Shown here: positions 1 to 64,000 of the stretch, in pieces
Layout of the letters: every line of letters starts with the position of its first letter
Numbering within the stretch: the first letter of the stretch is position 1
Made by a program: the position numbers and the translations under genes
NCBI RefSeq assembly: GCF_041477585.1
Contig: NZ_JBGNYA010000001.1
Location: forward strand, 310,001 to 374,000
Source of the DNA: Halobellus sp. MBLA0158
Lineage (GTDB): Archaea > Halobacteriota > Halobacteria > Halobacteriales > Haloferacaceae
Direction of reading: 5' to 3'
Length of the DNA: 64,000 nt
Notes under the pieces: generated by a model
The model's database searches: none
Told to the model about the DNA's origin: nothing
Seen by the model: only the letters and a program-made list of their open reading frames with translations

Positions 1-1115
1 GCCACCGCCTGCGCGAGGACCTGCTCGACGCGGCCGAGGGCACCGTCGCGCTGCGCGAGGCGCTCGTCGAGGTCGCCGAGGAGCACGTCGACACCGTGAT
101 GCCGGGCTACACACACCTCCAGCCGGCCCAGCCCACGACCCTCGCGCACTTCCTCCTCTCCTACGAGTCCGCGGTCGCCCGCGACACGGCGCGGCTGCTC
201 GACGCCTACGACCGGACGAACCGCTCGCCGCTCGGCGCGGCGGCGTTCGCGGGGACGCCGTTCGATATCGACAGGGAGCGGACCGCGGCGCTGCTCGGCT
301 TCGACGGGATCGTCGAGAACTCGATGGACGCCTCGGCGGGGAGGGACTTCCTCGCAGAGGCGACCAGCGCGCTCGCGACGCACGCGGTAACGCTGTCGGG
401 GCTCGCCGAGGACCTGGTGATCTTCGCGAACAAGGGCTTCGTCGACCTCGCGGACGACTACTCCTCGACGTCGTCGATCATGCCGCAGAAGGTCAACCCC
501 GACACGCTCGAACTCGTCCGCGCGGTCGCGGGCGACGCCGTCGGCGACCTGACCGGCCTGCTGACGACGCTGAAGGGGCTGCCGCGGGCGTACAACCGCG
601 ATCTCCAGCGCGCGACGCCGCACGCCTGGGAGACCGTCGACGCCGTCTCGGAGGCGACGGCAGTCGCCGCGGGCGCGGTCGCGACCGCCGACTGGCCCGT
701 CGAGACGCTCGCCGCGGAGGCGGGCGCGGGCTTCTCGACGGCGACCGGCGTCGCCGACGCGCTCGCGATGGCGGGCGTGCCGTTCCGCACCGCCCACGAG
801 GTGCTCGCCGAGGCGGCCGAGCGCGCCGGCGGCGAGACACCCGACGTCGCAACACTTGACGAGGTCGCAGCCGACGTACTCGGCGACTCCCTCTTCGAGT
901 ACGTGGACCGGGCGGATGTCGAGGCCGTGCTCGATCCCGGAGAGAGCGTGACGAGCCGGGACTCCGTCGGCGGCCCCGCCCCCGAGGCGGTGGCCCGCCA
1001 GCTCGACGCCGCCGAGGAGCGCCGCGCCGCGGACTCGGCCGCGATCGCCGAGCGCCGCGACGCGCTCGACAAAGCGGCGTCGACGCTGGAGGCGGAGGTG
1101 GCCGGCTATGTCTGA
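1..1115 (+). CDS. argH: Argininosuccinate lyase, 5'-truncated by the window edge
   Basis: Argininosuccinate lyase splits argininosuccinate into arginine and fumarate, the last step of arginine synthesis. The frame is open from the first bases (HRLREDLLDAAEG...) and the true start lies upstream of the window. The family signatures MPGYTHLQPAQPTT and SSIMPQKVNPD are both present; the second is the fumarase/lyase-superfamily loop with the catalytic Ser. The gene ends with TGA at 1113-1115. It lies about 230 nt before lysW on the same strand, so it belongs to the arginine cluster, probably as the end of an argG-argH unit whose start is not visible here. Confidence 0.96.
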   Translation, partial: HRLREDLLDAAEGTVALREALVEVAEEHVDTVMPGYTHLQPAQPTTLAHFLLSYESAVARDTARLLDAYDRTNRSPLGAAAFAGTPFDIDRERTAALLGFDGIVENSMDASAGRDFLAEATSALATHAVTLSGLAEDLVIFANKGFVDLADDYSSTSSIMPQKVNPDTLELVRAVAGDAVGDLTGLLTTLKGLPRAYNRDLQRATPHAWETVDAVSEATAVAAGAVATADWPVETLAAEAGAGFSTATGVADALAMAGVPFRTAHEVLAEAAERAGGETPDVATLDEVAADVLGDSLFEYVDRADVEAVLDPGESVTSRDSVGGPAPEAVARQLDAAEERRAADSAAIAERRDALDKAASTLEAEVAGYV

Positions 1116-1219
1116 CGCGCGACCCGAGCCGCGCGCCGACGGCCGCGCGTCGCGGGGGCCGCCGGACCCGCCGCGCGGGCGTCGATCGCGACGGTCCCCC
1201 TCCCGGGGACGATAACATA

Positions 1220-1240
1220 TGAAATCAGACATAGATTTCA
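1220..1240. promoter_or_regulatory. 7-bp perfect inverted repeat ahead of the arginine operon
   Basis: TGAAATC (1220-1226) and GATTTCA (1234-1240) are exact inverted complements separated by 7 nt. The repeat sits in an AT-richer patch between argH and lysW, about 80 nt before the lysW TATA-like box. It could be an operator for the downstream operon or a hairpin ending the argH transcript. The sequence alone does not decide. Confidence 0.35.
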
Positions 1241-1317
1241 CACGGGCGGACTGATCGACTGTTTCACGCCGTTAGTAGTATCGCCGTTCAGGTAATTTAT
1301 CCGATAACTTCGATGGG

Positions 1318-1324
1318 TTTAAGT
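1318..1324 (+). promoter_or_regulatory. TATA-like box for lysW (TTTAAGT)
   Basis: TTTAAGT is centred about 27 nt before the lysW ATG at 1348. This is the spacing expected for a haloarchaeal promoter giving a nearly leaderless transcript. No Shine-Dalgarno sequence precedes lysW, which agrees with leaderless initiation. Confidence 0.5.
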
Positions 1325-1347
1325 CGCTTCCACGCCGACCGACGGGT

Positions 1348-1527
1348 ATGGCAGAAACCGTCACCGCAGAAGACCCGCTTACCGGAGAGGAGATCGAGAT
1401 CCCCGCCGACGTCGAGGTCGGCGAGATCGTCGACAGCCCGGCGACCGGCGCCGAACTGGAAGTCGTCTCCGTCGACCCGATCACGCTCGAAGAAGCCCCG
1501 GAACTCGAAGAGGACTGGGGCGAGTGA
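1348..1527 (+). CDS. lysW: LysW-type amino-group carrier protein (arginine biosynthesis), cysteine-free
   Basis: This 59-residue acidic protein ends in EDWGE, the conserved C-terminus of LysW carriers. The terminal Glu of such carriers is ligated to the amino group of glutamate or 2-aminoadipate, so that later enzymes handle a protein-bound intermediate. The middle of the protein (GAELEVVSVDP) also matches the family. Bacterial and thermophilic LysW proteins have a CxxC...CxxC zinc ribbon. Here all four cysteines are missing and replaced by acidic or small residues. The gene lies 1 nt before lysX and heads the operon, so it almost certainly carries glutamate for ornithine/arginine synthesis. 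It is short and easy to miss in annotation. Confidence 0.9.
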   Translation: MAETVTAEDPLTGEEIEIPADVEVGEIVDSPATGAELEVVSVDPITLEEAPELEEDWGE

Positions 1528-1528
1528 G

Positions 1529-2395
1529 ATGAAGGTTGGGCTGCTCTACTCCCGGATCCGGAAAGACGAGAAGCTCCTCCTGGGGGAGCTCCGCGACCGC
1601 GACCACGAGATCGAGAAGATCGACGTCCGGAAGGAGCAGTTCAACGTCTCGGAAGCGCCCGACGTCTTCGCGGACGTGGACGTCGTCGTCGACCGCTGTC
1701 TGGCGACGAGCCGGAGCGTCTACATCACGCAGTTCCTCGACGCCTACGACGTGCCCGTCATCAACTCGGCCGAGACCGCCGACGTCTGTGCCGACAAGGT
1801 GAAAAACAGCTTAGCGCTGGAGGACGCCGGCGTCCCGACGCCGAACACGGAGGTCGCGTTCACGACCGACAGCGCCCTGGAGACGATCGAGAAGTTCGGC
1901 TACCCCTGCGTGATCAAGCCCGTCGTGGGCTCGTGGGGGCGGCTGATGGCGAAGGTCGAGTCCCGCTCGGCCGCCGAGGCCATCCTCGAACACAAGGCGA
2001 CGCTGGGCCACTACCAGCACAAGGTGTTCTACGTCCAGGAGTTCGTCGAGAAGCCCGGCCGTGATATCCGCGTCGTGGCCGTCGACGGCGAGCCCGTCGC
2101 CGCGATGACGCGCTCGTCGGATCACTGGCTCACCAACGCCGCCAAGGGCGGCGAGGTCGCGGCCTTCGAGGTCGACGACCGCGTCCGCGAACTCGTCGCC
2201 GACGCGTCCGACGCCGTCGGCGGCGGTCTGCTCGGCGTCGACCTGATGGAGACAGGCGAGGATTACACCGTCCACGAGGTCAATCACACAGTGGAATTCA
2301 AGGCGCTCAACGACGCCGTCGACGTCGACGTCCCCGCCGAAGTGGTCGACTGGATCGAAAACAAGGTGGCGACGGAGACCGAGGCGAGCGTATGA
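1529..2395 (+). CDS. lysX: LysX/ArgX, glutamate (or aminoadipate)-LysW ligase
   Basis: This is an ATP-grasp ligase of 288 residues that joins the alpha-amino group of glutamate (arginine branch) or 2-aminoadipate (lysine branch) to the C-terminal Glu of LysW. It begins MKVGLLYSRIRKDEK, typical of the LysX/RimK family. It has the ATP-grasp segments PCVIKPVVGSWG and YVQEFVEKPGRDIRV, and the metal-binding end VHEVNHTVEFK. The start follows the lysW stop by a single base. The frame stays open upstream of the ATG at 1529, but that part overlaps lysW and is not the real start. It overlaps argC by 4 nt (ATGA). With argF in the same operon, glutamate is the likely substrate. Confidence 0.93.
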   Translation: MKVGLLYSRIRKDEKLLLGELRDRDHEIEKIDVRKEQFNVSEAPDVFADVDVVVDRCLATSRSVYITQFLDAYDVPVINSAETADVCADKVKNSLALEDAGVPTPNTEVAFTTDSALETIEKFGYPCVIKPVVGSWGRLMAKVESRSAAEAILEHKATLGHYQHKVFYVQEFVEKPGRDIRVVAVDGEPVAAMTRSSDHWLTNAAKGGEVAAFEVDDRVRELVADASDAVGGGLLGVDLMETGEDYTVHEVNHTVEFKALNDAVDVDVPAEVVDWIENKVATETEASV

Positions 2396-3435
2396 GCGAG
2401 CACTACACCGCCGCCGTCGTCGGCGGCTCGGGCTTCACCGGCGGCGAGCTCCTGCGGCTCCTCTATCAGCACCCCGACTTCGACGTCGTCCAGGCGACGA
2501 GCAGATCGAAGGAGCGCAAGACCGTGGGCCACGTCCACCCGAACCTCCGGGAGATGGACCTCCGCTTTACCTCTCCCGAGGACCTCGAATCCGTGGACGT
2601 GCTGTTCGCGGCGACGCCCCACGGCGTCTCGATGGAGCACATCGACCGGTTTCAGGAGGCCGCGGACACCGTCGTCGACCTCTCGGCGGACTTCCGCCTG
2701 AGTACCGAAGAACAGTACGACGAGTGGTACGACGGCCACGTCTGTCCCGAGTACTTAGAGGAGGCCGAGTACGCGCTGCCCGAGATCAATAGAGAAAATC
2801 TCCCCGGCGCGAGCCTGATCGCCTCCGGCGGCTGCAACGCCACCGCGACGATCCTGGGGCTGAAGCCATTGTTCGATGCCGGGATCCTCGAAGGCGACGA
2901 GCAGGCCGTCGTCGACGTGAAGGTCGGCTCCTCGGAGGGCGGCGCCGGCGGCGGCGACGCCTCCAGCCACCCCGAGCGCTCGGGCATCGTCCGCCCCTAC
3001 GCGCCGACGGGCCACCGCCACGAGGCCGAGATCGAGGAGTTTCTTGGATTATCGGTCTCGTTCACCGTCCACGCGGTCGATATGACCCGCGGCGCGAGCG
3101 CGACCTGCCACCTCTTTCCCGATCGGCCGGTCTCGAAGGGCGACCTCTGGAGCGCCTACCGCGACGCCTACGCCGACGAGCCGTTTATGCGGACCGTCGC
3201 CGGCGGGGGCGGCGTCTACCGCTACCCCGAGCCGAAGGCCGTCGCCGGGACCAATTTTGGAGAGGTCGGCTTCGAGGTCGATCCCGGCAATCGGAGACTG
3301 GTCGTCTTCTCGGCGATCGACAACATGATGAAGGGCTCGGCCGGACAGGCCGTCCACGCCGCGAACGTCGCGCTCGGCCTCGACGAGACCGCGGGACTGG
3401 AGTTCGCCGGCCTCCACCCCGTCGGCGCGCCCTGA
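2392..3435 (+). CDS. argC: LysW-gamma-glutamyl-phosphate reductase (ArgC/LysY)
   Basis: This 347-residue NADPH-dependent reductase turns the carrier-bound acyl phosphate into the semialdehyde. The N-terminal nucleotide-binding loop GGSGFTGGELLRLL is at residues 11-24. The catalytic Cys is C148 in SGGCNATATILGLKPL, and the conserved HPERSGIVRPYAPTGHRH stretch follows. Length is normal for ArgC. It overlaps lysX by 4 nt and precedes the kinase gene by 22 nt. In bacteria the same fold acts on N-acetyl-glutamyl phosphate. The lysW-lysX context here points to a LysW-bound substrate. Confidence 0.94.
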   Translation: MSEHYTAAVVGGSGFTGGELLRLLYQHPDFDVVQATSRSKERKTVGHVHPNLREMDLRFTSPEDLESVDVLFAATPHGVSMEHIDRFQEAADTVVDLSADFRLSTEEQYDEWYDGHVCPEYLEEAEYALPEINRENLPGASLIASGGCNATATILGLKPLFDAGILEGDEQAVVDVKVGSSEGGAGGGDASSHPERSGIVRPYAPTGHRHEAEIEEFLGLSVSFTVHAVDMTRGASATCHLFPDRPVSKGDLWSAYRDAYADEPFMRTVAGGGGVYRYPEPKAVAGTNFGEVGFEVDPGNRRLVVFSAIDNMMKGSAGQAVHAANVALGLDETAGLEFAGLHPVGAP

Positions 3436-3457
3436 CCGCACGCGACTCCACCTCACG

Positions 3458-4408
3458 ATGACGTACGATACCACACCACACGACGCACGCGCCGCGCGCC
3501 AGATGCCCGAGGACGACGCGGATCCGCGAGTCCGAGCCGACGGGGGCGAGCGCGGCGACGGGAAGCCGCCGGTCGTCGTGAAGGTGGGCGGCGCCCGCGC
3601 GGTCGATCCCGCGGGCGCGGTCGAGGACGTCGCGGACCTCGTCGCCGAGGGACGGGAGGTCGTCGTCGTCCACGGCGGCTCGACCGCCGTCGACGACACG
3701 CTCGAAGAACTCGGCGAGGAGCCCACCTACGTCGAGACGCCCGGCGGCGTCGTCGGGCGCTTCACCGACGAGCGCACGATGGAGGTGTTCACGATGGTGA
3801 TGCCCGGTAAACTGAACACCGACCTCACCGTCACCCTGCGGAACGCGGGCGTCGACGCCGTCGGTCTCTCGGGCGTCGACGGCGGCCTGCTTTCGGGCCC
3901 GCGGAAGTCCGCGGTGCGCGTGATCGAGGACGGCAAGAAGAAGATCAAGCGCGGCGACCACTCGGGGAAGATCACCGACGTGAACGCCGACCTGCTCGAA
4001 CTCTTGTTGAAAGAGGGCCACACGCCGGTCGTCACCGTGCCGATGCTGGCAGACGACGGCGTCGCGGTCAACGCCGACGCCGACCGGGCCGCCGCGGCCG
4101 TCGCGGGCGCGCTCGGGGCCGAACTGGTCGTCCTCACCGACGTCGCCGGCGTCTACCGCGACCCCGACGACGAATCGACGCTGATCGGGTCGGTCGCGAC
4201 CCCGGCGGAATTCGACGCGCTAAAGGACGCTGCGGAAGGGTTTATGACCAAGAAAGTGATGGCAGCCAAAGAGGCGCTCGACGGCGGGGCGACGACCGTG
4301 ATCGTCGCGGACGCGAACGCCGACGATCCGATCCTGGCCGCACTCGGCGGGACCGGCACCCACATCGAGGCGAGCGCGGTCGCAGACGGCGAGGAGGTGG
4401 ACGGATGA
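3458..4408 (+). CDS. argB: LysW-glutamate kinase (ArgB/LysZ) with N-terminal extension
   Basis: Amino-acid kinase of 316 residues that phosphorylates the side-chain carboxylate of carrier-bound glutamate. The catalytic core starts near residue 38 (VVVKVGGARAVDP) and includes VVHGGS, LSGVDGGLL and the C-terminal VLTDVAGVYRDP and GFMTKKVMAAKEA segments. About 35 residues of low-complexity, charged sequence precede the core. ATG 3458 is used here; ATG at 3503 (residue 16) would shorten the extension. Either way, part of the extension remains, because no later start precedes the core. The stop overlaps the argD start (ATGA). Confidence 0.92.
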   Translation: MTYDTTPHDARAARQMPEDDADPRVRADGGERGDGKPPVVVKVGGARAVDPAGAVEDVADLVAEGREVVVVHGGSTAVDDTLEELGEEPTYVETPGGVVGRFTDERTMEVFTMVMPGKLNTDLTVTLRNAGVDAVGLSGVDGGLLSGPRKSAVRVIEDGKKKIKRGDHSGKITDVNADLLELLLKEGHTPVVTVPMLADDGVAVNADADRAAAAVAGALGAELVVLTDVAGVYRDPDDESTLIGSVATPAEFDALKDAAEGFMTKKVMAAKEALDGGATTVIVADANADDPILAALGGTGTHIEASAVADGEEVDG

Positions 4409-5550
4409 GCGGCGGCTTCGTCTTCTCCGAGAAGCCGATCCAGATCGAGTCCGGCGAGGGCGCGTACCTCTACAGCCCCGACGGCACCGAGTACCTCGAC
4501 TTCGGCGCCTCCTACGCCGTCGCCGCGCTCGGCCACGCCCACCCCGCGGTGACAGAGGCCGTCCAGGCGCAGGCCGAGAAACTGACCTACGTGCAGGCCT
4601 CCTACCCGGTCGAAGCGCGGACCGACCTCTACGAGAAACTGGCCGCGCTGGGGCCGGGCGACGCCGACAACGTCTGGCTCTGTAACTCCGGGACCGAGGC
4701 CAACGAGGCGGCGATGAAGTTCGCCCGCTCGGCGACGGGGCGCTCGAAGATCGTCGCGACGAAGCGCGGCTTCCACGGCCGGACGCTGGGGTCGCTCGCT
4801 TTGACCTGGAAGGACAAGTACAAGGCGCCGTTCGAGCCGCTTGCCGGCGGCGTGGAGTTCGTCCCCTACGGCGACAGCGAGGCCCTCGCCGAGGCGGTCG
4901 ACGAGGAGACGGCGGCGCTCTTCTTGGAGCCGATCCAGGGCGAGGGCGGGATCCATCCCGCCTCCGCGGAATATCTCGAACGCGCCCGCGAGGTGACCGA
5001 GGACGCGGGCGCGGCGCTCGTCTTCGACGAGATCCAGACGGGCGTCGGCCGGACCGGCGACCTCTGGGCCTGCGAGGGCGTCGGCGTCGGCGTCGAGCCC
5101 GACATCCTCACCTCCGCGAAGGGGATCGCCAACGGGCTCCCGCTCGGCGCGACCCTCGTGCAGGACTGGATCGCCGAGGAGCCCGGCGACCACGGCTCGA
5201 CGTTCTCCGGCGGGCCGGTCGTCGCCGCCGCGGCCAACGCGACCCTGGAGACGATCGTCGACGAAGACGTGCCCGGCAACGCCGCGCGCGTCGGCGAGTA
5301 CCTCCGGAGCGAGATCGAGGCTGCGGTCGACGAACACGACCTCCCCGTCAGGGAGGTCCGCGGCGTCGGCCTGATGATCGGGATCCAGGTGAAGCGGGGG
5401 GCAAACCGCGTGCTGAAGAACCTCGCGCTCTCCGAGCAGGTGCTCGCGCTGCCGGCGGGCCGGACGGTCGTCCGGCTGCTCCCGCCGCTCACGATCGACG
5501 AGAGCCACGCCGACCAGTTCGTCGACTCGCTCGTGGAGGTGCTCGGATGA
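4405..5550 (+). CDS. argD: Acetylornithine/LysW-ornithine aminotransferase (ArgD/LysJ)
   Basis: Class-III PLP aminotransferase of 381 residues that converts the carrier-bound semialdehyde to carrier-bound ornithine with glutamate as donor. The PLP-binding Lys is K239 in LTSAKGIANGLPLG, preceded by VFDEIQTGVGRTG. The substrate/PLP loop NSGTEANEAAMKFAR is near residue 94. A Shine-Dalgarno sequence GGAGGTG at 4393-4399, 5 nt before ATG 4405, fixes the start, which overlaps the argB stop. Confidence 0.95.
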   Translation: MSGGFVFSEKPIQIESGEGAYLYSPDGTEYLDFGASYAVAALGHAHPAVTEAVQAQAEKLTYVQASYPVEARTDLYEKLAALGPGDADNVWLCNSGTEANEAAMKFARSATGRSKIVATKRGFHGRTLGSLALTWKDKYKAPFEPLAGGVEFVPYGDSEALAEAVDEETAALFLEPIQGEGGIHPASAEYLERAREVTEDAGAALVFDEIQTGVGRTGDLWACEGVGVGVEPDILTSAKGIANGLPLGATLVQDWIAEEPGDHGSTFSGGPVVAAAANATLETIVDEDVPGNAARVGEYLRSEIEAAVDEHDLPVREVRGVGLMIGIQVKRGANRVLKNLALSEQVLALPAGRTVVRLLPPLTIDESHADQFVDSLVEVLG

Positions 5551-6770
5551 GCCTCGAACTCGATCCCGACGACCTCGACGAGATGGAGTCGAAGGCCGAA
5601 CCGGCCGCGGCCGAATCCGATCCGACGGACGCCGACCCGACCGAGCTCGTCGAGTTCGACCCCGACAGCGTCGACGTCGCGGGCGACGGCGGCACGGCGT
5701 TCACCGCGACCGACCACGACGTCTTCGACGTCGAGCCGGGGCTCACCGAGGGGCTGAACGAGGCCCAGACCCTGCTCGCGGATCTGGTCTCGATCCCCTC
5801 GCCGTCCGGCCAGGAGGCCGCCGCGGCCGAGCGGCTGAAGGCGTTCTTCGAGGCCCACGACCGCGAGGTGTGGATCGACGAGGTCGGCAACGTGCGCGCG
5901 CCCGCCGACGACTCGGTCCTCCTGACCTCGCACATCGACACCGTGCCGGGCGACGTGCCCGTGCGGATCGAAAACGGCGTGCTCTGGGGTCGCGGGACCG
6001 TCGACGCGACCGGGCCGCTGGCGGCGATGGCCGTCGCGGCCGTCGAGACAGGCGTCTCCTTCGTCGGCGTCGTCCAGGAGGAGACCAGTTCCACCGGCGC
6101 GTGGCACCTCGTCGAGGACCGCGAGGCGCCCGAGGCGGTGATCAACGGCGAGCCCTCGGGCTGGGACGGCATCACCCTCGGGTACCGCGGCTTCCTCGCG
6201 GGCACGTACGTCTCGACGAGCGAACTCGGCCACTCCTCGCGCCCCGAGGACAACGCCATCCAGTCGGCGGTGAACTGGTGGTCCAGCGTCGCGGACTTCT
6301 TCGACGAGGACGAGTCCGACGGCGTCTTCGACACGGTGACGACAAAGCCCGTGAGCTTCGACGGCGGCCCGACGGAGGACGGCCTCGCGGTCGAGGCGAC
6401 CGTCGACGTCCAGTTCCGCGTGCCCCCGAAGTTCACCATCGACGACATCCGGGAGGTCGCGGAGGGCGAACTCACCAGGGGAAGCGTCCACTGGGAAAAG
6501 CCCATCCCGCCCGTGATGACGAGCCCGCGCACCGAGGTCGGCCGCGCGTTCCGCGTCGCGATCCGCGGGGCCGGCGGCGAGCCGAGACTGCTCAGGAAGA
6601 CCGGCACCAGCGACATGAACATCTACGCCGGCGCGTGGGACTGCCCGATGGCGACCTACGGCCCGGGTGACTCCGATCTGGATCACGCCCCGAACGAACA
6701 CCTCGACCTCGCGGAGTACGACAGCTCGATCGACGTCCTCGTGGACGTCTGCGAGCGCCTGCAGGAGTGA
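5547..6770 (+). CDS. lysK: LysW-ornithine hydrolase (LysK) with acidic N-terminal extension
   Basis: M20-family metallopeptidase that releases ornithine from the LysW carrier. The catalytic core has LVSIPSPSGQE, TSHIDTVPG (metal His and Asp), WGRGTVDATGPLAAM, GVVQEETSSTGAWH and a late KTGTSDMN segment. The protein has 407 residues. About 70 of these form an Asp/Glu-rich tail before the core, which starts near LLADLVSIPS. A strong GGAGGTG at 5535-5541, 5 nt before ATG 5547, supports the long form, and no plausible start lies between residue 12 and the core. It overlaps argD by 4 nt and abuts argF. Confidence 0.92.
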   Translation: MSLELDPDDLDEMESKAEPAAAESDPTDADPTELVEFDPDSVDVAGDGGTAFTATDHDVFDVEPGLTEGLNEAQTLLADLVSIPSPSGQEAAAAERLKAFFEAHDREVWIDEVGNVRAPADDSVLLTSHIDTVPGDVPVRIENGVLWGRGTVDATGPLAAMAVAAVETGVSFVGVVQEETSSTGAWHLVEDREAPEAVINGEPSGWDGITLGYRGFLAGTYVSTSELGHSSRPEDNAIQSAVNWWSSVADFFDEDESDGVFDTVTTKPVSFDGGPTEDGLAVEATVDVQFRVPPKFTIDDIREVAEGELTRGSVHWEKPIPPVMTSPRTEVGRAFRVAIRGAGGEPRLLRKTGTSDMNIYAGAWDCPMATYGPGDSDLDHAPNEHLDLAEYDSSIDVLVDVCERLQE

Positions 6771-6775
6771 GAGAG

Positions 6776-7675
6776 ATGCTCGAAACCGACCACTTCCTCG
6801 ACATCGACGACCTCGCGACGGACGAACTGCACGCGGTGCTGGACCGCGCCGCGGCGATCAAGGCCGGCGAGGACGACACCGAACTCCCGGACCACACCCT
6901 GGGGATGCTCTTCGAGAAGCCCAGTACCCGAACCAGAATCTCCTTCGAGACCGGGATGACGCAGTTGGGCGGCCACGCCATCTTCCTCGGCCCCGACGAC
7001 ATCCAACTGGGCCACGGCGAGCCGCTGTCGGACACCTCGCGGGTGCTCTCGCGGTACGTCGACGCCGTGATGGCGCGGCTGTTCGACCACGAGGACCTCC
7101 TGGAGATCGCCGAGTACTCGGACGTCCCCGTCGTCAACGGCCTCACCGACGACGCCCACCCGTGCCAGACGCTCGCGGACCTCCTGACGATCCAGGAGGC
7201 CTTCGGCGGCTTCGAGGACGTCCAGGCCGCCTGGGTCGGCGACGGCAACAACGTCGGCCAGTCGTTCGTGATCGGCGCGGCGATGGTCGGCCTGGACCTG
7301 ACGGTCGCGACGCCCGACGGCTACGGGATGAGCGAGGACGTGCTCGACCAGGCCGAGGCGATCGGTCATCCGCCGACGGTCGTCGACGACCCCGCCGAGG
7401 CCGTCGCCGACGCCGACGTGGTCTACACCGACGTGTGGATCTCGATGGGCCAGGAGGACCAACGCGAGGAGAAGCTCGCGGCGTTCGAGGGCTATCAGGT
7501 GAACGAGGAACTGCTCTCGGACTCCGACGCGCAGGTGATGCACTGCCTGCCCGCCCACCGCGGTGAGGAGATCACTCACGACGTCCTCGAATCCGACCGC
7601 GCGCTCGTCTGGGACCAGGCCGAGAACCGCCTGCACGCCCAGAAGGGCCTGCTCGTCGAACTGCTGGACGCCTGA
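6776..7675 (+). CDS. argF: Ornithine carbamoyltransferase
   Basis: Joins carbamoyl phosphate to ornithine to give citrulline. The carbamoyl-phosphate loop STRTR (in FEKPSTRTRISFE), the DDAHPCQTLAD motif and the ornithine-binding MHCLPAHRG near the C-terminus are all intact. ATG 6776 gives 299 residues and is preceded at good distance by GGAG within the end of lysK. A GTG at 6767 overlapping the lysK stop would add three residues. The gene closes the arginine operon, so ornithine freed by LysK feeds directly into citrulline and, through argG/argH, arginine. Confidence 0.96.
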   Translation: MLETDHFLDIDDLATDELHAVLDRAAAIKAGEDDTELPDHTLGMLFEKPSTRTRISFETGMTQLGGHAIFLGPDDIQLGHGEPLSDTSRVLSRYVDAVMARLFDHEDLLEIAEYSDVPVVNGLTDDAHPCQTLADLLTIQEAFGGFEDVQAAWVGDGNNVGQSFVIGAAMVGLDLTVATPDGYGMSEDVLDQAEAIGHPPTVVDDPAEAVADADVVYTDVWISMGQEDQREEKLAAFEGYQVNEELLSDSDAQVMHCLPAHRGEEITHDVLESDRALVWDQAENRLHAQKGLLVELLDA

Positions 7676-7721
7676 GGCCCGAGAGCGACCCGCGGAATCG
7701 CCCTCAGAGGTCGACCGAGCC

Positions 7722-7728
7722 TTTTAAT
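7722..7728 (+). promoter_or_regulatory. TATA-like box (TTTTAAT) for the helicase gene
   Basis: TTTTAAT lies about 27 nt before the GTG start at 7752, consistent with a leaderless haloarchaeal promoter. It is independent of the arginine operon that ends at 7675. Confidence 0.45.
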
Positions 7729-7751
7729 CCGAGGAGGGCGGAGGAGTCACC

Positions 7752-9929
7752 GTGTCCACGACCGGCGAGTACGAGCGGTTCTTCCCCTACGAGGAACCGT
7801 ACCCGAATCAGCGCTCGGCGATGGAAGAGATCGCCGCGGCGCTGGACGACGAGCGCGACGTCCTCCTTGAGGGCGCCCCCGGGACGGGAAAGACCCTCTC
7901 GGCGCTCGTGCCCGCGCTCGACTACGCGCGGCGGACCGACAAGACGGTCGTGATCACGACGAACGTCCACCAGCAGATGCGGCAGTTCGTCGAGGACGCC
8001 CGCGCGATCACCCGCGAGGAGCCCCTCCGCGCCGTGGTGTTCAAGGGCAAGTCCTCGATGTGCCACATCGACGTCGAGTACCAGGAGTGTCAGACCCTCC
8101 GCGACACCACCCGGACGCTCGTCGAGAAGGAAGAAGAGCGGGCGGAGCTCTCAGAGCAGGCGGAGGCGCTCTTGGACCGCATCCGCGAGGGGGCCGACGG
8201 CGCCGGCGAGGCCAGAAGCGCCGTCACCGACGAACTCGACGAGATCGAGTCCGAGCTCGAAGACCTCCGGGACGGGAACGTCTGCGAGCACTACTACAAC
8301 AACCTCACCGGGTCGAACGACGAGTTCTTCGAGTGGCTCTTCGACGACGTCCGAACGCCCGAAGAGATCTACGAGTACGCCCACGAGCGGAAGCTCTGCG
8401 GGTACGAACTCCTCAAGGAGGGGATGGAGGCGGTCGATCTGGTCGTCTGCAACTACCACCACCTCTTGGATCCGAACATCCGCGAGCAGTTCTTCCGCTG
8501 GCTCGGCCGCGAGCCCGAGGAGGTCGTGACCGTCTTCGACGAGGCCCACAACATCGAGTCGGCCGCCAGAGACCACGCGAGTCGGACGCTGACCGAGAAC
8601 ACCTTGGAAGAAGCGCTCGCGGAACTGGAAGACGCCGACGACTCCCGCGCGGCGCCCGCCGAGAACGTCCTCTCGGCGTTCCTGGGCGCGCTGCGGGAGA
8701 CCTACGACGACGCGTTCGGCTTCGGCGAGCGCGAGCAGGTCTGCGACGACTGGTACGACCTCTCGATCGCCAACGCAGATCGGCGGGACGACCTGACGCT
8801 TTCCTTCCTGGACCGCTACGAAGGTCGCGGCATCGACGCGGAGGTCGACCTGGCGCTCCAGCTCGGCCGCGCGCTCGACCGGGAGTACGAGGAGGCCTAC
8901 CGCGAGGGGGAGGCGACGACGCGCTCGGAGTGCCAGACCCTCCAGGCCGCGGAGTTCATTGCCGCGTGGATGGCCGACGGCGCGAAGCTCGGACAGCACC
9001 CGATGTGCTCGGTGCGCCGCGACGCCGGCACCGACGAGATCTACGGCCGCGCGGAGCTGTACACCTGCATCCCCCGCGAGGTGACCGAAGCGCTGTTCGA
9101 GGAGGTCCACGCGAGCATCCTGATGTCGGCGACGCTCCGACCGTTCGACGTCGCCGAGGACGTCCTGGGCCTGTCGGATCCGGCGACGATGGCCTACGGG
9201 CTCGAATACCCCGAGGAGCGCCGCCGGACGCTCGCGGTCGAGGCACCGGCGCTCTTCAGCTCCGAGCGGAACGACCCCGAGACCCAGTCGGCCGTCGCCG
9301 ACGTCCTGGCGGATGCGACGCGCTTTACGCCCGGGAACGCGCTCTTCTTCTTTCCCTCCTACGCCGAGGCCGAGCGCTACCACGACCGCCTGCGGTCGCG
9401 CGAAGACGTGACGACGCGAGTCCTGCTCGACGGCTCCGACGTCGACACGGAATCGCTCCGCCGGGAGTTCGTCGGGAGCGACGACGCCGCGCTGTTCACC
9501 TCGCTGTGGGGCACCCTCGCCGAGGGCGTGAGCTTCGACGGCGACGACGCCCGGACCGTCGCGGTCGTCGGCGTGCCGTATCCACACTTATCCGAGCGGA
9601 TGGAAGCGATCCAACACGCCTATAACCGCGCCTACGACGACCGCGAGTCGGCGGGCTGGCGCTACGCGGTCGAGATCCCGACGATCCGGAAGACCCGACA
9701 GGCGCTCGGGCGCGTGATCCGCTCGCCCGAGGACTTCGGCGTCCGACTGCTCGTAGACAAGCGCTACACCCAGCGGAGCGCGGACATGGGGAAGTACGGC
9801 GTCCGCGACAGCTTCCCGCCCGGAGAGCGGGCCGAACTGCTCGACGTGGCCCCCGAGAAACTGAAGTTCGCGATGCTGAACTTCTACGCCGACCTCGACG
9901 CCTACGACGGGGAGCCGCCGGCGCCCTGA
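7752..9929 (+). CDS. Rad3/XPD-type Fe-S DNA helicase (DinG/XPD superfamily 2)
   Basis: ATP-dependent 5'-3' DNA helicase of 725 residues. Walker A is GAPGTGKT (41-48) and the DEAH box is in VFDEAHNIE (263-266). Four cysteines (C104, C113, C178, C216) are spaced as in the 4Fe-4S domain of XPD/Rad3. Late motifs include HASILMSATL, TSLWGTLAEGVSFDG and the motif VI region TRQALGRVIRSPEDFG. Between the second and third cysteine is a charged, probably coiled-coil stretch (about 122-172). The start is GTG, placed by the TATA box at 7722. The likely role is nucleotide excision repair or processing of stalled forks. Haloarchaea encode several paralogues, so a one-to-one match to eukaryotic XPD is not certain. 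Confidence 0.9.
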   Translation: MSTTGEYERFFPYEEPYPNQRSAMEEIAAALDDERDVLLEGAPGTGKTLSALVPALDYARRTDKTVVITTNVHQQMRQFVEDARAITREEPLRAVVFKGKSSMCHIDVEYQECQTLRDTTRTLVEKEEERAELSEQAEALLDRIREGADGAGEARSAVTDELDEIESELEDLRDGNVCEHYYNNLTGSNDEFFEWLFDDVRTPEEIYEYAHERKLCGYELLKEGMEAVDLVVCNYHHLLDPNIREQFFRWLGREPEEVVTVFDEAHNIESAARDHASRTLTENTLEEALAELEDADDSRAAPAENVLSAFLGALRETYDDAFGFGEREQVCDDWYDLSIANADRRDDLTLSFLDRYEGRGIDAEVDLALQLGRALDREYEEAYREGEATTRSECQTLQAAEFIAAWMADGAKLGQHPMCSVRRDAGTDEIYGRAELYTCIPREVTEALFEEVHASILMSATLRPFDVAEDVLGLSDPATMAYGLEYPEERRRTLAVEAPALFSSERNDPETQSAVADVLADATRFTPGNALFFFPSYAEAERYHDRLRSREDVTTRVLLDGSDVDTESLRREFVGSDDAALFTSLWGTLAEGVSFDGDDARTVAVVGVPYPHLSERMEAIQHAYNRAYDDRESAGWRYAVEIPTIRKTRQALGRVIRSPEDFGVRLLVDKRYTQRSADMGKYGVRDSFPPGERAELLDVAPEKLKFAMLNFYADLDAYDGEPPAP

Positions 9930-10029
9930 GGCGAGATGGGCGTTTGCGAGGAGGAAACAGGAACGAAACCCGAGACGGTGCCCGGAAACGGCCGAACGGC
10001 TCATACCGCTGCAAGCCAACTAGGTCTCG

Positions 10030-11415
10030 ATGCCTCCGATGCGAACCCAGCCGCCGGGACCCGCCGGCGTGCCCGTGTTCGGCAACAGCCGGCAGTACGC
10101 CCGCGACCCCTTCGCCTTCCTCACGAGCGTCACCGAGGCCTACGGCGACGTCGTCCGGTTCGACCTCGGCCCGCTTGAGACGTACCTCCTCACCAACCCC
10201 GCGGACATCGAGCGAGTGCTCGTCTCCGAGGCGTCGAAGTTCGGCAAGACCGACGTCGAGAACGACGCCATCGGCACGCTGCTCGGCGACGGCCTCCTCC
10301 TGAGCGAGGGCGAGACCTGGCAGAGACAGCGGCAGTTGGCCCAGCCGGCATTCAGCCCGCAGCGGGTCGCCAGCCTGGGCGAGGTGATCGTCCGCAACGC
10401 CCGCGAGATGCTCGACGACTGGGAGGCCGGCGAGGTCCGCGACATTCAGTTGGAAATGGCGCGGGTGACCGTCAGGGTCATCGTCGAGGCGATGTTCGGC
10501 GCCCAACTCTCCGAGGACCAGACCGAGACGATTCAGGAGCACCTCGAACCGCTCGGCCGGCGCTTCGAGCCCGATCCGATCCGCGCCGTCGTCCCCGAGT
10601 GGGCGCCGACGCGAGAGAACCGGGAGTACCACCGCTCGGTTCGGGCCCTTGAGGCGATCATCGACGACCTCGTCGCCGAGCGCCGCGGGACCGAACGCGA
10701 CGCGTCAGTCGACCCAGCGGCCGAGGCGGTCGGCGACGAGGGGCAGCCGATGGACCTGCTGTCGATCCTGCTCAGGGCGCGCGATCGCGGCGAGCAGAGT
10801 GACGAACAGCTCCGCGACGAGCTGATGACGATGCTGCTCGCCGGCCACGACACCACGGCGCTGGCGCTGACCTACGCGTGGTACCTCCTGTCGGAACACC
10901 CCGAGGCGGCGGCGCGAGTCCACGACGAACTGGAGGCGGTCTGCGGCGGCGACCCGCCGACGGCGGCCGACGCGCGGGAGCTCGACTACCTCGAACGCGT
11001 GCTCCAGGAGTCGATGCGGCTGTATCCGCCCGTCTACGCGCTGTTCCGCGAACCGAAGGTCGACGTCCGGCTGGGCGGCTACCGGATCCCGAAGGGGTCG
11101 GCGCTGATGCTGTCCCAGTGGGCCGTCCACCGCTCGGGGCGGTGGTATCGGAACCCCGAGGCGTTCGACCCCGACCGCTGGCTCCCCGAGCGCCGGAACG
11201 AACGCCCGCGGTTCGCGTACTTCCCGTTCGGGGGCGGTCCGCGCCACTGCATCGGCAAGCACCTCTCGCTGTTGGAGGCGAAGCTGATCCTCGGGACCGT
11301 CGCCCAGGAGTACGAACTGGACTACGTCCGCGACGAGCCCTTCGAGCTCCGCGGGTCGCTGACGATGCACCCCGACGAGCCGATGGGGATGCGGATCCGG
11401 CCCCGGACGGAGTGA
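10030..11415 (+). CDS. Cytochrome P450
   Basis: Soluble-type cytochrome P450 monooxygenase of 461 residues. The heme ligand is C407 in FGGGPRHCIGKHLSLLEA. The oxygen-activation I-helix motif is AGHDTT (271-276), the K-helix ExxR is E327-x-x-R330, and the PERF-like region is FDPDRWLPER. No N-terminal membrane anchor is seen. The protein belongs with archaeal and bacterial P450s that resemble fatty-acid or carotenoid/terpene hydroxylases, but the substrate cannot be read from the sequence. No redox partner gene is adjacent. ATG 10030 is used; ATG 10039 is an alternative. The gene stands alone and converges on the 2H phosphoesterase. Confidence 0.93.
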   Translation: MPPMRTQPPGPAGVPVFGNSRQYARDPFAFLTSVTEAYGDVVRFDLGPLETYLLTNPADIERVLVSEASKFGKTDVENDAIGTLLGDGLLLSEGETWQRQRQLAQPAFSPQRVASLGEVIVRNAREMLDDWEAGEVRDIQLEMARVTVRVIVEAMFGAQLSEDQTETIQEHLEPLGRRFEPDPIRAVVPEWAPTRENREYHRSVRALEAIIDDLVAERRGTERDASVDPAAEAVGDEGQPMDLLSILLRARDRGEQSDEQLRDELMTMLLAGHDTTALALTYAWYLLSEHPEAAARVHDELEAVCGGDPPTAADARELDYLERVLQESMRLYPPVYALFREPKVDVRLGGYRIPKGSALMLSQWAVHRSGRWYRNPEAFDPDRWLPERRNERPRFAYFPFGGGPRHCIGKHLSLLEAKLILGTVAQEYELDYVRDEPFELRGSLTMHPDEPMGMRIRPRTE

Positions 11416-11443
11416 GGCGGGCCACCGAACCGCTTACGGGAAG

Positions 11444-11965
11444 TCACCGCAGCGGGAGCCGCGCCGCGTCCTCGCGATGCCGCGAGTCCCAGATCCGGAG
11501 TTCGTCGGCGGTCCAGGCGATCGGATCGATCTCGCGACGTCGAACGAGGTCGCGGGCGTCCTCGACGCTCCCGCCGCGCGCGAGGGTGACGTGCGGGACG
11601 TAGTCGTCGCCCTCGATTTCCTCGACGGTTCCGAAAGCCTCGCAGAGCCGACGGTGCAGCGCGTGGAGTCCGGGGCTCTCGACGGCGAGATAGACCACCG
11701 GCCCGGTGCCGCGCGGCGGGTCCGCGAAGCAGTCCAGCCCGGATATGCGGAGATCGATCGGCCCGGAGGCGGCATCCCGGAGTAGCGGGCGCAGTCGCTC
11801 GCGGAGCCGCGGGAGCGAGTGGGCGTCGGGGTCGAGGCCGGTGTCGAAGCGCTTGACGACGAGCGTGTGGCGGTCGCGGATCCGCTCGAAGCGCGTCAGC
11901 TCCGGATGGAGGTCGCCGGCGACGCGGGCGATCCGTCCGGGAACCGGGACGTTCAGACTGAACAC
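11444..11965 (-). CDS. 2'-5' RNA ligase / cyclic phosphodiesterase family (2H superfamily)
   Basis: Protein of 173 residues with the two hallmark H-x-T motifs of the 2H phosphoesterase superfamily: RHTLVV (first half) and YVPHVTLAR (second half). These enzymes open 2',3'-cyclic phosphates or join 2'-5' RNA ends; archaeal members are called ThpR or LigT. The N-terminus MFSLNVPVPGRIARVAGDLHPEL fits the fold. The gene converges on the P450 with a 28-nt gap. The natural RNA substrate is not known. Confidence 0.8.
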   Translation of the reverse strand: MFSLNVPVPGRIARVAGDLHPELTRFERIRDRHTLVVKRFDTGLDPDAHSLPRLRERLRPLLRDAASGPIDLRISGLDCFADPPRGTGPVVYLAVESPGLHALHRRLCEAFGTVEEIEGDDYVPHVTLARGGSVEDARDLVRRREIDPIAWTADELRIWDSRHREDAARLPLR

Positions 11966-12011
11966 GGATGGTATGGATCGCGGACGCGCAAGAAGCCGTC
12001 GGGTCGGTCGA

Positions 12012-12212
12012 TCAGATCCGATCGAGGAGCCACAGGACGATCAGGACAATAACGAGTAGTCCCAGAAGGGGTTGTAGTGGTCCTAGGAGTAATCCAACGA
12101 AACTCTCGATTAGCTCCACGACGAGCAATAGGACAACAAGGACCAGCACGATCTTGAGGAGCGATTCGACCTCCAGTTCGGCGCGGTCGGCGTCGGGCAA
12201 CGGAACACGCAT
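12012..12212 (-). CDS. Small haloarchaeal two-helix membrane protein
   Basis: Starting at the ATG at 12210-12212, this 66-residue protein has a short polar head (MRVPLPDADRAELEVESLL) and two long Leu/Val-rich segments (IVLVLVVLLLVVELI and LLGLLVIVLIVLWLL), ending LLDRI. Small proteins of this layout are common in haloarchaea; the function is unknown. A start at 12239 would add nine residues with no better support. Codon use is less GC-biased than in neighbours, which is normal for such membrane peptides. Confidence 0.6.
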   Translation of the reverse strand: MRVPLPDADRAELEVESLLKIVLVLVVLLLVVELIESFVGLLLGPLQPLLGLLVIVLIVLWLLDRI

Positions 12213-12239
12213 AGGCGTCACATCGGCGGGGATAATCAA

Positions 12240-12507
12240 GTGTCTTCGGATGGTTGCGGTCGAATTTAGCGGAATTTAGCCGCTGCGGTCGAGCGTAACG
12301 ATAGTAATCCAGATATTTTCAAAATAGGTAATTTATCGTACTATTCTTTAGTCGTTACTACGGCCGCTATTAGGCATTTTCAGCGACTAAATCGTATATG
12401 ACGAGATTAGAAAACAGGCAGCTATGATATCTGTTTAGATTACTATTTTGAGCATAGAATTGGAATCGGTACCCCGACCGAGCGCGGCCACGGGGTCCGG
12501 ATCGGCG
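12240..12507. other. AT-rich spacer with an 8-bp inverted repeat
   Basis: No gene is seen in this spacer. TTTAGTCG at 12347-12354 and CGACTAAA at 12384-12391 form an exact inverted repeat with a 29-nt loop, located 3' of the leftward VOC gene. It may end that transcript. The rest is AT-rich and carries the promoter of the small membrane protein. Confidence 0.4.
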
Positions 12508-12876
12508 TTATTCGTCCGCTTCGTCGACAGCCTGGAACCGACGGCCGTCGGGGTCGCGGAAGTTGCAGATCGTCCGGCCGGTCTTCTCGACGTAGTAGGG
12601 ATCGACGACGCGCTCGACGCCCGCGTCGCGGAGTTCGTCGGCGAGCTGTTCGACGTCGTCGTGAGCGAAGGCGATGTGGTTGATGCCGGGGACCTCCTCG
12701 CCCTCGACGGTGTGGATCTCGAAGATCGGCCCGTCGCCGTCGGCGGGTTCGAGCTCGTAGGAGGTACCGTGGTGCTCCGTCTGACGCAGTTCCTCGTAGC
12801 CGAGCTTCTTCAGGAACTCCGCCATCTCGTCTGCGTCACTCGCCTCTATCTCGATGTGGTCGATTTTTCCAAGCAC
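12508..12876 (-). CDS. Glyoxalase/bleomycin-resistance/dioxygenase (VOC) superfamily protein
   Basis: A VOC-fold protein of 122 residues. It begins LGKIDHIEIEASD with the typical metal His, has GINHIAFAHDDVEQLADEL at the start of the second module, and ends NFRDPDGRRFQ, the usual VOC terminal strand. It may be a lyase, isomerase or dioxygenase component; the substrate is not evident. The start is GTG. A strong TATA-like stretch (complement of 12893-12905) lies about 20-30 nt upstream. The IclR regulator upstream in the same direction may control it. Confidence 0.75.
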   Translation of the reverse strand: MLGKIDHIEIEASDADEMAEFLKKLGYEELRQTEHHGTSYELEPADGDGPIFEIHTVEGEEVPGINHIAFAHDDVEQLADELRDAGVERVVDPYYVEKTGRTICNFRDPDGRRFQAVDEADE

Positions 12877-12996
12877 GCTCTTCTATTGAGGATAGTAGTA
12901 TAAATAAATTCTTCAATTAGCGAATTTTTTATATACTATTTTGGAGTCGCATCGGAAACCAATCCGTCGAACGGACAGCGTGCGCGCGCCAACGGC

Positions 12997-13812
12997 TCAC
13001 GACGTGTCCGCGTGGGCGATGTTGAGTTCGAGTTCGTTGACGAAGCTCAGGAGCGTCGCTCGGACCTCCTCGTCCAGCGGATCGCCCTTCATCCGGTGGT
13101 AGGGACCGGTGACCGAGCACGCGCCGATGACCTCGTCGTCGGGGACGAGCGGCGCCGCGATCGCCACGAGCCCCTCCACGCTCTCGCCGATGTTGTACGC
13201 GTAGCCGCGCTCTCGGACCGCCGCGAGTTCGTCGAGCAGGTCGTCGACGTCGGTGATGGTGTTGTCGGTGACGCTGGGGAGCGGCCCGCCGTCGAACAGC
13301 CGCTCGATCTCCTCGCGGGAGTGCCGCGAGAGGAGGCACTTGCCCGCGGCGGTTTCGTGGGGGTAAAGCCGTTTGCCGACTCTGGTGCGGGTCGGAACCC
13401 CCCGGCTCCCCGCCTCCCGAAAGAGCGTGATCGTGCGGTCGTTTTCGAGGACGGTGTAGATGCTCGTCTCGTTGGTCTCCAACGCGAGCTCCCGCATCTT
13501 CTGTTTGATGATCCGCGAGCCGGGGTGGTCGTATCGGATTCGCCCGCCGATGTCGAGAAAGCGCAGCCCGAGCCGATACTGCCCGTCTTCCCGTACGACG
13601 AAGCCGTTCTGCTGGAGCGTCTTCAGGTGCTTGTACGCGCCGCCCTTCGAGAGACCGGCGTGCGCCGCGATCTCGGTCACGCTCGCGAGGCCGAGGTCCT
13701 CCATCGCGGCGATGACTTCGTGGGAGGTCTCCACCGACTTGATCGTCGGCGTCCCCTTCGGCGGACCCGCATTCGGTTCCGACTGGTCCATATCCCCCGT
13801 TGTCGAGCGCAT
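12997..13812 (-). CDS. IclR-family transcriptional regulator
   Basis: Regulator of 271 residues. A winged helix-turn-helix (about 25-90, with LASVTEIAAHAGLSKGGAYKHLKTLQ) is followed by the IclR effector-binding domain (about 95-265, including HETAAGKCLL and GESVEGLVAIAAPL). In haloarchaea such proteins control use of sugars or aromatic compounds. The ATG at 13810-13812 gives the long form. A second ATG at 13789-13791 (MDQSEPN) lies about 28 nt after a TTAAG box and could be the real leaderless start. The VOC gene lies 120 nt downstream in the same direction, and an inverted repeat that could be its own operator lies upstream. Confidence 0.88.
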   Translation of the reverse strand: MRSTTGDMDQSEPNAGPPKGTPTIKSVETSHEVIAAMEDLGLASVTEIAAHAGLSKGGAYKHLKTLQQNGFVVREDGQYRLGLRFLDIGGRIRYDHPGSRIIKQKMRELALETNETSIYTVLENDRTITLFREAGSRGVPTRTRVGKRLYPHETAAGKCLLSRHSREEIERLFDGGPLPSVTDNTITDVDDLLDELAAVRERGYAYNIGESVEGLVAIAAPLVPDDEVIGACSVTGPYHRMKGDPLDEEVRATLLSFVNELELNIAHADTS

Positions 13813-13828
13813 CGCTTAACTCTTTGTG

Positions 13829-13854
13829 AGAAACGGATTAGAAAAATCGTTTCT
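13829..13854. promoter_or_regulatory. Inverted repeat upstream of the IclR gene (candidate operator)
   Basis: AGAAACG (13829-13835) and CGTTTCT (13848-13854) are exact complements with a 12-nt AT-rich spacer. The half-sites are centred 19 bp apart, close to two helical turns. The pair lies 17-42 nt before the annotated IclR start. Autoregulation is common for IclR proteins, but binding here is an inference. Confidence 0.4.
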
Positions 13855-13859
13855 GAAGA

Positions 13860-14539
13860 AGAAACCTAATTTATTCGAGGGGAGGTCCAAGATCGGCTGG
13901 ATACAGTCAGTATAGACATCGGATCGGGTTCGAGTACAGCCCTCAAACGCTAATATACACTTGGCTTTGCTGAATTGCTCTCATCGGCGGTCGCGTCTCG
14001 TCACAGAAGCACCGTAGAAATCTGCGAATATTGGTTTGCGAGAGGGAAACACGAGAAAATGAATCGATAACGCCCGAATCGGGCCACCCAAACCGGAAGG
14101 CACAGTTTCGGAGATCGTCCGACAGACGGTCGATTGACCCGATATTTGCCCGTCCGAAGGGTAACATATGTACGGATGTTATATTTTGGTGCCTTCTATC
14201 CCTATATATCAAGCGCACGCCTCCACCACCAAGAGCCGGATATACCGATTATCTGCTTCGATATGCCTAAATATAAATTTTCGTAGTTATATTTTATTCT
14301 TATAATATATTCGCTAATTAGATTCGATTCTTTCTCTTATTGCGCTTAAAGTGGGTTTATTAGGGCATTTTACTTAATATATGCTACCTATATTAGTACT
14401 GTATTTTTGTTCTTTTTCGTTTTTAGTATTTATTATGTTATTAACTGCATTCTTGTCATTCAGACGATGCGAAGCGCGGCCGCGACAACCGAAGTATCGA
14501 GACGACCGCGCGGAACACCCTTAATGTGACACGTTCCCA
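13860..14539. other. AT-rich intergenic island
   Basis: About 680 bp without a convincing gene. The right part, roughly 14265-14460, is extremely AT-rich against the GC-rich surroundings and full of stop codons in all frames. The left part is of intermediate composition and includes the possible IS scrap listed separately. TTAATG near 14521 is the probable promoter of the SPFH gene. The island may be a decayed insertion or a site of past integration. No attachment site or duplicated flank was found. Confidence 0.5.
13958..14218 (-). mobile_element. Possible decayed insertion-sequence fragment
   Basis: CTTGGCTTTGCTGAATTG at 13961-13978 resembles the GGCTTTGTTGAA-like terminal repeats of IS5-type haloarchaeal elements. 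A leftward open frame of 91 codons (13943-14218) crosses it, with sequence unlike a conserved protein. No transposase motif, second terminus or target duplication could be found. The call rests on the terminal-like sequence and on the unusual composition only. Confidence 0.2.
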
Positions 14540-15724
14540 ATGGCCGATATGGCGAGCCTCTTCCGCGAACTGGGCCGGCTGTCCGCCCGTGGTCTCCCCG
14601 ACTGGATCGCGCCCGCGACCGGCGTCGCCCTCATCGCCCTCGTCGTCTTCGCCCTCTTCGGGAGCGATCCGGCCACCGTCCTCGGTCTGGTCGTCCTCGC
14701 GCTCGCGGCCGCGACGGTGTACAGCGCGGTCGAGATCGTCGACGCCTACGACAAGGAGGCGCTGACGGTCTTCGGCGAGTACCGAAAGCTGCTCGAACCG
14801 GGCCTGAACGTGATCCCGCCGTTCGTCTCGCGGACGTATCCCTTCGATATGCGGACCCAGACGATCGACGTCCCGAAGCAGGAGGCGATCACCCGCGACA
14901 ACTCCCCCGTGACCGCCGACGCCGTCGTCTACATCCGCGTGATGGACGCCAAGCGGGCCTTCCTGGAGGTCGACGACTACCAGCGCGCGGTCTCGAACCT
15001 CGCACAGACCACGCTCCGGGCGGTGCTCGGCGATATGGAACTCGACGAGACCCTATCTGAAAGAGAGAAGATCAACCGCCGCATCAACGAGGAGCTCGAC
15101 GAGCCCACAGACGAGTGGGGCATCCGCGTCGAGAGCGTCGAGGTCCGGGCGGTCAAGCCCAGCCGGGACGTCGAGGACGCGATGGAAGAACAAACCTCCG
15201 CCGAGCGCCGCCGCCGGGCGATGATCCTCGAAGCCCAGGGCGAGCGGCGCTCGGCGATCGAGACCGCCCAGGGCGAACAGCAGGCGAACGTCATCAGCGC
15301 CCAGGGCGAAAAGCAGGCCTCGGTCCTCCGCGCGCAGGGGGACGCGGTCGCGACCGTGTTGCGGGCGCGGGCCGCCGAGTCGATGGGCGAGCGGGCGATC
15401 GTCGACCGGGGGTTGGAGACGCTGACGTCGATCGGGACGTCGCCGTCGACGACCTACGTCCTGCCGCAGGAGCTCACCAGCCTCCTGGGTCGCTACGGCC
15501 GCCGGCTGACCGACTCCGACCTCCAGGAGTCGGCCGGCCTAGAGAGTCTCGACTTCGACGCGGAGACCCGCGAACTGCTCGGCCTCGACGAGGTGGAGGC
15601 GATCGTCGACTCCGTCGACGAGATCGAGGCCGCCGAGGGCGTCGACGACCTCCCCGAACGGGGTGCGGAGGCGTCCGACACCGACGTCGACCTGAACGTC
15701 GACGGCGCGTACGAGACGCAGTGA
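14540..15724 (+). CDS. SPFH/Band 7 (stomatin/HflK-like) membrane protein
   Basis: A stomatin-type protein of 394 residues. Two hydrophobic segments near the N-terminus (about 24-42 and 46-64) anchor it. The SPFH domain follows (EALTVFGEYRKLLEPGLNVIPPFVS...TQTIDVPKQEAITRDNSPVTADAVVYIRV). A helical region then carries repeated AQGE units (AQGERRS, AQGEQQA, AQGEKQA, AQGD) that form the oligomerising coiled coil. The C-terminus is an acidic tail of about 80 residues. Such proteins scaffold membrane microdomains or regulate membrane proteases. No nfeD-like partner is adjacent, as would be usual. ATG 14540 is used; ATG 14549 also fits the TATA box near 14521. Confidence 0.9.
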   Translation: MADMASLFRELGRLSARGLPDWIAPATGVALIALVVFALFGSDPATVLGLVVLALAAATVYSAVEIVDAYDKEALTVFGEYRKLLEPGLNVIPPFVSRTYPFDMRTQTIDVPKQEAITRDNSPVTADAVVYIRVMDAKRAFLEVDDYQRAVSNLAQTTLRAVLGDMELDETLSEREKINRRINEELDEPTDEWGIRVESVEVRAVKPSRDVEDAMEEQTSAERRRRAMILEAQGERRSAIETAQGEQQANVISAQGEKQASVLRAQGDAVATVLRARAAESMGERAIVDRGLETLTSIGTSPSTTYVLPQELTSLLGRYGRRLTDSDLQESAGLESLDFDAETRELLGLDEVEAIVDSVDEIEAAEGVDDLPERGAEASDTDVDLNVDGAYETQ

Positions 15725-15830
15725 GAGTACTCACGATGAGACGCATGGCCGCCGCGACCGTCCGCCGTGCGTCCGAGAGACCGCCCGAATAATCGTTAAC
15801 ATTATCCCACGCCCGGCGCATAATTGAGAT

Positions 15831-15977
15831 ATGAGCCACGAACGCGGACCGGCCGCCCCACGCGGCGAGGCGACGCCACCGACGCCGGAGCACCGGATTC
15901 TGAACCGGGTGAAACGACACTTCCTCGAGTGGGCCGATCGGTACGTCGAGATGCGCGTCCGCGCGATCGAGAAGTAG
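15831..15977 (+). CDS. Small basic protein, 48 residues, unknown function
   Basis: A short frame from ATG 15831 to TAG 15975-15977 encodes a polar, charged peptide: a Pro-rich head, then a predicted helix containing ILNRVKRHFLEWADRYVEM, ending RAIEK. Third-position G/C use matches real genes here. A TATA-like AACATTATCC lies roughly 25-30 nt upstream. Two hairpins follow the stop, which supports an independent transcript. No family is recognised. It could be a small regulatory or membrane-surface helix linked to the SPFH gene 107 nt upstream. Confidence 0.5.
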   Translation: MSHERGPAAPRGEATPPTPEHRILNRVKRHFLEWADRYVEMRVRAIEK

Positions 15978-15990
15978 GCTCGCTCTCACC

Positions 15991-16055
15991 GTCGGGACCG
16001 GCCCGACAGCGTAGCGGATTCTCTCGTCGGAGACCCTGATCCGACGACGGATTTT
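15991..16055 (+). terminator. Two consecutive hairpins, the second followed by T residues
   Basis: First hairpin: GTCGGG (15991-15996) with CCCGAC (16002-16007). Second: TCGTCGGA (16024-16031) with TCCGACGA (16040-16047), then CGGATTTT. They follow the small 48-residue gene and precede the convergent usp gene, so they fit a transcription terminator region. Archaeal termination relies mainly on the T-tract, so the role of the stems is inferred. Confidence 0.4.
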
Positions 16056-16107
16056 CTGTGCTTCCAGTCGAAGGTACGGCTACCCGTTCGGGGTCGGCGA
16101 GGCGACG

Positions 16108-16560
16108 TTACTCCAGTTCGCCGTCGCCGCGGACCGTGAGCACCGGCACGGGCGAGTGGCGCACGACGCGCTCCGTGACGCTGCCGACGAGGTAGCGGTC
16201 GAGACCGGAGCGCCCGTGGGTCCCCATCACGACGACGTCGGCGCCCAGTTCGTCGACTAAGTCGAGGATCTCGTCCTGCGGGATGCCGGTCGCGACCGTC
16301 CGTTCGACCGCGACGGCGTCGGGGAGCCGCGCGACCGTCTCCGCGATCGAGGCCTCGGCGCGGTCGTGTTCTGCGTCCTCCCAGACCTCGGGGGCGAGCC
16401 CGCTGCTCGGGCTCTCGAAGCGGTTCCGGCTGTCGGCGATCGAGACGACGTGGACGGTCGCCTCGGACGTCTCCGCGAGCGTTCCGGCGTGCGTCGCCGC
16501 CGCGAGCGACGCCTCGCTTCCGTCGGTCGGAAGCAGGATCGTCTCGTAGGGGCCGGCCAT
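16108..16560 (-). CDS. Universal stress protein (UspA family), single domain
   Basis: Usp-fold protein of 150 residues. It starts MAGPYETILLPTDGSEASLAA, typical of the first strand and nucleotide site. It has the ATP-binding pattern GTHGRSGLDRYLVGSVTERVVRHSPVPVLTV near the C-terminus (G-x2-G-x9-G-S). It probably binds ATP or AMP. The gene starts 1 nt after the stop of the TauE-type permease, so the two are almost certainly translated from one mRNA and the Usp protein may sense or gate the transporter, as proposed for other Usp-transporter pairs. Confidence 0.92.
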   Translation of the reverse strand: MAGPYETILLPTDGSEASLAAATHAGTLAETSEATVHVVSIADSRNRFESPSSGLAPEVWEDAEHDRAEASIAETVARLPDAVAVERTVATGIPQDEILDLVDELGADVVVMGTHGRSGLDRYLVGSVTERVVRHSPVPVLTVRGDGELE

Positions 16561-16561
16561 C

Positions 16562-17674
16562 TCAGGCGACCCCCGCGGCCATCAGGAAGAGCGCGACCGA
16601 GATGATCGCAAAGAGCACGCCGACGAAGCCCTTGATCGTCGACGTCTCGAGCGCGTTCGAGACGTAGGGGGCGATCTGGCCGCCGGTGACCGTCGCCGGG
16701 ACCGTGAAGACGACCATATTCCACGGCGTCGACGCCAGGCTGAGCGAGTGGCCACCGACGAGCCCGCCGCCGAAGACGTGGACGAGCGACGCGAGGATCG
16801 CCGTCAGCGCGACCACGATGTGGTTCGTGCCGATGGCGACGCGGACCGGCACCTTGGTGCCGAGCATCGAGATGATGCCGAGTTCGCCGGCGCCGAACCC
16901 GGCCAGCCCCTGGAACGTCCCGCCGATGCTGTAGTTGGCGAACCGCCGGAGGTAGCCGCCGCGGGTGTAGCGGTAGTCGTCGCCCTCGCGGTCGACGCGG
17001 GTGACGTTGCCCTCCTCGTCGGTGTCGACGCCGGCGGGGCCGAGCTTGTCCGCGTCGTTCGGCAGGTCGGCCTGGCCGCCGTCGACCGCCGCGTCGGGGT
17101 CGACCTCGCCGTCGACGTCCGCGGCCGCGTCGGCGTCGTCGGACTCGCCGGCGTCGTGGTCCAGGTCGGTCTTGAACAGGAGGTACGACGCCGTGAGCAA
17201 CGCGATCCCCAGCAGCGCGTGGAATACCGGCTCGGGGACGATGAACGACAGCAGCGCCCCGCCGACGACGAAGGGGACCGCGCCGCCGACGATGGTGAGC
17301 GCCAGCCGGCGGTCGACGAGGCCGTACTGGATGAACGCGATCGACGAACTCGACAGGCCGAACGCCTCGCTGATCAGCCCGACCTTGACGATCGTCTCGG
17401 GCTCCAGCGGCGCGGCGACCAGCGGGTACAGGAAGATCAGGAACGGCACGAACAGCGCCGAGCCGCTGATCCCGACGGTGTTGACGATCGTCGCGCCGGT
17501 CAGGAACACCGGGAACAGCCACCAGAACTGGAGCCAGTAGTCGGTCCCGGCGTCCGCCGGCGTCGGCGCGGCGAAGAACACGCCGACGACGAAGACGAGC
17601 GGCGCGAGGAACACGAACACGTGCTGGTACCGGAGGAACGATCGCTGGACGCGGTCGTATGAGACAGAACTCAT
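16562..17674 (-). CDS. TauE/SafE (DUF81) family anion permease with acidic central loop
   Basis: Membrane protein of 370 residues with the two-half DUF81 layout. The first half has about six hydrophobic segments (FVFLAPLVFVVGVFF to ALLGIALLTASYLLF). A cytoplasmic-looking Asp-rich loop of about 65 residues (170-235) follows. The second half has about four segments, starting FANYSIGGTFQGLAGFGAGELG and ending ISVALFLMAAGVA. Family members export sulfite, sulfoacetate or other small anions; the substrate here is unknown. The long acidic loop between the halves may be a docking site for the co-transcribed Usp protein. Confidence 0.85.
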   Translation of the reverse strand: MSSVSYDRVQRSFLRYQHVFVFLAPLVFVVGVFFAAPTPADAGTDYWLQFWWLFPVFLTGATIVNTVGISGSALFVPFLIFLYPLVAAPLEPETIVKVGLISEAFGLSSSSIAFIQYGLVDRRLALTIVGGAVPFVVGGALLSFIVPEPVFHALLGIALLTASYLLFKTDLDHDAGESDDADAAADVDGEVDPDAAVDGGQADLPNDADKLGPAGVDTDEEGNVTRVDREGDDYRYTRGGYLRRFANYSIGGTFQGLAGFGAGELGIISMLGTKVPVRVAIGTNHIVVALTAILASLVHVFGGGLVGGHSLSLASTPWNMVVFTVPATVTGGQIAPYVSNALETSTIKGFVGVLFAIISVALFLMAAGVA

Positions 17675-18026
17675 TGGTATTTGAACTTAGTTGGCGGTCG
17701 GGCGCTCGATCGTCCGGCCGGAAGAACGAGCGCGGGGCGACCGGGCGATCGAGACGGCGGCATACTCACGAACTGTGGCGACGGCGAGGGGCGCGTCCGG
17801 TGCGGGCGACGACCGACAGGTGCGGCGGGACATCTACGTGATCCCCCCGCGGGTATCGCGACGGAAGTGCTGGCCGACACCGCGGCGCGCCGAATCCTGA
17901 CTCATCGTAGCCGCCCGGTAGCAACGACCGAGGAATAAATCTTGAGGTTCGGGGACGTCCGTGCGAGTGCGTACCGCGGCGGCGTCGGGGGAATCGGCCC
18001 GGGAGGCCACGTAGTCGCGGGCGCGC
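17675..18026. other. Intergenic spacer between uvrB and the TauE gene
   Basis: No supported gene lies in this 352-bp spacer. Several GC-rich open frames give only Arg/Pro-rich nonsense. A TATA-like TTTATTCC (complement of about 17932-17942) is followed about 35 nt later on the minus strand by a frame of 23 codons, MSQDSARRGVGQHF..., which is too short to call. It might mark the start of a long leader for the permease transcript. Confidence 0.35.
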
Positions 18027-20186
18027 TCAGTCCTCATCGGCGTCTTCACGCCCCGGCGTGACATCGACTGGCTCGTCGCCCGCGGGCACGCCGTCGACGG
18101 GGTCCTCCGCGGGGACTGGGTCCAGCGGGTCGTCGCCGGGGTCGACGCCCTCGTCCGGTTCGTCGTCGACGATTCCGAACTCCTGGCGGAGGTCGCGGAT
18201 GCGGTCGCGGATGTCCGCGGCCAACTCGAATTCGAGGTTGTCGGCCGCCTCCTGCATCCGCTCTTCGAGGTAGGCGATCCGCTCGCGGGCTTCCTCTTCG
18301 TCTCCGGGATCCTCGTCCGGCGAGGCCGACCCGCTGCCGCCGCTGCCGGGGAGGTTCGCCTCGCCGATTTCCTTTTCGATCGTCTGCGGCTCGAATCCGT
18401 GTTCCTCGTTGTACTCCCGCTGGATCCGCCGGCGGCGACGCGTCTCCTCGATCGCCGACTCCATCGCGTCGGTCGTGTCGTCGGCATAGAGGACGACCTG
18501 GCCCTCGACGTTCCGCGCCGCCCGGCCCATCGTCTGGACGAGCGTCGTCTCCGAGCGGAGGAAGCCCTCCTGGTCGGCGTCGAGGATGGCGACAAGCGAG
18601 ACCTCGGGGATGTCCAGCCCCTCCCGCAGGAGATTGATGCCGACGAGCACGTCGATGTTTCCGAGCCGCAGGTCCCGCACCAGCTCGTGGCGCTCCAGCG
18701 TGTCGGTCTCGTCGTGCATGTACGCGACGTCGACGCCCGACTCTTCGAGGAACTCCGTGAGGTCCTCGGCCATCCGCTTCGTGAGCGTCGTGACGAGCAC
18801 GCGCTCGTCGCGCTCGATCCGTTCGTCGATGCGGTCCATCAGGTCGTCGACCTGACCGGTGGCGTCTTCGACCTCGATCTCGGGGTCGACCAAGTGGGTC
18901 GGCCGGACGATCTGCTCGACGATCTGCTCGGAGTGCTCGCGCTCGTAGTCGCCGGGCGTCGCCGAGACGTACAGCGTCCGGTCGGTCTTCTCCTCGAACT
19001 CCTCGAAGGTGAGCGGGCGGTTGTCGTAGGCGGTGGGGAGCCGGAAGCCGTTCTCGACCAGGGAGTCCTTCCGGGACTTGTCGCCCGCGAACTGCCCGCG
19101 GATCTGGGGGAGCGTCTGGTGGGACTCGTCGACGACGGTGAGGAAGTCGTCGGGGAAGTAATCGAGGAGGGTGTAGGGCGGCTCGCCGGACTCCCGGTCG
19201 GAGAGGTGGACCGAGTAGTTCTCGATGCCCGAGCAGTGGCCCGTCTCCCGGAGCATCTCGATGTCGAAGGTCGTGCGCTCCTCGATGCGCTGGGCGGCGA
19301 CGAGGTCGCCCTGGCGCTCGAAGTAGCTCACGCGCTCGTGCATCAGCTCCTCGATCTCGTCGATCGCGTCCTCCAGTCGCTCGTCGGGGATCGAGTAGTG
19401 CTCGGCCGGGTGGACCAGGACGGCGGGCTCCTCGGAGACGACCTCGCCGTTCAGGGGATCGAGCTTCGTGAGGCGGTCGATCTCGTCGCCCCAGAACTCG
19501 ATGCGGACGGCGTAGCGGCCGTACATCGGGTACACCTCGACGGTGTCGCCCCGGACGCGGAAGGTGCCCTGCTGGAAGTCGACGTCGTTGCGCTCGTAGT
19601 TCAGGTCCACCAGTTTGGAGAGGAGGTCGTCGCGGTCGAGCCGGTCGCCGCGCTCGATCCGGAGCGCCATCTCCGTGTAGTTCGCCGGGTCGCCGAGGCC
19701 GTAGATCGCCGAGACCGAGGCGACGACGATGACGTCGTCGCGGGTGAGGAGCGACCGCGTCGCCGAGTGGCGGAGCCGGTCGATCTCCTCGTTGATCGAC
19801 ATATCCTTGTCGATGTAGGTGTCGGTCTGCTCGACGTAGGCCTCCGGCTGGTAGTAGTCGTAGTAGGAGACGAAGTACTCGACCGCGTTGTCGGGGAACA
19901 GATTTCGGAACTCCTCGTACAGCTGCGCGGCGAGGGTCTTGTTGTGGGCGATCACCAGCGTGGGCTGTTGGAGCTCCTCGACGGCCCACGAGACGGTGTT
20001 GGTCTTCCCCGATCCCGTGACGCCGAGCAGGGTCTGCTTTGTCATCCCGGACTCGAAGCCCTCGACCAGCTGCTCGATGGCGTCGGGCTGGTCGCCCGCG
20101 GGATCGAACGGCGCGTCGACGCGGAACGCCCGCTCGGCTGCCGGCCTGTCGGGCGCGAGCGGACTCGATCCGGAGGTGTCGCTCAT
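18027..20186 (-). CDS. uvrB: UvrABC excinuclease subunit B
   Basis: DNA-damage recognition helicase-like subunit of bacterial-type nucleotide excision repair, 719 residues. Walker A is GVTGSGKT (about 55-62). The DNA-opening beta-hairpin is in [12 protein letters not shown], the DEAD-like box is [12 protein letters not shown], and motif VI includes [12 protein letters not shown] UvrC-binding UVR motif is present near the C-terminus ([28 protein letters not shown]), followed by an acidic halophilic tail. Haloarchaea acquired UvrABC from bacteria, so uvrA and uvrC should be elsewhere. The gene is monocistronic here, lying 58 nt downstream of ureF on the same strand. Confidence 0.97.
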
Positions 20187-20244
20187 CGGGATTCGATAGG
20201 AGACACACGCACTTGAGGGGGTCGGTCCGGGCGGTTCCGACGAG

Positions 20245-20937
20245 CTAACTCAGGAAGAGCCGCCGGTCGGCGCGCTCGTGTTCGGCCGACAGCACGTCGA
20301 CGAGCGGCGCGAACGGCGCCATCTCCGCGAGCGAGCGGCCGGCGCTGTCGTCGATGGCGGCCTCTATCGCCGGCGCGAGGTCGTCGAGGACGCCCTGGAG
20401 GTCCGTGTGGCTGATGCCGATCAGCCGCTGGGCCGCCTGGAGCAGGCCGGTGACGAACTCGTGGCAGGCGAGCAGGCACGCCTCGCGGACGGGGACGCCC
20501 TCGCGCGCCGCGACCGCGCCCAGGGCGACCGCGTAATTCCCGGGCGCGTCCGCGTCGTCCTCGCCGACGCGCGACGCGTAGGCGTCAAGCAGGTCGTCGT
20601 CGCCGACCTCGGTCTGGAGGGCGAGGAGCCGCTCGCCGGTCCGCTCGCTCGACTCGCGGAACTCCGCGGGCGTCGTCGTCGCCGTCAGCCGGCGGTCGGC
20701 CGCGACGACGCCCGCGAGGTCCCCGTCGGCGGCGGCCGCGTGGGCGTGCCGGAGCGCGACCAGGTCGCCGGGACCGATCTGTCGCCGGAGGTACGATGCG
20801 AGGAGCGCTCGGAGGTCGTCGGCGTCGTCGATCCGGTCGGCGGCCGCGAACTGCTCGACCGCGTAGGAGACGCTGTCGGTGCCGACCGGGAGCGCCGAGT
20901 CCGCGAGGCGGAACGCCGCGAGCGCAGGCTCACTCAT
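20245..20937 (-). CDS. ureF: Urease accessory protein UreF
   Basis: All-helical accessory protein of about 230 residues that acts with UreD/H and UreG in nickel delivery to apo-urease. It begins [30 protein letters not shown], the usual UreF N-terminus. It includes [33 protein letters not shown] and ends near ADRRLFLS. The start at 20937 overlaps the ureE end by 8 nt. A longer frame runs upstream, but that part only restates the His-rich coding region of ureE in another frame. It is the last gene of the urease operon. Confidence 0.9.
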
Positions 20938-21595
20938 CGGCGGCCTCCTCGATTTCGGCGTCGGTCGGCGAGTCGCGAGCGTGCGCGTGATCGTGGTCGC
21001 CGTGGCTGTGATCGTGCCCGTGAGCCCGATCGCCGTGACCGTGTTCGTGGTCGTGGCCGCGGCTCCCACCGTGACTGTGCCCGTGTCCGGCCTCGGCCCC
21101 CGAATGCGAGTGGTCCGGCGTCGCGATCGTGCCGGGCGCGTCGCCGTCGAACAGCGCGGGCGAGACGTCCTCGTAGCCGATTGAGGCCCCCGCGGGGAGG
21201 AGCGGTCGGATCTCGCCCTCCATCCGCTCGTGGTCCTCGGTGACGGGGAAGTACGCGCGCGGGCCGTCGACCGCGAGGTCCCAGTGGCGGTTGCCGGCCG
21301 CGTGGCCGAGCGCCAGCGCGTCGGTCAGGTCGGCGTCGACGGCGTCGGCGAGATCGACGACGAGCGCGGTCGTCGACGCCAGGGAGACGAGCACCGGCCG
21401 GCCCTCGTCGGTCGCGAGCACGTCGCCGTCCGCGAGCGTCTCGCCGACGACGATGCCGATGTCTTCCCCCGAATCGGTCTCGGTCCGGACGCGCGACCGG
21501 CGGCGCTCCTCGTCCGAGAGCGTCACCGAGAGCGCGGCGTCGGGGTCGGGCCGCACCTCGTCGCGGTGGCCGAGGTAGGTGTCGGCGAGCCGCAT
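20930..21595 (-). CDS. ureE: Urease accessory metallochaperone UreE with long His-rich tail
   Basis: Nickel-binding chaperone of 221 residues. The N-terminal half (MRLADTYLGHRDEVRPD...) and the central GHAAGNRHWDLAV segment match UreE. The C-terminal 60 residues are dominated by H-D, H-G and H-S pairs with roughly 18 histidines, a nickel-storage tail as in Klebsiella UreE but embedded in acidic residues. The start ATG overlaps the ureD stop, and the 3' end overlaps ureF. Confidence 0.92.
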   Translation of the reverse strand: MRLADTYLGHRDEVRPDPDAALSVTLSDEERRRSRVRTETDSGEDIGIVVGETLADGDVLATDEGRPVLVSLASTTALVVDLADAVDADLTDALALGHAAGNRHWDLAVDGPRAYFPVTEDHERMEGEIRPLLPAGASIGYEDVSPALFDGDAPGTIATPDHSHSGAEAGHGHSHGGSRGHDHEHGHGDRAHGHDHSHGDHDHAHARDSPTDAEIEEAADE

Positions 21596-22671
21596 CAGTT
21601 CTTCCTCCGCGGCGGGACGTCCGCGCCGACGAGTTCGGTCCGGGCTTCGCTCCAGGCCGCCCGCAGCGACGCGACGACGGCGTCCGTGCGGTGGCCGAGC
21701 GCGCGGATCGCGACGCCGGCGTCGTTCGGGAGCGCGGTCGCGCCGGCCGCGACGTCGGTATCGGTCTCCGCGTCCGCGTCGGAATCGGCGACGGTACCGG
21801 AGGTCGAATCCGTCCCATCCGCGTCGACGGCCGCGGCGTGGAGCGCGTCGGCGAACGACGCCAGCGACGGCATCGCGTCGTCGGCAGCGAGATCCGGCGC
21901 GAGGACGAAGAGCGTGCCGTACACCGCGTACTCCCCGAGGACGCCCGGTTCGGTGGGGTCGCCCTCGGCGGGACAGAGGTGCGCGTCGTCGGCGACGAGG
22001 AGGCGACCCTCGCGGCGGGCCCGGAGCCGCGAGGCGAACCGATCGAAGGCGAAGCGCTCGCCGCGGGCGAGGCGGCCGGGGACGACGACCTCGCCGACGA
22101 CGGCGCTGGCGCCGGGCGCGAGGTCGACCGAGAGCCGCTGGCAGTAGCGCGCGTCGGCGTGGAGGATCAGCGGCTCGGGGACGTACTCCAGGTGGCCGCC
22201 TTTGTCGACCTGGAGGTCGACCGCGACGCCGCCGTAGTTCGCGTCCATCGAGAGCACCTTCGTCGAGCTCCCGGTGGAGACGTGCGCGACGGCGCCCTCG
22301 CCCGCGCGGATCGACACGTCGTGGCGGTCGCCCTGGGCGATGCCGCCGGAGGGCGACTGGACGTAGACCGCCTCGCCGCGCGGATGGGGATCGTGTCCGA
22401 GGGTGCCCGAGACGTGGAACGGGACCCGCGCGTAGTCGCGGACGAGCCGCGTCGTCCCGTCGGTGACGGCGAAGGAGAGGTCCAGTTTCCCCGTTTTGCC
22501 CGGCGCGCCGACGCCGACCGAGGGGACCGTCTCGTCCGCGTAGGCCTCAAACGCCGGGTGGAGCGCCGCGTCGTCGCGGTCGGAGTCGGCGCCGGCCGGA
22601 GCGTCGCCCGTCGCGTCTTCGCGCCCCGCCGCCTCGCGGTCGTCGGCCTCGGCTGTCGTCTCGGCGGCCAT
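21595..22671 (-). CDS. ureD: Urease accessory protein UreD (UreH)
   Basis: Scaffold protein of 358 residues that binds urease apoprotein and UreF/UreG. Characteristic stretches are LGHDPHPRGEAVYVQSPSGG, GDRHDVSIRAGEGAVAHVSTGSSTKV and LEYVPEPLILHADARYCQ. It carries a low-complexity acidic head of about 45 residues and an Asp/Thr-rich insertion around 285-315, both typical halophilic additions. It follows ureG with no gap and overlaps ureE at the stop. Confidence 0.93.
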   Translation of the reverse strand: MAAETTAEADDREAAGREDATGDAPAGADSDRDDAALHPAFEAYADETVPSVGVGAPGKTGKLDLSFAVTDGTTRLVRDYARVPFHVSGTLGHDPHPRGEAVYVQSPSGGIAQGDRHDVSIRAGEGAVAHVSTGSSTKVLSMDANYGGVAVDLQVDKGGHLEYVPEPLILHADARYCQRLSVDLAPGASAVVGEVVVPGRLARGERFAFDRFASRLRARREGRLLVADDAHLCPAEGDPTEPGVLGEYAVYGTLFVLAPDLAADDAMPSLASFADALHAAAVDADGTDSTSGTVADSDADAETDTDVAAGATALPNDAGVAIRALGHRTDAVVASLRAAWSEARTELVGADVPPRRKN

Positions 22672-23295
22672 CTACGCGAACAGCACTCCCTCGCGGACGT
22701 GGTCGAGGACGGCCTCGACCCCCTCGCCCGTCTTGCAGTTCGTCGTGACGAACGGCCCGTCGCGGACCGCCTCCGCGTCCGCCTTCATCGCGTCGAGGTC
22801 GGCGCCGACGTGGGGCGCGAGGTCCGTCTTGTTGATCACGAGCAGGTCGCACTCGACGACGCCGGGGCCGCGCTTGCGCGGGATGTCCTCGCCCTCGGCG
22901 ACGCTGATGACGTATAGGGAGTAGTCCGCGAGTTCGGGGTTGAACGTCGCCGCGAGGTTGTCGCCGCCGCTCTCGACGAGGACGAGGTCGAGGTCCAGGT
23001 GGTCGGCGAGGAAGTCGTCGACCTGCGCGAGGTTCATCGAGGGATCCTCGCGGATGCCCGTGTGCGGGCAGGCGCCGGTCTCGACGCCCGCGACGAGGTC
23101 CTCGGGGACGATGCCCGCAAAGCGCTCGCGGAGCGCGTCGGCGTCCTCCTGGGTGAGGATGTCGTTGGCGATGACGCCGACGTCGAGGCCGCGCTCGCGG
23201 AGTTTCGGCACCAGTTCGCTCACGAGCGACGTCTTCCCCGAGCCGACGGGGCCGCCGATGCCGACGGTGGCGACGTCGCGGTGGGTGAGGCTCAC
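22672..23295 (-). CDS. ureG: Urease accessory GTPase UreG
   Basis: SIMIBI-class GTPase of 207 residues that powers nickel insertion. The P-loop is [10 protein letters not shown] near residue 16. The nickel-binding CPHT motif lies in [17 protein letters not shown], and the G3/G4 regions are [15 protein letters not shown] and [17 protein letters not shown]. It starts with GTG overlapping the ureA stop (GTGA) and is followed directly by ureD. Confidence 0.97.
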
Positions 23296-23720
23296 GCGGC
23301 GTCACCTCCCGGGTCGGCGTCGGTAGCGTCGGTGGAGGAGTCAGTGGGGGAGTCGGCGTCGACGTCGCCGCCGCCCGCGGGTCGACCGCCGTCGGTGCTC
23401 GGATTGCGGACGGTGTCGCTCCGGATGGGGTCGTGGACCGTCACCAGCTTGGTCCCGTCGGGGAAGACCGGCTCGACCTGGATCCGGTCGATCATCGACG
23501 GCACGCCGTCCATCACGTCCTCCTGGCCCAGCAGTTGGGTCGCCTCCGCGCGGATCTCCGCGACGGTCCAGCCCTCGCGGGCGCGCTCGAACATCCAATC
23601 GGAGATGTACGCGATCGTCTCGGGGTGATTCAGCACGACGCCGCGCTCCTTGCGGCGGCGCGCGAGCTCTGCGACCATAAAGACCGTCAGCCGCTCTTCG
23701 TCCTTGGGTGTGAGATTCAT
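23292..23720 (-). CDS. ureA: Urease subunit gamma with acidic C-terminal tail
   Basis: The first about 100 residues are a full urease gamma subunit ([56 protein letters not shown]-type ending). About 40 more residues, rich in Asp, Gly, Ser and Thr, follow and have no counterpart in the bacterial subunit. They are probably a disordered halophilic extension. It assembles with UreB and UreC into the cytoplasmic nickel enzyme. The gene starts 12 nt after the ureC stop. Confidence 0.95.
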
Positions 23721-23732
23721 TCTGTTCGACGC

Positions 23733-25439
23733 TCAGAGCATATACCGCTGGGTGAGTGGCAGTTCCTCGGCCGGCTCGCAGGTGACGACCTCGCCGTCGA
23801 CCCGGACCTCGAAGGTCTCGGGGTCGATCTCGATCTCGTCGGGGCAGTAGTCGTTGTAGTGCATCGACGACTTCTCGACCGTCCGGGTTCCGGAGACGGG
23901 GACGACGTCGGTGGCGAGGTCGTACGCCTCGCCGACGCCCGCCTCGGCCGCGGCCGGGCTGACGAACGCCAGCGTGTTCTCCTGGACCGCCGAGCCCATC
24001 GCGCCGGCGCGGGGGCGCTGCTTGATCGGCTCGCAGGTCATCAGCGAGCCGTTCGCCTCGCCCATCTCGGAGTAGGCGGGGAAGCCGCCCTTGAACGTGA
24101 TCTCGGGCTTGATGCCGAAGGAGGCGGGGTCCCAGACGACGAGATCCGCGAGCTTCCCGGGTTCGAGACTCCCGACGTAGTCGTCGATCCCCGCCGATAT
24201 CGCGGGGTTGATCGTGTACTTCGCGAGGTAGCGCTTGATGCGGTGGTTGTCCGCGTCGCTGCCCTCGTCCTCGGGGAGCGGGCCGCGCTGGGACTTCATC
24301 TTCGAGGCCATCTGCCAGGTCCGACAGATCAGCTCCGCCATCCGCCCCATCGCCTGGGAGTCGGTGGTCATCATCGAGATGGCGCCCTCGTCGTGGAGGA
24401 CGTCCTCGGCGGCGATGGTCTCCGCGCGGATCCGCGACTCCGCGAACGCGACGTCCTCGGGGACGTCGGGGCTCAGGTGGTGACACACCATCACCATGTC
24501 CAGGTGCTCGTCGAAGGTGTTGACCGTGTACGGGATCGAGGGGTTCGTCGAGGATGGGAGGACGTTCGAGTCGCCGATCGCGGCCATAATGTCGGGCGCG
24601 TGGCCGCCGCCGGCGCCCTCGATGTGGAAGAGGTGGATCGTCCGCCCGTCGATCGCGCCCTGGGTGTTCTCCAGGAAGCCCGCCTCGTTGAGAGTGTCTG
24701 TGTGCATACACACCTGGACGTCCTCCTCGTCGGCGACCGAGAGCGCGGTATCGATCGCCTTCGGGGTCGAGCCCCAGTCCTCGTGGAGCTTGAGCCCGCA
24801 GGCGCCGGCTTCGAGCTGCTCGCGGAGCGGCCCCGGTCGGGAGGCGTTGCCCTTCGCGTAGAAGCCGACGTTCACCGGCCACTCCTCGGCGGCGCGCAGG
24901 AATTGTTCCACGTTTCGCGGCCCGGGCGTGCAGGTGGTCGCGCCGCCGCCGTAGCCGCCGCCGAGCATCGTCGTGATCCCCGAGGCGAGCGCGTGTTCGA
25001 CCAGCTGTCCGGAGTTGAAGTGGACGTGGATGTCGAGGCCGCCAGGGGTGACGATCTTCCCCTCCGCGGGGTAGGCGTCGGTGCCGGGGCCGACCACCAT
25101 ATCGACGCCGTCCATCGTTTCTGGGTTTCCTGCTTTCCCGATCCCGGCGATCTCGCCGTCGCGGATCCCGACGTCGGCGACGACGACGCCCTGGACCGGA
25201 TCGAGGACGATCGCGTTCGTCAGCACCCAGTCGAGGGCGCCCTCCTCGTTCGTGACGCCCGGCGCCTGGCCCTGGCCGTCGCGGAGCGTCTTTCCGCCGC
25301 CGAAGACGGCCTCGTCGCCGGGCGTCCGGAGGTCGCGTTCGATCTCCAGGAACAGTTCGGTGTCGCCGAGGCGGACCTGCCCGCCCGTGGTCGGGCCGTA
25401 GAGATCGGCGTAGTCGCCGCGGTCGATCTCGCGCGTCAC
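23733..25439 (-). CDS. ureC: Urease subunit alpha (catalytic)
   Basis: Catalytic subunit of 568 residues that hydrolyses urea to ammonia and carbamate. All nickel ligands and active-site residues are visible: HVH at 138-140, the carbamylated Lys K217 with H219 (GLKLHED), H246 (CMHTDTL), H272 (LFHIEG), the flap C319-H320 (MVCHHL) and D360 ([11 protein letters not shown]). The [10 protein letters not shown] loop is about four residues shorter than in Klebsiella. It starts with GTG overlapping the ureB stop (GTGA). Confidence 0.98.
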
Positions 25440-25828
25440 GACTCGTCGCCTCCCGTGTCGCCGAAGCCGGTCTCGCGAGCGCGGGCGACGGCCTCGTCTT
25501 CGCCCTCGGTCACGGTGCCGTCGACGAGGTCGTTCATCCCGACCGCGCGGCGCTTGCCGCCGATCTCGACCAACTCGACGGTCGTCCTGTCGCCCGGCTC
25601 GAAGCGCTTCGCCGTGCCCGCGGGGACGTTCAGGCGCTTGCCGAACGCCGCCCGGCGATCGAACTCCAGGGCCGCGTTGGCCTCGAAGAAGTGGAAGTGC
25701 GAGCCGACCTGGACGGGCCGGTCGCCCGTGTTCGCGACGTCGACGGTCGTCGTCTCGCGTCCCTCGTTGATCTCGACGGTGCCGTCGCCCGGCCGGACCT
25801 CGCCCGGCGTGACGCCGTCCTCAGCCAC
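25436..25828 (-). CDS. ureB: Urease subunit beta
   Basis: Beta subunit of 130 residues with [39 protein letters not shown] and [12 protein letters not shown], all signature segments of the family. It starts with GTG and heads the leftward operon ureB-C-A-G-D-E-F, the gene order known from other haloarchaea. A TATA-like stretch TATTTATTAAATA (complement strand, 25905-25917) about 80 nt upstream suggests a short untranslated leader. Confidence 0.95.
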
Positions 25829-25965
25829 GGCGCATCACCCGCCGGGAGCGGGGCCGACGGCGCGGTTCCGTTCGTGTGTATCGCATCCAGTGGGCGTTGA
25901 CCGCTATTTAATAAATACACGCGCTTAGATGAAAAATTCGCAGTTAGATAGCCCATCAGAAAATA

Positions 25966-25979
25966 AAATAAGCTTATTT
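25966..25979. promoter_or_regulatory. Perfect 14-bp palindrome AAATAAGCTTATTT
   Basis: AAATAAGCTTATTT is its own reverse complement. It lies about 50 nt upstream of the ureB TATA-like stretch, within the divergent spacer. A regulator dimer site is the simplest reading. A chance palindrome in AT-rich DNA is possible. Confidence 0.35.
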
Positions 25980-26031
25980 GGTACAGAATATGGTATGTCT
26001 CATCCTTAATTCCCTATCCACGAGATAATTA

Positions 26032-26060
26032 TGACAATCGTGTTATTTCCCGGATTGTCA
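26032..26060. promoter_or_regulatory. 8-bp inverted repeat TGACAATC-N13-GATTGTCA (candidate operator)
   Basis: The two half-sites are exact complements (26032-26039 and 26053-26060), centred 21 bp apart, that is two helical turns. They end about 35 nt before the ACATATTTTG box of the nickel permease gene. Geometry resembles sites of NikR-type regulators, although the half-site sequence differs from the bacterial NikR consensus. Confidence 0.45.
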
Positions 26061-26182
26061 GCCGCGTTTCGGTGAATATTGCGGCCCCGAAAACATATTT
26101 TGTAGTGATTCGCCGACGTGGGAGTGATGTTTTCGAACGGCGGACCTGCGGCGGAATCGACCACGCGGGAAGTGACGGACGG

Positions 26183-26914
26183 ATGAGCGGGGCGGTCTAC
26201 GGAGCGATGGCGACCGCCGCCGTCCTCGGGGCGACCCACGCGGTCGAGCCGGATCACGTGGCCGGCATCTCCTCGCTCACGAGCCGCTACGGCGACTCCC
26301 GGCTCTCGGCGCTGGCGGGCGCGTGCTTCAGCCTCGGGCACGTCGCGCTCGTCGTCTGCTGGCTCGGCGTCGGCTATCTCCTCCTGGGACGGACCTCCTT
26401 CCCCGCCGTCCTCGACGCCGTCGGCACGGTCGGCGTGGTGGCCCTGCTCGGCGCGCTCGGGATCGGGACGGCCTGGAGCGGGCTCCGCTCGCTGCGTCGC
26501 GGCCGCGACCACGACCACGGCGAGGGGGCACACGACCACGACGGCGCCCACAGCCACTTCCACGTCCACGGGCGCTGGGGACACACCCACGCCCACGCCC
26601 GGACCGACCACGACCACGGCGTCCGAACGTACCTCCGGACGGGCCTGGTCGGCGCGCTCTTTACGCTCTCGCCGCCGATGTCGATGATACTCTTCGCGTC
26701 GACCCTGTTTCCCGCGCACGGCGCCGACGTCGTCGCGCTCTCGGTCGGCGCCTACGCCGTCGCGATCGTCGGCACGATGAGCCTCGTCGGCGCCGGCGTC
26801 GGGACGCTCTTCGGACTCGTGAGCGTCGACGCCCGGACCGCAGGGATCGCGCGGACGCTCGCCGGCGTGCTGATCACCGCCGTCGCGGCGTGGGTGGGGC
26901 TCGGGCTGTTCTAA
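26183..26914 (+). CDS. Nickel/cobalt permease (UreH/NiCoT-like)
   Basis: Membrane protein of 243 residues, predicted six helices. The first helix carries HAVEPDHVAGISSL, the His/Asp metal signature of NiCoT and UreH transporters. A His-rich loop (DHDHGEGAHDHDGAHSH and following) lies in the middle, and a second signature region FTLSPPMSMILFAS follows. Start ATG 26183 is preferred; the frame is open further upstream without conserved sequence. It is transcribed divergently from the urease operon and very likely supplies nickel for it. Confidence 0.85.
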   Translation: MSGAVYGAMATAAVLGATHAVEPDHVAGISSLTSRYGDSRLSALAGACFSLGHVALVVCWLGVGYLLLGRTSFPAVLDAVGTVGVVALLGALGIGTAWSGLRSLRRGRDHDHGEGAHDHDGAHSHFHVHGRWGHTHAHARTDHDHGVRTYLRTGLVGALFTLSPPMSMILFASTLFPAHGADVVALSVGAYAVAIVGTMSLVGAGVGTLFGLVSVDARTAGIARTLAGVLITAVAAWVGLGLF

Positions 26915-27019
26915 GCCCGGAGGGGCCGTGCCGACGCCCTCCGTCGATTCTCGTCGACGCCACACGGGATCGAGGCGGCGTGTGAAACACTCTTGTGAGT
27001 CGGTGCAGAATCCCCGCGT

Positions 27020-27289
27020 ATGGCCCGAGAACTGCTCCAGGAGGCGAGCGATCGACTCCGCGAGGCCGCCGAGGCCGCGAGCGGCGACGCACAGCAGCGC
27101 ATCTACGACCAGTCGGACGCGATCGCGACGCTGGCGACGCGCGACCGCGGTCCCGACCACGGGCGGCTGGCCCGCCACATGAACGCGCTCGGCGAACTGG
27201 CCGACGACACCGAGGGCGAGGTCCGCGAGGCCGTCGTCGAGGCGCGCGAGAAGCTCTCGACGTTCCGCGAGGGCGTCGAGGGCGTCTGA
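27020..27289 (+). CDS. Small helical haloarchaeal protein, unknown function
   Basis: Protein of 89 residues made of three predicted helices (MARELLQEASDRLREAAEAASG, DAQQRIYDQSDAIATLATR, ARHMNALGELADDTEGEVREAVVEAREKL). It is cytosolic, strongly acidic and without cysteine. The layout is shared by a conserved haloarchaeal family of unknown role. It is a single gene with neighbours on both sides oriented independently. Confidence 0.7.
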   Translation: MARELLQEASDRLREAAEAASGDAQQRIYDQSDAIATLATRDRGPDHGRLARHMNALGELADDTEGEVREAVVEAREKLSTFREGVEGV

Positions 27290-27396
27290 GTCGGATCGGC
27301 GCGGAGCGACGACTGCCGATACCCCTCTATTTCTGGTGGAGATGGCGCCTGAGACGACGAGTGACGACCGCGGCGTGAGAAATCGGCCCGGCGAGA

Positions 27397-28008
27397 TCAG
27401 CAGACGTTCTTCGGCTTGATGCCCATCGACTGGAGCGTCTCGACGTAGTCGTCGTAGGCGGCCTCGATCACGGCGTCGGCCGCGTCCCCGGCCAGGTCCC
27501 AGTCGTCGCCGTCGCAGGCCGCATCGAGCGCCTCGGCGACGCGGTCGCGTTCGGATTCGAGGTCCGAGCGGAGCCCGCGGAAGTCGTTCGCGGCCATCGG
27601 ATCGGCGTCGCCGACGAAGAAGCCGACCATCTGACCGACGTACTCCAGGGACACCAGGTAGCGACCGAGGAGGCCGCCCAGGCGCTCCGGCGTCGACTCG
27701 AAGCCGTCGAGGGCGTCGTACAGCGGCGCGGACTCGTCGAGCGAGGGGTCGTCGGCGACGGATTCGGCGTGCTCGCGGGCGGCCGCGGCGAGGTCCGCGT
27801 AGAGCGATCGGACGTCGGCGTCGCCGTCGTCGGCCCAGTCGTCGAGGACCGACGCGAGCGCGAGGGCGTCCGCGGCCGCGGCCGCGCGGACGCTGTCGCC
27901 GTCCATCTCGCCCGCGGTGAGCGCGTACATCGCCTTCGAGGAACCCAGCCGCGAGAAGGCCGTCTCGTGGTCGTCTCGGAGCGCCGCTTCGAGGTCGGAA
28001 GCGTTCAT
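27397..28008 (-). CDS. Ferritin-like/rubrerythrin-type haloarchaeal protein (often named antitermination protein)
   Basis: Helical protein of 203 residues starting MNASDLEAALRDDHETAFSRLGSSKAMYALT and ending QSMGIKPKNVC with a terminal Cys. It resembles a haloarchaeal family annotated as rubrerythrin-related or as transcription antitermination protein, with the recurring segments ERLGGLLGRYLVSLEYVGQMVGFFVGDADP. Di-iron ligands of true rubrerythrins are not evident, so iron binding is doubtful. A much longer open frame upstream only mirrors the gene on the other strand. Confidence 0.65.
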   Translation of the reverse strand: MNASDLEAALRDDHETAFSRLGSSKAMYALTAGEMDGDSVRAAAAADALALASVLDDWADDGDADVRSLYADLAAAAREHAESVADDPSLDESAPLYDALDGFESTPERLGGLLGRYLVSLEYVGQMVGFFVGDADPMAANDFRGLRSDLESERDRVAEALDAACDGDDWDLAGDAADAVIEAAYDDYVETLQSMGIKPKNVC

Positions 28009-28062
28009 ATCCGCCAGATGCGCGCCGACGCGCTTGTAGCCATCGACACCGCCCGAACACCT

Positions 28063-29682
28063 ATGCCGCCGCGTCGAGACGTGCCGGGCGTGAAGCCCTC
28101 CACCGCCCTCCGGACCGGCTGGCGGGCGCTCGCCGAGCGCTCGGCGTCGGTCCTCCCGCTCTATCTGCTCGCGAGCGGGCTGTACGGTATCGCGCGCGTC
28201 CCGCTGCTCGTGGCCGGCTTGGTCGCCCTCTGGATCGCCGGCGCGAGCGGTCGTCTGGATCCGTTCGTCGAGGTGCTGCGCCGGAGTCAACGCGAGGCGA
28301 GCGGCGATGCGGCCGGCTCCGACCCGTTCGCCTCGGGGACCGTGAATCCCGACCAGCTCGGACCGGGGTTCGGCGACGCGGTCGGGAACCTCCTCACGCC
28401 CGAGATCGTCGCGCTCCTGGCGCTCGGCGCGCTCGGCGCAGTCGTCCTCGGCATCGTCGCCTCCGCGGTCGGGAGCGCGGTCGCGGTCGGCGGCATCGCC
28501 GGCCTCCTCCGTGGCGACGACGGCGTCCGCGCGGGGGTCGACGGCGCCGCGGCGTACTGGCGCTCGATCCTCGGCGTTCGCGTCCTCCTCCTTCTCGCCC
28601 TCGCGGTCGTGGTCGTCCCGCTGGGGAGCGTCGTCGCCGGCGTCGCGAGCGCGGTCCTCGGCGCGGCCGCGTCGGCGAGCGGGGCCGGGGCCGCGCCGTC
28701 CGTCGGGGGGTCGGTCGCCGCTGCCGGGATCGCCGTCCTGGGCGCGCTCGTCGGCGCGGTGCTCGTCCTCGTGGTCGTGCTGCTCTTCGCCTTCGCGGAG
28801 CAGGCGGTCGTCGTCGACGACGCGGGCGCCCTGGCGGCGGTCCGCCGGAGCGTCCGGTTCCCCCTCGACCGGCCGACGGCGTTCCTCGGCTACGTCGCCG
28901 TCGCGTTCGGCGCGCTCGTCGTCAGCGTGACGGTCGCGGTCGCGGGGTCGCTGACCGGCACGGCGCGACTGACGGGGCTCGTGGGCGCGATCGCGCTCCC
29001 GCCGATCGTCGACGGGTACAAGACCTCGGTGTACGCCGAGACCGCGCTCCCGGACGATCCGAATCCGACGCCGCTGGACGAGCGGGCGCGGGCGGCGTTC
29101 CTCGGCGGCCTCCGTGAGGTCGGAGCGTTCGTCCGCGACCACCCCGTCGCGAACCTCGCGGCGCTCGCCTGCATCCTCGCCGGCGGCGCGATCGGCTGGG
29201 TCGCGACCTCCTCGTTCGGCGTGACGCTGCCCGTCGGCAGCGACGTCGGCGACGTCTTCGCCGGCGGGCCGCTGGGGCCCGTCGGGACGGCCGTGAACCT
29301 CGCGGTCAACAACTGGCTCGTCGCGGCCGACCTCGCGTATAGCGGGCTGGCCGCGGGCGTGCCCGCGGTCGTGAGCCTCGGCTTCAACGGCCTGCTCGTC
29401 GGCGCCGTCGGCGGCGTGTTCGATCCGACGGCGTTCGCGGCGCTGGTGGCGCCCCACGGCGTCGTCGAAGTCCCCGCACTCGTCGTCGGCGGGGGGCTCG
29501 GCCTCCACCTCGGCGCCGTCGTCCTCGGCGCGTTCCGGGGTCGGCGCGGCGCCGACGACGTCGTCGACGCGGTGCGCTTGGCCTACCGCGTGCTCCTCGG
29601 ACTGGCGCCGCTGTTCGTCGTTGCCGGACTCATCGAGGCGTTCCTCACGCCGGCGATCGCGGCGCTGGTGCTCGGCGGGTGA
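28063..29682 (+). CDS. Multispanning membrane protein with C-terminal SpoIIM-like (stage II sporulation protein M) domain
   Basis: Protein of 539 residues with 10-12 hydrophobic segments. The N-terminal half (TALRTGWRALAERSASVLPLYLLASGLYGIARVPLLV and later AVVVDDAGALAAVRRSVRFPLDRPTAFLGYVA) resembles haloarchaeal DUF7847-type regions related to glycerophosphodiester-membrane domains. The C-terminal half (AVNNWLVAADLAYSGLAAGVPAVVSLGFNGLLVGAV) matches SpoIIM/DUF95 proteins. Start ATG 28063 is used; a GTG at 28081 would also fit. The function in archaea is unknown; it may organise the membrane or secretion. Confidence 0.7.
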   Translation: MPPRRDVPGVKPSTALRTGWRALAERSASVLPLYLLASGLYGIARVPLLVAGLVALWIAGASGRLDPFVEVLRRSQREASGDAAGSDPFASGTVNPDQLGPGFGDAVGNLLTPEIVALLALGALGAVVLGIVASAVGSAVAVGGIAGLLRGDDGVRAGVDGAAAYWRSILGVRVLLLLALAVVVVPLGSVVAGVASAVLGAAASASGAGAAPSVGGSVAAAGIAVLGALVGAVLVLVVVLLFAFAEQAVVVDDAGALAAVRRSVRFPLDRPTAFLGYVAVAFGALVVSVTVAVAGSLTGTARLTGLVGAIALPPIVDGYKTSVYAETALPDDPNPTPLDERARAAFLGGLREVGAFVRDHPVANLAALACILAGGAIGWVATSSFGVTLPVGSDVGDVFAGGPLGPVGTAVNLAVNNWLVAADLAYSGLAAGVPAVVSLGFNGLLVGAVGGVFDPTAFAALVAPHGVVEVPALVVGGGLGLHLGAVVLGAFRGRRGADDVVDAVRLAYRVLLGLAPLFVVAGLIEAFLTPAIAALVLGG

Positions 29683-29710
29683 AAGAAACGGAAAATCGGA
29701 GTCGGCCGCG

Positions 29711-30577
29711 TTACTCGGCGTCGCCGGTCTCGATCGGGGCGCCGACGAGGTTGCCCCACTCGGTCCAGGAACCGTCGTAGTTGATGGTGTCCTCGTAGCC
29801 GAGCAGTTCGTGGAGCGCGAACCAGGCGACCGAGGAGCGCTCGCCGATGCGGCAGTAGGCGACGGTCGTCCCCTCGCCGTCGATGCCGTGTTCGGCGTAG
29901 AGCTCTTGGAGCTCCTCTCGGGTCTTGAACGTGCCGTCGTCGTTCGTGACGGCGGCCCACGAGATGTTCTGTGCGCCGGGGATGTGGCCGCCGCGCTGGG
30001 CCGTCTCCTGCAGTCCCGGCGGGGCGAGGATGTCGCCGCGGAACTCCTCGGGCGAGCGCACGTCGACGAGCGGAATGCCGCGCTCGACGGCGTTCTCGAC
30101 GTCCTCGCGGTACGCGCGGATGGACTCGCGCGGGCCGGAGGCCGTGTACTCGACGGCGGGGAAGTCAGGGACCTCGTCCGTCGTCGGATAGTCGTTGTCG
30201 ATCCAGTAGTCGCGGCCGCCGTCGAGGAGCTTGACGTCTTCGTGGCCGTAGTACTTGAACTGCCAGTAGGTGTAGGCGGCGAACCAGTTGGAGTTGTCGC
30301 CGTACAGCACAACCGTGGAGTCCTCGGAGATGCCATGGCTGCCCAGCAGCTCCTCGAAGTCGTCCTTGTCGAGGATGTCGCGGTTGGTCTGGTCCTGAAG
30401 CTGGCTCTCCCAGTTGAAGCCGATCGCGCCGGGCGCGTGACCCTCGTCGTACGCCTCGGTGTCGACGTCGACTTCCACCAGTCGATAGTCGGAGTCGTCG
30501 CTCTGGAACTCGTCGAGGTGCTCTTCTACCCACTCCGGGGAGACGAGCACGTCTTTCGCGTAGCCGTCGTCTGTCAT
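29711..30577 (-). CDS. tssA: Thiosulfate sulfurtransferase, two rhodanese domains
   Basis: Protein of 288 residues with an inactive N-terminal rhodanese domain (LYGDNSNWFA in place of the active loop) and an active C-terminal one with C242 in YCRIGERSS, the CRxGxR loop that favours thiosulfate. It moves sulfane sulfur to cyanide or to thiol acceptors. The start ATG 30577 follows a TATA box by 24-33 nt; the frame extends upstream without support. It diverges from a second sulfurtransferase gene, the usual haloarchaeal pair. Confidence 0.94.
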   Translation of the reverse strand: MTDDGYAKDVLVSPEWVEEHLDEFQSDDSDYRLVEVDVDTEAYDEGHAPGAIGFNWESQLQDQTNRDILDKDDFEELLGSHGISEDSTVVLYGDNSNWFAAYTYWQFKYYGHEDVKLLDGGRDYWIDNDYPTTDEVPDFPAVEYTASGPRESIRAYREDVENAVERGIPLVDVRSPEEFRGDILAPPGLQETAQRGGHIPGAQNISWAAVTNDDGTFKTREELQELYAEHGIDGEGTTVAYCRIGERSSVAWFALHELLGYEDTINYDGSWTEWGNLVGAPIETGDAE

Positions 30578-30600
30578 TGCGTTTCCCCAATAGACCCCAT

Positions 30601-30610
30601 CCCGTATAAT
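30601..30610 (-). promoter_or_regulatory. TATA-like box for tssA (ATTATACGGG on the minus strand)
   Basis: The complement of 30601-30610 reads ATTATACGGG and sits 24-33 nt before the tssA start, fitting a leaderless promoter and supporting that start over the longer frame. Confidence 0.5.
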
Positions 30611-30818
30611 CCTCACATCTACGGCGCGTACTGCCCATCCTCCCACTATCCAGAAAATGTTGCCGGTTCAATCGCACGTGTGGGAGACTGCGGGCGCGAC
30701 GACGAGACGGGGGCCGCGTTCCGAGCACATTCCCGGCAATATAATCTTGTTTCTCTGACACCGACGTCTCGCGGCCGGATCGGCCACGTTGAAGGCCCGG
30801 CTTCCCGAACCCACGGAT

Positions 30819-31625
30819 ATGTACGAGAACGTCGTCGTGTCGGCCGCGTGGCTGGCCGAGCGGCTCGGAGACGAGGACACGAGCGTGATCGACGTCCGCG
30901 ACGGCTGGGAGTTCGACGGCATCGGCCACGTTCCGGGTGCAGTGAACGTCCCGTTCGAGGAGTTCCGCAGCGAGGCCGGCGACGAGGGGATGCTCCCCGG
31001 CGCGGAGCCCTGGGAGCGACTCCTCTCGGCGGCGGGCGTCGGGCCCGAGGACCACCTCGTCGCCTACGACGACACCCACGGCGTCTTCGCGGCGCGCTTC
31101 CTCGTGACCGCCGAGCTGTACGGCCATCCGATCGAGAAACTGCACCTGCTCGACGGCGACTACAGCGCGTGGAACCGGGAGCGCGAGACCACCTCGGAGT
31201 CGCCGTCGTCCGAGCCGACGGAGTACGCCGTCCGGGAGCCCGAGCGCTCGCCGCTCGTCGACTACGAGACCGTCCGGGACGCCCTGGACGACGAGGGAAT
31301 CGTGATCGTCGACACCCGCGATCCGCGGGAGTTCGCGGAGGGCCACCTCCCCGGCGCGGTCAACGTCGACTGGCGCGAGCTCGTCGACGACGAGACGCGC
31401 GGGCTGAAGCCCGAGGCCGACCTCCGGGAGATCCTCGAAGCCGCCGGGATTGTCCCCGACGCTCACATTCTTCTGTACTGCAACACCGCGCGCCGGATCA
31501 GCCACACCTACGTCGTCCTGCGGTCGCTCGGCTACGAGGACGTCGGCTTCTACGAGGGGAGCCTCACGGAGTGGACAGAGCGCGGCGGCCCCGTCGAGAC
31601 GGGGAGCGAAACGGAATCGGAGTAG
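30819..31625 (+). CDS. tssB: Sulfurtransferase, two rhodanese domains
   Basis: Protein of 268 residues. The N-terminal rhodanese domain lacks the catalytic Cys (AYDDTHGVF at the loop) and the C-terminal domain has C221 in LYCNTARRISH, an active loop different from the CRIGERS of its divergent partner. The two may therefore use different sulfur donors or acceptors. The pair is typical of haloarchaea and may serve sulfur trafficking for tRNA thiolation or Fe-S assembly. ATG 30819 is the chosen start; the frame begins 10 codons earlier at a TTG without support. Confidence 0.93.
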   Translation: MYENVVVSAAWLAERLGDEDTSVIDVRDGWEFDGIGHVPGAVNVPFEEFRSEAGDEGMLPGAEPWERLLSAAGVGPEDHLVAYDDTHGVFAARFLVTAELYGHPIEKLHLLDGDYSAWNRERETTSESPSSEPTEYAVREPERSPLVDYETVRDALDDEGIVIVDTRDPREFAEGHLPGAVNVDWRELVDDETRGLKPEADLREILEAAGIVPDAHILLYCNTARRISHTYVVLRSLGYEDVGFYEGSLTEWTERGGPVETGSETESE

Positions 31626-31677
31626 CGGAGGCGAGGTGCCCCGCGCCGGTCGCTCTCGGCTGTCGCGGGGCGACGGG

Positions 31678-31684
31678 TTTTATT
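31678..31684 (+). promoter_or_regulatory. TATA-like box (TTTTATT) for the zinc-finger gene
   Basis: TTTTATT is placed about 27 nt before ATG 31708, so the zinc-finger gene has its own leaderless promoter rather than depending on the sulfurtransferase transcript. Confidence 0.5.
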
Positions 31685-31707
31685 CGCGCCCCGGCAGAGA
31701 CTGAGGT

Positions 31708-32583
31708 ATGCCGATGCGCCAGCTGCGATCCTGTGACTTCTGCGACGAGGAGGCGACGGGCGTCTACGAGGTCGTCCCTCCGGAGCTGTCGCCGACGGAG
31801 GGCGAACAGCGACGACTCGTGCTCTGCGGGGACTGCCGAGAGACTCTCGAAGGCGTGCTCGCGCCCCTGCTCGCGCGGCTCGGCGTCGAGGGCGAGGCCG
31901 AAGGCGACGAGAACAGAGCAACTCCGGCCGACGAGGACGTCGCGCCGACGGACTCCTTCGCCGACGACGACCCCGGTGGCACGTCGCTGTCCGAGTCCGG
32001 ACAGGGCGGGATTCCGGACCTGCGGGCGGGCGGGAACGAACCGAGTGCGGGCGGAAGCGGCGGAAGCGACGAGAGCGGCGGAAGTGCCGGAAGCGTCGGA
32101 AGCGACGAAGGTGGCGGCGACGGCGAACGCGACGACGGCGACAGCAACAAAAGCGACGACGCCACCGACGGGCACGCGGACGTCGGCCTCGAGATCGACG
32201 CCGCCGACTCGGACGCCGGGCCGGATCGGGTGGTCGACGAGGAAGCGCTCCCGCCGCTCGACGGGAGCGACGCGGCGGCGCCGACAGACGAGGACTCGGA
32301 GTCGAAAGCGGAGTCGGGGCTCGGAGAAGCGGACGAAGCCTCGGCGTCAGAAACGGCGGACGACGGGCCGACCTCGACGGCCGCGCCCGGCGAGGAGCCG
32401 CCGAAGTTCCGGACCGTGATGCGCCTCCTCGGCAACCGGGAGTTCCCCGTCGCCCGCGGCGAGATCGTCGAGCTCGCGACGAGCGCGTACGACCTCGGGG
32501 AGGGAGAGGTCGACGAGATCCTGGCGTACGCCGTCGACCGCGACCTGCTCGAAGACGACGGCGAGACGCTGCGGAAGGCCTGA
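31708..32583 (+). CDS. Zinc-finger protein with long acidic linker and C-terminal helical domain
   Basis: Protein of 291 residues in three parts. Residues 1-60 have a CxxC...CxxC zinc knuckle (C9, C12, C40, C43) in RSCDFCDEEATG and LVLCGDCRE. Residues 61-215 are a low-complexity Asp/Glu/Gly/Ser linker, surely disordered. Residues 216-291 form a compact helical domain, PPKFRTVMRLLGNREFPVARGEIVELATSAYDLGEGEVDEIL, like a winged-helix fold. It may bind nucleic acid or a protein partner through the ends. No known family name is given with confidence. Confidence 0.7.
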   Translation: MPMRQLRSCDFCDEEATGVYEVVPPELSPTEGEQRRLVLCGDCRETLEGVLAPLLARLGVEGEAEGDENRATPADEDVAPTDSFADDDPGGTSLSESGQGGIPDLRAGGNEPSAGGSGGSDESGGSAGSVGSDEGGGDGERDDGDSNKSDDATDGHADVGLEIDAADSDAGPDRVVDEEALPPLDGSDAAAPTDEDSESKAESGLGEADEASASETADDGPTSTAAPGEEPPKFRTVMRLLGNREFPVARGEIVELATSAYDLGEGEVDEILAYAVDRDLLEDDGETLRKA

Positions 32584-32596
32584 TAGTGGTTACTAT
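32583..32596. terminator. Short palindrome ATAGT-GGTT-ACTAT filling a convergent junction
   Basis: ATAGT (32583-32587) and ACTAT (32592-32596) are complementary around GGTT. The palindrome occupies almost the whole gap between the TGA of the zinc-finger gene (32581-32583) and the hisB stop (32600-32602). Its core ATAGTGGTTACT resembles ATAGTGATTACT, the start of the large hairpin at 46797. A bidirectional termination signal is plausible. Confidence 0.4.
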
Positions 32597-32599
32597 GAA

Positions 32600-33217
32600 T
32601 TACAGCGCGCCCTTCGTGCTCGGCGTGTCGCTCCGCCGGGAGTCGATCCGCGTGGCGTCGTCGAGCGCGCGCGCGATCGCCTTGAACAGCGCCTCGACCT
32701 CGTGGTGGGCGTTCTCGCCGTCGACCCCGACGTGCAGCGTCAGCCCGGCGTTCATCGCCAGCGAGTAGGCGAAGTGGCGGGCCATATCGCTCGTGAAGTC
32801 GCCGATCCGGGACTGGGAGAAGGACCCCTCGAACTCGAAGTGCGGCCGCCCGCTGACGTCGACGACGACGTCCGCGACCGCCTCGTCGAGCGGGACCCGC
32901 CGGTCGGCGTAGCGGACGATGCCGCGCTTGTCGCCGAGCGCCTCAGCCAGGGCCTCCCCGAGGACGATCGCGACGTCCTCGACGGTGTGGTGGTCGTCGA
33001 TCTCCAGGTCGCCGTCGCAGCGGACCGTGAGGTCGAAGAGGCCGTGCTTGGCGAACGACTCCAGCATATGGTCGAAGAAGCCGATCCCCGTCTCGACCGC
33101 GCTGTCGCCGTCGCCGTCGACCGCCAGCGTGAGGTCGATCGTCGTCTCGGCCGTCTCGCGGGTGACGGCGGCCTCGCGGGCCGCGGCGTCGCCCTCGTCG
33201 GCGTCGGTGTCGGTCAT
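32600..33217 (-). CDS. hisB: Imidazoleglycerol-phosphate dehydratase
   Basis: Manganese enzyme of 205 residues for the sixth step of histidine synthesis. It has the two metal motifs [12 protein letters not shown] and [11 protein letters not shown], the [17 protein letters not shown] stretch and [21 protein letters not shown]. The N-terminus has a short acidic head. It is transcribed away from hisG, which starts about 110 nt to the right. Confidence 0.97.
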
Positions 33218-33324
33218 ACCGGCGAATCGACGCGCGCGCCTATGATCGTTGTGCCTCTCCCCCGGGGCTGCACGGTGCGCCCGCCGTCCGAAAGTGGTAC
33301 GTCGCGGGCGGGCGAGGCTCAGGT

Positions 33325-34170
33325 ATGCGCATCGCCGTCCCCAACAAGGGCCGCCTGCACGACCCGAGCGTCGACCTGCTGGAACGGGCGGGGCTCCACA
33401 TCGAGAGCGCCGCGGACCGGAAGCTCTACGCCGACACCGTCGACCCCGAGGTGACGGTGCTCTTCGCCCGCGCCGCCGACATCCCGGAGTACGTCGCCGA
33501 CGGCGCCGCCGCGGTGGGGATCACCGGCCGCGATCAGGTCGTCGAGTCGGGCTGTGACCTCGTCGAGCTGGTCGACCTGGAGTTCGGTCGGTGTCGCCTG
33601 GTCCTCGCCGCGCCCGAGGAGGGCGACATCACGTCCCCCGAGGGCCTCGCAGGCGGGAGCGTCGCGACGGAGTTCCCGCGGATCACCCGCGAGTACCTGG
33701 AGCGGGAGGGCATCGACGCCGACGTCGTGGAGGTGACGGGCGCGACCGAACTGACGCCGCACGTCGAGATGGCCGACGCCATCGTCGACATCACCTCGAC
33801 GGGGACGACCCTCCGGATGAACCGCCTGGCCGTGATCGACGAGGTGCTCGACTCCTCGGTCCGGCTGTACGCCCACCCGGACTACGCCGACGACCCCAAG
33901 GTCGAACAGCTGGTGACGGCCTTCGAGTCGGTGCTGGCGGCCGAGGACAAGCGCTACGTGATGATGAACGTCCCCCGCGAGCGCCTCGACGACGTCCGCG
34001 AGGTCATTCCGGGACTGGACGGCCCGACGGTGATGGACGTCGCCGGCGACGACACCGTCGCGGTCCACGTAGTCGTCGACGAGCGCGACGTCTTCGAGGT
34101 CATCAACGACCTCAAGGCGGTCGGCGCCTCGGGGATCCTCGTCACCGAGATCGAGCGGCTCGTGGAGTAA
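33325..34170 (+). CDS. hisG: ATP phosphoribosyltransferase, long form
   Basis: First enzyme of histidine synthesis, 281 residues: joins PRPP and ATP. It starts [23 protein letters not shown], has the phosphate-binding [14 protein letters not shown] and a C-terminal regulatory domain ([27 protein letters not shown]), so it is the long HisG that binds histidine directly. No hisZ partner is needed. It diverges from hisB. Confidence 0.97.
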
Positions 34171-34203
34171 ATCGCGGCGCGCCAGAGCGCCCCGCGTGCC
34201 AGA

Positions 34204-34605
34204 TCAGCCGGGCGCGCTCTGGATGATCGCCAGCACGCCGAAGAGGATCGTCCCGAGGATGACGCTGACGACGAAGTGGATCAGCGTGATGTACGCCGAC
34301 AGGCGGCGCGACTCGCCGTAGAGGAGGTAGATCGCGACCCCGTCGAGGGCGATCGCGATGGCGAGCGCCGCAAAGAGGGCCGGCGGGCTGTTCCGCGCGA
34401 ACGCGGCCGCGAGGACGCTCACCACCGCCGGGATCGGGCCGACGACGAACGCGTTGCGGACGGGGACGTCGCCGAGGACGTTGCGGGCGGCGATGTGTGC
34501 CGTCACCGAGAGGAAGATCGCGAAGGACGCGAACGTGCCGGCGATCGCGATCGGGGTCGCGGAGGACGACTGAAGCGGGATCGAGAGCGGAGCGGGAGCT
34601 ACCAT
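34204..34605 (-). CDS. Four-helix membrane protein, unknown function
   Basis: Protein of 133 residues with four predicted membrane helices (IAIAGTFASFAIFLSVTAHIA, AFVVGPIPAVVSVLAAAFA, LFAALAIAIALDGVAIYLLYG, IHFVVSVILGTILFGVLAIIQ). Haloarchaeal relatives are uncharacterised. It lies 24 nt downstream of tbp on the same strand and could share its transcript. An inverted repeat CCAGAGCGC (34182-34190) with GCGCTCTGG (34214-34222) spans its 3' end at the convergent junction with hisG. Confidence 0.7.
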   Translation of the reverse strand: MVAPAPLSIPLQSSSATPIAIAGTFASFAIFLSVTAHIAARNVLGDVPVRNAFVVGPIPAVVSVLAAAFARNSPPALFAALAIAIALDGVAIYLLYGESRRLSAYITLIHFVVSVILGTILFGVLAIIQSAPG

Positions 34606-34629
34606 CGGGCGTGAGACGAAACCGGGGCC

Positions 34630-35193
34630 TCAGTCGTCGAGCAGGCCGAGTTCACTGAGACGGGAGGTGATGACGTCGACGGCCTCGCGGGCGTCGTCGG
34701 GCTCCTTGCCGCCGGTGATGACGAGCTTCCCGGAGCCGAAGAGCAGCGCCACGACAGAGGGCTCGTCGAGGCGGTAGACGAGGCCGGGGAACTGCTCGGG
34801 CTCGTACTCGATGTTTTCGAGGCCGAGGCCGATGGCGATGGCGTTGAGGTTCAGATTGCGGCCCAGATCCGCAGAAGTGACGATGTTCTGGACCGTGATC
34901 TCGGGGTCGTCGTCGACGGGGATCTGGAGGTCTCGCAGCTTCTCGAAGACGATGTGGAGGCTCTCGTGGACGTCGTCTGTGGACTTCGCACCGGTGCAGA
35001 CGATCTTGCCGGAGCGGAAGATGAGGGCGGCGGACTTGGGCTCTTGGGTCCGGTAGACGAGGCCGGGGAACTGCTCGGGGTCGTAGTCGGCCCCTTCGAG
35101 GTCCATCGCGACGCTCTGGAGGTCGAGCTCCTGGCCGATCCCCGTGGAGGCGACGACGTTTTCGATGTTGATGGTGTCCTTGGGATCGCTCAT
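34630..35193 (-). CDS. tbp: TATA-box-binding protein
   Basis: General transcription factor of 187 residues with the two quasi-identical TBP repeats: TINIENVVASTGIGQELDL...DPEQFPGLVYRTQEPKSAALIFRSGKIVCTGAK and TVQNIVTSADLGRNLNL...EPEQFPGLVYRLDEPSVVALLFGSGKLVITGGK. The acidic Asp tail is halophilic. It recruits TFB and RNA polymerase at TATA boxes. Haloarchaea often hold several tbp genes; this is probably the housekeeping copy, being complete and set among housekeeping genes. Confidence 0.98.
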   Translation of the reverse strand: MSDPKDTINIENVVASTGIGQELDLQSVAMDLEGADYDPEQFPGLVYRTQEPKSAALIFRSGKIVCTGAKSTDDVHESLHIVFEKLRDLQIPVDDDPEITVQNIVTSADLGRNLNLNAIAIGLGLENIEYEPEQFPGLVYRLDEPSVVALLFGSGKLVITGGKEPDDAREAVDVITSRLSELGLLDD

Positions 35194-35200
35194 AGACGAC

Positions 35201-35230
35201 TTAAATCTCGTATTTAAGGTTTAAAAAGAT
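35201..35230 (-). promoter_or_regulatory. AT-rich promoter of tbp
   Basis: Several TTTAAA/TTAAAT elements (complement strand) lie 10-35 nt before the tbp start. The TTTAAA near 35219-35224 has the right distance for a leaderless start. The crowding of TATA-like elements would allow TBP to bind its own promoter region. Confidence 0.5.
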
Positions 35231-35323
35231 TGGTGCGCGGATCGACGCGCCGACGAGGGGCGTCAGCGACCGGTCGGAACCGGCAGTCGACACGCTGATT
35301 GGCGACCGGAGCGAGGTGGGAGC

Positions 35324-36337
35324 GTGTACTACCTGGAGCTCGCGGGCGAGGCGGGAGACGAGGCCTTCGCCGCGCTGGAAGCCGAGCGCGCCGCGGCCTC
35401 GGCCGTCGAACGGGTCGCGCCCGGCCTCGCGACCGCCCGCGGGATCCGCGCCGATCGCGTCCCGACGCTGGCGTACACCCGCCGCGTCTCCGAACTGGTC
35501 GGCCGGACCGACGCCGACGTCGCGAGCGCGGTCGCGGTGCTCGAAGCGGCGTCGTTCGACCGCTCGGGGACGGTCGCCGTCCGCGCCCGGAACGTCCGCG
35601 CGACCGCCGAGGTGAGCACGTCGGCGGCCGAGCGGGAGCTCGGCGGCGTCCTCGTCGACCGGGGGTTCGACGTCGACCTCGACGATCCCGACCACGAGCT
35701 TCGCGTCTGTTTCGCCGACGACGTCTGTCTCGTGGGCTGGGCCGTCGCCGAGCGCGACGCCGCCTTCGGGTCGCGGGCGCCGACAGATCGGCCCTTCTTC
35801 CAGCCCGGGAGCATGGCGCCGATGGACGCCCGCGCGTACGTCAACCTCGCCGCCGGCCCCGCGCTCCCGGACGCGACCGTCGTCGACCCGATGTGCGGGA
35901 CCGGCGGGCTGCTCGTCGAGGCCGGGCTCGTCGGCGCGCGGGCCGTCGGCTCCGACGCGCAGGCGAAGATGGCGTCGGGGGCGGCGGAGAACCTCGCGCA
36001 CTACCTCGACGACGACGCGGCGGCCGCGAGCGCGAACCCGGACTGGGCCGCCGTCCGCGGCGACGCCACGGAACTCCCGTTCGCCGACGACGCCGCCGAC
36101 GGCGTCGTCTTCGACGCGCCGTACGGCCGCCAGTCGAAGATCGCCGGCCACGAACTCGAAGACCTGGTCGCGGGCGCGCTCGCGGAGGCCGCGCGGATCG
36201 CGCCGTCGTGCGTGCTCGTCGCCGACCGCTCGTGGACGGACGCGGCCGAGGCCGCCGGCTGGCGGGTCGACGAGCGGTTCGAGCGCCGCGTCCACCGGTC
36301 GCTCGACCGGCACGTCCACGTCCTGAAGCGGTCGTAG
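35324..36337 (+). CDS. tRNA (guanine(10)-N2)-methyltransferase, archaeal TrmG10/Trm11 type
   Basis: Protein of 337 residues with an N-terminal THUMP-containing region (about 1-150) and a C-terminal SAM-dependent methyltransferase. Motif I is VDPMCGTGGLLVEA (188-200) and motif IV is FDAPYG (263-268), an altered DPPYG. It begins MYYLELAGEAGDEAF, as in archaeal Trm-G10 enzymes that dimethylate G10 of tRNA. The start is GTG. It is divergent from tbp. Confidence 0.88.
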   Translation: MYYLELAGEAGDEAFAALEAERAAASAVERVAPGLATARGIRADRVPTLAYTRRVSELVGRTDADVASAVAVLEAASFDRSGTVAVRARNVRATAEVSTSAAERELGGVLVDRGFDVDLDDPDHELRVCFADDVCLVGWAVAERDAAFGSRAPTDRPFFQPGSMAPMDARAYVNLAAGPALPDATVVDPMCGTGGLLVEAGLVGARAVGSDAQAKMASGAAENLAHYLDDDAAAASANPDWAAVRGDATELPFADDAADGVVFDAPYGRQSKIAGHELEDLVAGALAEAARIAPSCVLVADRSWTDAAEAAGWRVDERFERRVHRSLDRHVHVLKRS

Positions 36338-36358
36338 ACGGGACCTGAGCGGGCGCTT

Positions 36359-36781
36359 TCAGGACCGCAGCAGCCACCCGAAGACGAGCGGCGCGAACAG
36401 CAGCGTCAGCGGGATCAGGATCCACACCTGGCCCGCGAGCACGTCGTACTGCGCGACAGTTTCGCTCGCGGGTGTCCCCTCTAGATGGCCGACGAGGAAC
36501 TCGAAGCCGACCGTGAGGACCGTCCAGCCGGCCCCGATCGCGAGCAGTTCCGCCGGCGAGTAGTCGACGGTCGCCGTCGCGAAGAACGCCCCCGAGACGG
36601 CGAGGATCGCCGCCGCGAGGAGCGCGGTGCTGAGGACGTGACCGGAGTATTCGCCGATCCGAGGGACCAAAACGAGCTCTCGGAAGACGCCGTTCGCGAC
36701 CGCGACGATCGCCATCAGGATCCAGACGGCGAGCGGGTAGACGAACGCGGGCGCAGGGACGGAGAGAGCGAGTGTGGTCAT
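36359..36781 (-). CDS. Four-helix membrane protein, unknown function
   Basis: Protein of 140 residues with four hydrophobic segments (FVYPLAVWILMAIVAVANGV, VLSTALLAAAILAVSGAFFA, LLAIGAGWTVLTVGFEFLVG, WILIPLTLLFAPLVFGWLL). The arrangement FRELVLVPRIGEYSGHVLST is seen in a widespread uncharacterised bacterial and archaeal membrane family. No operon partner is evident; it converges on the tRNA methyltransferase with a 21-nt gap. Confidence 0.68.
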   Translation of the reverse strand: MTTLALSVPAPAFVYPLAVWILMAIVAVANGVFRELVLVPRIGEYSGHVLSTALLAAAILAVSGAFFATATVDYSPAELLAIGAGWTVLTVGFEFLVGHLEGTPASETVAQYDVLAGQVWILIPLTLLFAPLVFGWLLRS

Positions 36782-36884
36782 CGTCGATCACCCGTCGATA
36801 GGGCGCCCGCGAGGAAAGCCGAGTCGGTGGTCGTCACCGGGTGAGAACCGTCAGTCAGAGGTCGAACCGCCCCATCTGACCCGC

Positions 36885-37490
36885 TTATCGCTCCCGCGCG
36901 GCGACGATCGACTCGCCCGCGCGGACGCGGTCGCCCTCGGTGACGAGGAGATCCGCGCGGTCGTAGGCGGGCGGCAGCAACACGTCGGCCCGGGAGCCGA
37001 AGTCGATGTGGCCGATCCGCTCCGCGCGGGCGAGGTCGTCGCCCTCGGCGACGTAGGGGTGGATCCGCCGGGCGAACGCGCCCGCGATGAGGGAGATCTC
37101 GGCCGGCCCCTCGTCGGTCGCGACCGCGACGTCGACGCGCTCGTTGCGCTCGGAGTCCTTCGAGAACGCCGGGCGGTGAGCGCCCGATCGGTGGGTGACG
37201 CGCTCGATTCGGCCATCGAGGGGGGCGCGGTTCACGTGGACGTCAGTGACGTTCATAAACACGCCCACGCGGAGCTGGTCGCCCTCCTCGCGGACGACCG
37301 AGACGCGCCCGTCGGCGGGCGAGACGACGCCCGGGCCCGACGGCCGGCGTTCGGGGTCGCGGAAGAACCACGCGACGAAGCCACCGATCGCGATCGCGGC
37401 GAGCGCGAGGGGGAACGCGAGCGGGGCCAACACCGCGGCCGCCGCGAACGCCGGGACGGCGAACCGCCGGACGCCGGGGGCAAAGCGCAT
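36885..37490 (-). CDS. Archaetidylserine decarboxylase (phosphatidylserine decarboxylase family)
   Basis: Self-cleaving pyruvoyl enzyme of 201 residues. The N-terminus is a membrane anchor (about 11-42), then FFRDPERRPSG, MNVTDVHVNRAPLDG, GAHRPAFSKDSERNER, and the cleavage site IDFGSRADVLLPP with G165-S166; cleavage creates the pyruvoyl group on Ser. In haloarchaea this enzyme makes archaetidylethanolamine and is linked genetically to the archaeosortase lipid-anchoring pathway. It sits 3 nt after the clamp-loader gene on the same strand. Confidence 0.9.
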   Translation of the reverse strand: MRFAPGVRRFAVPAFAAAAVLAPLAFPLALAAIAIGGFVAWFFRDPERRPSGPGVVSPADGRVSVVREEGDQLRVGVFMNVTDVHVNRAPLDGRIERVTHRSGAHRPAFSKDSERNERVDVAVATDEGPAEISLIAGAFARRIHPYVAEGDDLARAERIGHIDFGSRADVLLPPAYDRADLLVTEGDRVRAGESIVAARER

Positions 37491-37493
37491 CGG

Positions 37494-38588
37494 TCAGGCG
37501 AGCGCCTCCCCGTCGAGTTCGCGCTGGCCGCCGGCCCACGCCGCGAGCAGGTGGGTGAGGTGGAGCCGCGCGTCGTTGCCCTCCGCGAGGTCGAGGTCGA
37601 CCGCGCCCGCGAGGCGGTGCAGCCGGACGAGGTTCGACTCGCCGAACGCCTCGGGATAGGTGTCGGCAACGCGGAGCAGTTCCGAGAGCAGCTCCTGGCC
37701 GCCGAAGCCGCGGTCGTCGAGGAGCTCGGTGAGTTTGTCGCGGGCGTCGCCGACGTCTCCCCGAGCGGCCGAATCCAGCACGGCCTTCAGTTCGTCGTCG
37801 TGGCCGGCCTCCGAGAGCGCCGTCTGGGCCGACTCGACCGTGATCTCGCCGTCGCCCTCGACGGCGGCGTGCTGGGCCGCCAGAACGGCGTACCGGAGGT
37901 CGCCGTCGGCCTTCGAGGCGACGAGATTCAGCGCCATCGGGTCGGCGTCGACGTCCTCGCGGTCCGTAATCTCCGACAGAACGCCCTCGATCTCGTCGGT
38001 CGTCGGCGCGCGGACCGGGACCGGGAAACAGCGCGAGCGGATCGGCGGGATCAGCTTCGAGGGCTGGCGCGTCGTGATCACGAACTGGGTGTTCCGGTGG
38101 TACTGCTCCATCACGCGGCGGAGCGCCTGCTGGAAGTCCTCGCGGATGGTCTCGGCGTTGTCGAGCAGCACCGTCTTGTACGTCCCCGAGGCGGGCCGGT
38201 ACGACGCGAGCTCCTGCATCACGTGGGAGATCATATCCCGCTTGGACCACTCGCGTTTGTACTTGTTCCCCTTGCCGCCGCGGCGGTACTGCTTGGAGAA
38301 CTCCGTCTGCCCCTGGAGGAAGCGCGAGAAGCGCGGGTCCTCGCGGATCTCCTTTTTCGTCCGGTCGAAGAAGTCAGCGACGTTGATCTCGACGAGGTCC
38401 GCGTCGGGATCCTCGTGGGCCTCGCGAGCGAGCGCGCGAACGGCCGCGGTCTTGCCGACGCCGGGCGGGCCCTGGACCACGAGGTTCATCGGTTCGTCGA
38501 CCGTGCGGGCGAGCCGCTCGCGGACCTCCGACTGCGGGAGGTCGGAGACCGAGGGCGCGTGCGTGTCCGTCCACAGGGGCGCGTCCAT
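37494..38588 (-). CDS. Replication factor C small-subunit paralogue (clamp loader)
   Basis: AAA+ protein of 364 residues. Walker A GPPGVGKT is at 40-47. The Walker B region is altered (LLDNAE, 141-146), the sensor-1 TTR follows, and the arginine-finger SRC motif is in PPIRSRCFPV (about 185). The DNAE form suggests weakened ATP hydrolysis, as in second small subunits of archaeal clamp loaders. It would load the PCNA ring with other RFC subunits. A charged insertion with RRGGKGNKYKREW (about 102-114) is notable. It is upstream of and nearly touching the archaetidylserine decarboxylase gene. Confidence 0.88.
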   Translation of the reverse strand: MDAPLWTDTHAPSVSDLPQSEVRERLARTVDEPMNLVVQGPPGVGKTAAVRALAREAHEDPDADLVEINVADFFDRTKKEIREDPRFSRFLQGQTEFSKQYRRGGKGNKYKREWSKRDMISHVMQELASYRPASGTYKTVLLDNAETIREDFQQALRRVMEQYHRNTQFVITTRQPSKLIPPIRSRCFPVPVRAPTTDEIEGVLSEITDREDVDADPMALNLVASKADGDLRYAVLAAQHAAVEGDGEITVESAQTALSEAGHDDELKAVLDSAARGDVGDARDKLTELLDDRGFGGQELLSELLRVADTYPEAFGESNLVRLHRLAGAVDLDLAEGNDARLHLTHLLAAWAGGQRELDGEALA

Positions 38589-38671
38589 CGACGGCAGGTA
38601 GTCGGCGGGGGGGTAAGAAACTCTCCCTCCGCGCTCGGCACGGCCGCAGATTGGGTGTCGACGCCGGTCGC

Positions 38672-39223
38672 TCAGGAGCGGCGCTCGGACTCGGGTTCGC
38701 GCTCGCGGCCGAGTTCAGCGGATCCGGACTCGGGATGGGTCCCTGCTCCGCTCGCCGCTTCGGATCCGTCCCGGCCGCGGGTGACGCGTTCGCGGGCGTT
38801 CTCGGGCGTATCGGTCTCCAGGAGCACTTCCAGCTTCCGCTCGAACTGCGCTTCGGAGAGGTCGCCGCGGGCGTAGCGGTCGCGGAGGCGGTCGAGCGCG
38901 TCATCGACGCCCTCGGACTCGTCCGCGCGATCCGTCCGCTCGTCGACTCGGCGCCGGCGCTCGGCCGACTCCGAGCGGTCGTCAGCCTCGTCGCGGGCGC
39001 GGTGTCCGCGGAGGAGCGACACCAGCGGGACGACGACGGCGTACCCGATGACGAAGATGATCCAGAAGTCGACCGCCTCGAGGACCGGCACGCCGAACAG
39101 CGAGCCGAGGCCCGCCCCCAGGACCAAGAGCGCGGTGGCGCCGACGACCGGGTCGTCCGAGTCCGCCGGGTCCGGGTCGCTCCACCACCGCTCGCTCCGC
39201 GAGGCGTCGCGCCGCTCGCTCAT
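38672..39223 (-). CDS. SHOCT-domain membrane protein
   Basis: Protein of 183 residues with two N-terminal membrane helices (VVGATALLVLGAGLGSLFGV and FWIIFVIGYAVVVPLVSLL) and a C-terminal SHOCT motif (VDDALDRLRDRYARGDLSEAQFERKLEVLL), followed by a charged tail. SHOCT domains are short helical oligomerising or nucleic-acid-associated modules common in haloarchaeal membrane proteins. ATG 39223 is chosen because the upstream frame is only an antisense shadow of rnz. It lies divergently 114 nt from rnz. Confidence 0.78.
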   Translation of the reverse strand: MSERRDASRSERWWSDPDPADSDDPVVGATALLVLGAGLGSLFGVPVLEAVDFWIIFVIGYAVVVPLVSLLRGHRARDEADDRSESAERRRRVDERTDRADESEGVDDALDRLRDRYARGDLSEAQFERKLEVLLETDTPENARERVTRGRDGSEAASGAGTHPESGSAELGREREPESERRS

Positions 39224-39337
39224 AGTCGAGGTGTCGGGAGAGCGAGGGAAAGGTGTATCGCCGCCGCGGGCGTCGCTCGGAGGGCGTCGAGGCGGCCGAT
39301 CCGACACGCGTTTACCACGCCGACGCCGAGGACGGGT

Positions 39338-40279
39338 ATGTCGATGCGCGTGACGTTCCTCGGGACGGGCGGGGCCGTGCCGACGACGGAGCGAGCGCCG
39401 AGCGCGTTCCTCGTCGAGCGCGAGGGCGAGCGGCTGCTGTTCGACTGCGGCGAGGGCACCCAGCGGCAGATGATGCGGTTCGGCACCGGCTTTTCGGTCT
39501 CGCACGTGTTCGTCACGCACCTCCACGGCGACCACGTCCTCGGGATTCCGGGGCTGATCCAGACGCTCGACTTCAACGACCGCGAGGAGCCGATCGCGAT
39601 CCACGGCCCCCCCGGGTCGAAGGGCCACCTCAAGGACCTCGTCGAAGCCGGGGGCTACCGGCCCGGGTTCCCGGTCACCGTCCACGAGGTCCGGCCGGAC
39701 GGCGTCGCGCTCGACGGCGACGACTACGAGGTCCGGACCTTCCCGACCGAGCACCGGAGCAGCAGCTCGATGGGCTACGCGCTCGTCGAGGACGACCGCC
39801 GCGGTCGGTTCGACCGGGAGAAGGCCGAGGAACTCGGCGTGCCCGTCGGCCCAAAGTTCGGCAGGCTCCACGACGGCGAGGCCGTCGAACTCGACGACGG
39901 GACCGTCGTCCGGCCCGAGCAGGTCGTGGGCGAGCCCCGGCCCGGGCGCAAGTTCGTCTACACCGGCGACACGCGCCCCGTCGATGCGACTGTCGAAGTG
40001 ACGGACGCGCCGGACCTGCTGATCCACGACGCCACGTTCGCCGCGGAGTGGGCCGACCGCGCGAGACAGACCGGCCACTCGACGGCCCGTGAGGCGGCCG
40101 AGATCGCCACCCGCGCGGGGGCGAAGCGACTCGCGCTCACGCACGTCTCCTCGCGGTACGCCGGGGACGCGAGTCCGGTCGAACGGGAAGCAAAGGAGGC
40201 GTTCGCGGGGGAGTCGGCCTTCGTCCCCGACGACGGACAGAAGGTCGAGGTGCCGTATCCCGACGCCGACGCGGAGTGA
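39338..40279 (+). CDS. rnz: Ribonuclease Z (tRNA 3'-processing)
   Basis: Metallo-beta-lactamase nuclease of 313 residues that removes 3' trailers from tRNA precursors. It has the HLHGDH zinc motif (H61, H63, D65, H66), the start LGTGGAVPTTERAPSAFLV, the exosite region around GPPGSKGHLKDLVEAGGY, and late ligands TGDTRP and LTHVSSRY. ATG 39338 and ATG 39344 are both possible. GTTTACC about 25 nt upstream serves as TATA box. Confidence 0.96.
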   Translation: MSMRVTFLGTGGAVPTTERAPSAFLVEREGERLLFDCGEGTQRQMMRFGTGFSVSHVFVTHLHGDHVLGIPGLIQTLDFNDREEPIAIHGPPGSKGHLKDLVEAGGYRPGFPVTVHEVRPDGVALDGDDYEVRTFPTEHRSSSSMGYALVEDDRRGRFDREKAEELGVPVGPKFGRLHDGEAVELDDGTVVRPEQVVGEPRPGRKFVYTGDTRPVDATVEVTDAPDLLIHDATFAAEWADRARQTGHSTAREAAEIATRAGAKRLALTHVSSRYAGDASPVEREAKEAFAGESAFVPDDGQKVEVPYPDADAE

Positions 40280-40444
40280 GCGGCGGCTCCGTGGGGAAGT
40301 AGCGAACAGCCGGCAGCGGCGGTCCCGCGCGGGCGTGCCGGACAACCGCTGACCGGCGCGGGGCGAGCGTTACGTCACGGCCGCGTTGGTCCCGTGCTCA
40401 GTCATAAACGCTCGGAGTCAGAGCCCGGTGATCTCGGCGTGGCA

Positions 40445-40450
40445 TATATA
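40445..40450 (+). promoter_or_regulatory. TATA box (TATATA) for the COG2433 gene
   Basis: TATATA at 40445-40450, 25-30 nt before GTG 40475, marks a leaderless promoter and supports the GTG start. Confidence 0.55.
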
Positions 40451-40474
40451 TCTACACGCGACTAATCCGGTGAC

Positions 40475-42454
40475 GTGAACGACCGGACGAGCGCACTCGA
40501 CTCCCTCGTTTTCGGTGTGGACATCCAGAGCGGCGACGTCCGCGGCGACGCGCCCTCCTACGCGCTCGTCGCCTTCGACGGCGAGAACGTCGACCGCGAC
40601 GTCGTCTCCCACCGGAAGCTCCGCCGCCTGCTCGACCGCGAGGAGCCCGCGATGCTCGCGACCGACAACATGTACGAGCTGGCGGCCGACAAGGACGAAC
40701 TCGTCCACTTTCTCAGGACTATCCCCGAGGCGACGAAGCTGGTCCAGGTGACCGGCGCCGAGCGGCCCGAGCCGCTCTCGCGGGTCGCCTCCCGTCACGG
40801 CGTCCCCTACGGCAAGAAGCCGATGAAGGAGGCCGAGGCGGCGGCGCGGCTCGCGGCCGCCAACGTCGGCTACGAGGTGTCGGCCTTCGGCGACACCACG
40901 ACCGTGAAGGTCGCGCGCGGGCGCTCGACCGGGAAGGGCGGCTGGAGCCAGGACCGCTACACCCGACGGATCCACGGGTCGGTGAAGCGCCGCGCACGCG
41001 AGGTCACAGAGCGGCTCAAGCAGGCCGACCTCGACTTCGAGAAGGACGTGACCGAGAAGTACGGCGGCTACGCCAACGCCGTCTTCACCGTGGAGGCGCC
41101 GCCCGCTGACATCCCGCTCTCGGCGGGGCGCTCCGGCGACACCCGGATCGAGATCGAGCGCGAGCGCCGGGACGGCATCGAGTTCGAGCCGCTCGTGAAG
41201 CGCCGCGATCACGTCTTCGTCGGGATCGACCCCGGGACCACGACCGCGGCGGCGGTCGTCGGCCTCGACGGGGGCGTCCTCGACGTCTACTCGACGCGGA
41301 CGGCCGACACCGCCGACGTGATCGAGTGGCTGATCGAGCGCGGCCGGCCGGTCGTCGTCGCGGCCGACGTGACGCCGATGCCCGAAACCGTCGAGAAGTT
41401 CCGCCGAAGCTTCGACGCCGCGGCGTGGACGCCCAGTTCCGACCTCCCGGTCGACGAGAAGCTCCACCGGACCCGGGAGGCGTCCTACGAGAACGACCAC
41501 CAGCGGGACGCGCTCGCGGCGGCGCTCTTCGCGTTCGACGACCACGAGGACCAGCTCGATCGGATCTCCCAGAAAGTCCCCCCGGACATCGAGCGCGGCG
41601 AGGTCGTCGCCCGCGTCGTCGCCGGCGAGGAGTCCGTCGAGGCCGTCCTGCGTGACCTCCGGGACGACGAGGACGAATCGGAAGACGACTCCGAGCACCA
41701 CGAGCGCGAACTCACAGAGGAAGAAGAGGAGATCCGTCGGCTCCGGACCCGCGTCGAGCGCCTGGAGTCCCACGTCGAGGACCTCAACGACACGATCGAC
41801 GAGCGCGAGGCCGAGATCGACGAGTACGAGGAGAAGCTCTCGGAGGCCAAGCGCGAGGAGCGCCGCGAGGCCAGGGAGCGCCGCGAGGTGAAGCGCCTCG
41901 AACGCGAGAACGACCGCCTCGAACGGCGCGTCGACGAGCTCGAAGCGAAGAACGAAGAGCTCGACGAGAAGCTCGAACGGCTCAAGCGCCTCTGGAAGCT
42001 CGATCACTCGAACTTTTCAGATGTCGACACCGACGGCGACCTCGTCTCGGTGAAGGTGATCGAGCAGTTCACCCGCGACGCCATCCAGGCGGCAGACGAG
42101 CAGTACGGCCTCGCGGCCGGCGACGTGGTCTACCTCCGGGACGCCTCGGGCGCCGGGCGCTCGACCGCAGAGCTCTTGGCGGAGATCGATCCGCGCGTCG
42201 TCCTGCGATCCGGCGGGGGGCTCTCGGACGTCGCCGACCGGATCCTCTTCGAACACGAGATCCCGGTCGCGCCCGCCGACGACGTCGCGATCCAGGAGGT
42301 CGACGAGCTCGCGGTCGCCAGCGAGGCCGACGTCGAGGCGGCGATCGACGACTGGGAGCGCCGCGCCGAAGCGCGCCGCAAGGAGCGGAAGGCCTCGATG
42401 GTCGACCAGATCATCTCCGAGCACCGCGCCGAGACCAGAAGCGAGTCGCGGTGA
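40475..42454 (+). CDS. COG2433/DUF460 protein: RNase H-like fold with long coiled coil
   Basis: Protein of 659 residues in an archaeal family without assigned function. The N-terminal part (about 1-240) precedes an RNase H-like core with FVGIDPGTTTAAAVVGLDGG (about 247-265) and VVVAADVTPMPETVEKFRRSF, which hold conserved acidic residues that could bind metal. A charged coiled coil follows (about 408-505, EEEEIRRLRTRVERLESH and further heptads). A C-terminal domain (about 515-659) includes VVYLRDASGAGRSTAELL. The layout suggests a nucleic-acid-processing enzyme with a rod. The start is GTG. Confidence 0.85.
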   Translation: MNDRTSALDSLVFGVDIQSGDVRGDAPSYALVAFDGENVDRDVVSHRKLRRLLDREEPAMLATDNMYELAADKDELVHFLRTIPEATKLVQVTGAERPEPLSRVASRHGVPYGKKPMKEAEAAARLAAANVGYEVSAFGDTTTVKVARGRSTGKGGWSQDRYTRRIHGSVKRRAREVTERLKQADLDFEKDVTEKYGGYANAVFTVEAPPADIPLSAGRSGDTRIEIERERRDGIEFEPLVKRRDHVFVGIDPGTTTAAAVVGLDGGVLDVYSTRTADTADVIEWLIERGRPVVVAADVTPMPETVEKFRRSFDAAAWTPSSDLPVDEKLHRTREASYENDHQRDALAAALFAFDDHEDQLDRISQKVPPDIERGEVVARVVAGEESVEAVLRDLRDDEDESEDDSEHHERELTEEEEEIRRLRTRVERLESHVEDLNDTIDEREAEIDEYEEKLSEAKREERREARERREVKRLERENDRLERRVDELEAKNEELDEKLERLKRLWKLDHSNFSDVDTDGDLVSVKVIEQFTRDAIQAADEQYGLAAGDVVYLRDASGAGRSTAELLAEIDPRVVLRSGGGLSDVADRILFEHEIPVAPADDVAIQEVDELAVASEADVEAAIDDWERRAEARRKERKASMVDQIISEHRAETRSESR

Positions 42455-42477
42455 GCGGGCGGCGGGCGCGCGAACGC

Positions 42478-42792
42478 CTACGCTCGCGGGTCGGCCTCGA
42501 CTTCGTGCGGGGCGTCGGGCTGGCCGACGAAGTAGTAGATCACGAACCCGAGGAACGGCAGGAGGAACGCGAGCGCGGTCCAGCCCAGCGGGGAACCGCT
42601 CTCGCGGCCGTTGGCGTCGAGGTAGACCCAGCCGGGCAGCGCGATGTGCGCCACCAGAAAGTAGACCGCGAATCCGAAGAAGTACGCGAGCGTCCCCAGG
42701 TCGGCGATCACGAGCCACATCACGAACAGCGGGACGAACGCCACGGCGACCAACCCTCCGAGGACGACGAGCGGCGAGCGAGTCGTAGCCAT
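42478..42792 (-). CDS. Small membrane protein, three helices
   Basis: Protein of 104 residues with hydrophobic segments VVLGGLVAVAFVPLFVMWLVI, LAYFFGFAVYFLVAHIALPGW and LGWTALAFLLPFLGFVIYYFVG, then an acidic C-terminus. The WVYLDANGRESGSPLGWTALAFLLPFLGF pattern recurs in haloarchaeal phospholipase D nuclease N-terminal-like small proteins. Function unknown. It converges on the COG2433 gene and is divergent from tyrS. Confidence 0.65.
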   Translation of the reverse strand: MATTRSPLVVLGGLVAVAFVPLFVMWLVIADLGTLAYFFGFAVYFLVAHIALPGWVYLDANGRESGSPLGWTALAFLLPFLGFVIYYFVGQPDAPHEVEADPRA

Positions 42793-42910
42793 CGTCCCGC
42801 CTTGGATCCGCGCGGGTATGACGCTTTCCGGTCGGTCGCGGGCGGCGCCGCGAGGACGGCGTCGGCGCCAACCCAGAAGTCATATGCCGCCGTCGCGACT
42901 CCCCTCCCGT

Positions 42911-43906
42911 ATGGACGCCTACGACCTGATCACCCGGAACGTCTCCGAGGTGGTCACAGACGAGGAAGTGCGCGCGCTAGCCGACTCCCCGGACGGAAAG
43001 CGGGCGTACGTGGGCTACGAGCCCTCCGGCGTCCTCCACATCGGCCACATGCTGACCGCGAACAAGCTCATCGAGCTCCAGGAGGCGGGCTTCGAGGTCG
43101 TCGTCCTCCTGGCCGACGTCCACGCCTACCTCAACGACAAGGGGACCTTCGAGGAGATCCGCGAGACGGCGACGCGGATGCAAGAGCAGTTCGTCGCCTA
43201 CGGGCTCGAAGAGTCACAGACGGAGTTCGTGCTCGGCTCGGAGTTCCAGCTCGACGAGGAGTACATCCTCGACCTCCACGCGCTCGAACTGGAGACGTCG
43301 CTCTCGCGGGCCGAGCGCGCGATGGCCGAGATCGCCAGCGGCGACGGCGCGACGGTCGCCCAGGCCGTCTACCCGCTGATGCAGGCGCTGGACATCGTCT
43401 ACCTCGACGTCGACCTCGCGATCGGCGGGATGGAACAGCGGAAGGTCCACATGCTCGCTCGCGACGCCCTCCCGAGCATCGACGCCGACGCGCCGACCTG
43501 TCTGCACACGCCGCTGATCGCCGATCTGACCACCGGCGTCGGGAAGATGTCGAGCTCCGAGGGGCTCTCGCTCTCGATGGAGGATTCCGAATCGGACATC
43601 GAAGAGAAGGTCAACAAGGCCTACTGCCCGCCGACGGCCGATCCCGATCCGACCGACGACGGCGAGGAGCGGGAGAATCCCGTCCTCCAGATCTTCGAGT
43701 ACCACGTCTTCCCGCGCTTCGGCGAGGTCGTCGTCGAGCGGCCCGAGAAGTACGGCGGCGACCTGATCTACGACGCCTACGCGGACCTCGAAGCCGACCT
43801 CGAATCCGGCGAGCTCCACCCGGCGGACGCCAAGGGCGCGCTTGCGACCTACCTGAACGATCTGATCGCGCCCGGCCGCGAGAAGATCCGGGAGCAGCGG
43901 AACTGA
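42911..43906 (+). CDS. tyrS: Tyrosyl-tRNA synthetase
   Basis: Class I aminoacyl-tRNA synthetase of 331 residues, archaeal/eukaryal type. The HIGH signature is at 43-46 (GVLHIGHMLTANKL), and the second signature is KMSSS in GVGKMSSSEGLSLS. Tyrosine-site residues appear in GYEPSG and in YPLMQALDIVYLDVDLAIGGMEQRK. ATG 42911 is the supported start; a longer upstream frame is Arg-rich nonsense. CATATG near 42880 may be the TATA box. Confidence 0.96.
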   Translation: MDAYDLITRNVSEVVTDEEVRALADSPDGKRAYVGYEPSGVLHIGHMLTANKLIELQEAGFEVVVLLADVHAYLNDKGTFEEIRETATRMQEQFVAYGLEESQTEFVLGSEFQLDEEYILDLHALELETSLSRAERAMAEIASGDGATVAQAVYPLMQALDIVYLDVDLAIGGMEQRKVHMLARDALPSIDADAPTCLHTPLIADLTTGVGKMSSSEGLSLSMEDSESDIEEKVNKAYCPPTADPDPTDDGEERENPVLQIFEYHVFPRFGEVVVERPEKYGGDLIYDAYADLEADLESGELHPADAKGALATYLNDLIAPGREKIREQRN

Positions 43907-43919
43907 GACCGGTCCCCGA

Positions 43920-44651
43920 TCAGGCGTCCATCGCGGCTTCGAGCGTGAACGTGCCCTCGTAGAGCGCGGTCCCGACGACCACGGCGGCCGCGCCGGCCTC
44001 TCGGAGCGCACGGACGTCGTCGAGCGAGGCGACGCCGCCGGAGGCGACGACGGGGATGTCGACCGCCTCGACGACGCGCCGGGTCACGCCGGCCTGGACG
44101 CCCTCGTGTCGGCCCTCGACGTCGACGTCGGTGAAGAGGATCGCGCCGGCCCCGAGGTCCTCGTAGCGGGCGGCGGCCTCGGCGGGGTCGAGGCCCGTGC
44201 TCTCGGTCCAGCCCGAGACGACGACCTCGCCGTCCTTGGCGTCGAGGCTCACCATCACGCGGCCCGGGTGGGAGTCCGAAATCGCTTCGACCAGGTCGGG
44301 CTCCTCGACGGCCGCAGTGCCGAGGATCACGCGCTCGACGCCGCGGTCGAGCAGGTCCGTCGCGTCCTCGCGGGTCCGGATGCCGCCGCCGAGCTGGACC
44401 GGGACGTCGACGGCCTCGACGACGGCCTCGACGGCGTCTGCGTTCTGCCGCTCGCCCTCGAAGGCGCCGTCGAGGTCGACGAGGTGGAGCGTCTCCGCGC
44501 CCGCCTCGACCCACCGGCGGGCCGCCGCGACGGGGTCGCCGTAGCGCTTCTCGGTGCCGCGTTCGCCCTGGACGAGCTGGACGACCTCGCCGTCCTGCAT
44601 ATCGACGGCGGGGACGACCTCGAAGGCGGGGAAGGGGTCGGTGTCGGACAT
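43920..44651 (-). CDS. hisA: ProFAR isomerase (HisA)
   Basis: TIM-barrel isomerase of 243 residues in histidine synthesis. It starts with FEVVPAVDMQDGEVVQLVQGERG and includes the first catalytic Asp region VDMQDG, QLGGGIRTREDATDLLDRGVERVILGT, the second catalytic Asp in LFTDVDVEGRHEG and PVVASGGVASLDD. It converges on tyrS with a 13-nt gap. The length is normal for HisA. Confidence 0.97.
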   Translation of the reverse strand: MSDTDPFPAFEVVPAVDMQDGEVVQLVQGERGTEKRYGDPVAAARRWVEAGAETLHLVDLDGAFEGERQNADAVEAVVEAVDVPVQLGGGIRTREDATDLLDRGVERVILGTAAVEEPDLVEAISDSHPGRVMVSLDAKDGEVVVSGWTESTGLDPAEAAARYEDLGAGAILFTDVDVEGRHEGVQAGVTRRVVEAVDIPVVASGGVASLDDVRALREAGAAAVVVGTALYEGTFTLEAAMDA

Positions 44652-44739
44652 AGCCGCCCCTCGGCGGGGCAGCGGCCTAAAGTCTCCGTCTCGGTCTCCG
44701 GAACGTCGCAGTCGCTGGAGCGAGCGGCCGCGTGGTCGC

Positions 44740-44970
44740 TCACTCCGTGAGCGGGAGGAGGATCCCGAACACGAACGGCGAGAGGAGCGCGAGCGCCACG
44801 CCGAGCCACTCCGCGTCGACGAGCAGGGCGTGCTCCCAGGCGGGGACCGCCATACCGGTGCTCGCGAGGGCGAACTCGCCGAGCGCGCCGAAGGCGAACA
44901 GGCCGAGACCGAAGAGGGTGCTGCGTTTCGTGAGCGTCGGGTAGTCGATGTCGCCGTAGCGTCCTGCCAT
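44740..44970 (-). CDS. Small haloarchaeal membrane protein, two helices
   Basis: A 76-residue protein starting MAGRYGDIDYPTLTKRSTLFGLGLFAFGALGE, with two membrane helices (LFGLGLFAFGALGEFAL and LGVALALLSPFVFGILLPL). The type is common in haloarchaea and has no known function. The start at 44970 is preferred; a longer frame to 45057 has no conserved-looking sequence. It diverges from another small membrane protein at 45082. Confidence 0.65.
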   Translation of the reverse strand: MAGRYGDIDYPTLTKRSTLFGLGLFAFGALGEFALASTGMAVPAWEHALLVDAEWLGVALALLSPFVFGILLPLTE

Positions 44971-45081
44971 AGTCGACTGATTCGGCAAGTCCGTCTTATC
45001 GGTTCCGTTCGGGCGGCGAGCGCCGTGCAACGAACCGAGCCGAACCGAAAGGCCCACAATGGCATACGGCGAGCGGCCGGT

Positions 45082-45351
45082 ATGTCGAGTACACTCGCCG
45101 AACTCGCGCCCGAACTGCTCGAAGTCCTCGTGTTCGGACTGGGATCGGCCGGGCTGTCCGTCGTCGGCGTCGCTGTCGAGCGCTTCGCCGTGGCGACCGC
45201 ACAGGGCGGCGAGGTCGGCCTCGGAGTGTGGGCCGCCGTGATGGGCGCCGTCGCGCTGTACTTCGCGTACTACGTGGCGGCGGACAAGGTCGTCCCCGCG
45301 TGGAGCGAACTCAAGCGCGCGGCGGGCGGCGCGTCCGCCCGCACCGAGTGA
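45082..45351 (+). CDS. Small haloarchaeal membrane protein, two helices
   Basis: Protein of 89 residues from ATG 45082 (MSSTLAELAPELLEVLVFGLGSAGLSVVG) with two membrane segments, the second GLGVWAAVMGAVALYFAYYV, then ADKVVPAWSELKRAAGG. The function is unknown. It stands 65 nt before glmM and may share its transcript. Confidence 0.62.
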   Translation: MSSTLAELAPELLEVLVFGLGSAGLSVVGVAVERFAVATAQGGEVGLGVWAAVMGAVALYFAYYVAADKVVPAWSELKRAAGGASARTE

Positions 45352-45416
45352 TCACGGCGGGCGAGGCGGGTCCCCGTTCGCAATCGCTTTCACGACGGCC
45401 CGAAGATGGTCCCACG

Positions 45417-46781
45417 ATGAAACTGTTCGGTTCGAGCGGCACCCGGGGCGTCGTCGGCGACGGCCTGACGCCCGAGTTCGTCCTCCGGGTCGCCCGGGCG
45501 GCCGGGACCGTCTGGGAGGTCGACCGCGCCGTCGTCGCGCGCGACACCCGGACGACCGGCGAGATGCTTTCGAACGCCGCCACGAGCGGGCTCCAGAGCG
45601 TCGGCGTCGACGTGGATCGGCTCGGCCCGACGCCGACGCCCGCGGCGGTCCGCTACGCCGGCACGCACGAACGGCCGGGCATCCTGATCACCGCCTCGCA
45701 CAATCCGCCCGAGTACAACGGCGTGAAGCTCGTCGGCGCCGACGGCGTCGAGCTCTCAGTCGCAGAGCTCGAACGGATCGAAGAGCACGTCCTCGGCGAG
45801 GACTTCTCGACCGCGGCCTGGGACGCCGTCGGCGACGTGCGCGAGGTCGAGACGGCGAACCGCGAGTACGTCGCAGACCTGCTTTCCGCCGTCGACCGCG
45901 AGGCGATCGCCGCCGCCGACCTCACCGTCGCGCTCGATCCGGGCCACGGCGCGGGCGCACTGACGAGCCCCGAGTTCTTCCGGGAGCTGGGCTGTGAGGT
46001 CGTCACGGTCAACGCGAACCCCGACGGCCACTTCCCCGGTCGGGACTCCGAGCCGGTCGGGTCGAACCTCACGGACCTCAAGTCGCTCGTCGCGGCCGCC
46101 GACGCGGACGTGGGGATCGCCCACGACGGCGACGCCGACCGCGCGGTCTTCGTCGACGAGACGGGGGCGTTCGTCCCCGGGGAGTCCTCGCTGGCCGCGC
46201 TCGCGGCCGAGGCGCTGGAGCCGGGCGACACCGCGGTCGCCGCCGTCAACGTCTCCCAGCGCCTCGTCGACGTCTGTCAGGCGGCCGGCGCCGACCTCGA
46301 ACTGACGCCGATCGGCTCGACGAACATCATCACGCGGATCCGCGAGCTCCGCGCCGCCGGCGAGCACGTCCCCATCGCCGGCGAGGGCAACGGCGGGATC
46401 TTCTTCCCGCCGTACTGGATCGTCCGCGACGGGGCCTACGTCGGCGCGAAGTTCCTCGAACTCGTCGCCGAGCGCCCCGCGAGCGAGGTCGTCGCCCCCT
46501 ACACCGACTACGAGAACGTCCGCGTGAACCTCGGCTACGAGAGCGAGGCCGAACTGGAGGCGATGCTGGCGGCGGCCCGCGAGTACGCCGAGGCGGCCGA
46601 CGCCGAGCCGAACACGAAGGACGGCTACCGCCTCGACTACGGCGACGCGTGGGTGCTCGTCCGCCCCTCGGGGACCGAACCGAAAGTGCGGGTCTACGCC
46701 GAGTCGACGTCGCGAGCGGAGGCACAGGAGCTCGCCGACGAGGCCGCCGACGCGCTCCGCGAGGCGCGCGAGCGGGCGTAG
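45417..46781 (+). CDS. glmM: Phosphoglucosamine mutase / phosphohexomutase
   Basis: Alpha-D-phosphohexomutase of 454 residues. The phosphoserine loop is TASHNPPEYNG (Ser near 93), the metal loop is HDGDADRAVF (about 235), the sugar loop is GEGNGGIFFP and the phosphate-binding end is VRPSGTEPKVRVYAES. It converts hexosamine or hexose 6-phosphate and 1-phosphate forms for UDP-sugar supply to glycoproteins. Haloarchaea have several paralogues, so mannose or glucose specificity cannot be excluded. ATG 45417 is fixed by the start MKLFGSSGTRGVVG. Confidence 0.9.
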   Translation: MKLFGSSGTRGVVGDGLTPEFVLRVARAAGTVWEVDRAVVARDTRTTGEMLSNAATSGLQSVGVDVDRLGPTPTPAAVRYAGTHERPGILITASHNPPEYNGVKLVGADGVELSVAELERIEEHVLGEDFSTAAWDAVGDVREVETANREYVADLLSAVDREAIAAADLTVALDPGHGAGALTSPEFFRELGCEVVTVNANPDGHFPGRDSEPVGSNLTDLKSLVAAADADVGIAHDGDADRAVFVDETGAFVPGESSLAALAAEALEPGDTAVAAVNVSQRLVDVCQAAGADLELTPIGSTNIITRIRELRAAGEHVPIAGEGNGGIFFPPYWIVRDGAYVGAKFLELVAERPASEVVAPYTDYENVRVNLGYESEAELEAMLAAAREYAEAADAEPNTKDGYRLDYGDAWVLVRPSGTEPKVRVYAESTSRAEAQELADEAADALREARERA

Positions 46782-46796
46782 CGGCTCGATCGGCTC

Positions 46797-46878
46797 ATAG
46801 TGATTACTCTCGTCTCTTACCGCCGAACGCCACCCCCGGTAACGGCGTTCGGCGGTAAACAGTGAGAGCAATCACTAT
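46797..46878. repeat. 82-bp composite hairpin / inverted repeat
   Basis: Three nested complementary arms: ATAGTGATT (46797-46805) with AATCACTAT (46870-46878), CTCTC (46807-46811) with GAGAG (46864-46868), and a perfect 15-bp arm TTACCGCCGAACGCC (46817-46831) with its complement at 46844-46858, around a 12-nt loop. It fills the junction of glmM and the leftward gene whose stop codon shares its last base. It could be a bidirectional terminator, a small mobile repeat (MITE) or a structured RNA. Confidence 0.75.
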
Positions 46879-47156
46879 CACAGCGCGAGCACGCCCAGCA
46901 GCGCACAGACCGCGCCCAGCGCGAGCAGGACGAACCCGCGCTCTATGGAGACGTCGTCGCGGCGCCGTTCGGCGGCGTCGGACTCGGGAATCCGGTCCGG
47001 ATCGTCCGCCGGCCCGAGCCGGGCGAGCGCGTCCGAGCGCCCTCGGCCCGCGCGCCGGGTGAGGTGCTCGATCGCCCGACGCGTCCGGAGCGCCCGGGCG
47101 CCGAAGTAAAAAGACAGGAGCGCGGCCGCGAAGGCGACCGCCGAGACGACCACCAT
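46878..47156 (-). CDS. Small two-helix membrane protein
   Basis: Protein of 92 residues with a membrane helix at each end (SAVAFAAALLSFYFGARAL and GFVLLALGAVCALLGVLAL) separated by a charged loop of about 50 residues. The start at 47156 overlaps the stop of the upstream coiled-coil gene by one base, so both are probably translated together. The longer upstream frame is an Arg/Pro-rich shadow. Function unknown. Confidence 0.65.
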   Translation of the reverse strand: MVVVSAVAFAAALLSFYFGARALRTRRAIEHLTRRAGRGRSDALARLGPADDPDRIPESDAAERRRDDVSIERGFVLLALGAVCALLGVLAL

Positions 47157-48364
47157 CAGCCCGAGCCCGTCTGTGCGGCCGCGGACTCGCTTTCGTCCAG
47201 CGCGGTCGCGAGCCGCTCGCGGGCGTCGCGGAGGCGGTCCAGCTCCGCCGCGACGGCGCCCGTCTGGACGCGCTCGCGGGTCGCGGCGTCGAGTTCCTCG
47301 TGGGCCCGGAGCGCGAATCGGAGGTCCGCGTAGTCCTCGCGGCGGGTCAGGTCCCGGACCTCTCGGAGCCGCGCGACCGTCTCCTCGCTCGCGAACCGGC
47401 CGAGGAGCGAGATCGCCTCGACCGCCCACGCCCGGAGTGTCCCCGCGGACGGCGGCGGCAGGGCGATCGAGAGCGGGTCGGCAGAGAGCCGTTCGAGGAA
47501 CGTCCGGTGGACCGCGACGTTGGTCTGGAGCGCCGCCGGATCCTCGGCGTAGTGATCCAGTTTCGAGCCGGTGTACTCCGCGTACTCCAGGAGCGTCGGG
47601 ACCGGCTCGTCGGCGTCGGGGCTCTCGCGGGCGAACTGCCGGAGGTCCCGCGGCGGCGAGCGGAAGTCCACCAGGGGGAACGACTCGGCGCGCTCCAGGA
47701 GGCCGATCACGGCCGCGATCGACGCCGACTCGTAGAACGTCACGAACTCCTCGCGGACGGCCTCGTTGTACGCCGCGATCGGCTCGCGGAGCTCCTCGAC
47801 GGGGGCGTCGAGGTCGGCGTCGGCGAAGGCCAGCACCTCCTCGCGGGACTCGATCGCGTCGTCGAGGTCCGAGAGCCGGAGCTTCGCGTCCCGACGCGCC
47901 TTCGAGAGTGCCTCTTCCGTCTCCTCTCGCCGGTCGAGGAGGTCGACGTACTCGCCCGCCGGTTCGAGGTCCGCGCGGGCGCCGGCGAAGTCGTCGTCGC
48001 TGAGTCGGCGGCGGTCCATCCGCTCGGCGGCCGCCTCGAAGGCCTCGCTCGCGGGGACCGACTCGGGCAGGTCCTCGACAAGCCCGAGGAAGCGGTCCTG
48101 GAACTCCACGTAGGCCTGGAAGTCGCCCGTGCCCGTCGCGGAGTCCTCGTAGCGGTCGAGCAGTCGGACGGCCTTCCGGTAGGCGTCGGCGGCCTCGACG
48201 ACCGAGTCCTCGCCGACGTCAGCGATGCGCTCTTCGACCGCGTCGCGCCGCTCCCGCGCCTCGCCGAGCGCGTCGAGGCAGTCCTCGACGTCGGCCAGGA
48301 GCGCTTCCATCCGCGCTTCGGGGTCGGCCTCGGCGTCGGCGTCGACCGATTCGGATCCGGACAT
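47156..48364 (-). CDS. Large helical/coiled-coil haloarchaeal protein, unknown function
   Basis: Acidic cytosolic protein of 402 residues, almost entirely helical with long coiled-coil stretches (for example ARMEALLADVEDCLDALGEA and KARRDAKLRLSDLDDAIESREEVLAF). It resembles a haloarchaea-specific family without assigned role. It lies 6 nt downstream of hisI and overlaps the small membrane gene by one base, giving a hisI-coiled-coil-membrane unit. Confidence 0.7.
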   Translation of the reverse strand: MSGSESVDADAEADPEARMEALLADVEDCLDALGEARERRDAVEERIADVGEDSVVEAADAYRKAVRLLDRYEDSATGTGDFQAYVEFQDRFLGLVEDLPESVPASEAFEAAAERMDRRRLSDDDFAGARADLEPAGEYVDLLDRREETEEALSKARRDAKLRLSDLDDAIESREEVLAFADADLDAPVEELREPIAAYNEAVREEFVTFYESASIAAVIGLLERAESFPLVDFRSPPRDLRQFARESPDADEPVPTLLEYAEYTGSKLDHYAEDPAALQTNVAVHRTFLERLSADPLSIALPPPSAGTLRAWAVEAISLLGRFASEETVARLREVRDLTRREDYADLRFALRAHEELDAATRERVQTGAVAAELDRLRDARERLATALDESESAAAQTGSG

Positions 48365-48370
48365 CGGGAC

Positions 48371-48739
48371 TCACTCGTAGACCGCGTCGGGGTCGAAGAC
48401 GCGCTCGCCGACGGTCTCGCCGTCGACCGTGCGGTAGAAGCACGAGCGGTGGCCCGTGTGGCAGGCGCCGCCGGTCTGGTCGACGAGGTAGAGGAGCGTG
48501 TCGGCGTCGCAGTCGACGCGGATCTCCCGCACGTCCTGGGTGTGGCCGCTGGTGGCGCCCTTCTCCCAGAGCTCCTCGCGGCTGCGTGAGTAGTAGTGCG
48601 CCCGGCCGGTCTCGCGGGTGCGTTCGAGCGCCTCGGGCGAGACGTACGCCAGCATCAGCACCTCGCCGGAGTCGGCGTCCTGTGCGACGGCGGGGACGAG
48701 GCCGTCCTCGCCGAAGTCGACCGCGACGTCATCTGTCAT
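48371..48739 (-). CDS. hisI: Phosphoribosyl-AMP cyclohydrolase
   Basis: Third step of histidine synthesis, 122 residues. It has the metal-binding [11 protein letters not shown] and the zinc site [14 protein letters not shown], plus [22 protein letters not shown]-type substrate segments. It is a stand-alone HisI without fused HisE. It starts a short leftward transcript with two genes of unknown function behind it. Confidence 0.96.
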
Positions 48740-48799
48740 TGCTCCGATGTCGGCGAGGGCGGCCGATAGGTCTTTTGCCCCCGTCGGCGGGGGCGTCCC

Positions 48800-49813
48800 C
48801 TACACGATGCCCAGCGCGCCGAGCACGCCGAAGACGACGTCGCCGTAGGTGAACGCGACGACCGTGCCGACGAACATCGGGACGATGAACGGGATGCCCG
48901 GCGAGATCCACACCCGGTCGCGCTCGGCGACGATCGCGAGGCCGCCGCGGAGCTTCTCGGGCGTCGTGCCGTACGCCGAGCCCTCGATGTCGTCGAGGAA
49001 CGCCTCGGCGCCCCACTCGTCGTCCGGGTCGACCGCGACTGGCTCGGCGTCGCCGTCGGTCGCTTCTGGCTCCGGTGTCGCGTCGGCTTCGTCGCCTCCG
49101 TCGCCTCCGTCGCCGACGGCGCCGTCGGTGGCCGGATACGTCGCGTCGATGCTCGCCGGATCGCGGAACGCCTCGGGATCCTCGCGGAGGTCCGAGAGCG
49201 ACGCGCCGCGCCAGCGGAGGTACATCCGCAGGGCGTCGAGGTCGAGGCCGGACCTCGAAAAGCCGTCGGGCGTCTCGAAGAGCCGGCCGTGCGCCGTCGA
49301 GAGGTCCGCGACGTCGACCCGGCGGCCGAGGAAGCCCACCGGGAACCGGAAGTCGCCGTCCAGCAGATTCCGCCCCGCGATGCCGAGCGGGTAGGCGATC
49401 GCGAGGACGACCGTGTTCGTGAGGACGGTCATCGAGAAGACCCCGAGCGTGGTCACGACCACCGGGAGCGTGAAGCCCGAGAAGTAGTACGTTGGGAACG
49501 TCGGGAGCAGGATGGCGATGGTGATGAGCGCCTTCGCGTCGGCGCCGCCGAAGCCGCCGACCAGCCAGAACAGGTAGGCGATCGGCGCGACGATGAAGAG
49601 GCTGATCGCGACGCGGACGAAGAACAGCAGGTCGCCCGGCGCCGCGAGCGAGAGGTGCGAGAGCGCGTCCCACGCGAGGAGCGCGACGCCCAACGCGACG
49701 AGGGGGTACCAGGTCCGGCTGGGCACCCGCCGCGTCTCGACGTCGCGCCACGCCGCCCACCCCAGGACGGGCACGACGACCAGGCGGAGGATGTCGGGTA
49801 CGCTGGCGAACAT
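48800..49813 (-). CDS. Archaeal prepilin peptidase (A24 family, PibD/FlaK-like) with large acidic insert
   Basis: Membrane aspartic protease of 337 residues that would trim type IV pilin or archaellin signal peptides. The catalytic Asp residues are D24 (AAWRDVETRRVP) and D92 in GGFGGADAK, the GxGD-type motif. Hydrophobic segments flank a cytoplasmic insert (about 152-300) with Asp/Glu/Gly low-complexity sequence. A final membrane pair ends FTYGDVVFGVLGALGIV. No pilin gene is adjacent. Confidence 0.85.
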   Translation of the reverse strand: MFASVPDILRLVVVPVLGWAAWRDVETRRVPSRTWYPLVALGVALLAWDALSHLSLAAPGDLLFFVRVAISLFIVAPIAYLFWLVGGFGGADAKALITIAILLPTFPTYYFSGFTLPVVVTTLGVFSMTVLTNTVVLAIAYPLGIAGRNLLDGDFRFPVGFLGRRVDVADLSTAHGRLFETPDGFSRSGLDLDALRMYLRWRGASLSDLREDPEAFRDPASIDATYPATDGAVGDGGDGGDEADATPEPEATDGDAEPVAVDPDDEWGAEAFLDDIEGSAYGTTPEKLRGGLAIVAERDRVWISPGIPFIVPMFVGTVVAFTYGDVVFGVLGALGIV

Positions 49814-49870
49814 ACAGGGGAAGCGAACCCGGGGGAGTTGTAGTTTGCGTCTGACGGCCCCCGCGCTCGG

Positions 49871-50074
49871 CTATCGACCGAGGAGCCCCGAGAGCCGTTC
49901 GTACCCGCCGTGGTACGCGAAGAGATACCCCAGCGGGACGGCGACGGCGGCCGCGACGCCGACGAAGTACAGCTGCGAGAACGGGTCCGGCGGGAACAGC
50001 AGCGCCGCGGCGAGGTCGGCGGCGATGACCGCCGCGAAGAAGAAGATCCCAAAGCGCACGAGCCGTTCGTCCAT
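49871..50074 (-). CDS. Small two-helix membrane protein
   Basis: A 67-residue protein starting MDERLVRFGIFFFAAVIAADL with a second helix LYFVGVAAAVAVPLGYLFAY and ending YERLSGLLGR. It starts 20 nt after the DUF5783-like gene on the same strand. Function unknown. The start at 50074 is used since further upstream only an antisense frame exists. Confidence 0.6.
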   Translation of the reverse strand: MDERLVRFGIFFFAAVIAADLAAALLFPPDPFSQLYFVGVAAAVAVPLGYLFAYHGGYERLSGLLGR

Positions 50075-50094
50075 CCGAACCCTCTCCTCCTCGC

Positions 50095-50418
50095 CTACTC
50101 GGAGTCGTCCAGCCCGAAGACGTTGCGGTGCTCCGCGCGGAGCTCCGAGAGGTACTCTTCTAAGACCGCCGAGAGCTTCTCGTCGTCGACGATGACCGCC
50201 GTCAGGCGCTCTGTGGGGTTCTCGGGGAGCTCGATCCGGAAGTCGCCGTCCTCGTAGAAGGGCTCGGACTCGTTGAGGATCTGCTGGTCGATGGCGTGGA
50301 TCAGCTCGGAGTCGTACTGCTCGTTCATCGTCTCGAAGGCGTTCTTGTACGCGCGCTGGAGCTCGGCGAAGTAGTTCGCGTACTTGTCTTCGAACTTCTC
50401 GGGGTCGAAGTCGGCCAT
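50095..50418 (-). CDS. Conserved haloarchaeal protein, DUF5783-like
   Basis: Protein of 107 residues starting MADFDPEKFEDKYANYFAELQRAYKNAF and containing QYDSELIHAIDQQILNESEPFYEDGDFRIELPE. It is a compact acidic helical protein of a haloarchaeal family, function unknown. It leads a two-gene leftward unit with the small membrane protein at 49871. ATG 50418 is chosen; a start 9 codons earlier has no conserved-looking sequence. Confidence 0.72.
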   Translation of the reverse strand: MADFDPEKFEDKYANYFAELQRAYKNAFETMNEQYDSELIHAIDQQILNESEPFYEDGDFRIELPENPTERLTAVIVDDEKLSAVLEEYLSELRAEHRNVFGLDDSE

Positions 50419-50540
50419 ACGCACTCTTGGCTGCGGCCGGTACAAACCGGTTTTGTGTCCCCCGCGTCGGCCGCGGCGACGTCGGCACGCCCGGCCGCGA
50501 GTCCCCCACGTATTTGACGCGTCACCGACTGGTCGCGGGT

Positions 50541-51653
50541 ATGAGCGTCGCCGGAAGTATGAACGGCCTCGAGATCACCCTCCGACTGCTCGCTGGCGTC
50601 GCGCTGATCCTCGCGAACGGCTTCTTCGTCGCCATCGAGTTCGCGCTCACGCGCGTCCGGCAGTACCCCGAATCCGAGTTCGACGAGCCGGGGCTGCGCC
50701 GGGCGTGGGAGATGACAGACGACCTCGAAATCTACCTCACGAGCTGTCAGGTCGGGATCACCGCCTCCAGCATCGCGGTCGGGATCGTCGCCGAGCCGGC
50801 GCTGGCGACGCTCTTCGATCCGTACTTCGAGTCGACGGTGCTCGCGTCGGTCGGCGCGGGCGGGATCATCGCGTTCCTGATCATCAATCTCCTGCACCTC
50901 ACCCACGGCGAGCAGACGCCGACGTACCTGGGCGTCGAGCGCTCGAAGTTCGTCGCGCGCCACGGCGCGACCCCGCTGTACTGGTTCGCGAAGCTCATCG
51001 CGCCGATCATCGCCGTCGGCGACGGCGTCGCCAAGTGGACGCTCAAGCTGTTCGGCGTCGAGATGACGGGCGCGTGGCTGGAGGCCGAGACCGACGCGAT
51101 CGAGTCGCGGGCGGACCTCCGACACGAACTCGGGTCGGTCCTCGAACGCGGAGACCTGCCCGAGGAGCGCCGCGAGGAGGTTCTCAACGCCCTCGACGTC
51201 GGCGAGCGGGCGATCGCGGACGCGATGACCCCGGTCGAGGAGATCGTCTTCCTCTCGACGGAGGTCCCGATCGAGGAGAACCTCGACCGGATCGGCTCGA
51301 ACCCCCACACGCGCCTGCCGCTCGTCGGCGCGGACCCGAGCGACTTCCGCGGGATCGTCTACGTGCCGGCGGTCGTCGGGAACGTGGACGCACTCCGGGA
51401 CGGGACGACGAGCCTAGCTGAGATCGCGGCGCCGCCGATGACGCTGGCGGCAGACACACACATCAGCGACGCGGTCGATCAGTTCCAGGTCGAGCGCCAG
51501 GAGCTCGCCCTGGTCGTCGAGGACGGCGACGTGGTCGGGCTCTTGACCGCGACCGACGCCTTCGAGGCCGTGATGGGCGACTTAGAAGACCCGCTCGACG
51601 TCGAGGCCGACCGCAGCGACGACCACCCGGTCTCGCCCGACGAGAGCGGGTGA
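50541..51653 (+). CDS. CNNM/CorC-type membrane protein with CBS domains
   Basis: Protein of 370 residues with a DUF21 transmembrane domain: LRLLAGVALILANGFFVAIEFALTRV, TSCQVGITASSIAVGIVAEPALATLF, and IIAFLIINLLHLTHGEQTPTYLGV. Two CBS motifs follow (MTPVEEIVFLSTEVPIEENLD and AADTHISDAVDQFQVERQELALVVEDGDVVGLLT). Relatives transport or sense magnesium and other cations, or are called hemolysin-like. CBS domains often bind adenosine nucleotides. GTATTTGACG about 25 nt before ATG 50541 is the likely TATA box. Confidence 0.9.
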   Translation: MSVAGSMNGLEITLRLLAGVALILANGFFVAIEFALTRVRQYPESEFDEPGLRRAWEMTDDLEIYLTSCQVGITASSIAVGIVAEPALATLFDPYFESTVLASVGAGGIIAFLIINLLHLTHGEQTPTYLGVERSKFVARHGATPLYWFAKLIAPIIAVGDGVAKWTLKLFGVEMTGAWLEAETDAIESRADLRHELGSVLERGDLPEERREEVLNALDVGERAIADAMTPVEEIVFLSTEVPIEENLDRIGSNPHTRLPLVGADPSDFRGIVYVPAVVGNVDALRDGTTSLAEIAAPPMTLAADTHISDAVDQFQVERQELALVVEDGDVVGLLTATDAFEAVMGDLEDPLDVEADRSDDHPVSPDESG

Positions 51654-51739
51654 GTGAGCGCGGGAGCGCGCCGCCGCCCGCGGTCGAGGTCGGCGCCGAA
51701 GATGCCACCGTATTTGTGGGTCGGCGTTGATGGGTCCGT

Positions 51740-52654
51740 ATGTTCGACGACGTCCTCTTCCCGACCGACGGGAGCGGCGGTGCCGCCAGAGTCCTCGATC
51801 ACGTCCTCGACCTGGCCGAGGCGCACGACGCCACGCTGCACATCCTCTCGGCCGCACAGACCGACAGCGACGCCCTCACCCGGGGGCGCGAGGACATCGC
51901 CGCGGAGATCGAATCGCGAGCGCGGGCGGCCGTGGACACGGCCGCCGACCGCGCCGCCGACCGCGGGGTCGAGACCGTCAGAGCCGTCGAGACCGCCGCG
52001 CCCGCCGACGCCATCGTCGCCTACGCCGCCTCGGGGGGCGACGACGGTGACGGCGGCGTCGACCTGATCGCGATGCCGACCCACGGCCGCACGGGTATCG
52101 AGCGACTCCTCCTGGGGAGCACGACCGAGCGCGTCGTCAGGCGCTCGCCCGCGCCGGTCCTCGCAGTCGGCCCCGACGAGGAGCGGGAGCTCGCGTACCC
52201 GTACGAGCGCGTGCTCGCGCCGACCGACGGGAGCGCCTGCGCGGACGTCGCCGTCGGCCTCGGCGCCGACCTCGCGGCCGCGACGGACGCCCGCCTCGAC
52301 GTCCTCTCGGTCGTCGACGTGGCGCACCTCGGCCTCGACGCCCGCGTCGACCTCCAGATCGACCAGCTGGAAGCGAACGCCGAGCAGTTCGTCGAGAGCG
52401 GCGTCGACCTCGCAAGCGACGCGGGCGTCGCCGAAGAGGCCATCACCAGCGAGGTCGTGACGGGCACCTCGGCGCACCGCGAGATCAACAAGTACGTCTC
52501 CGAACACGACGTGGATCTGATCGTGGTCGGCACTCACGGCCGCACCGGCGTCGATCGCTACCTCCTCGGGAGCGTGACCGAGAAGCTCCTCCGGACCGCG
52601 TCGGTGCCAGTGCTGACCGTCCGGCGGCCCGCGGACGAGACCGAAGGAAACTGA
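51740..52654 (+). CDS. Tandem universal stress protein (two Usp domains)
   Basis: Protein of 304 residues with two Usp domains of about 150 residues. Each starts with a VLFPTDGSGG or VLAPTDGSAC type strand and ends with an ATP-binding pattern (PTHGRTGIERLLLGSTTERVV and GTHGRTGVDRYLLGSVTEKLL). Both look nucleotide-competent. Such fused pairs act as pseudo-dimers. It is a single gene, convergent with the tetrad-helix membrane protein 8 nt away. Confidence 0.93.
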   Translation: MFDDVLFPTDGSGGAARVLDHVLDLAEAHDATLHILSAAQTDSDALTRGREDIAAEIESRARAAVDTAADRAADRGVETVRAVETAAPADAIVAYAASGGDDGDGGVDLIAMPTHGRTGIERLLLGSTTERVVRRSPAPVLAVGPDEERELAYPYERVLAPTDGSACADVAVGLGADLAAATDARLDVLSVVDVAHLGLDARVDLQIDQLEANAEQFVESGVDLASDAGVAEEAITSEVVTGTSAHREINKYVSEHDVDLIVVGTHGRTGVDRYLLGSVTEKLLRTASVPVLTVRRPADETEGN

Positions 52655-52662
52655 CGGACCGA

Positions 52663-53241
52663 TTAGGCGTCTTCGTCTCCGCTCGCCCCGTCTCGCTCTT
52701 CGATCTCGGCCTCGACGCGCTCTTCGACCCGGCGGTCGACGCGCTCCTGGACTTCCTCGTCGATCTGTTCCTGCACCTCTTCGTCCACGCGCTCTTGGAC
52801 TTCCTCGTCGATCTGTTCTTGGACCTGCTCGTCCACGCGCTCTTGGACCTCTTGGTCCAGCCGCTCGTCGACCCGCTCCTGAACTTCTTCGCCGACGGTC
52901 GCTTCGACCCGCTCTTCGACTTCCTCGCCGACCTGTTCGTCGACGGTCGCTTCCACCTGCTCTTCGACTTCCCTGCCGACCTGTTCTTCGACCTCGGCTT
53001 CGACCTGAGTCTCGGCCTCCCGGGAGACGGCCTCTTCGAGGATGCGCTCGTAGATCGACATCTTCTCCCAGATCCGGAGGAGGTACCCGACGACGAGGCC
53101 GCCCTCGAAGGCCGCCACGCGCGGATCGACGCGGAAGACGAGATAGGCGAACCCGGCGATGAAGAGCGCGCCGTAGAGCAGTTCGATGTGGAACTGCGTC
53201 TCCCGGCCGCGGAACCGTCCGGACAGCGTGCTCGGTGCCAT
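52663..53241 (-). CDS. Membrane-anchored protein with strictly 4-residue-periodic helix
   Basis: Protein of 192 residues. Residues 18-58 form two adjacent hydrophobic segments (ELLYGALFIAGFAYLVF and VAAFEGGLVVGYLLRIW). From V72 to I180 a hydrophobic residue (Val, Ile, Leu, one Ala) recurs at exactly every fourth position, 26 in a row without a slip from V80, in units such as EEVQERVD and EEVQEQID. The rest is Glu, Asp, Gln and Arg. The DNA is a degenerate 24-bp tandem repeat. No function is known. The stripe drifts around an alpha-helix, so it is not a normal heptad coiled coil. Confidence 0.75.
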   Translation of the reverse strand: MAPSTLSGRFRGRETQFHIELLYGALFIAGFAYLVFRVDPRVAAFEGGLVVGYLLRIWEKMSIYERILEEAVSREAETQVEAEVEEQVGREVEEQVEATVDEQVGEEVEERVEATVGEEVQERVDERLDQEVQERVDEQVQEQIDEEVQERVDEEVQEQIDEEVQERVDRRVEERVEAEIEERDGASGDEDA

Positions 53242-53314
53242 CGTTCGAGCGATACTACACCGCTCGGCGACTAAAGCGAACCGACGGACTGCGAGGACCC
53301 CGAAGGGACCGCCG

Positions 53315-54367
53315 CTAGGTCAGGAGGTGGAGCCGCTCTGCGGCCTCGAACGCCGCGAAGGCGACCGCGCCGGCGACAGTCGGGGTCGCAATCCACGTGG
53401 AGACGATCCGCTTCGTGACGCGCGGATCGAACAGCTTCAGCCGGTCGGCCGCCTGCGTCTCGCGTTCGGCCGCGGTGAGGCCCTCGGGCCGCGCGATCGC
53501 TCGCAACGGGATCTGGCGGCTGGCGCGTCCCCACCCCAGGCCGATGATGCAAGCGGTGAGGACGACCGCCAGGCTCGCCGGGATCCCAGCCCAACTGAGC
53601 CCGGTGAGGATCGACGCGGCGATCGACTCCGCGATCAGCGAGGCCTCCAGCGAGAGGTCGGTGATGTCCTCGCCGACCGTCTCCATCGTCCGGTGACCGA
53701 GCGCGAACGCGCCGACGCCGATGGCGAGGCCCCCGACCGCGACGCCCGGGAGCATCCCGAGCTGGCCGGAGCCGACCAGCGGCGCGACCGCGTTGGCGAC
53801 GTTCGACGCGCCGGCGGAGAAGGCCATATAACAGCCGATGCCGACGACGACGAACTCGGCCAGTCGGCTGTTCCGCGACTCCAGGTCGAGCGCGTCCACC
53901 ACGGCGTCGTAGAGGTAGCGGCCGACGAACGCACAGAGCCAGAAGGCGAGGATCGTCGAGAGGAGCCACCAGAGGACGACGACGCCGACGGTCTCCCAGT
54001 TGAGCACGCCGAGCGCCGCGCCCATCCCGACGACCGCGGCCACGGCCGTCTGGCTGGTGCTCGTCGAGACCTTCAGCACGTTCCCCAGGAGGATCGCGAG
54101 CCCGATGAAAAGCAGGACGCCGATCGACGCGCCGAGGGTGAAGTACTCCGCGGGGACGAAGCCGCTACCCAGCGTCCGAACGACGTTGGTGCCGACGGTG
54201 AAGCCGCCGAGCAGCACGAACAGCGCCATCAGCGCAGAGGCCGTGCGCATCGAGACGACGCCGCTCCCGGTCGCCGGGCCGAACGCGACCCCCGTCGAGG
54301 AACCGCCGATGTTGATCCCGACGAACGCCGCCACGGCGACGCCGACGACGAACAGCGCCGAGGACAT
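53315..54367 (-). CDS. PiT-family inorganic phosphate permease
   Basis: Cation-coupled phosphate transporter of 350 residues, nine to ten helices. The two family repeats are recognisable: FVGINIGGSSTGVAFGPATG near the N-terminus and the classical GASNVANAVAPLVGSG in the second half. ATG 54367 is preferred over one nine codons upstream. It has no adjacent phoU/DUF47 partner, which PiT genes often have; the tetrad-helix protein gene follows 73 nt downstream on the same strand. Confidence 0.9.
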   Translation of the reverse strand: MSSALFVVGVAVAAFVGINIGGSSTGVAFGPATGSGVVSMRTASALMALFVLLGGFTVGTNVVRTLGSGFVPAEYFTLGASIGVLLFIGLAILLGNVLKVSTSTSQTAVAAVVGMGAALGVLNWETVGVVVLWWLLSTILAFWLCAFVGRYLYDAVVDALDLESRNSRLAEFVVVGIGCYMAFSAGASNVANAVAPLVGSGQLGMLPGVAVGGLAIGVGAFALGHRTMETVGEDITDLSLEASLIAESIAASILTGLSWAGIPASLAVVLTACIIGLGWGRASRQIPLRAIARPEGLTAAERETQAADRLKLFDPRVTKRIVSTWIATPTVAGAVAFAAFEAAERLHLLT

Positions 54368-54514
54368 CGTTCGGAGGTGAGATGGTCGGCTCAAAGAGTC
54401 TGTCCGTTCGCGTCGATTCGGCGGACGTCGCCCGAAAAAACGCGTCCTGTCGGACGGAGAAGTCAGGGGACCCGACTCGACGTCGGGCGACCGACTACGC
54501 CGCGGTCGCGGTTC

Positions 54515-54889
54515 TCACCCCTCGATGGGGATGGTCTGGCCGTGGGTGTCGCCCTCCGCTTCGAGCGGGAGCGTCACTTCGAGGACGCCGTTGGTGTAGG
54601 TCGCCGTGATGGCGTCCTCGTCGACGTCCTTGGGGAAGCGGAGGCGTCGGTGGTACGTCCGCTTGCGGCCGCGCTCCTCGTTGACGTGTTCGGCCGCGAT
54701 GTTCAGGACGCCGTCGTCCCACGCGAGGTCGATGTCCTCGCGCGTGAACCCCGGCATCTCGACCGCGAGGACGAACTCGTCGTCTTCCTCGTACAGTTCG
54801 TAGTCGGTACTCCCGGCGTCACCGAAGATACGGGACGGGAATTCGAGGCCCTGCATCCAGGAACTGGCGGGATCAGTCGGCAGCGCCAT
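54515..54889 (-). CDS. Hsp20/alpha-crystallin small heat-shock protein
   Basis: Chaperone of 124 residues. The alpha-crystallin domain runs from about YELYEEDDEFVLAVEMPGFTREDIDLAWDDGVLNIAAEHV to the GVLEVTLPL motif near residue 110. The short acidic N-terminal arm is usual for haloarchaea. A TATA-like TTTTTATTACG (complement near 54935) lies about 45 nt upstream, and an 8-bp palindrome CCACGTGG (54907-54914) sits near the expected transcription start. Confidence 0.95.
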   Translation of the reverse strand: MALPTDPASSWMQGLEFPSRIFGDAGSTDYELYEEDDEFVLAVEMPGFTREDIDLAWDDGVLNIAAEHVNEERGRKRTYHRRLRFPKDVDEDAITATYTNGVLEVTLPLEAEGDTHGQTIPIEG

Positions 54890-55443
54890 TGCTGATCACC
54901 TCAGTTCCACGTGGTACTTGTGCGCGGTTCGTAATAAAAATTATTGATATTTGATAGTTTGTCAAAAACTGGCGAATGCAGGGGCAGCAGTTCAGTCGAT
55001 TCGATCTATTTTGTATAGCATTATATGATTTGTACGCTGTCGCGTCGGTCGGTGCACCGATCACCCGGATCAGCGACAGAGCGCCCGGAGAGGGTCGAGA
55101 GAACGCGTTCCGTAGACGAGCGGCAGACCGTTGGGCGCCGTGAGGGATCCGGTCGTCGTTGACGGGGCAGTCGGCGAGTCGTCGCCTGATCGAGACGAAA
55201 TCTCTCCGGCCCCGCCGATCAAGTGCGACTCGCCGTCGCGCATCTGCGACCCCGCCTGAATCGACAGCGAGGAGCCGGATCCGAAGCGCGAGAAAAAGCT
55301 CGTGAAGAGCGATGGAGACGCGATCAGTACAGAACAGGGCTATCGGTCCTCTAGCGCTAAAATAAATCTCATAATGCTATATCGAATCCAAATACGTGGC
55401 GTCCCCCATCCCTAACTGAAACCCCTGGAGAGAGTTCGTCCCG
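54890..55443. other. Intergenic region with AT-rich flanks and a GC-richer core
   Basis: The right and left edges are AT-rich and contain the hsp20 promoter (left) and the end of the DHH gene transcript (right). The core, about 55070-55330, has GC content nearer to coding DNA and holds a leftward frame of 57 codons listed separately. It may be a decayed gene. No RNA gene was recognised. Confidence 0.4.
55070..55243 (-). CDS. Possible small ORF, 57 codons
   Basis: The frame starts at the ATG complementary to 55241-55243 (MRDGESHLIGGAGEISS...) and ends at 55070-55072. About three quarters of third codon positions are G or C, lower than in solid genes here. The frame stays open some 25 codons upstream without another ATG. 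No motif or hydrophobic segment is seen. It could be a remnant of a larger gene. Confidence 0.2.
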   Translation of the reverse strand: MRDGESHLIGGAGEISSRSGDDSPTAPSTTTGSLTAPNGLPLVYGTRSLDPLRALCR

Positions 55444-56892
55444 TCAGGACAACTGCTCGCCGACGATGCGGTCGGCCTCGGCGACGAACTCGGCCTGCGT
55501 CCCGGCGGGGATCGTCGCTCCGGCCGCGACGTCGTGACCGCCGCCGTCGCCGCCGACCGCGCGGGATGCCTCGCGCATCACCCGCGAGAGATCCAGGCCC
55601 TTCCGGACGAGCACGTGCGACCCGCGCGCGCTCACCTTGATCTCCTCGGCGGACTTCTCGGCGAAGGCGATGATCGGAATGTCGCCGCGGATCCCCGAGG
55701 CGCCGACGGCCATCCCCGCGACGATCCCGACGATGGTTTCGCGGATGCGCGTGCCCGCGTCGAACCACTGGAGGTGCTCTTCGACGGTCGTCCCCTCGTT
55801 TTTGACCCACTGGAGCCCCTCCGAGAGGTTCCGGCGGTGGTTCCTGAGCAGCGTGCGCGCGCGGTCGAGCGCCGCCTCGCGGTCGCCCAGACAGACCGCG
55901 AGGCCGACGTCGGCGCGCTCGTACCGCGCGGTCGCGTTCAGGAGCGTCGAGAACTCGCTGACGTCTCTGAGCTCCGTTCCGGGGGCCTCGTCGGTGAGGG
56001 TGTAGGTCGTGCCGACCAACGCGTCGATCCGGTCGGCGGGGACACCCGAGGCGATGGCTCGCTTGAGGAGCGCGCTCACGACGGTCTGGCGTTCGGCCAT
56101 CGTCAGATCGACCCAGCGGCGCCACTCGCCGTCCGCCTTCAGGTCGAGATCGAGCCCCGAGAGGAACTCGATCGCGCCGTTCTCGTCGTTCGTGATCCCG
56201 GGGATGCGGACGTCGGTAGCGTACTCCAGGAACTTCGGGAGCGGGCGGGTCTGGCGGCCGTACACCAGGAGATCGGTCGCCTCTTCGACGACGCCGGCCG
56301 CGACGCCCTCCTCGACGATGCCCTGATTCGCGCCCGAGAGGCCGCCGTCGCTCGCCTGCATATCCCCCACTGCGCCGACGACCGCCAGCGCGGCGAGGTC
56401 GCGGTTGTCGCCGCCGCTCGGTTCGAGTGCGCGCGCGAGGACGTAGCTCGCGCCCGCGCCGGAGAGTTCGGACGCGCCGTCGATCCCGACGAGCAGGGGA
56501 TTGAGGTGGTGGTCGGGCTCGGGCGCGTCCGCCACCTCGGCGGGCTGGTGGTGATCGGCGATGACGGGCGTGAACGTGCCGTCGGCCGCGTAGGGAGCGA
56601 TGACGTCCAACTGACCGCTCCCGAAGTCGGTGAACAGCACGGTGTCGTAGTCGGTGGCCGCGATCCGCGCGACCTCCGTCTCGTCCAGCTGCTTTGCGAA
56701 CACGGTCTCGAAGGGGAGCCCGGCGCGTTCGAGCGCCGTCGCGGCGACCGCCGCGCTGGTCAGGCCGTCGGCGTCGATGTGGGAGGCGAGCAGCACGCGG
56801 TCGGCGTCGCGGAGCCGGTCCGCGCAAGCGGCCGCGCGCTCGCGGAGCTCCGGGACCGGCCCGCCGCGTTCCTCGGTCGTGTTCGCGCTCAT
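55444..56892 (-). CDS. DHH-family phosphoesterase, archaeal RecJ/GAN-like
   Basis: Protein of 482 residues. The DHH domain has SHIDADGLTSAAVAATAL, the FTDFGSGQ motif and the signature IADHHQPAEVAD. The C-terminal DHHA1 domain ends with GGDGGGHDVAAGATIPAG. Archaeal members are single-strand exonucleases related to bacterial RecJ and to Cdc45, some of which bind the replicative helicase complex through GINS. All metal-binding Asp and His residues look intact. The ATG at 56892 follows the upstream transporter gene by 74 nt. Confidence 0.9.
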   Translation of the reverse strand: MSANTTEERGGPVPELRERAAACADRLRDADRVLLASHIDADGLTSAAVAATALERAGLPFETVFAKQLDETEVARIAATDYDTVLFTDFGSGQLDVIAPYAADGTFTPVIADHHQPAEVADAPEPDHHLNPLLVGIDGASELSGAGASYVLARALEPSGGDNRDLAALAVVGAVGDMQASDGGLSGANQGIVEEGVAAGVVEEATDLLVYGRQTRPLPKFLEYATDVRIPGITNDENGAIEFLSGLDLDLKADGEWRRWVDLTMAERQTVVSALLKRAIASGVPADRIDALVGTTYTLTDEAPGTELRDVSEFSTLLNATARYERADVGLAVCLGDREAALDRARTLLRNHRRNLSEGLQWVKNEGTTVEEHLQWFDAGTRIRETIVGIVAGMAVGASGIRGDIPIIAFAEKSAEEIKVSARGSHVLVRKGLDLSRVMREASRAVGGDGGGHDVAAGATIPAGTQAEFVAEADRIVGEQLS

Positions 56893-56966
56893 ACCCGTCG
56901 GTGGGGCGCTCTCGGATTTAAACCCACGTTCCACGCAGTTCCAGTCCAGCCTCGCTTCGGCCCCGC

Positions 56967-58166
56967 TTAGATCCGCCGGACGACGAGGAGGAGAAGCGCG
57001 GCGCCGACCCCGGCGAGGGCGGCGAGCAGGACCCAGGCGGCGTCGTAGCCGCCGGTCTCGACGAGATAGCCGAAGAGGGGCGGCGTCACCACGCCGCCGA
57101 CGTTGATCGCGGTCTGGCCGCCGGCAGTGGCCGCGCCCACCTCGTCGCCGTCGACGAGGTCGGTGAGACACGAGTAGAACACGCCGGTCGAGCCGTGGAT
57201 CGACACGCCCAGGCCGGCGAAGAGGACGAACGCGACCGCGATCGACCCCGGCGCGACCGCGACCGCGCCGAACAGCGTCGCGCCGAGACCGAGCTGGCCG
57301 AGCGCGACGAGCGCAGAGCCCCGCGCGCCGCCGAGGCGGTCGGCGAGCCCGCCGGCGCCGATTCGCGCGGCGCTGCCGGTGAGTTGCGTGAGCGCGAGCG
57401 CGGCGCCCCCGGCCGCGGCGCTGGCGCCCACGGCGTCCTGGACGTAGAGGACGATGTACCCGAGCATCGTGAAGATCGACGCGCCGACGAAGAAGCCCGC
57501 GGCGACGAGGACGACGTACGTGCGCCGCCCCAGCAGGCCGCGCACGTCGGGCACCGAGAGGTCGCCGGTGCCCGGCCGGCCGCGGTACCGGAGCGCGAAG
57601 ATCCCGGCGTAGCCGAGGGCCAGGACGGAGATCGCCCAGAAGCCGACCTCCCAGGCGGCGACGGCCGCGACGCCCGTGACCACGAGCGAGGCCGCCGCGC
57701 TCCCGGTCGTGACGCCGACCTGCTTGAGCCCCATCGCGAGGCTCGTCCGACCGGGAGGCGCGGCGGCGACGATGCCGCGGTTCGAGGCGGGCATCGCCGT
57801 CGAGTACGCCGCGCCGAGGAGGGCGCCGGCCGCGAGCACCGCGGCGTAGGTGGGCGCGAGCGAGACCGCGACCGCCGCGACCGCCAGCCCCGCGAGTCCG
57901 GCGATCATCACGGGGCGCTCGCCGTAGCCGTCGACGGCCGCGCCGCTGGGAAACAGCGCGACCGTGTAGCCGACGAGCGCGGCCGTGAGGAAGAAGCCGA
58001 CCAGCGACTCCGAGAGGGAAAAGGCCTCGCGGACGAAGCCCGTCGCGGCGAAGATGCTGTAGTAACAGAGGCTCGCCGCCGTCTGCCAGCCGGCGACGAG
58101 CCCGACCGGCCGCCACTCGTCCAGCGACTTCAGCACGTCCGGGCCTCGTCGAGTGGGCGACTTCAC
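56967..58166 (-). CDS. Major facilitator superfamily transporter
   Basis: Protein of 399 residues, twelve predicted helices with the MFS loop motif (FPSGAAVDGYGERPVM between helices 2 and 3). The substrate is not evident. The GTG start lies 9 nt after the hemD stop on the same strand, so it is probably the fourth gene of the hemC-cobA-hemD operon. This placement suggests a porphyrin, siroheme-precursor or unrelated exporter. Confidence 0.85.
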   Translation of the reverse strand: MKSPTRRGPDVLKSLDEWRPVGLVAGWQTAASLCYYSIFAATGFVREAFSLSESLVGFFLTAALVGYTVALFPSGAAVDGYGERPVMIAGLAGLAVAAVAVSLAPTYAAVLAAGALLGAAYSTAMPASNRGIVAAAPPGRTSLAMGLKQVGVTTGSAAASLVVTGVAAVAAWEVGFWAISVLALGYAGIFALRYRGRPGTGDLSVPDVRGLLGRRTYVVLVAAGFFVGASIFTMLGYIVLYVQDAVGASAAAGGAALALTQLTGSAARIGAGGLADRLGGARGSALVALGQLGLGATLFGAVAVAPGSIAVAFVLFAGLGVSIHGSTGVFYSCLTDLVDGDEVGAATAGGQTAINVGGVVTPPLFGYLVETGGYDAAWVLLAALAGVGAALLLLVVRRI

Positions 58167-58175
58167 CCTGTCGAG

Positions 58176-58955
58176 TCAGTCGTGGTACGTCGGCGCGGCC
58201 TCTTCGACGACGGCCGTGGCGAGCGACTCGAAGGTGGCCTCCTCGGGCACGACGTCGACGCGGACGCCGTAGCCCTCGGCGGTCTCCTCGGTCGGGGCGC
58301 CGATGGCGCCGACGACGGCGGCGTTGAGGCCGCGGATCGCCTCCGCCTCGACGTCGCGCTCGGCGGCGGCGTCGAGGAAGTTCTCGACGATGAGCGACGA
58401 CGTGAAGCAGACCGCGTCGAGTTCGCCGCCGGCGGCCATCACCGCGGACTGGCCCGAGCCCTCGGAGCGGACTAGGCGGTAGAGCACCGTCTCGTGGACC
58501 TCCGCGCCCGCCTCGCGCAGGCCGTCGAGGAGGACGTCGCTACCGTGGTCGCTGCGCGCGACCTCGATCCGGCGGCCCGCGACGTCGCCTTCGAGCGCCG
58601 CGACGAGCCCCGCGGAGGTGTACTCCTCGGGGACGACGTCGACCGTCCAGCCCGCCTCGCGGGCCTTCGCGGCGGTCTTCGGGCCGATGCAGGCGAGCGT
58701 CGCGCCGCCGGGGGACCACCCCGCCTCGGCGAGGAGTTCGACGCCGGTCTTGCTCGTGAGGACGACGACGTCCGGGTCGGAAGGGGCGTCGCCCGCGGGA
58801 CCGCCCCCGTCGGCGCCGGGCGTGTTCCCGGTCGGCTCGACCGCGAGCATCGGATCCGGGACCGGGATCGCGCCGAGCGATTCGAGCAGTTCGACGGCGT
58901 CGACCATCCGCTCGTCGTCCGGGCGGAAGACGGCGACGCGGACCTCGCGGGTCAT
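58176..58955 (-). CDS. hemD: Uroporphyrinogen-III synthase
   Basis: Cyclises hydroxymethylbilane to uroporphyrinogen III, 259 residues. Typical segments are VAVFRPDDERMVDAVELLESLGA, VVLTSKTGVELL, ACIGPKTAAKAREAGWTVDVVPEEYTSAGLV and DAVCFTSSLIVENFL. A Gly/Pro-rich acidic insert (about 48-66) is present. The start ATG overlaps the cobA stop by 4 nt (ATGA). Confidence 0.92.
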   Translation of the reverse strand: MTREVRVAVFRPDDERMVDAVELLESLGAIPVPDPMLAVEPTGNTPGADGGGPAGDAPSDPDVVVLTSKTGVELLAEAGWSPGGATLACIGPKTAAKAREAGWTVDVVPEEYTSAGLVAALEGDVAGRRIEVARSDHGSDVLLDGLREAGAEVHETVLYRLVRSEGSGQSAVMAAGGELDAVCFTSSLIVENFLDAAAERDVEAEAIRGLNAAVVGAIGAPTEETAEGYGVRVDVVPEEATFESLATAVVEEAAPTYHD

Positions 58956-59794
58956 TCCTCGCTCACCGCCGCGGAGCGGTTCCGAAGGAACTCCGTCACG
59001 CGCTCGCGCGTGGCCGCGACCTCCCCGATCACGGTGATCGCGGGCGGTTCGATCCCCGCCGAATCTCGCACGTCGACGATCGTCTCCAGGGTCCCGCTCG
59101 CGACGCGCATCCCCGGCCGAGTCGCCTTCTCGACGAGCGCGACCGGCGTCTCGGGGTCCATCCCGGCCTCGCGGAGCGCGGCGGTGTAGTCCGGGAGCTT
59201 GCCGACGCCCATCAGGACGACGATCGTGCCGCCCGTCGCCGCGAGCGCGTCCCAGTTCACGGCCGACTCCTCCTTCGTCGGGTCCTCGTGGCCCGTCACG
59301 AACGAGACCGAGGAGGCGTGGTCGCGGTGGGTGACCGGGATGCCTGCGGTTCCGGGGCCGGCGACCGCGCTCGTGATGCCGGGGACGACCTCGAAGGGGA
59401 CGCCCTCGTTCGCGAGGTGTTCCATCTCCTCGCCGCCGCGGCCGAAGACGAACGGGTCGCCGCCCTTCAGCCGGACGACGTGCTTGCCCTCGCGGGCGAG
59501 CTCGACGAGCCGGCGGTTGGTGTACTCCTGGGGCGTCCACTCGCCGCCGGCGCGCTTGCCGACGTCCTCCCGCTTGTCCTCGGGGATCGACTCGATGATC
59601 TCCGGGCCGGGGAGCTTGTCGTGGAGGACGACGTCGGCGTCTTCGAGCAGGCGCTTCGCCTTCACCGTCAGGAGTTCGGGATCGCCGGGGCCGCTGCCGA
59701 CGAGGGAGACGAGGCCGGTCGAGTCCGCCGCATCTCCGTCTGCGCGTTCGTCCGCTCGCTCGCTGCCGCCGTCGGTGAGAAGCTCGTCGCGCAT
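58952..59794 (-). CDS. cobA: Uroporphyrinogen-III C-methyltransferase
   Basis: SAM-dependent enzyme of 280 residues that makes precorrin-2, the branch to siroheme, cobalamin and the alternative archaeal heme pathway. Signatures are LVGSGPGDPELLTVKAKRLLEDADVVLHD, the RLKGGDPFVFGRGGEE motif and VPGITSAVAGPGTAGIPVTHR. A short acidic N-terminal head precedes the core. The start is 2 nt after the hemC stop with GGAGGAG in front. Confidence 0.95.
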   Translation of the reverse strand: MRDELLTDGGSERADERADGDAADSTGLVSLVGSGPGDPELLTVKAKRLLEDADVVLHDKLPGPEIIESIPEDKREDVGKRAGGEWTPQEYTNRRLVELAREGKHVVRLKGGDPFVFGRGGEEMEHLANEGVPFEVVPGITSAVAGPGTAGIPVTHRDHASSVSFVTGHEDPTKEESAVNWDALAATGGTIVVLMGVGKLPDYTAALREAGMDPETPVALVEKATRPGMRVASGTLETIVDVRDSAGIEPPAITVIGEVAATRERVTEFLRNRSAAVSEE

Positions 59795-59796
59795 CG

Positions 59797-60927
59797 TCAC
59801 TCCTCCGCCGTTTCGCGTGCGGCCGCAATCAGGTCGTCGGCGCCGCGGTCCGCGAGGTCGGCCGCGAACTCCGCCGCGGCGTTGGCGTGGTCGCGGACGG
59901 GCAGGTCGCGGCTCGCTTGAATCTCCTCGTCGCCGTCGGCCGAGAGGACGCGGGCCGTCGCGTGGACGTGCTCGCCCTGGAGCTTCGCGTGGACGCCGAT
60001 CGGCGCGATACAGCCCCCGCCGAGTTCGGCGAGCACCGTGCGCTCGACAGTCGTCTCGACGCGCGTCCGCGGGTGGTCGAGCGTCGAGCGGATCCGCTCT
60101 GTCGCGTCGGCGTCGCCGCGGGCGGTGACCGCGATGGCGCCCTGGCCGGGCGCGGGCACGAACGACGCGGGATCGAGGCGGTCGTACTCGACGTGGTGCA
60201 GCAGGCCCGCGCGGCGCAGGCCGGCCTCCGCGAGGACGATGGCGTCGTACTCGACGTCGATCTCGCGTTCGAGCGCGCGGCGCTCGATCTCGGCCAGCCC
60301 GTCGAACCACTCCTCGATCGACCGCTCGAACTCGGGGGCGTCGTCGTCTCCGTCCTCGTCACCGTTCTCGTCGGCGGCGACGGGGTCTTCGCCCTTCTCG
60401 TCGCGGTCGGCCTCGACGCGCCGTTCGTGTTCGGCCTGGAGGCCGGGCGCGAGCAGTTTCTCGATCCGCGTGTCGACGTTGCCGCGGAGAGGCTCGACCG
60501 CCAGATCGGGACGTTCGGCCAGGAGCTGGGCCTTCCGCCGGAGCGAGGAGGTGCCGACGACGGCGCCGTGCGGGAGGTCTTCGAGCGCGGTCCCGTCGGG
60601 CGAGAGGAGCAGGTCCGCTGCGGACTCGCGCTCGGGGACGCCGGCGACGACGAGGTCGGCCGAGCCCTCGGTCGGCATATCTTTCATCGAGTGGACAGCG
60701 GCGTCGACCGCGCCGTCGAGGACCTTCTCGTCGAGCGCGCGGACGAACGCACCGGTCTTGCCGAGCCGGTGGATCAGCTCGTCCCGGATCTGGTCGCCGC
60801 GCGTCTCCACCTCGACGAGTTCGACGTCCAGCCGCCGGTCCGCGAGCGCGTCCCGGACGCTCGCCGCCTGCCGGAGCGCCAGATCGGAACTCCGGGTGGC
60901 CAATCGGAGTGTGCCGCGTGTGGTCAT
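59797..60927 (-). CDS. hemC: Porphobilinogen deaminase with acidic insertion
   Basis: Polymerises four porphobilinogens, 376 residues. Standard motifs are LRLATRSSDLALRQAASV, KTGAFVRALDEKVLDGAVDAAVHSMKDMP, TSSLRRKAQLL and GNVDTRIEKLL. The dipyrromethane Cys is near residue 306 in GGGCIAPIG. About 40 extra residues, rich in Asp and Glu, sit after NVDTRIEKLLAPGLQ (about 165-205). The TATA-like CCTTTTCACC (complement near 60955) is 23-32 nt upstream. It heads the operon. Confidence 0.95.
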   Translation of the reverse strand: MTTRGTLRLATRSSDLALRQAASVRDALADRRLDVELVEVETRGDQIRDELIHRLGKTGAFVRALDEKVLDGAVDAAVHSMKDMPTEGSADLVVAGVPERESAADLLLSPDGTALEDLPHGAVVGTSSLRRKAQLLAERPDLAVEPLRGNVDTRIEKLLAPGLQAEHERRVEADRDEKGEDPVAADENGDEDGDDDAPEFERSIEEWFDGLAEIERRALEREIDVEYDAIVLAEAGLRRAGLLHHVEYDRLDPASFVPAPGQGAIAVTARGDADATERIRSTLDHPRTRVETTVERTVLAELGGGCIAPIGVHAKLQGEHVHATARVLSADGDEEIQASRDLPVRDHANAAAEFAADLADRGADDLIAAARETAEE

Positions 60928-61110
60928 TAGCGACTCCTCGGCGGCCACGGGTGAAAAGGTCACCACTTCCGTCGCGTCGGCGGCGCTCGGCATCGAAACG
61001 GATGGCGGCGTCTGCGAGTCTTCGCGCACCCGACCGCACGCCGTCGTGCGATCGGATGCGAATCGGTCGCAAGCGCTACTTTTTCCGCCTGACGGGTCGC
61101 AGTCGCGTCC

Positions 61111-61554
61111 GTGTCCCTCGCGAACCGCGCCGTCGACGAGACCGCCGAGTTCCTCCACGTGGCGCTCCTGTGGCTCTTTCTCAACCCCGCGTTCGGCCCG
61201 GTGGCCGTCGCCGTCTCGGCGCTCCCGCTCTCGCCGTCGCCTCTCGCGGGACAGGAAGGGCTGATCGCCGCGTTCCTCACGGTCTGCGGCGTCGCCGTGA
61301 TCCGGTTCTACGATCCCTCGTGGGACCTGGTCCGGGCGTTCGTCGCGGGCGGGGCGACGGCCAGTGGCTTTCTGGCCCTGTACGTCCTCTCGGGCGCCGA
61401 CGACGCCGTCCCCGCAGGCGGTTCCTGGGCCGCCTTCGGCCGCGTCGTCGCGTACTGGCTCGTCGCGCTCGGCGTCGGCGTGGCGCTGGCGCATCCGCGG
61501 ACCTGGCGGCGCCTGCGGCGCGCCGTCGCCGTCGAGGAGCGGACCTCGGACTGA
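61111..61554 (+). CDS. Membrane protein, four helices, unknown function
   Basis: Protein of 147 residues beginning at GTG 61111 with about four hydrophobic segments (FLHVALLWLFLNPAFGPVAVAV, LIAAFLTVCGVAVIRFY, AFVAGGATASGFLALYVLSG, VVAYWLVALGVGVALAH). CTACTTTTTCCG about 30 nt before it may be the TATA box. It diverges from hemC and converges on another membrane-protein gene. No family is recognised. Confidence 0.6.
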   Translation: MSLANRAVDETAEFLHVALLWLFLNPAFGPVAVAVSALPLSPSPLAGQEGLIAAFLTVCGVAVIRFYDPSWDLVRAFVAGGATASGFLALYVLSGADDAVPAGGSWAAFGRVVAYWLVALGVGVALAHPRTWRRLRRAVAVEERTSD

Positions 61555-61570
61555 GGGAGAGGGACGGCGG

Positions 61571-62026
61571 TCAGGGCGTCCCGACCGCGACGTGGCGCTT
61601 GTAGAGGTAGTACAGCGCCACGACGAGGCTCAGCGTGAACGCGCTGGCGACGACCGTGACGAGCGCCACGAGCCCCCACAGCAGCGGGTCGGGCGACCAC
61701 GACGCCTCCGACTCGGCGATGGCCCGCGCGTCGACGTAGGTCGCGATCGGGAACATCACGGTGAGCAGGAGGCCCGCGAGCCCCACGATCGGGAAGACGA
61801 CGAAGGCCCCCAGGAGCGAGACGATCCCGCCGGTGAGGAACAGATCGAAGAGGAACGCCCCGAGGAAGAAGACGGCGAGGACGCCTCCGAGAACGACGTA
61901 GAGCGGGACGGCCGCGATCCAGTACCACCAGCGGGAGTCGACCTCGGCCCGCGGCAGGTAGTCGCTCACGGGGTCGTCGATCCGGTCGGCCGATCCGGCC
62001 GTCTCGTCGCGCGAAGCGGCGTCCAT
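61571..62026 (-). CDS. Membrane protein, four helices, unknown function
   Basis: Protein of 151 residues with a polar N-terminus of about 30 residues, then WWYWIAAVPLYVVLGGVLAVFF, FLFDLFLTGGIVSLLGAFVVF, LAGLLLTVMFPIATYVDARAI and LWGLVALVTVVASAFTLSLVVALYYLYKR. The YVDARAIAES motif after the third helix occurs in haloarchaeal small membrane proteins of unknown role. Its TATA box (complement of about 62050-62062) is 27-35 nt upstream, so the mRNA is leaderless. Confidence 0.65.
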   Translation of the reverse strand: MDAASRDETAGSADRIDDPVSDYLPRAEVDSRWWYWIAAVPLYVVLGGVLAVFFLGAFLFDLFLTGGIVSLLGAFVVFPIVGLAGLLLTVMFPIATYVDARAIAESEASWSPDPLLWGLVALVTVVASAFTLSLVVALYYLYKRHVAVGTP

Positions 62027-62446
62027 ACCGCCGAGTACACCGGTGGCCTACAAAAAATCGCGGGGCGAGCGACCTACCGCATACTGAAACTCGGGTGCCA
62101 GCGATTTGTTCCGTCGGCCGAAAATAATTTAGTCAATATTTCTACGAATATGATAATTTTATTATTGTTCATTTTGTTTCTAGTGTGGACTCAAACTCCG
62201 TCAGGAACATATTCTCAAACTAGAATCCAAATTTTGTATCCTATATTATATAGTAATATTTCGTATTTTTACCGGATACATCCTCCTGGGCCAAGATACT
62301 CTAACAGATGTACTTGTGTGATAGAAATTCGGAGAAGGCGCTGGGACAGACATCAGCCGACAGTTGCATCCCGATATACGGAATTATACTACTTTTGTGA
62401 GGAGATGAATCAGCCCGAGTCGTCGTGAAAACCACGATTAGAATTT

Positions 62447-62467
62447 GAATTCCGACATTCGGAATTC
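62447..62467. promoter_or_regulatory. 21-bp palindrome GAATTCCGA-CAT-TCGGAATTC
   Basis: Two perfect 9-bp half-sites with a 3-nt spacer, about 120 nt before the IclR gene start. A distal operator for the IclR protein itself, or for a different regulator, is plausible. The length and perfection make chance unlikely. Confidence 0.5.
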
Positions 62468-62539
62468 GATGCGTGTAGATCCACCATCGTCTAGAATGTC
62501 CGGCGTTGAGGACGCTGGCGAACGCACTTTCTGTCTACC

Positions 62540-62556
62540 TTCCCGATATCCGGGAA
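62540..62556. promoter_or_regulatory. Inverted repeat TTCCCG-N5-CGGGAA abutting the IclR-gene TATA box
   Basis: The right half-site CGGGAA (62551-62556) directly touches and forms the BRE position of the TATA box that follows. A repressor bound here would block TFB/TBP, so an operator role is a good guess. It may belong with the 21-bp palindrome upstream. Confidence 0.5.
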
Positions 62557-62562
62557 ATATAA
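62556..62562 (+). promoter_or_regulatory. TATA box (AATATAA region) of the second IclR gene
   Basis: AATATAAG lies about 27 nt before ATG 62587, giving a leaderless transcript. Confidence 0.55.
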
Positions 62563-62586
62563 GTTCGATGCGCGGGAACGTATGGT

Positions 62587-63351
62587 ATGGAAAACCAGAA
62601 CGCATCCCGGGTCAAGACGACCGAAACGTCGTTCGAGATCCTGGAAATCCTCTTCGAGGAGGGCGAGGCGACGCGGGAGGAGCTCGAAGAGCGGCTGGGG
62701 CTGGCGACGAGCACCGTCCATCGGCACCTGGCGACGCTCCAGGAGTACGGGTACGTCGTCCCCGGGACCGAGGGGTACCGGCTGAGCTTCAAGTTCCTCA
62801 CCTTCGGGGGGTTCCTCCGCCGGGAGGTGCCCGGCTACCCGATGATCAAGCAGAAGGTCGACGACCTCGCGGCCCAGACCGACGAGCGGGCGCAGTTCAT
62901 CATCCGGGAAGGGACCGATCGCGTGTACCTCTACACCGAGATCGGCGACAACCCCGTTCAGACCGGCGCCCACACGGGCCGACGCGGGCCGATCTACTCC
63001 AGCGCCGCCGGGAAGTCGATCGTCGCCTACCTCCCCGAAGCGAAGCGCGAGGAACTCATCGACTCGTTTTCCCTGGAGCGGACGGGGCCGAACACGATCA
63101 CGGATCCCGACGAACTCCGCGCGGACCTGGCGGAGATCCGCGAGCGGGGGTACGCGCTCAACCGCGAGGAGTCGACCGCGGGCGTCCACGCCATCGGCGC
63201 GCCGGTCCGGGTGAACGACGACGAGATCATCGGCGCGATCAGCGTCTCCGGGCCCGCGACGCGGCTCAAGAGCGACCGGCTGGAGGACGAACTGCCCGAC
63301 CTGGTGTTGGCGGCGACGAACGAGCTCCAGCTACACATCGAACACAGCTGA
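62587..63351 (+). CDS. IclR-family transcriptional regulator
   Basis: Regulator of 254 residues. The winged helix (about 10-70) includes ATREELEERLGLATSTVHRHLATLQEYGYVV. The IclR effector domain (about 80-250) has the IYSSAAGKSIVAYLP pocket segment and VHAIGAPVRVNDDEIIGAISVSGP. It is a distinct protein from the IclR at 13 kb. A TatD-type hydrolase gene follows 81 nt downstream on the same strand and may be controlled by it. Confidence 0.9.
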   Translation: MENQNASRVKTTETSFEILEILFEEGEATREELEERLGLATSTVHRHLATLQEYGYVVPGTEGYRLSFKFLTFGGFLRREVPGYPMIKQKVDDLAAQTDERAQFIIREGTDRVYLYTEIGDNPVQTGAHTGRRGPIYSSAAGKSIVAYLPEAKREELIDSFSLERTGPNTITDPDELRADLAEIRERGYALNREESTAGVHAIGAPVRVNDDEIIGAISVSGPATRLKSDRLEDELPDLVLAATNELQLHIEHS

Positions 63352-63400
63352 ATCGGAGGAAACGCGCCTGAGAGGCACTCACAGGGCAGATTCCAAAAGA

Positions 63401-63408
63401 GATTAAGC
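63401..63408 (+). promoter_or_regulatory. TATA-like box (GATTAAGC) for the hydrolase gene
   Basis: GATTAAGC is placed about 27 nt before GTG 63433, so the hydrolase gene can be transcribed on its own, without a leader. Confidence 0.4.
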
Positions 63409-63432
63409 CGCGAGCCTGCTACCACCGATACC

Positions 63433-64000
63433 GTGACGACACCCCAGCCGACGAAGCGGCCGACCGACGCCGCGTACCTCGACGGCGACCCCGATGTCCC
63501 GTCGGAACTGCTCAGCCTCCCGTGGATCGACCCGCACAACCACGCTCACACCCTCTCGTGGAACGACCGGGAGCGCTACGCGCTCGCGGGCTGCCGCGCG
63601 ATGCTGATGATCGCCTCCGGCGCCCACTGGACCCCCTACCGCCCCGTCGCCGCCGACGACGTGCGGTACCTCTGGGACGACGCGATCAACCGCCGCGCGG
63701 CCATCGAGCGGAACCACTTCTACGAGGCGAAACTCGGCATCGGCGCGCCGACGCGCATCCGCATCGAGGACCCCGACGCGCTGTTCGACGCGATGGAGGC
63801 CTACGTCCAGTTGGACGAGGTGGCCGCGGTCGGCGAGACCGGGATCACCCCTTCCCAACACGTCAGCGCCTGGCCGCTCGACGAGCAGCGCGCGGCCGTC
63901 GGGCGCCAGTTCGAGATCGCCGCCGACGCCGACCTGCCGGTCGTCCTCCACACGCCGAACAAGTCGATCGGTCCGGATCGCCAGTACCGCGACGGGATGG
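63433..64000 (+). CDS. TatD-family/amidohydrolase-type metal-dependent hydrolase, cut by window end
   Basis: The first 189 codons are present from GTG 63433. The metal-binding start WIDPHNHAHTLSW carries three His (H35, H37, H39). The glutamate ligand region AVGETGITPSQH and a later His in VVLHTPNK follow TatD/amidohydrolase order. Long N-terminal sequence MTTPQPTKRPTDAAYLDGDPD precedes the barrel. The reaction is unknown; TatD proteins are nucleases, while close haloarchaeal relatives may be amidohydrolases or lactonases of catabolic clusters. The IclR gene just upstream favours a catabolic or sugar/aromatic role. The end lies beyond the window. Confidence 0.75.
   Translation, partial: MTTPQPTKRPTDAAYLDGDPDVPSELLSLPWIDPHNHAHTLSWNDRERYALAGCRAMLMIASGAHWTPYRPVAADDVRYLWDDAINRRAAIERNHFYEAKLGIGAPTRIRIEDPDALFDAMEAYVQLDEVAAVGETGITPSQHVSAWPLDEQRAAVGRQFEIAADADLPVVLHTPNKSIGPDRQYRDGM

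Follow-up and report, generated by a model that had tools for sequence, protein, structure and literature searches.

Mobile palindromes and their described relatives

Duplications of 3 bp with the pattern TNA or TWA accompany insertion sequences of the IS5 family (IS1031/ISL2 type) and eukaryotic MITEs of the PIF/Harbinger type. Among haloarchaea, the closest described elements are the short mobile repeats (SMRs) and the palindrome-associated transposable elements (PATEs). SMR-A and SMR-B of Haloquadratum walsbyi are 80-110 bp long, have terminal repeats that belong to no known transposon, and are reported without a target duplication (PMC3119063). In the same account, PATEs are described as having neither terminal repeats nor target duplications and as related to IS605-type transposons (PMC3119063).

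The palindrome considered here lies within the window, i.e., the whole stretch of 64,000 nucleotides that was analysed. It resembles MITEs in being short and non-coding, with terminal inverted repeats, a target duplication and many copies; unlike them, it consists almost entirely of one palindrome, lands often at TGA stop codons and, in a partial search, has no autonomous element with matching ends. With SMR-A and SMR-B it shares the size range, the haloarchaeal setting and terminal repeats, for which the partial search gave no link to a known transposon, but its 3-bp TNA duplication sets it apart from the SMRs as described. PATEs are likewise palindromic and devoid of coding capacity, whereas the terminal repeats and target duplication found here place the element outside the PATE and IS200/IS605 definition. 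The TNA duplication is shared with the IS5 family and PIF/Harbinger MITEs, although no such transposase with these ends was present in the loci examined. No description of this palindrome family was found among the titles and abstract openings listed in searches of open-access papers. It is most probably (at about 0.86) a non-autonomous, selfish palindrome of MITE type, 79-80 bp long and moved in trans.

Structure and borders of the element

The original prediction, made from the sequence alone, placed a composite hairpin of 82 bp at 46797-46878, between glmM and a convergent gene. The hairpin is real and forms a single inverted repeat, with arms of 35 nt (46797-46831 and 46844-46878) that are 83% complementary and separated by 12 nt. 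It folds far better than chance: the plus strand reaches -55.6 kcal/mol, where 200 shuffled sequences give -26.2 +/- 3.2 (z -9.3), and the minus strand -60.5 (z -8.4), with no shuffle as good on either strand. The nested arms of 9, 5 and 15 bp had also been read correctly, the inner one being perfect around the 12-nt loop; the outer arm reads as 9 bp, one A/C mismatch and 5 bp, followed by a 5-by-5 unmatched stretch. The outer arm does meet the stop codon of the convergent neighbour, but not at its first base as had been stated: position 46878 is the last base of the TGA (46880-46878, minus strand) and is the first base of that stop in plus-strand coordinates only. The natural unit of the element is 46798-46877 (80 bp), with TCA on each side (Table 1). 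Since the left and right unmatched segments differ, the element has an orientation and its two ends are not identical.

Table 1. Features of the palindromic element and its flanks (positions in the window)
Feature	Position	Strand	Basis or remark
Mobile palindromic element, 80 bp (TAGTGATTACTCTC ... GAGAGCAATCACTA)	46798..46877	none	Sequence, BLAST, inverted-repeat search, duplications
Left copy of the 3-bp target duplication, TCA	46795..46797	+	Sequence; rule from filled/empty pairs
Right copy of the 3-bp target duplication, TCA (on the minus strand, the neighbour's TGA stop)	46878..46880	+	Sequence; element-free gene end in relatives
Left terminal inverted repeat, TAGTGATTACTCTC	46798..46811	+	
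Right terminal inverted repeat, minus reading TAGTGATTGCTCTC	46864..46877	-	9th base is A in the consensus
Left unmatched segment GTCTC, separating the outer helix from the inner one	46812..46816	+	Covariance model counts one base more
Unmatched right segment ACAGT, unlike the left one	46859..46863	+	
Inner palindrome, perfect 15-bp arms (46817-46831 and 46844-46858), 12-nt loop	46817..46858		Arms covary between genera
glmM-like gene (phosphoglucomutase/phosphomannomutase domains I-IV)	45417..46781	+	Stop TAG at 46779-46781; start from a simple gene caller
Convergent neighbour gene, 92 aa	46878..47156	-	Simple gene caller; TGA stop inside the right target duplication

The identity of the upstream gene as glmM, proposed from the outset, is backed by Pfam PGM_PMM domains I-IV; the 92-aa convergent neighbour gave no Pfam match. 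The gene next along, at 47156-48364, matches the full profile of DUF7118, a domain of unknown function. The T run of an intrinsic terminator is absent after the hairpin, the plus strand continuing as CACAGCGCG and the minus strand as GAGCCGATC. No Rfam match above the gathering score was obtained between 46500 and 47200, where the two sub-threshold matches were Leu_leader and mir-3198. The latter, a microRNA family, aligns with the minus strand at 46800-46875 (E 0.0018, 29.7 bits versus a gathering score of 91) and is taken as a chance similarity to a long hairpin.

Copies in the genome and across the order

BLASTN had been proposed as a check, with no further copies and no transcript ends at the site named as the refuting outcome; many further copies were found, and the hairpin is a dispersed repeat. 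In its own genome (G000), the 82 bp give 77 matches; as a palindrome is hit on both strands, these represent 40 places (40 of the 51 first-look candidates scored). Four of these places, the query included, are 99-100% identical, and the remaining ones go down to 77%; within the window, 46798-46877 is the sole copy. With 40 places by BLAST and 41 full-length copies by HMM, a non-coding unit of 80 bp is thus multi-copy and dispersed, as expected of a MITE. Over all fetched loci, which were chosen for carrying copies, the HMM finds 116 full-length copies: the 41 of G000, 37 in G010, 27 in G014 and 11 in five other genomes. G014, G012 and G010 belong to the same genus, Halobellus.

By BLAST, the element can be found in 12 of 60 genomes, and by a covariance model in 70 of the 293 sampled genomes of the order (about a quarter; own genome counted in both cases), distributed over 30 of 87 genera. 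The covariance-model matches listed are mostly 85-89 bases long, with one of 74. Sets of near-identical copies occur in G014, G134 and G197, and near-identical copies also in G040; judged from sequence similarity, those of the own genome, G014, G134 and G197 suggest that the element was recently active. One copy of G134 sits at the same place as a copy on the Halomicrobium mukohataei plasmid pHmuk01. Counts of end matches with one mismatch allowed (control 0 to 1) would correspond to up to about 190 copies in G142 (199 and 192 matches) and to about 80 in G197 (83 and 82). Phage records gave no match, and 18 viral loci with an end-like pattern contain no copy by the model. A wider scan of genome contigs yielded 34 stretches, of which 17 come from Halobellus and 17 from unrelated organisms, the latter holding no copy by the model.

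Empty sites and target duplications

The glmM/neighbour locus was matched in 12 of 17 genomes of the genus, the own genome counted. In the 11 relatives, without exception, the ends of glmM and its neighbour are still convergent and the spacer is devoid of the hairpin; the exact junction is unreadable there because the glmM ends are only 76-83% identical. Readable junctions are provided by G134 and G197, sister genomes that belong to a different genus, three G197 copies being absent from G134. All three filled/empty pairs, at 94-98% DNA identity, show exact 3-bp duplications (TCA, TCA, and TGA) around 79 bp, namely CGCCACTCA[79 bp]TCAGTGC versus CGCCACTCAGTGC, AGTCTCA[79]TCAGTAG versus AGTCTCAGTAG, and CGACTGA[79]TGATACTG versus CGACTGATACTG (G197 and G134, respectively). 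Two G134 copies, L235 and L236, are filled in both sister genomes, as judged from the gap between matches and the listed ends.

The same duplication can be recognized across copies. The S base of the triplet is the same on both sides in 52 of 61 copies, and all three flanking bases are identical in 27 of 41 copies in G000, 25 of 27 in G014 and 23 of 37 in G010, many of the others in these genomes having changed or misaligned ends. A further 47 copies were taken from 18 genomes, and identical duplications flank 46 of them (44 of the 45 that lie outside the genus); these copies were picked from the better covariance-model matches, and L238/L240 and L239/L241 each represent one site in two species. 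Terminal inverted repeats and a target site duplication upon insertion, by which MITEs are recognized, are both present.

These duplications bear on two other kinds of mobile element. A short mobile repeat of the Haloquadratum kind, having terminal repeats unrelated to any transposon and an unspecified mover, would agree in size (HqIRS41 is 80 bp), in its terminal repeats and in having no partner transposon in the partial search. It is nevertheless unlikely on a comparison of descriptions, given that SMRs are described as making no target duplication while 3 bp are duplicated here, and that the A type is said to prefer IS605/PATE palindromes as targets (PMC3119063). Far less probable still is a REP/PATE-like element that a hairpin-reading Y1 (IS200/IS605) transposase moves in single-stranded form. 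The hairpin architecture, its maintenance by paired changes between genera and the occurrence of PATEs in haloarchaea (PMC3119063) are compatible with it, but the terminal repeats and the 3-bp duplication at empty sites are both features that PATEs are described as lacking (PMC3119063).

Two gene ends are each occupied by a copy in two species of Halobellus. The copies are apparently in opposite orientation in one case (L037/L140), and their flanking triplets differ (TGA, TCA) in the other (L031/L136), so the two species may have acquired their copies at the shared gene end independently.

Target motif and stop codons

The consensus target is near-symmetric, GWCTSAGNC, as derived from 83 copies with intact TGA or TCA duplications; when these sites are oriented so that TGA reads forward, it becomes G-(A/T)-C-T-G-A-G-N-C. 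Codon usage (GAC TGA) partly dictates its upstream half, which does not hold for the downstream G and C. In eight genomes, 93 of 116 copies under a lenient rule (up to 2 bases of slack) and 83 of 116 under a strict one have a duplicated triplet that serves as the stop of an open frame with codon bias. The corresponding values for the own genome are 37 and 28 of 41, and by our rule the duplication is a stop in 30 of the 47 further copies. On annotated plasmids, gene end and duplication coincide at three of six places (H2, H6, H7) and do not at the other three (H1, H3, H4), for which the gene table is incomplete. In the own genome, the gene adjoins the left end of the element in 17 cases and the right end in 20.

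A special mechanism of stop-codon targeting, first prompted by the 37 of 41, lost weight when background CTSAG sites, drawn from the window and the fetched loci, were considered. A first count gave 22 such sites at stops, 38 intergenic and 100 coding, and 41-52% of motif-matched non-coding sites lie at stops. In a later count, the background comprised 41 stops, 80 intergenic and 194 coding sites, versus 85, 21 and 10 for the copies with the same caller. Gene ends were taken from our own simple callers, which disagree on some copies, and on this basis the ratio of stop to interior sites over all genomes is 41:4 for copies versus 23:13 for background in convergent spacers (p 0.005), where 23 of 36 sites are thus already stops, and 44:12 versus 18:36 in tandem spacers (p 3e-6). 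For the own genome alone, a stop excess is found in tandem spacers (18:3 versus 13:24, p 3e-4) and not in convergent ones (13:2 versus 15:5, p 0.67). Target choice and loss of harmful insertions cover most of the location at stop codons, and some excess remains; its convergent-spacer part is not wholly explained by target and selection and counts against the MITE reading.

Covariation and evolution of the stems

When genera are compared, the two arms vary in concert in the outer helix as well as in the inner one. Double changes occur in 17 of 29 pairs among 66 distinct sequences, versus 8.3 in shuffles, and between-genus pairing reaches 91.8%, versus 31-49% in slid controls. A wider alignment (A2) agrees on this covariation, its counts being overstated because each of the 47 copies enters it on both strands and the alignment follows the model. 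The inner 14-15 bp stay palindromic between genera, more than short terminal repeats need, which also counts against the MITE reading.

Within genomes, the comparison was confined to gap-free copies (n=21 in G000, 26 in G014 and 19 in G010). Divergence of the outer stem, inner stem and internal loops amounts to 3.7, 6.0 and 3.2% in G000, 1.9, 2.6 and 2.9% in G014, and 11.4, 12.2 and 15.8% in G010, respectively. Pairs changed on both sides number 5 versus 2.8 expected in G000, 3 versus 0.2 in G014 and 13 versus 9.7 in G010. Selection acting on the hairpin in place is thus not clearly indicated in G000 and G010, and weakly so, on three cells, in G014. Divergence is higher in the apical loop than in the stems (27% in G000, 4.8% in G014 and 37% in G010), the values for G000 and G010 being inflated because of two alternative loop forms. 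In the own genome these two forms (columns 39-50 of alignment A1) are near reverse complements of each other while the segments on either side stay in one orientation, the pattern that a flipping inner hairpin would leave.

These data can be set against the original suggestion of an RNA structure protecting both transcripts, or more generally a functional RNA hairpin (terminator or 3'-end protector) that spread as a mobile element and was retained for helping the host gene. Such a role would be in line with the very stable fold, the stop codon within the duplication of most copies (lenient rule), the stop excess in convergent spacers over all genomes and the gene ends occupied in two species (L031/L136, L037/L140). 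Stems varying less than the apical loop, together with the double changes of G014, would likewise fit some stem constraint, and are counted against the MITE reading. On the other hand, double changes in G000 and G010 hardly exceed chance, the stems there diverge at about the rate of the internal loops, and stem compensation within genomes is not clear; both orientations occur, no T run follows the hairpin, and the glmM gene pair is kept without it in every relative matched. An RNA role is hence quite improbable, although somewhat less so than movement by a Y1 transposase. The between-genus covariation, at one time taken as a signal of RNA, does not need that explanation in view of the within-genome result and of an account based on two ends. 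It is read here as a constraint on what can jump: the element may consist of two ends, each of about 38 bp and bound by a transposase, placed face to face, whose arms would covary between genera through being recognised by one enzyme.

Search for an autonomous partner

Among 119 PF01609 matches in eight genomes, the 45 loci examined carry other ends, none matching those of the element. PF01609 gave no match in G040, in spite of its near-identical copies, and PF13586 none in five genomes. This lack of an autonomous partner with matching ends in the PF01609/PF13586 searches is counted against the MITE reading. Among the places listed for end patterns in G000, G014, G008, G007, G010, G134 and G197, pairing ends are 66-70 bp apart, start to start, many single ends occur as well, and no pair at transposon length was seen by eye. 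Sixteen single-ended places of the own genome were read, most of which are degenerate copies, solo ends or chance occurrences.

Two candidate parents were discarded. In L095, the ends face each other 1.35 kb apart, but their flanking triplets differ (TCA, TGA), one end belongs to a degenerate copy that has an inner palindrome itself, and by eye the frames between them encode no transposase. L295 in G197, which looked like a parent of 2.1 kb, is really an IS (L295:1045-3153, with ends GAGGGTGTCATAG) inserted in a copy of the element and itself broken by a second IS.

A model for transposition and its consequences

Dispersed copies, two orientations, empty sites, the 3-bp duplication, the target motif and the frequent location at stops are established at the level of sequence. 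Of the three readings initially offered, the one that agrees with the copies, target duplications and empty sites is a MITE-like repeat that came to rest at a gene end, whereas no support was found for a protein-binding cruciform with a host function; protein binding is likely in the form of recognition by a transposase. The element would consist almost wholly of two inverted ends in head-to-head arrangement, both bound by a trans-acting transposase, probably of DDE type. A 3-bp staggered cut at the near-symmetric target would yield the TNA duplication, and a near-symmetric target with a short central duplication is what a DDE transposase would be expected to leave. Many genes end in ...GAC TGA G and fit this target; an insertion there would rebuild the stop codon and hence be harmless, so such insertions would survive. 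Those inside genes or before promoters would mostly be lost, the missing ones presumably having been removed by selection.

A broader view, tentative and about as unlikely as a short mobile repeat of the Haloquadratum kind, is that of order-wide orphan mobile palindromes, whose mover would be no conventional IS, whose substrate would be the full-length hairpin, and which would prefer gene ends as safe sites where the stop is rebuilt.

On the MITE-type reading, an odd hairpin becomes a defined mobile family with borders, a target rule and empty sites. Some of the long hairpins that resemble terminators at haloarchaeal stop codons may accordingly be insertions and not regulation, and annotators gain a model for masking them. 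By rebuilding the stop codon, the duplication would offer a mobile element a simple means of persisting among densely packed genes while doing little damage. The mover, not found in the partial search, would have been active enough for near-identical copies to arise in several genera.

Solo ends were also observed in the own genome (L088:3293, L093:3483, L097:3559, L102:3424, L095:1917, and L090:535). They keep only 12-14 bp of one terminal repeat, directly followed by a TCA resembling a gene's stop, as in CTCA-TAGTGATTACTC-TCAG. Such ends could have arisen, repeatedly at several sites, by deletion between two TGA triplets, one in the duplication and one in the right arm (AGTGAGAG).

Follow-up and report, generated by a model that had tools for sequence, protein, structure and literature searches.

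A Haloarchaeal Family of Membrane Hairpins with Four-Residue Repeat Tails Is Linked to One Clade of PiT Permeases

Introduction

The main new finding on the tetrad-helix family of haloarchaea is its partner permease. The gene under study lies in a window of 64,000 nucleotides (the whole stretch of DNA that was analysed) from Halobellus sp. MBLA0158 and codes for a membrane hairpin followed by a long tail with a hydrophobic residue at every fourth position. The gene does not stand alone: haloarchaea have an unannotated family of such genes, in two subfamilies, whose members share a homologous membrane hairpin of two helices and have a tail that varies. The family is genetically linked to one clade of PiT permeases. 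A sequence-only reading of the same DNA had treated the permease as a mere neighbour; by the present analysis, it is apparently the family's functional partner. The preferred reading, to which a probability of roughly 0.6 is assigned, is that the hairpin protein is a membrane-embedded accessory subunit of the clade-2 haloarchaeal PiT permeases, which it would bind and regulate.

The linkage to one PiT clade points to an accessory system for phosphate transport in archaea that mostly lack PhoU_div, and it supplies a testable function for an unnamed family. The tail is of interest in its own right. Haloarchaea carry up to 66 selected repeats with a period of 4.0, which theory puts out of range for coiled coils; with a natural protein that maintains such repeats under selection, this limit therefore becomes testable.

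The Gene and Its Neighbourhood

The tetrad-helix gene, of subfamily A, occupies 52663..53241 on the minus strand as an open reading frame of 192 amino acids with an ATG start. Its N-terminal two-helix hairpin (residues 1-66; 53044..53241, minus strand) is supported by alignment, by comparison of the A and B profiles and by AlphaFold. The tetrad array covers residues 80-180 (52702..53004, minus strand) and is encoded by tandem DNA repeats detected with Tandem Repeats Finder at 52694..53007. Upstream and co-directional lies a PiT/PHO4-family permease gene (53315..54394, minus strand; PF01384, E 6.8e-45), placed in clade 2 by the PiT tree, for which an alternative ATG start near 54367 is plausible. 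The convergent neighbour on the other side is a tandem universal stress protein (Usp) gene (51740..52654, plus strand; PF00582, E 2.3e-55). The identities of both neighbours, a Usp and a phosphate permease, had been proposed from the sequence and were borne out by these domain matches. The proposal of a membrane anchor was likewise retained, and the anchor itself was corrected in the analysis to a two-helix hairpin.

No Pfam or NCBIfam model scored above its cut-off with the window protein, and PDB sequence searches with the whole protein (phmmer) and with the hairpin profile revealed no solved relative; the Pfam, NCBIfam and PDB sequence searches returned low-complexity matches only. The CdrL_M model (PF24252) reached 19.7 bits with the window protein, below its cut-off of 27, and scored 31.5 over a 30-residue stretch of the subfamily B member L070. 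Membership of CdrL_M was rejected, as the L070 match was judged compositional and the source genome's own CdrL-type protein looks unrelated. An Rfam search found no RNA element near the window gene. The open antisense frames that run through the repeat, in the window gene and in its homologues, were taken as artefacts of a GC-rich repeat.

Distribution and Conserved Hairpin of the Family

A search over 60 related haloarchaeal genomes found relatives in 31, and a profile of the N-terminal hairpin found homologues with this conserved N-terminus in 34 of the 60. When the draw was widened to 295 genomes of the phylum, 41 were matched, all within the same order. The source genome holds one member of each subfamily. 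The hairpin is the part conserved in both: in subfamily A, the window type, it reads FxGRxTQFHIELLYG...FEGGLVVGYLLRIWEKMSIYER and is followed by R/Q-rich tetrads, and in subfamily B it reads NPxRVDFIVDLxYG...AFGLGVLVSYVIHxxWKMxRFDPDWMT and is followed by T-rich tetrads. Comparison of the two hairpin profiles gave a probability of 93.7 (E 1.9e-7), which at the level of profiles identifies the two hairpins as homologous. Y23, G24, F45, G48, Y53 and M61 are invariant in the alignment.

No relative of the family was found in viral contigs, nor any relative of the one homologue that was searched for in phages. A literature search, with most subscription journals outside its reach, found neither the family nor long strict tetrads described before.

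Linkage to the Clade-2 PiT Permease

A clade-2 PiT gene was found within 1.5 kb of the hairpin gene at 53 of 79 loci. With a few PiT genes among about 3,300 genes, adjacency by chance is estimated at well under one locus. The arrangement of the pairs varies: the PiT gene is co-directional and downstream at 20 of the 53 loci, divergent at another 20, upstream at 11 and convergent at two. Some of the co-directional pairs with PiT downstream overlap by 3-9 bp, and the PiT-upstream arrangement seen in the window belongs mostly to subfamily A. The 26 loci that lack an adjacent PiT gene include some at contig ends; others lie beside Usp or TrkA/TrkH genes.

A tree of 54 PiT sequences, a non-random sample in that the paired PiTs were taken from the hairpin matches, separated into two deep clades, with all 34 paired PiTs in one clade and 16 of the 20 sampled unpaired PiTs in the other; none of 500 shuffles of the labels gave as good a separation. 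A hairpin partner was not found at any of the 16 sampled loci of the second clade. The association is not obligatory on the side of the permease. Four sampled clade-2 PiTs, one of them in the source genome, have no hairpin partner, and some genomes without the hairpin family still carry clade-2 PiTs.

The distances among hairpins and among their PiTs were correlated (Mantel r of 0.83 overall and 0.61 within subfamily B, reached in 0 of 2000 permutations), a correlation that includes shared species history. The two genes have also decayed together. In Halobacterium salinarum NRC-1, R1, 91-R6 and BOL4-2, the PiT gene has lost its intact reading frame, and a stop codon interrupts the hairpin gene within the second membrane helix; strain GN101 has the same hairpin stop and a shortened PiT. 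Decay of both genes is what would be expected of one unit. The linkage to PiT does not depend on a long array, since it is also seen in subfamily B members with as few as 4-6 tetrads. Genetic linkage of this kind is no proof of binding.

Two side observations concern these pairs. On Halobacterium plasmids such as pNRC200 and pHS3 (L137-L141), the PiT and hairpin genes are broken and the tail amounts to about two tetrads. At L046, an A-type hairpin is paired with a PiT from the base of the B clade; such a mosaic could be the trace of an exchange of partners. The L046 array has a proline directly after valine at three 12-residue steps.

The clade-2 permeases have unusual signatures. The canonical second signature motif of PiT is GANDVANA. 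The clade-2 proteins (that of the window at 53315-54394, and L039-L078) have GASNVANA or GTSNIANA in its place, and NIGG replaces ND in the first motif. Since Asn replaces Asp in the second motif, the substrate of clade 2 is not certain, and the coupling ion or the substrate may, judging from these motifs, differ from that of canonical PiT. The second clade (L085-L099, L101 and L103, excluding L094, which falls in the other clade) reads GAGSSG[SA]TPFAPAVGANAIS or GA[NS]SNSPPFAPAIGANA[IV]S, and its signature motifs are altered even more than those of clade 2.

The Four-Residue Repeat Rule

The observation that drew attention to the gene, a hydrophobic residue at every fourth position, was confirmed: all 26 such positions from V80 to I180 are Val, Ile or Leu. 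Positions 72, 76, 80...180 read V A V V V V V V V V V V V V L V V V I V V V I V V V V I, and no V, I, L, M or F stands out of register between residues 72 and 180, where the only out-of-register hydrophobic residues are Ala 82, 98, 114 and 178. Residues 72-187 include 48 acidic and 12 basic residues. In 20,000 composition-preserving shuffles of the protein, the longest run was 9, under a null that takes no account of the underlying DNA repeat. When a random 8-mer of the same composition was copied in tandem, a run of at least 26 arose in 22% of trials, so that the run in one gene is weak evidence alone. Because the DNA of the window gene is a tandem repeat of 12, 24, 36 and 48 bp, little can be concluded from this gene by itself. 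The gene had been described as built of 24-bp repeats; this period is present, beneath stronger ones of 48 and 36 bp, and the true unit is the 12-bp tetrad.

The stronger evidence for the tetrad pattern is the comparison with relatives. Across 61 homologues with long arrays, 1971 of 2049 spacings within runs of 3/4 spacing (96%) are of four residues, so what had been noticed in one protein is the rule of a family. The mean spacing has a median of 3.97 over these members, against 4.00 in the window array; it exceeds 3.9 in 54 of the 61 and is purely 4 in 17. Pure tetrad runs extend to 46 in L070, 55 in L111 and 66 in L125, and array length ranges across the family from about 4 to 66 tetrads. 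In ten genes, the second codon base of the Val column has zero entropy and the third base varies by 0.4-1.35 bits; in the same genes, variation is also seen in the residues of the three remaining tetrad positions. The fixed second base beside a varying third base indicates purifying selection on the stripe, beyond mere copying.

Repeat number had been expected to vary, and it does so between close species. The hairpin coding DNA of Halobaculum magnesiiphilum and H. roseum is 99.5% identical, and their arrays differ by 44 residues, exactly 11 tetrads with the register kept, from which it follows that array length changes in units of 12 bp. Slips to 3-4 spacing, which had been named as grounds for abandoning the pattern, were found locally, and the family at large keeps to four. 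Many B members carry a conserved 3-4-3-4 heptad-like module near the C-terminus (VEEVNERVDRRP-like; EVDEVIDRVEEVNERVDRRP in L077), which in short B members follows only 4-6 tetrads. Heptads make up essentially the whole array of the remote homologue L051, and the arrays of L047 and L050 are mixed. The B-type array of L076 (G032:C1, about 5282-6679), some 60 tetrads long, passes into another frame of the same repeat near its end, consistent with a slippage frameshift or an assembly error.

Predicted Structure of the Tail

An AlphaFold2 monomer model of the window protein, built on a shallow alignment, places helices at residues 4-37 and 40-187 (pLDDT 74, pTM 0.28). The structure prediction that had been suggested thus returned a single continuous helix for residues 40-187. 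For the B paralogue of the source genome, a monomer model likewise built on a shallow alignment is a low-confidence helix, with a confidence below 50 in the tail. A fold search of the PDB with the AlphaFold model gave no match at E <= 0.001. Stretches free of Gly and Pro reach 64 residues in the window protein (family median 32), and a model of amphipathic segments with Gly/Pro hinges that reset the register was rejected, as it misfits Gly/Pro-free stretches of at least 64 residues.

By arithmetic, a period of 4.0 corresponds to a right-handed twist of about 9.2 degrees per residue, compared with 3.2 for a 15/4 coil; the stripe would make a full turn in about 36-39 residues, and a superhelix would have a pitch near 59 Å. 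The known right-handed coiled coils (hendecad 11/3, pentadecad 15/4, YadA 19/5) resemble the tail in that their stripe drifts right-handed relative to the helix. They differ in period, which is 3.67-3.8 in these proteins and 3.85-4.0 in the tetrad family, mostly above the limit of about 3.9. According to Hartmann et al. 2016 (PMC4786415), the periods of coiled coils span about 3.33-3.9; the expected ceiling is near 3.9, YadA at 3.8 marks the extreme known case, and 4.0 is named as inaccessible. The window array and 54 of the 61 members lie outside this range.

Stable single alpha-helices of the ER/K type (SAH) are mainly charged, have balanced salt bridges between i and i+4, and lack a hydrophobic seam. 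The tetrad array differs from them in having V/I/L at each fourth position and the strong acidic excess given above. The nearest structural precedent, by analogy, is the CID region of Sac3 in TREX-2, a continuous helix with an approximate four-residue repeat whose right-handed stripe, with a pitch of about 40 Å, is gripped by hairpins of Sus1 (PMC2726291). The tail shares with it the long continuous helix (here predicted, 40-187), the hydrophobic residue at every fourth position and the right-handed winding. The differences are that Sac3 CID has about 25 residues per site and an approximate repeat, while the tetrad family has up to 66 strict repeats and is membrane-anchored.

Alternative Explanations of the Tail

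It is conceivable that only the hairpin is functional and that the array is a by-product of slippage in a 12-bp repeat, a low-complexity extension that is tolerated. The whole-tetrad differences between close species, the wide range of array lengths, the PiT linkage of short members and the ease with which a copied random unit yields a long run would all fit. This explanation is nevertheless unlikely, since the second codon base of Val is fixed in ten genes alongside variation at synonymous sites and in the rest of the tetrad, since the rule is common to both subfamilies despite different fillers (R/Q in A, T in B), and since nearly all spacings are of four residues. An ordinary coiled coil, in which an oligomer starts from local heptads and the tetrad stretch settles into a mixed register, is suggested by the C-terminal module of many B members and by the heptad or mixed arrays of L051, L047 and L050. 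The mean spacing of the family and the inaccessibility of a 4.0 period, beyond even that of YadA, make this improbable.

An amphipathic helix on the membrane surface, similar to perilipin or synuclein, is more improbable still. The anchor does place the tail near lipid, and amphipathic character would be expected of short segments of 12-16 residues bounded by Gly; however, the acidic excess would face an acidic archaeal lipid, and the stripe would rotate fully within about 36-39 residues while uninterrupted stretches reach 64 residues in the window protein. A docking rod, in which one long helix is wrapped along its spiral stripe by partner chains as Sac3 is by Sus1, is a tentative possibility. 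The four-residue repeat and gripped right-handed stripe of Sac3 CID argue for it, as does the one continuous helix in the AlphaFold model. Against it, Usp makes only a weak candidate for a wrapping partner, and a freely varying length allows no fixed stoichiometry. A period-4.0 assembly, either a strongly right-handed superhelix with a pitch of about 59 Å or a self-wrapped rod, is put forward as a rather doubtful proposal; it would be stable in molar salt, exceed the limit accepted for coiled coils and couple PiT to a PhoU-independent regulator.

A Possible Accessory Role in Phosphate Transport

The preferred reading of the hairpin protein as an accessory subunit of the clade-2 permease suggests the following arrangement. 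The conserved hairpin would lie in the membrane, where it probably contacts the permease. Basic residues precede helix 1 and follow helix 2, so both ends are, by positive-inside reasoning, probably cytoplasmic, and the acidic tail would therefore adjoin the cytoplasmic face of the permease. The tail would extend as a long, acidic, essentially continuous alpha-helix into the cytoplasm, with the Val/Ile/Leu stripe spiralling around it in a right-handed sense once per 36-39 residues. This stripe may act as an interaction surface, by self-association or by the wrapping of partners, through which the permease might be clustered or regulated, and the number of tetrads would be free to change by whole 12-bp units.

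Bacterial PiT permeases work with PitR, which acts with its cognate PitA, and in some bacteria without PitR a small membrane protein of unknown function, SCO1846, is found beside pitA (PMC13170248). PhoU_div (PF01865), the domain family of PitR, was matched in only 9 of the 60 relatives and was absent from the Haloferax volcanii control. The hairpin family resembles PitR/PhoU_div in that its gene adjoins PiT with a clade-specific pairing. PitR/PhoU_div has a soluble PhoU fold, whereas the hairpin family is a membrane hairpin without sequence similarity to it, and no Pfam match to PF01865 was found in the hairpin protein. The likeness to SCO1846, by description, is that of a small membrane protein encoded next to PiT in the absence of PitR; SCO1846 was reported from bacteria and without mention of a tetrad tail, while the hairpin family is archaeal and has one.

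Usp and Other Neighbours

A Usp gene was found within 2.5 kb at 20 of 79 hairpin loci, compared with 3 of 20 unpaired PiT loci. This association is recurrent, weaker than that with PiT, and no more than suggestive. The Usp genes near the hairpin family often lie on the other strand, at a distance of 60-300 bp. At L045, where no PiT is present, an A-type hairpin gene is divergent from TrkA/TrkH-like potassium uptake genes.
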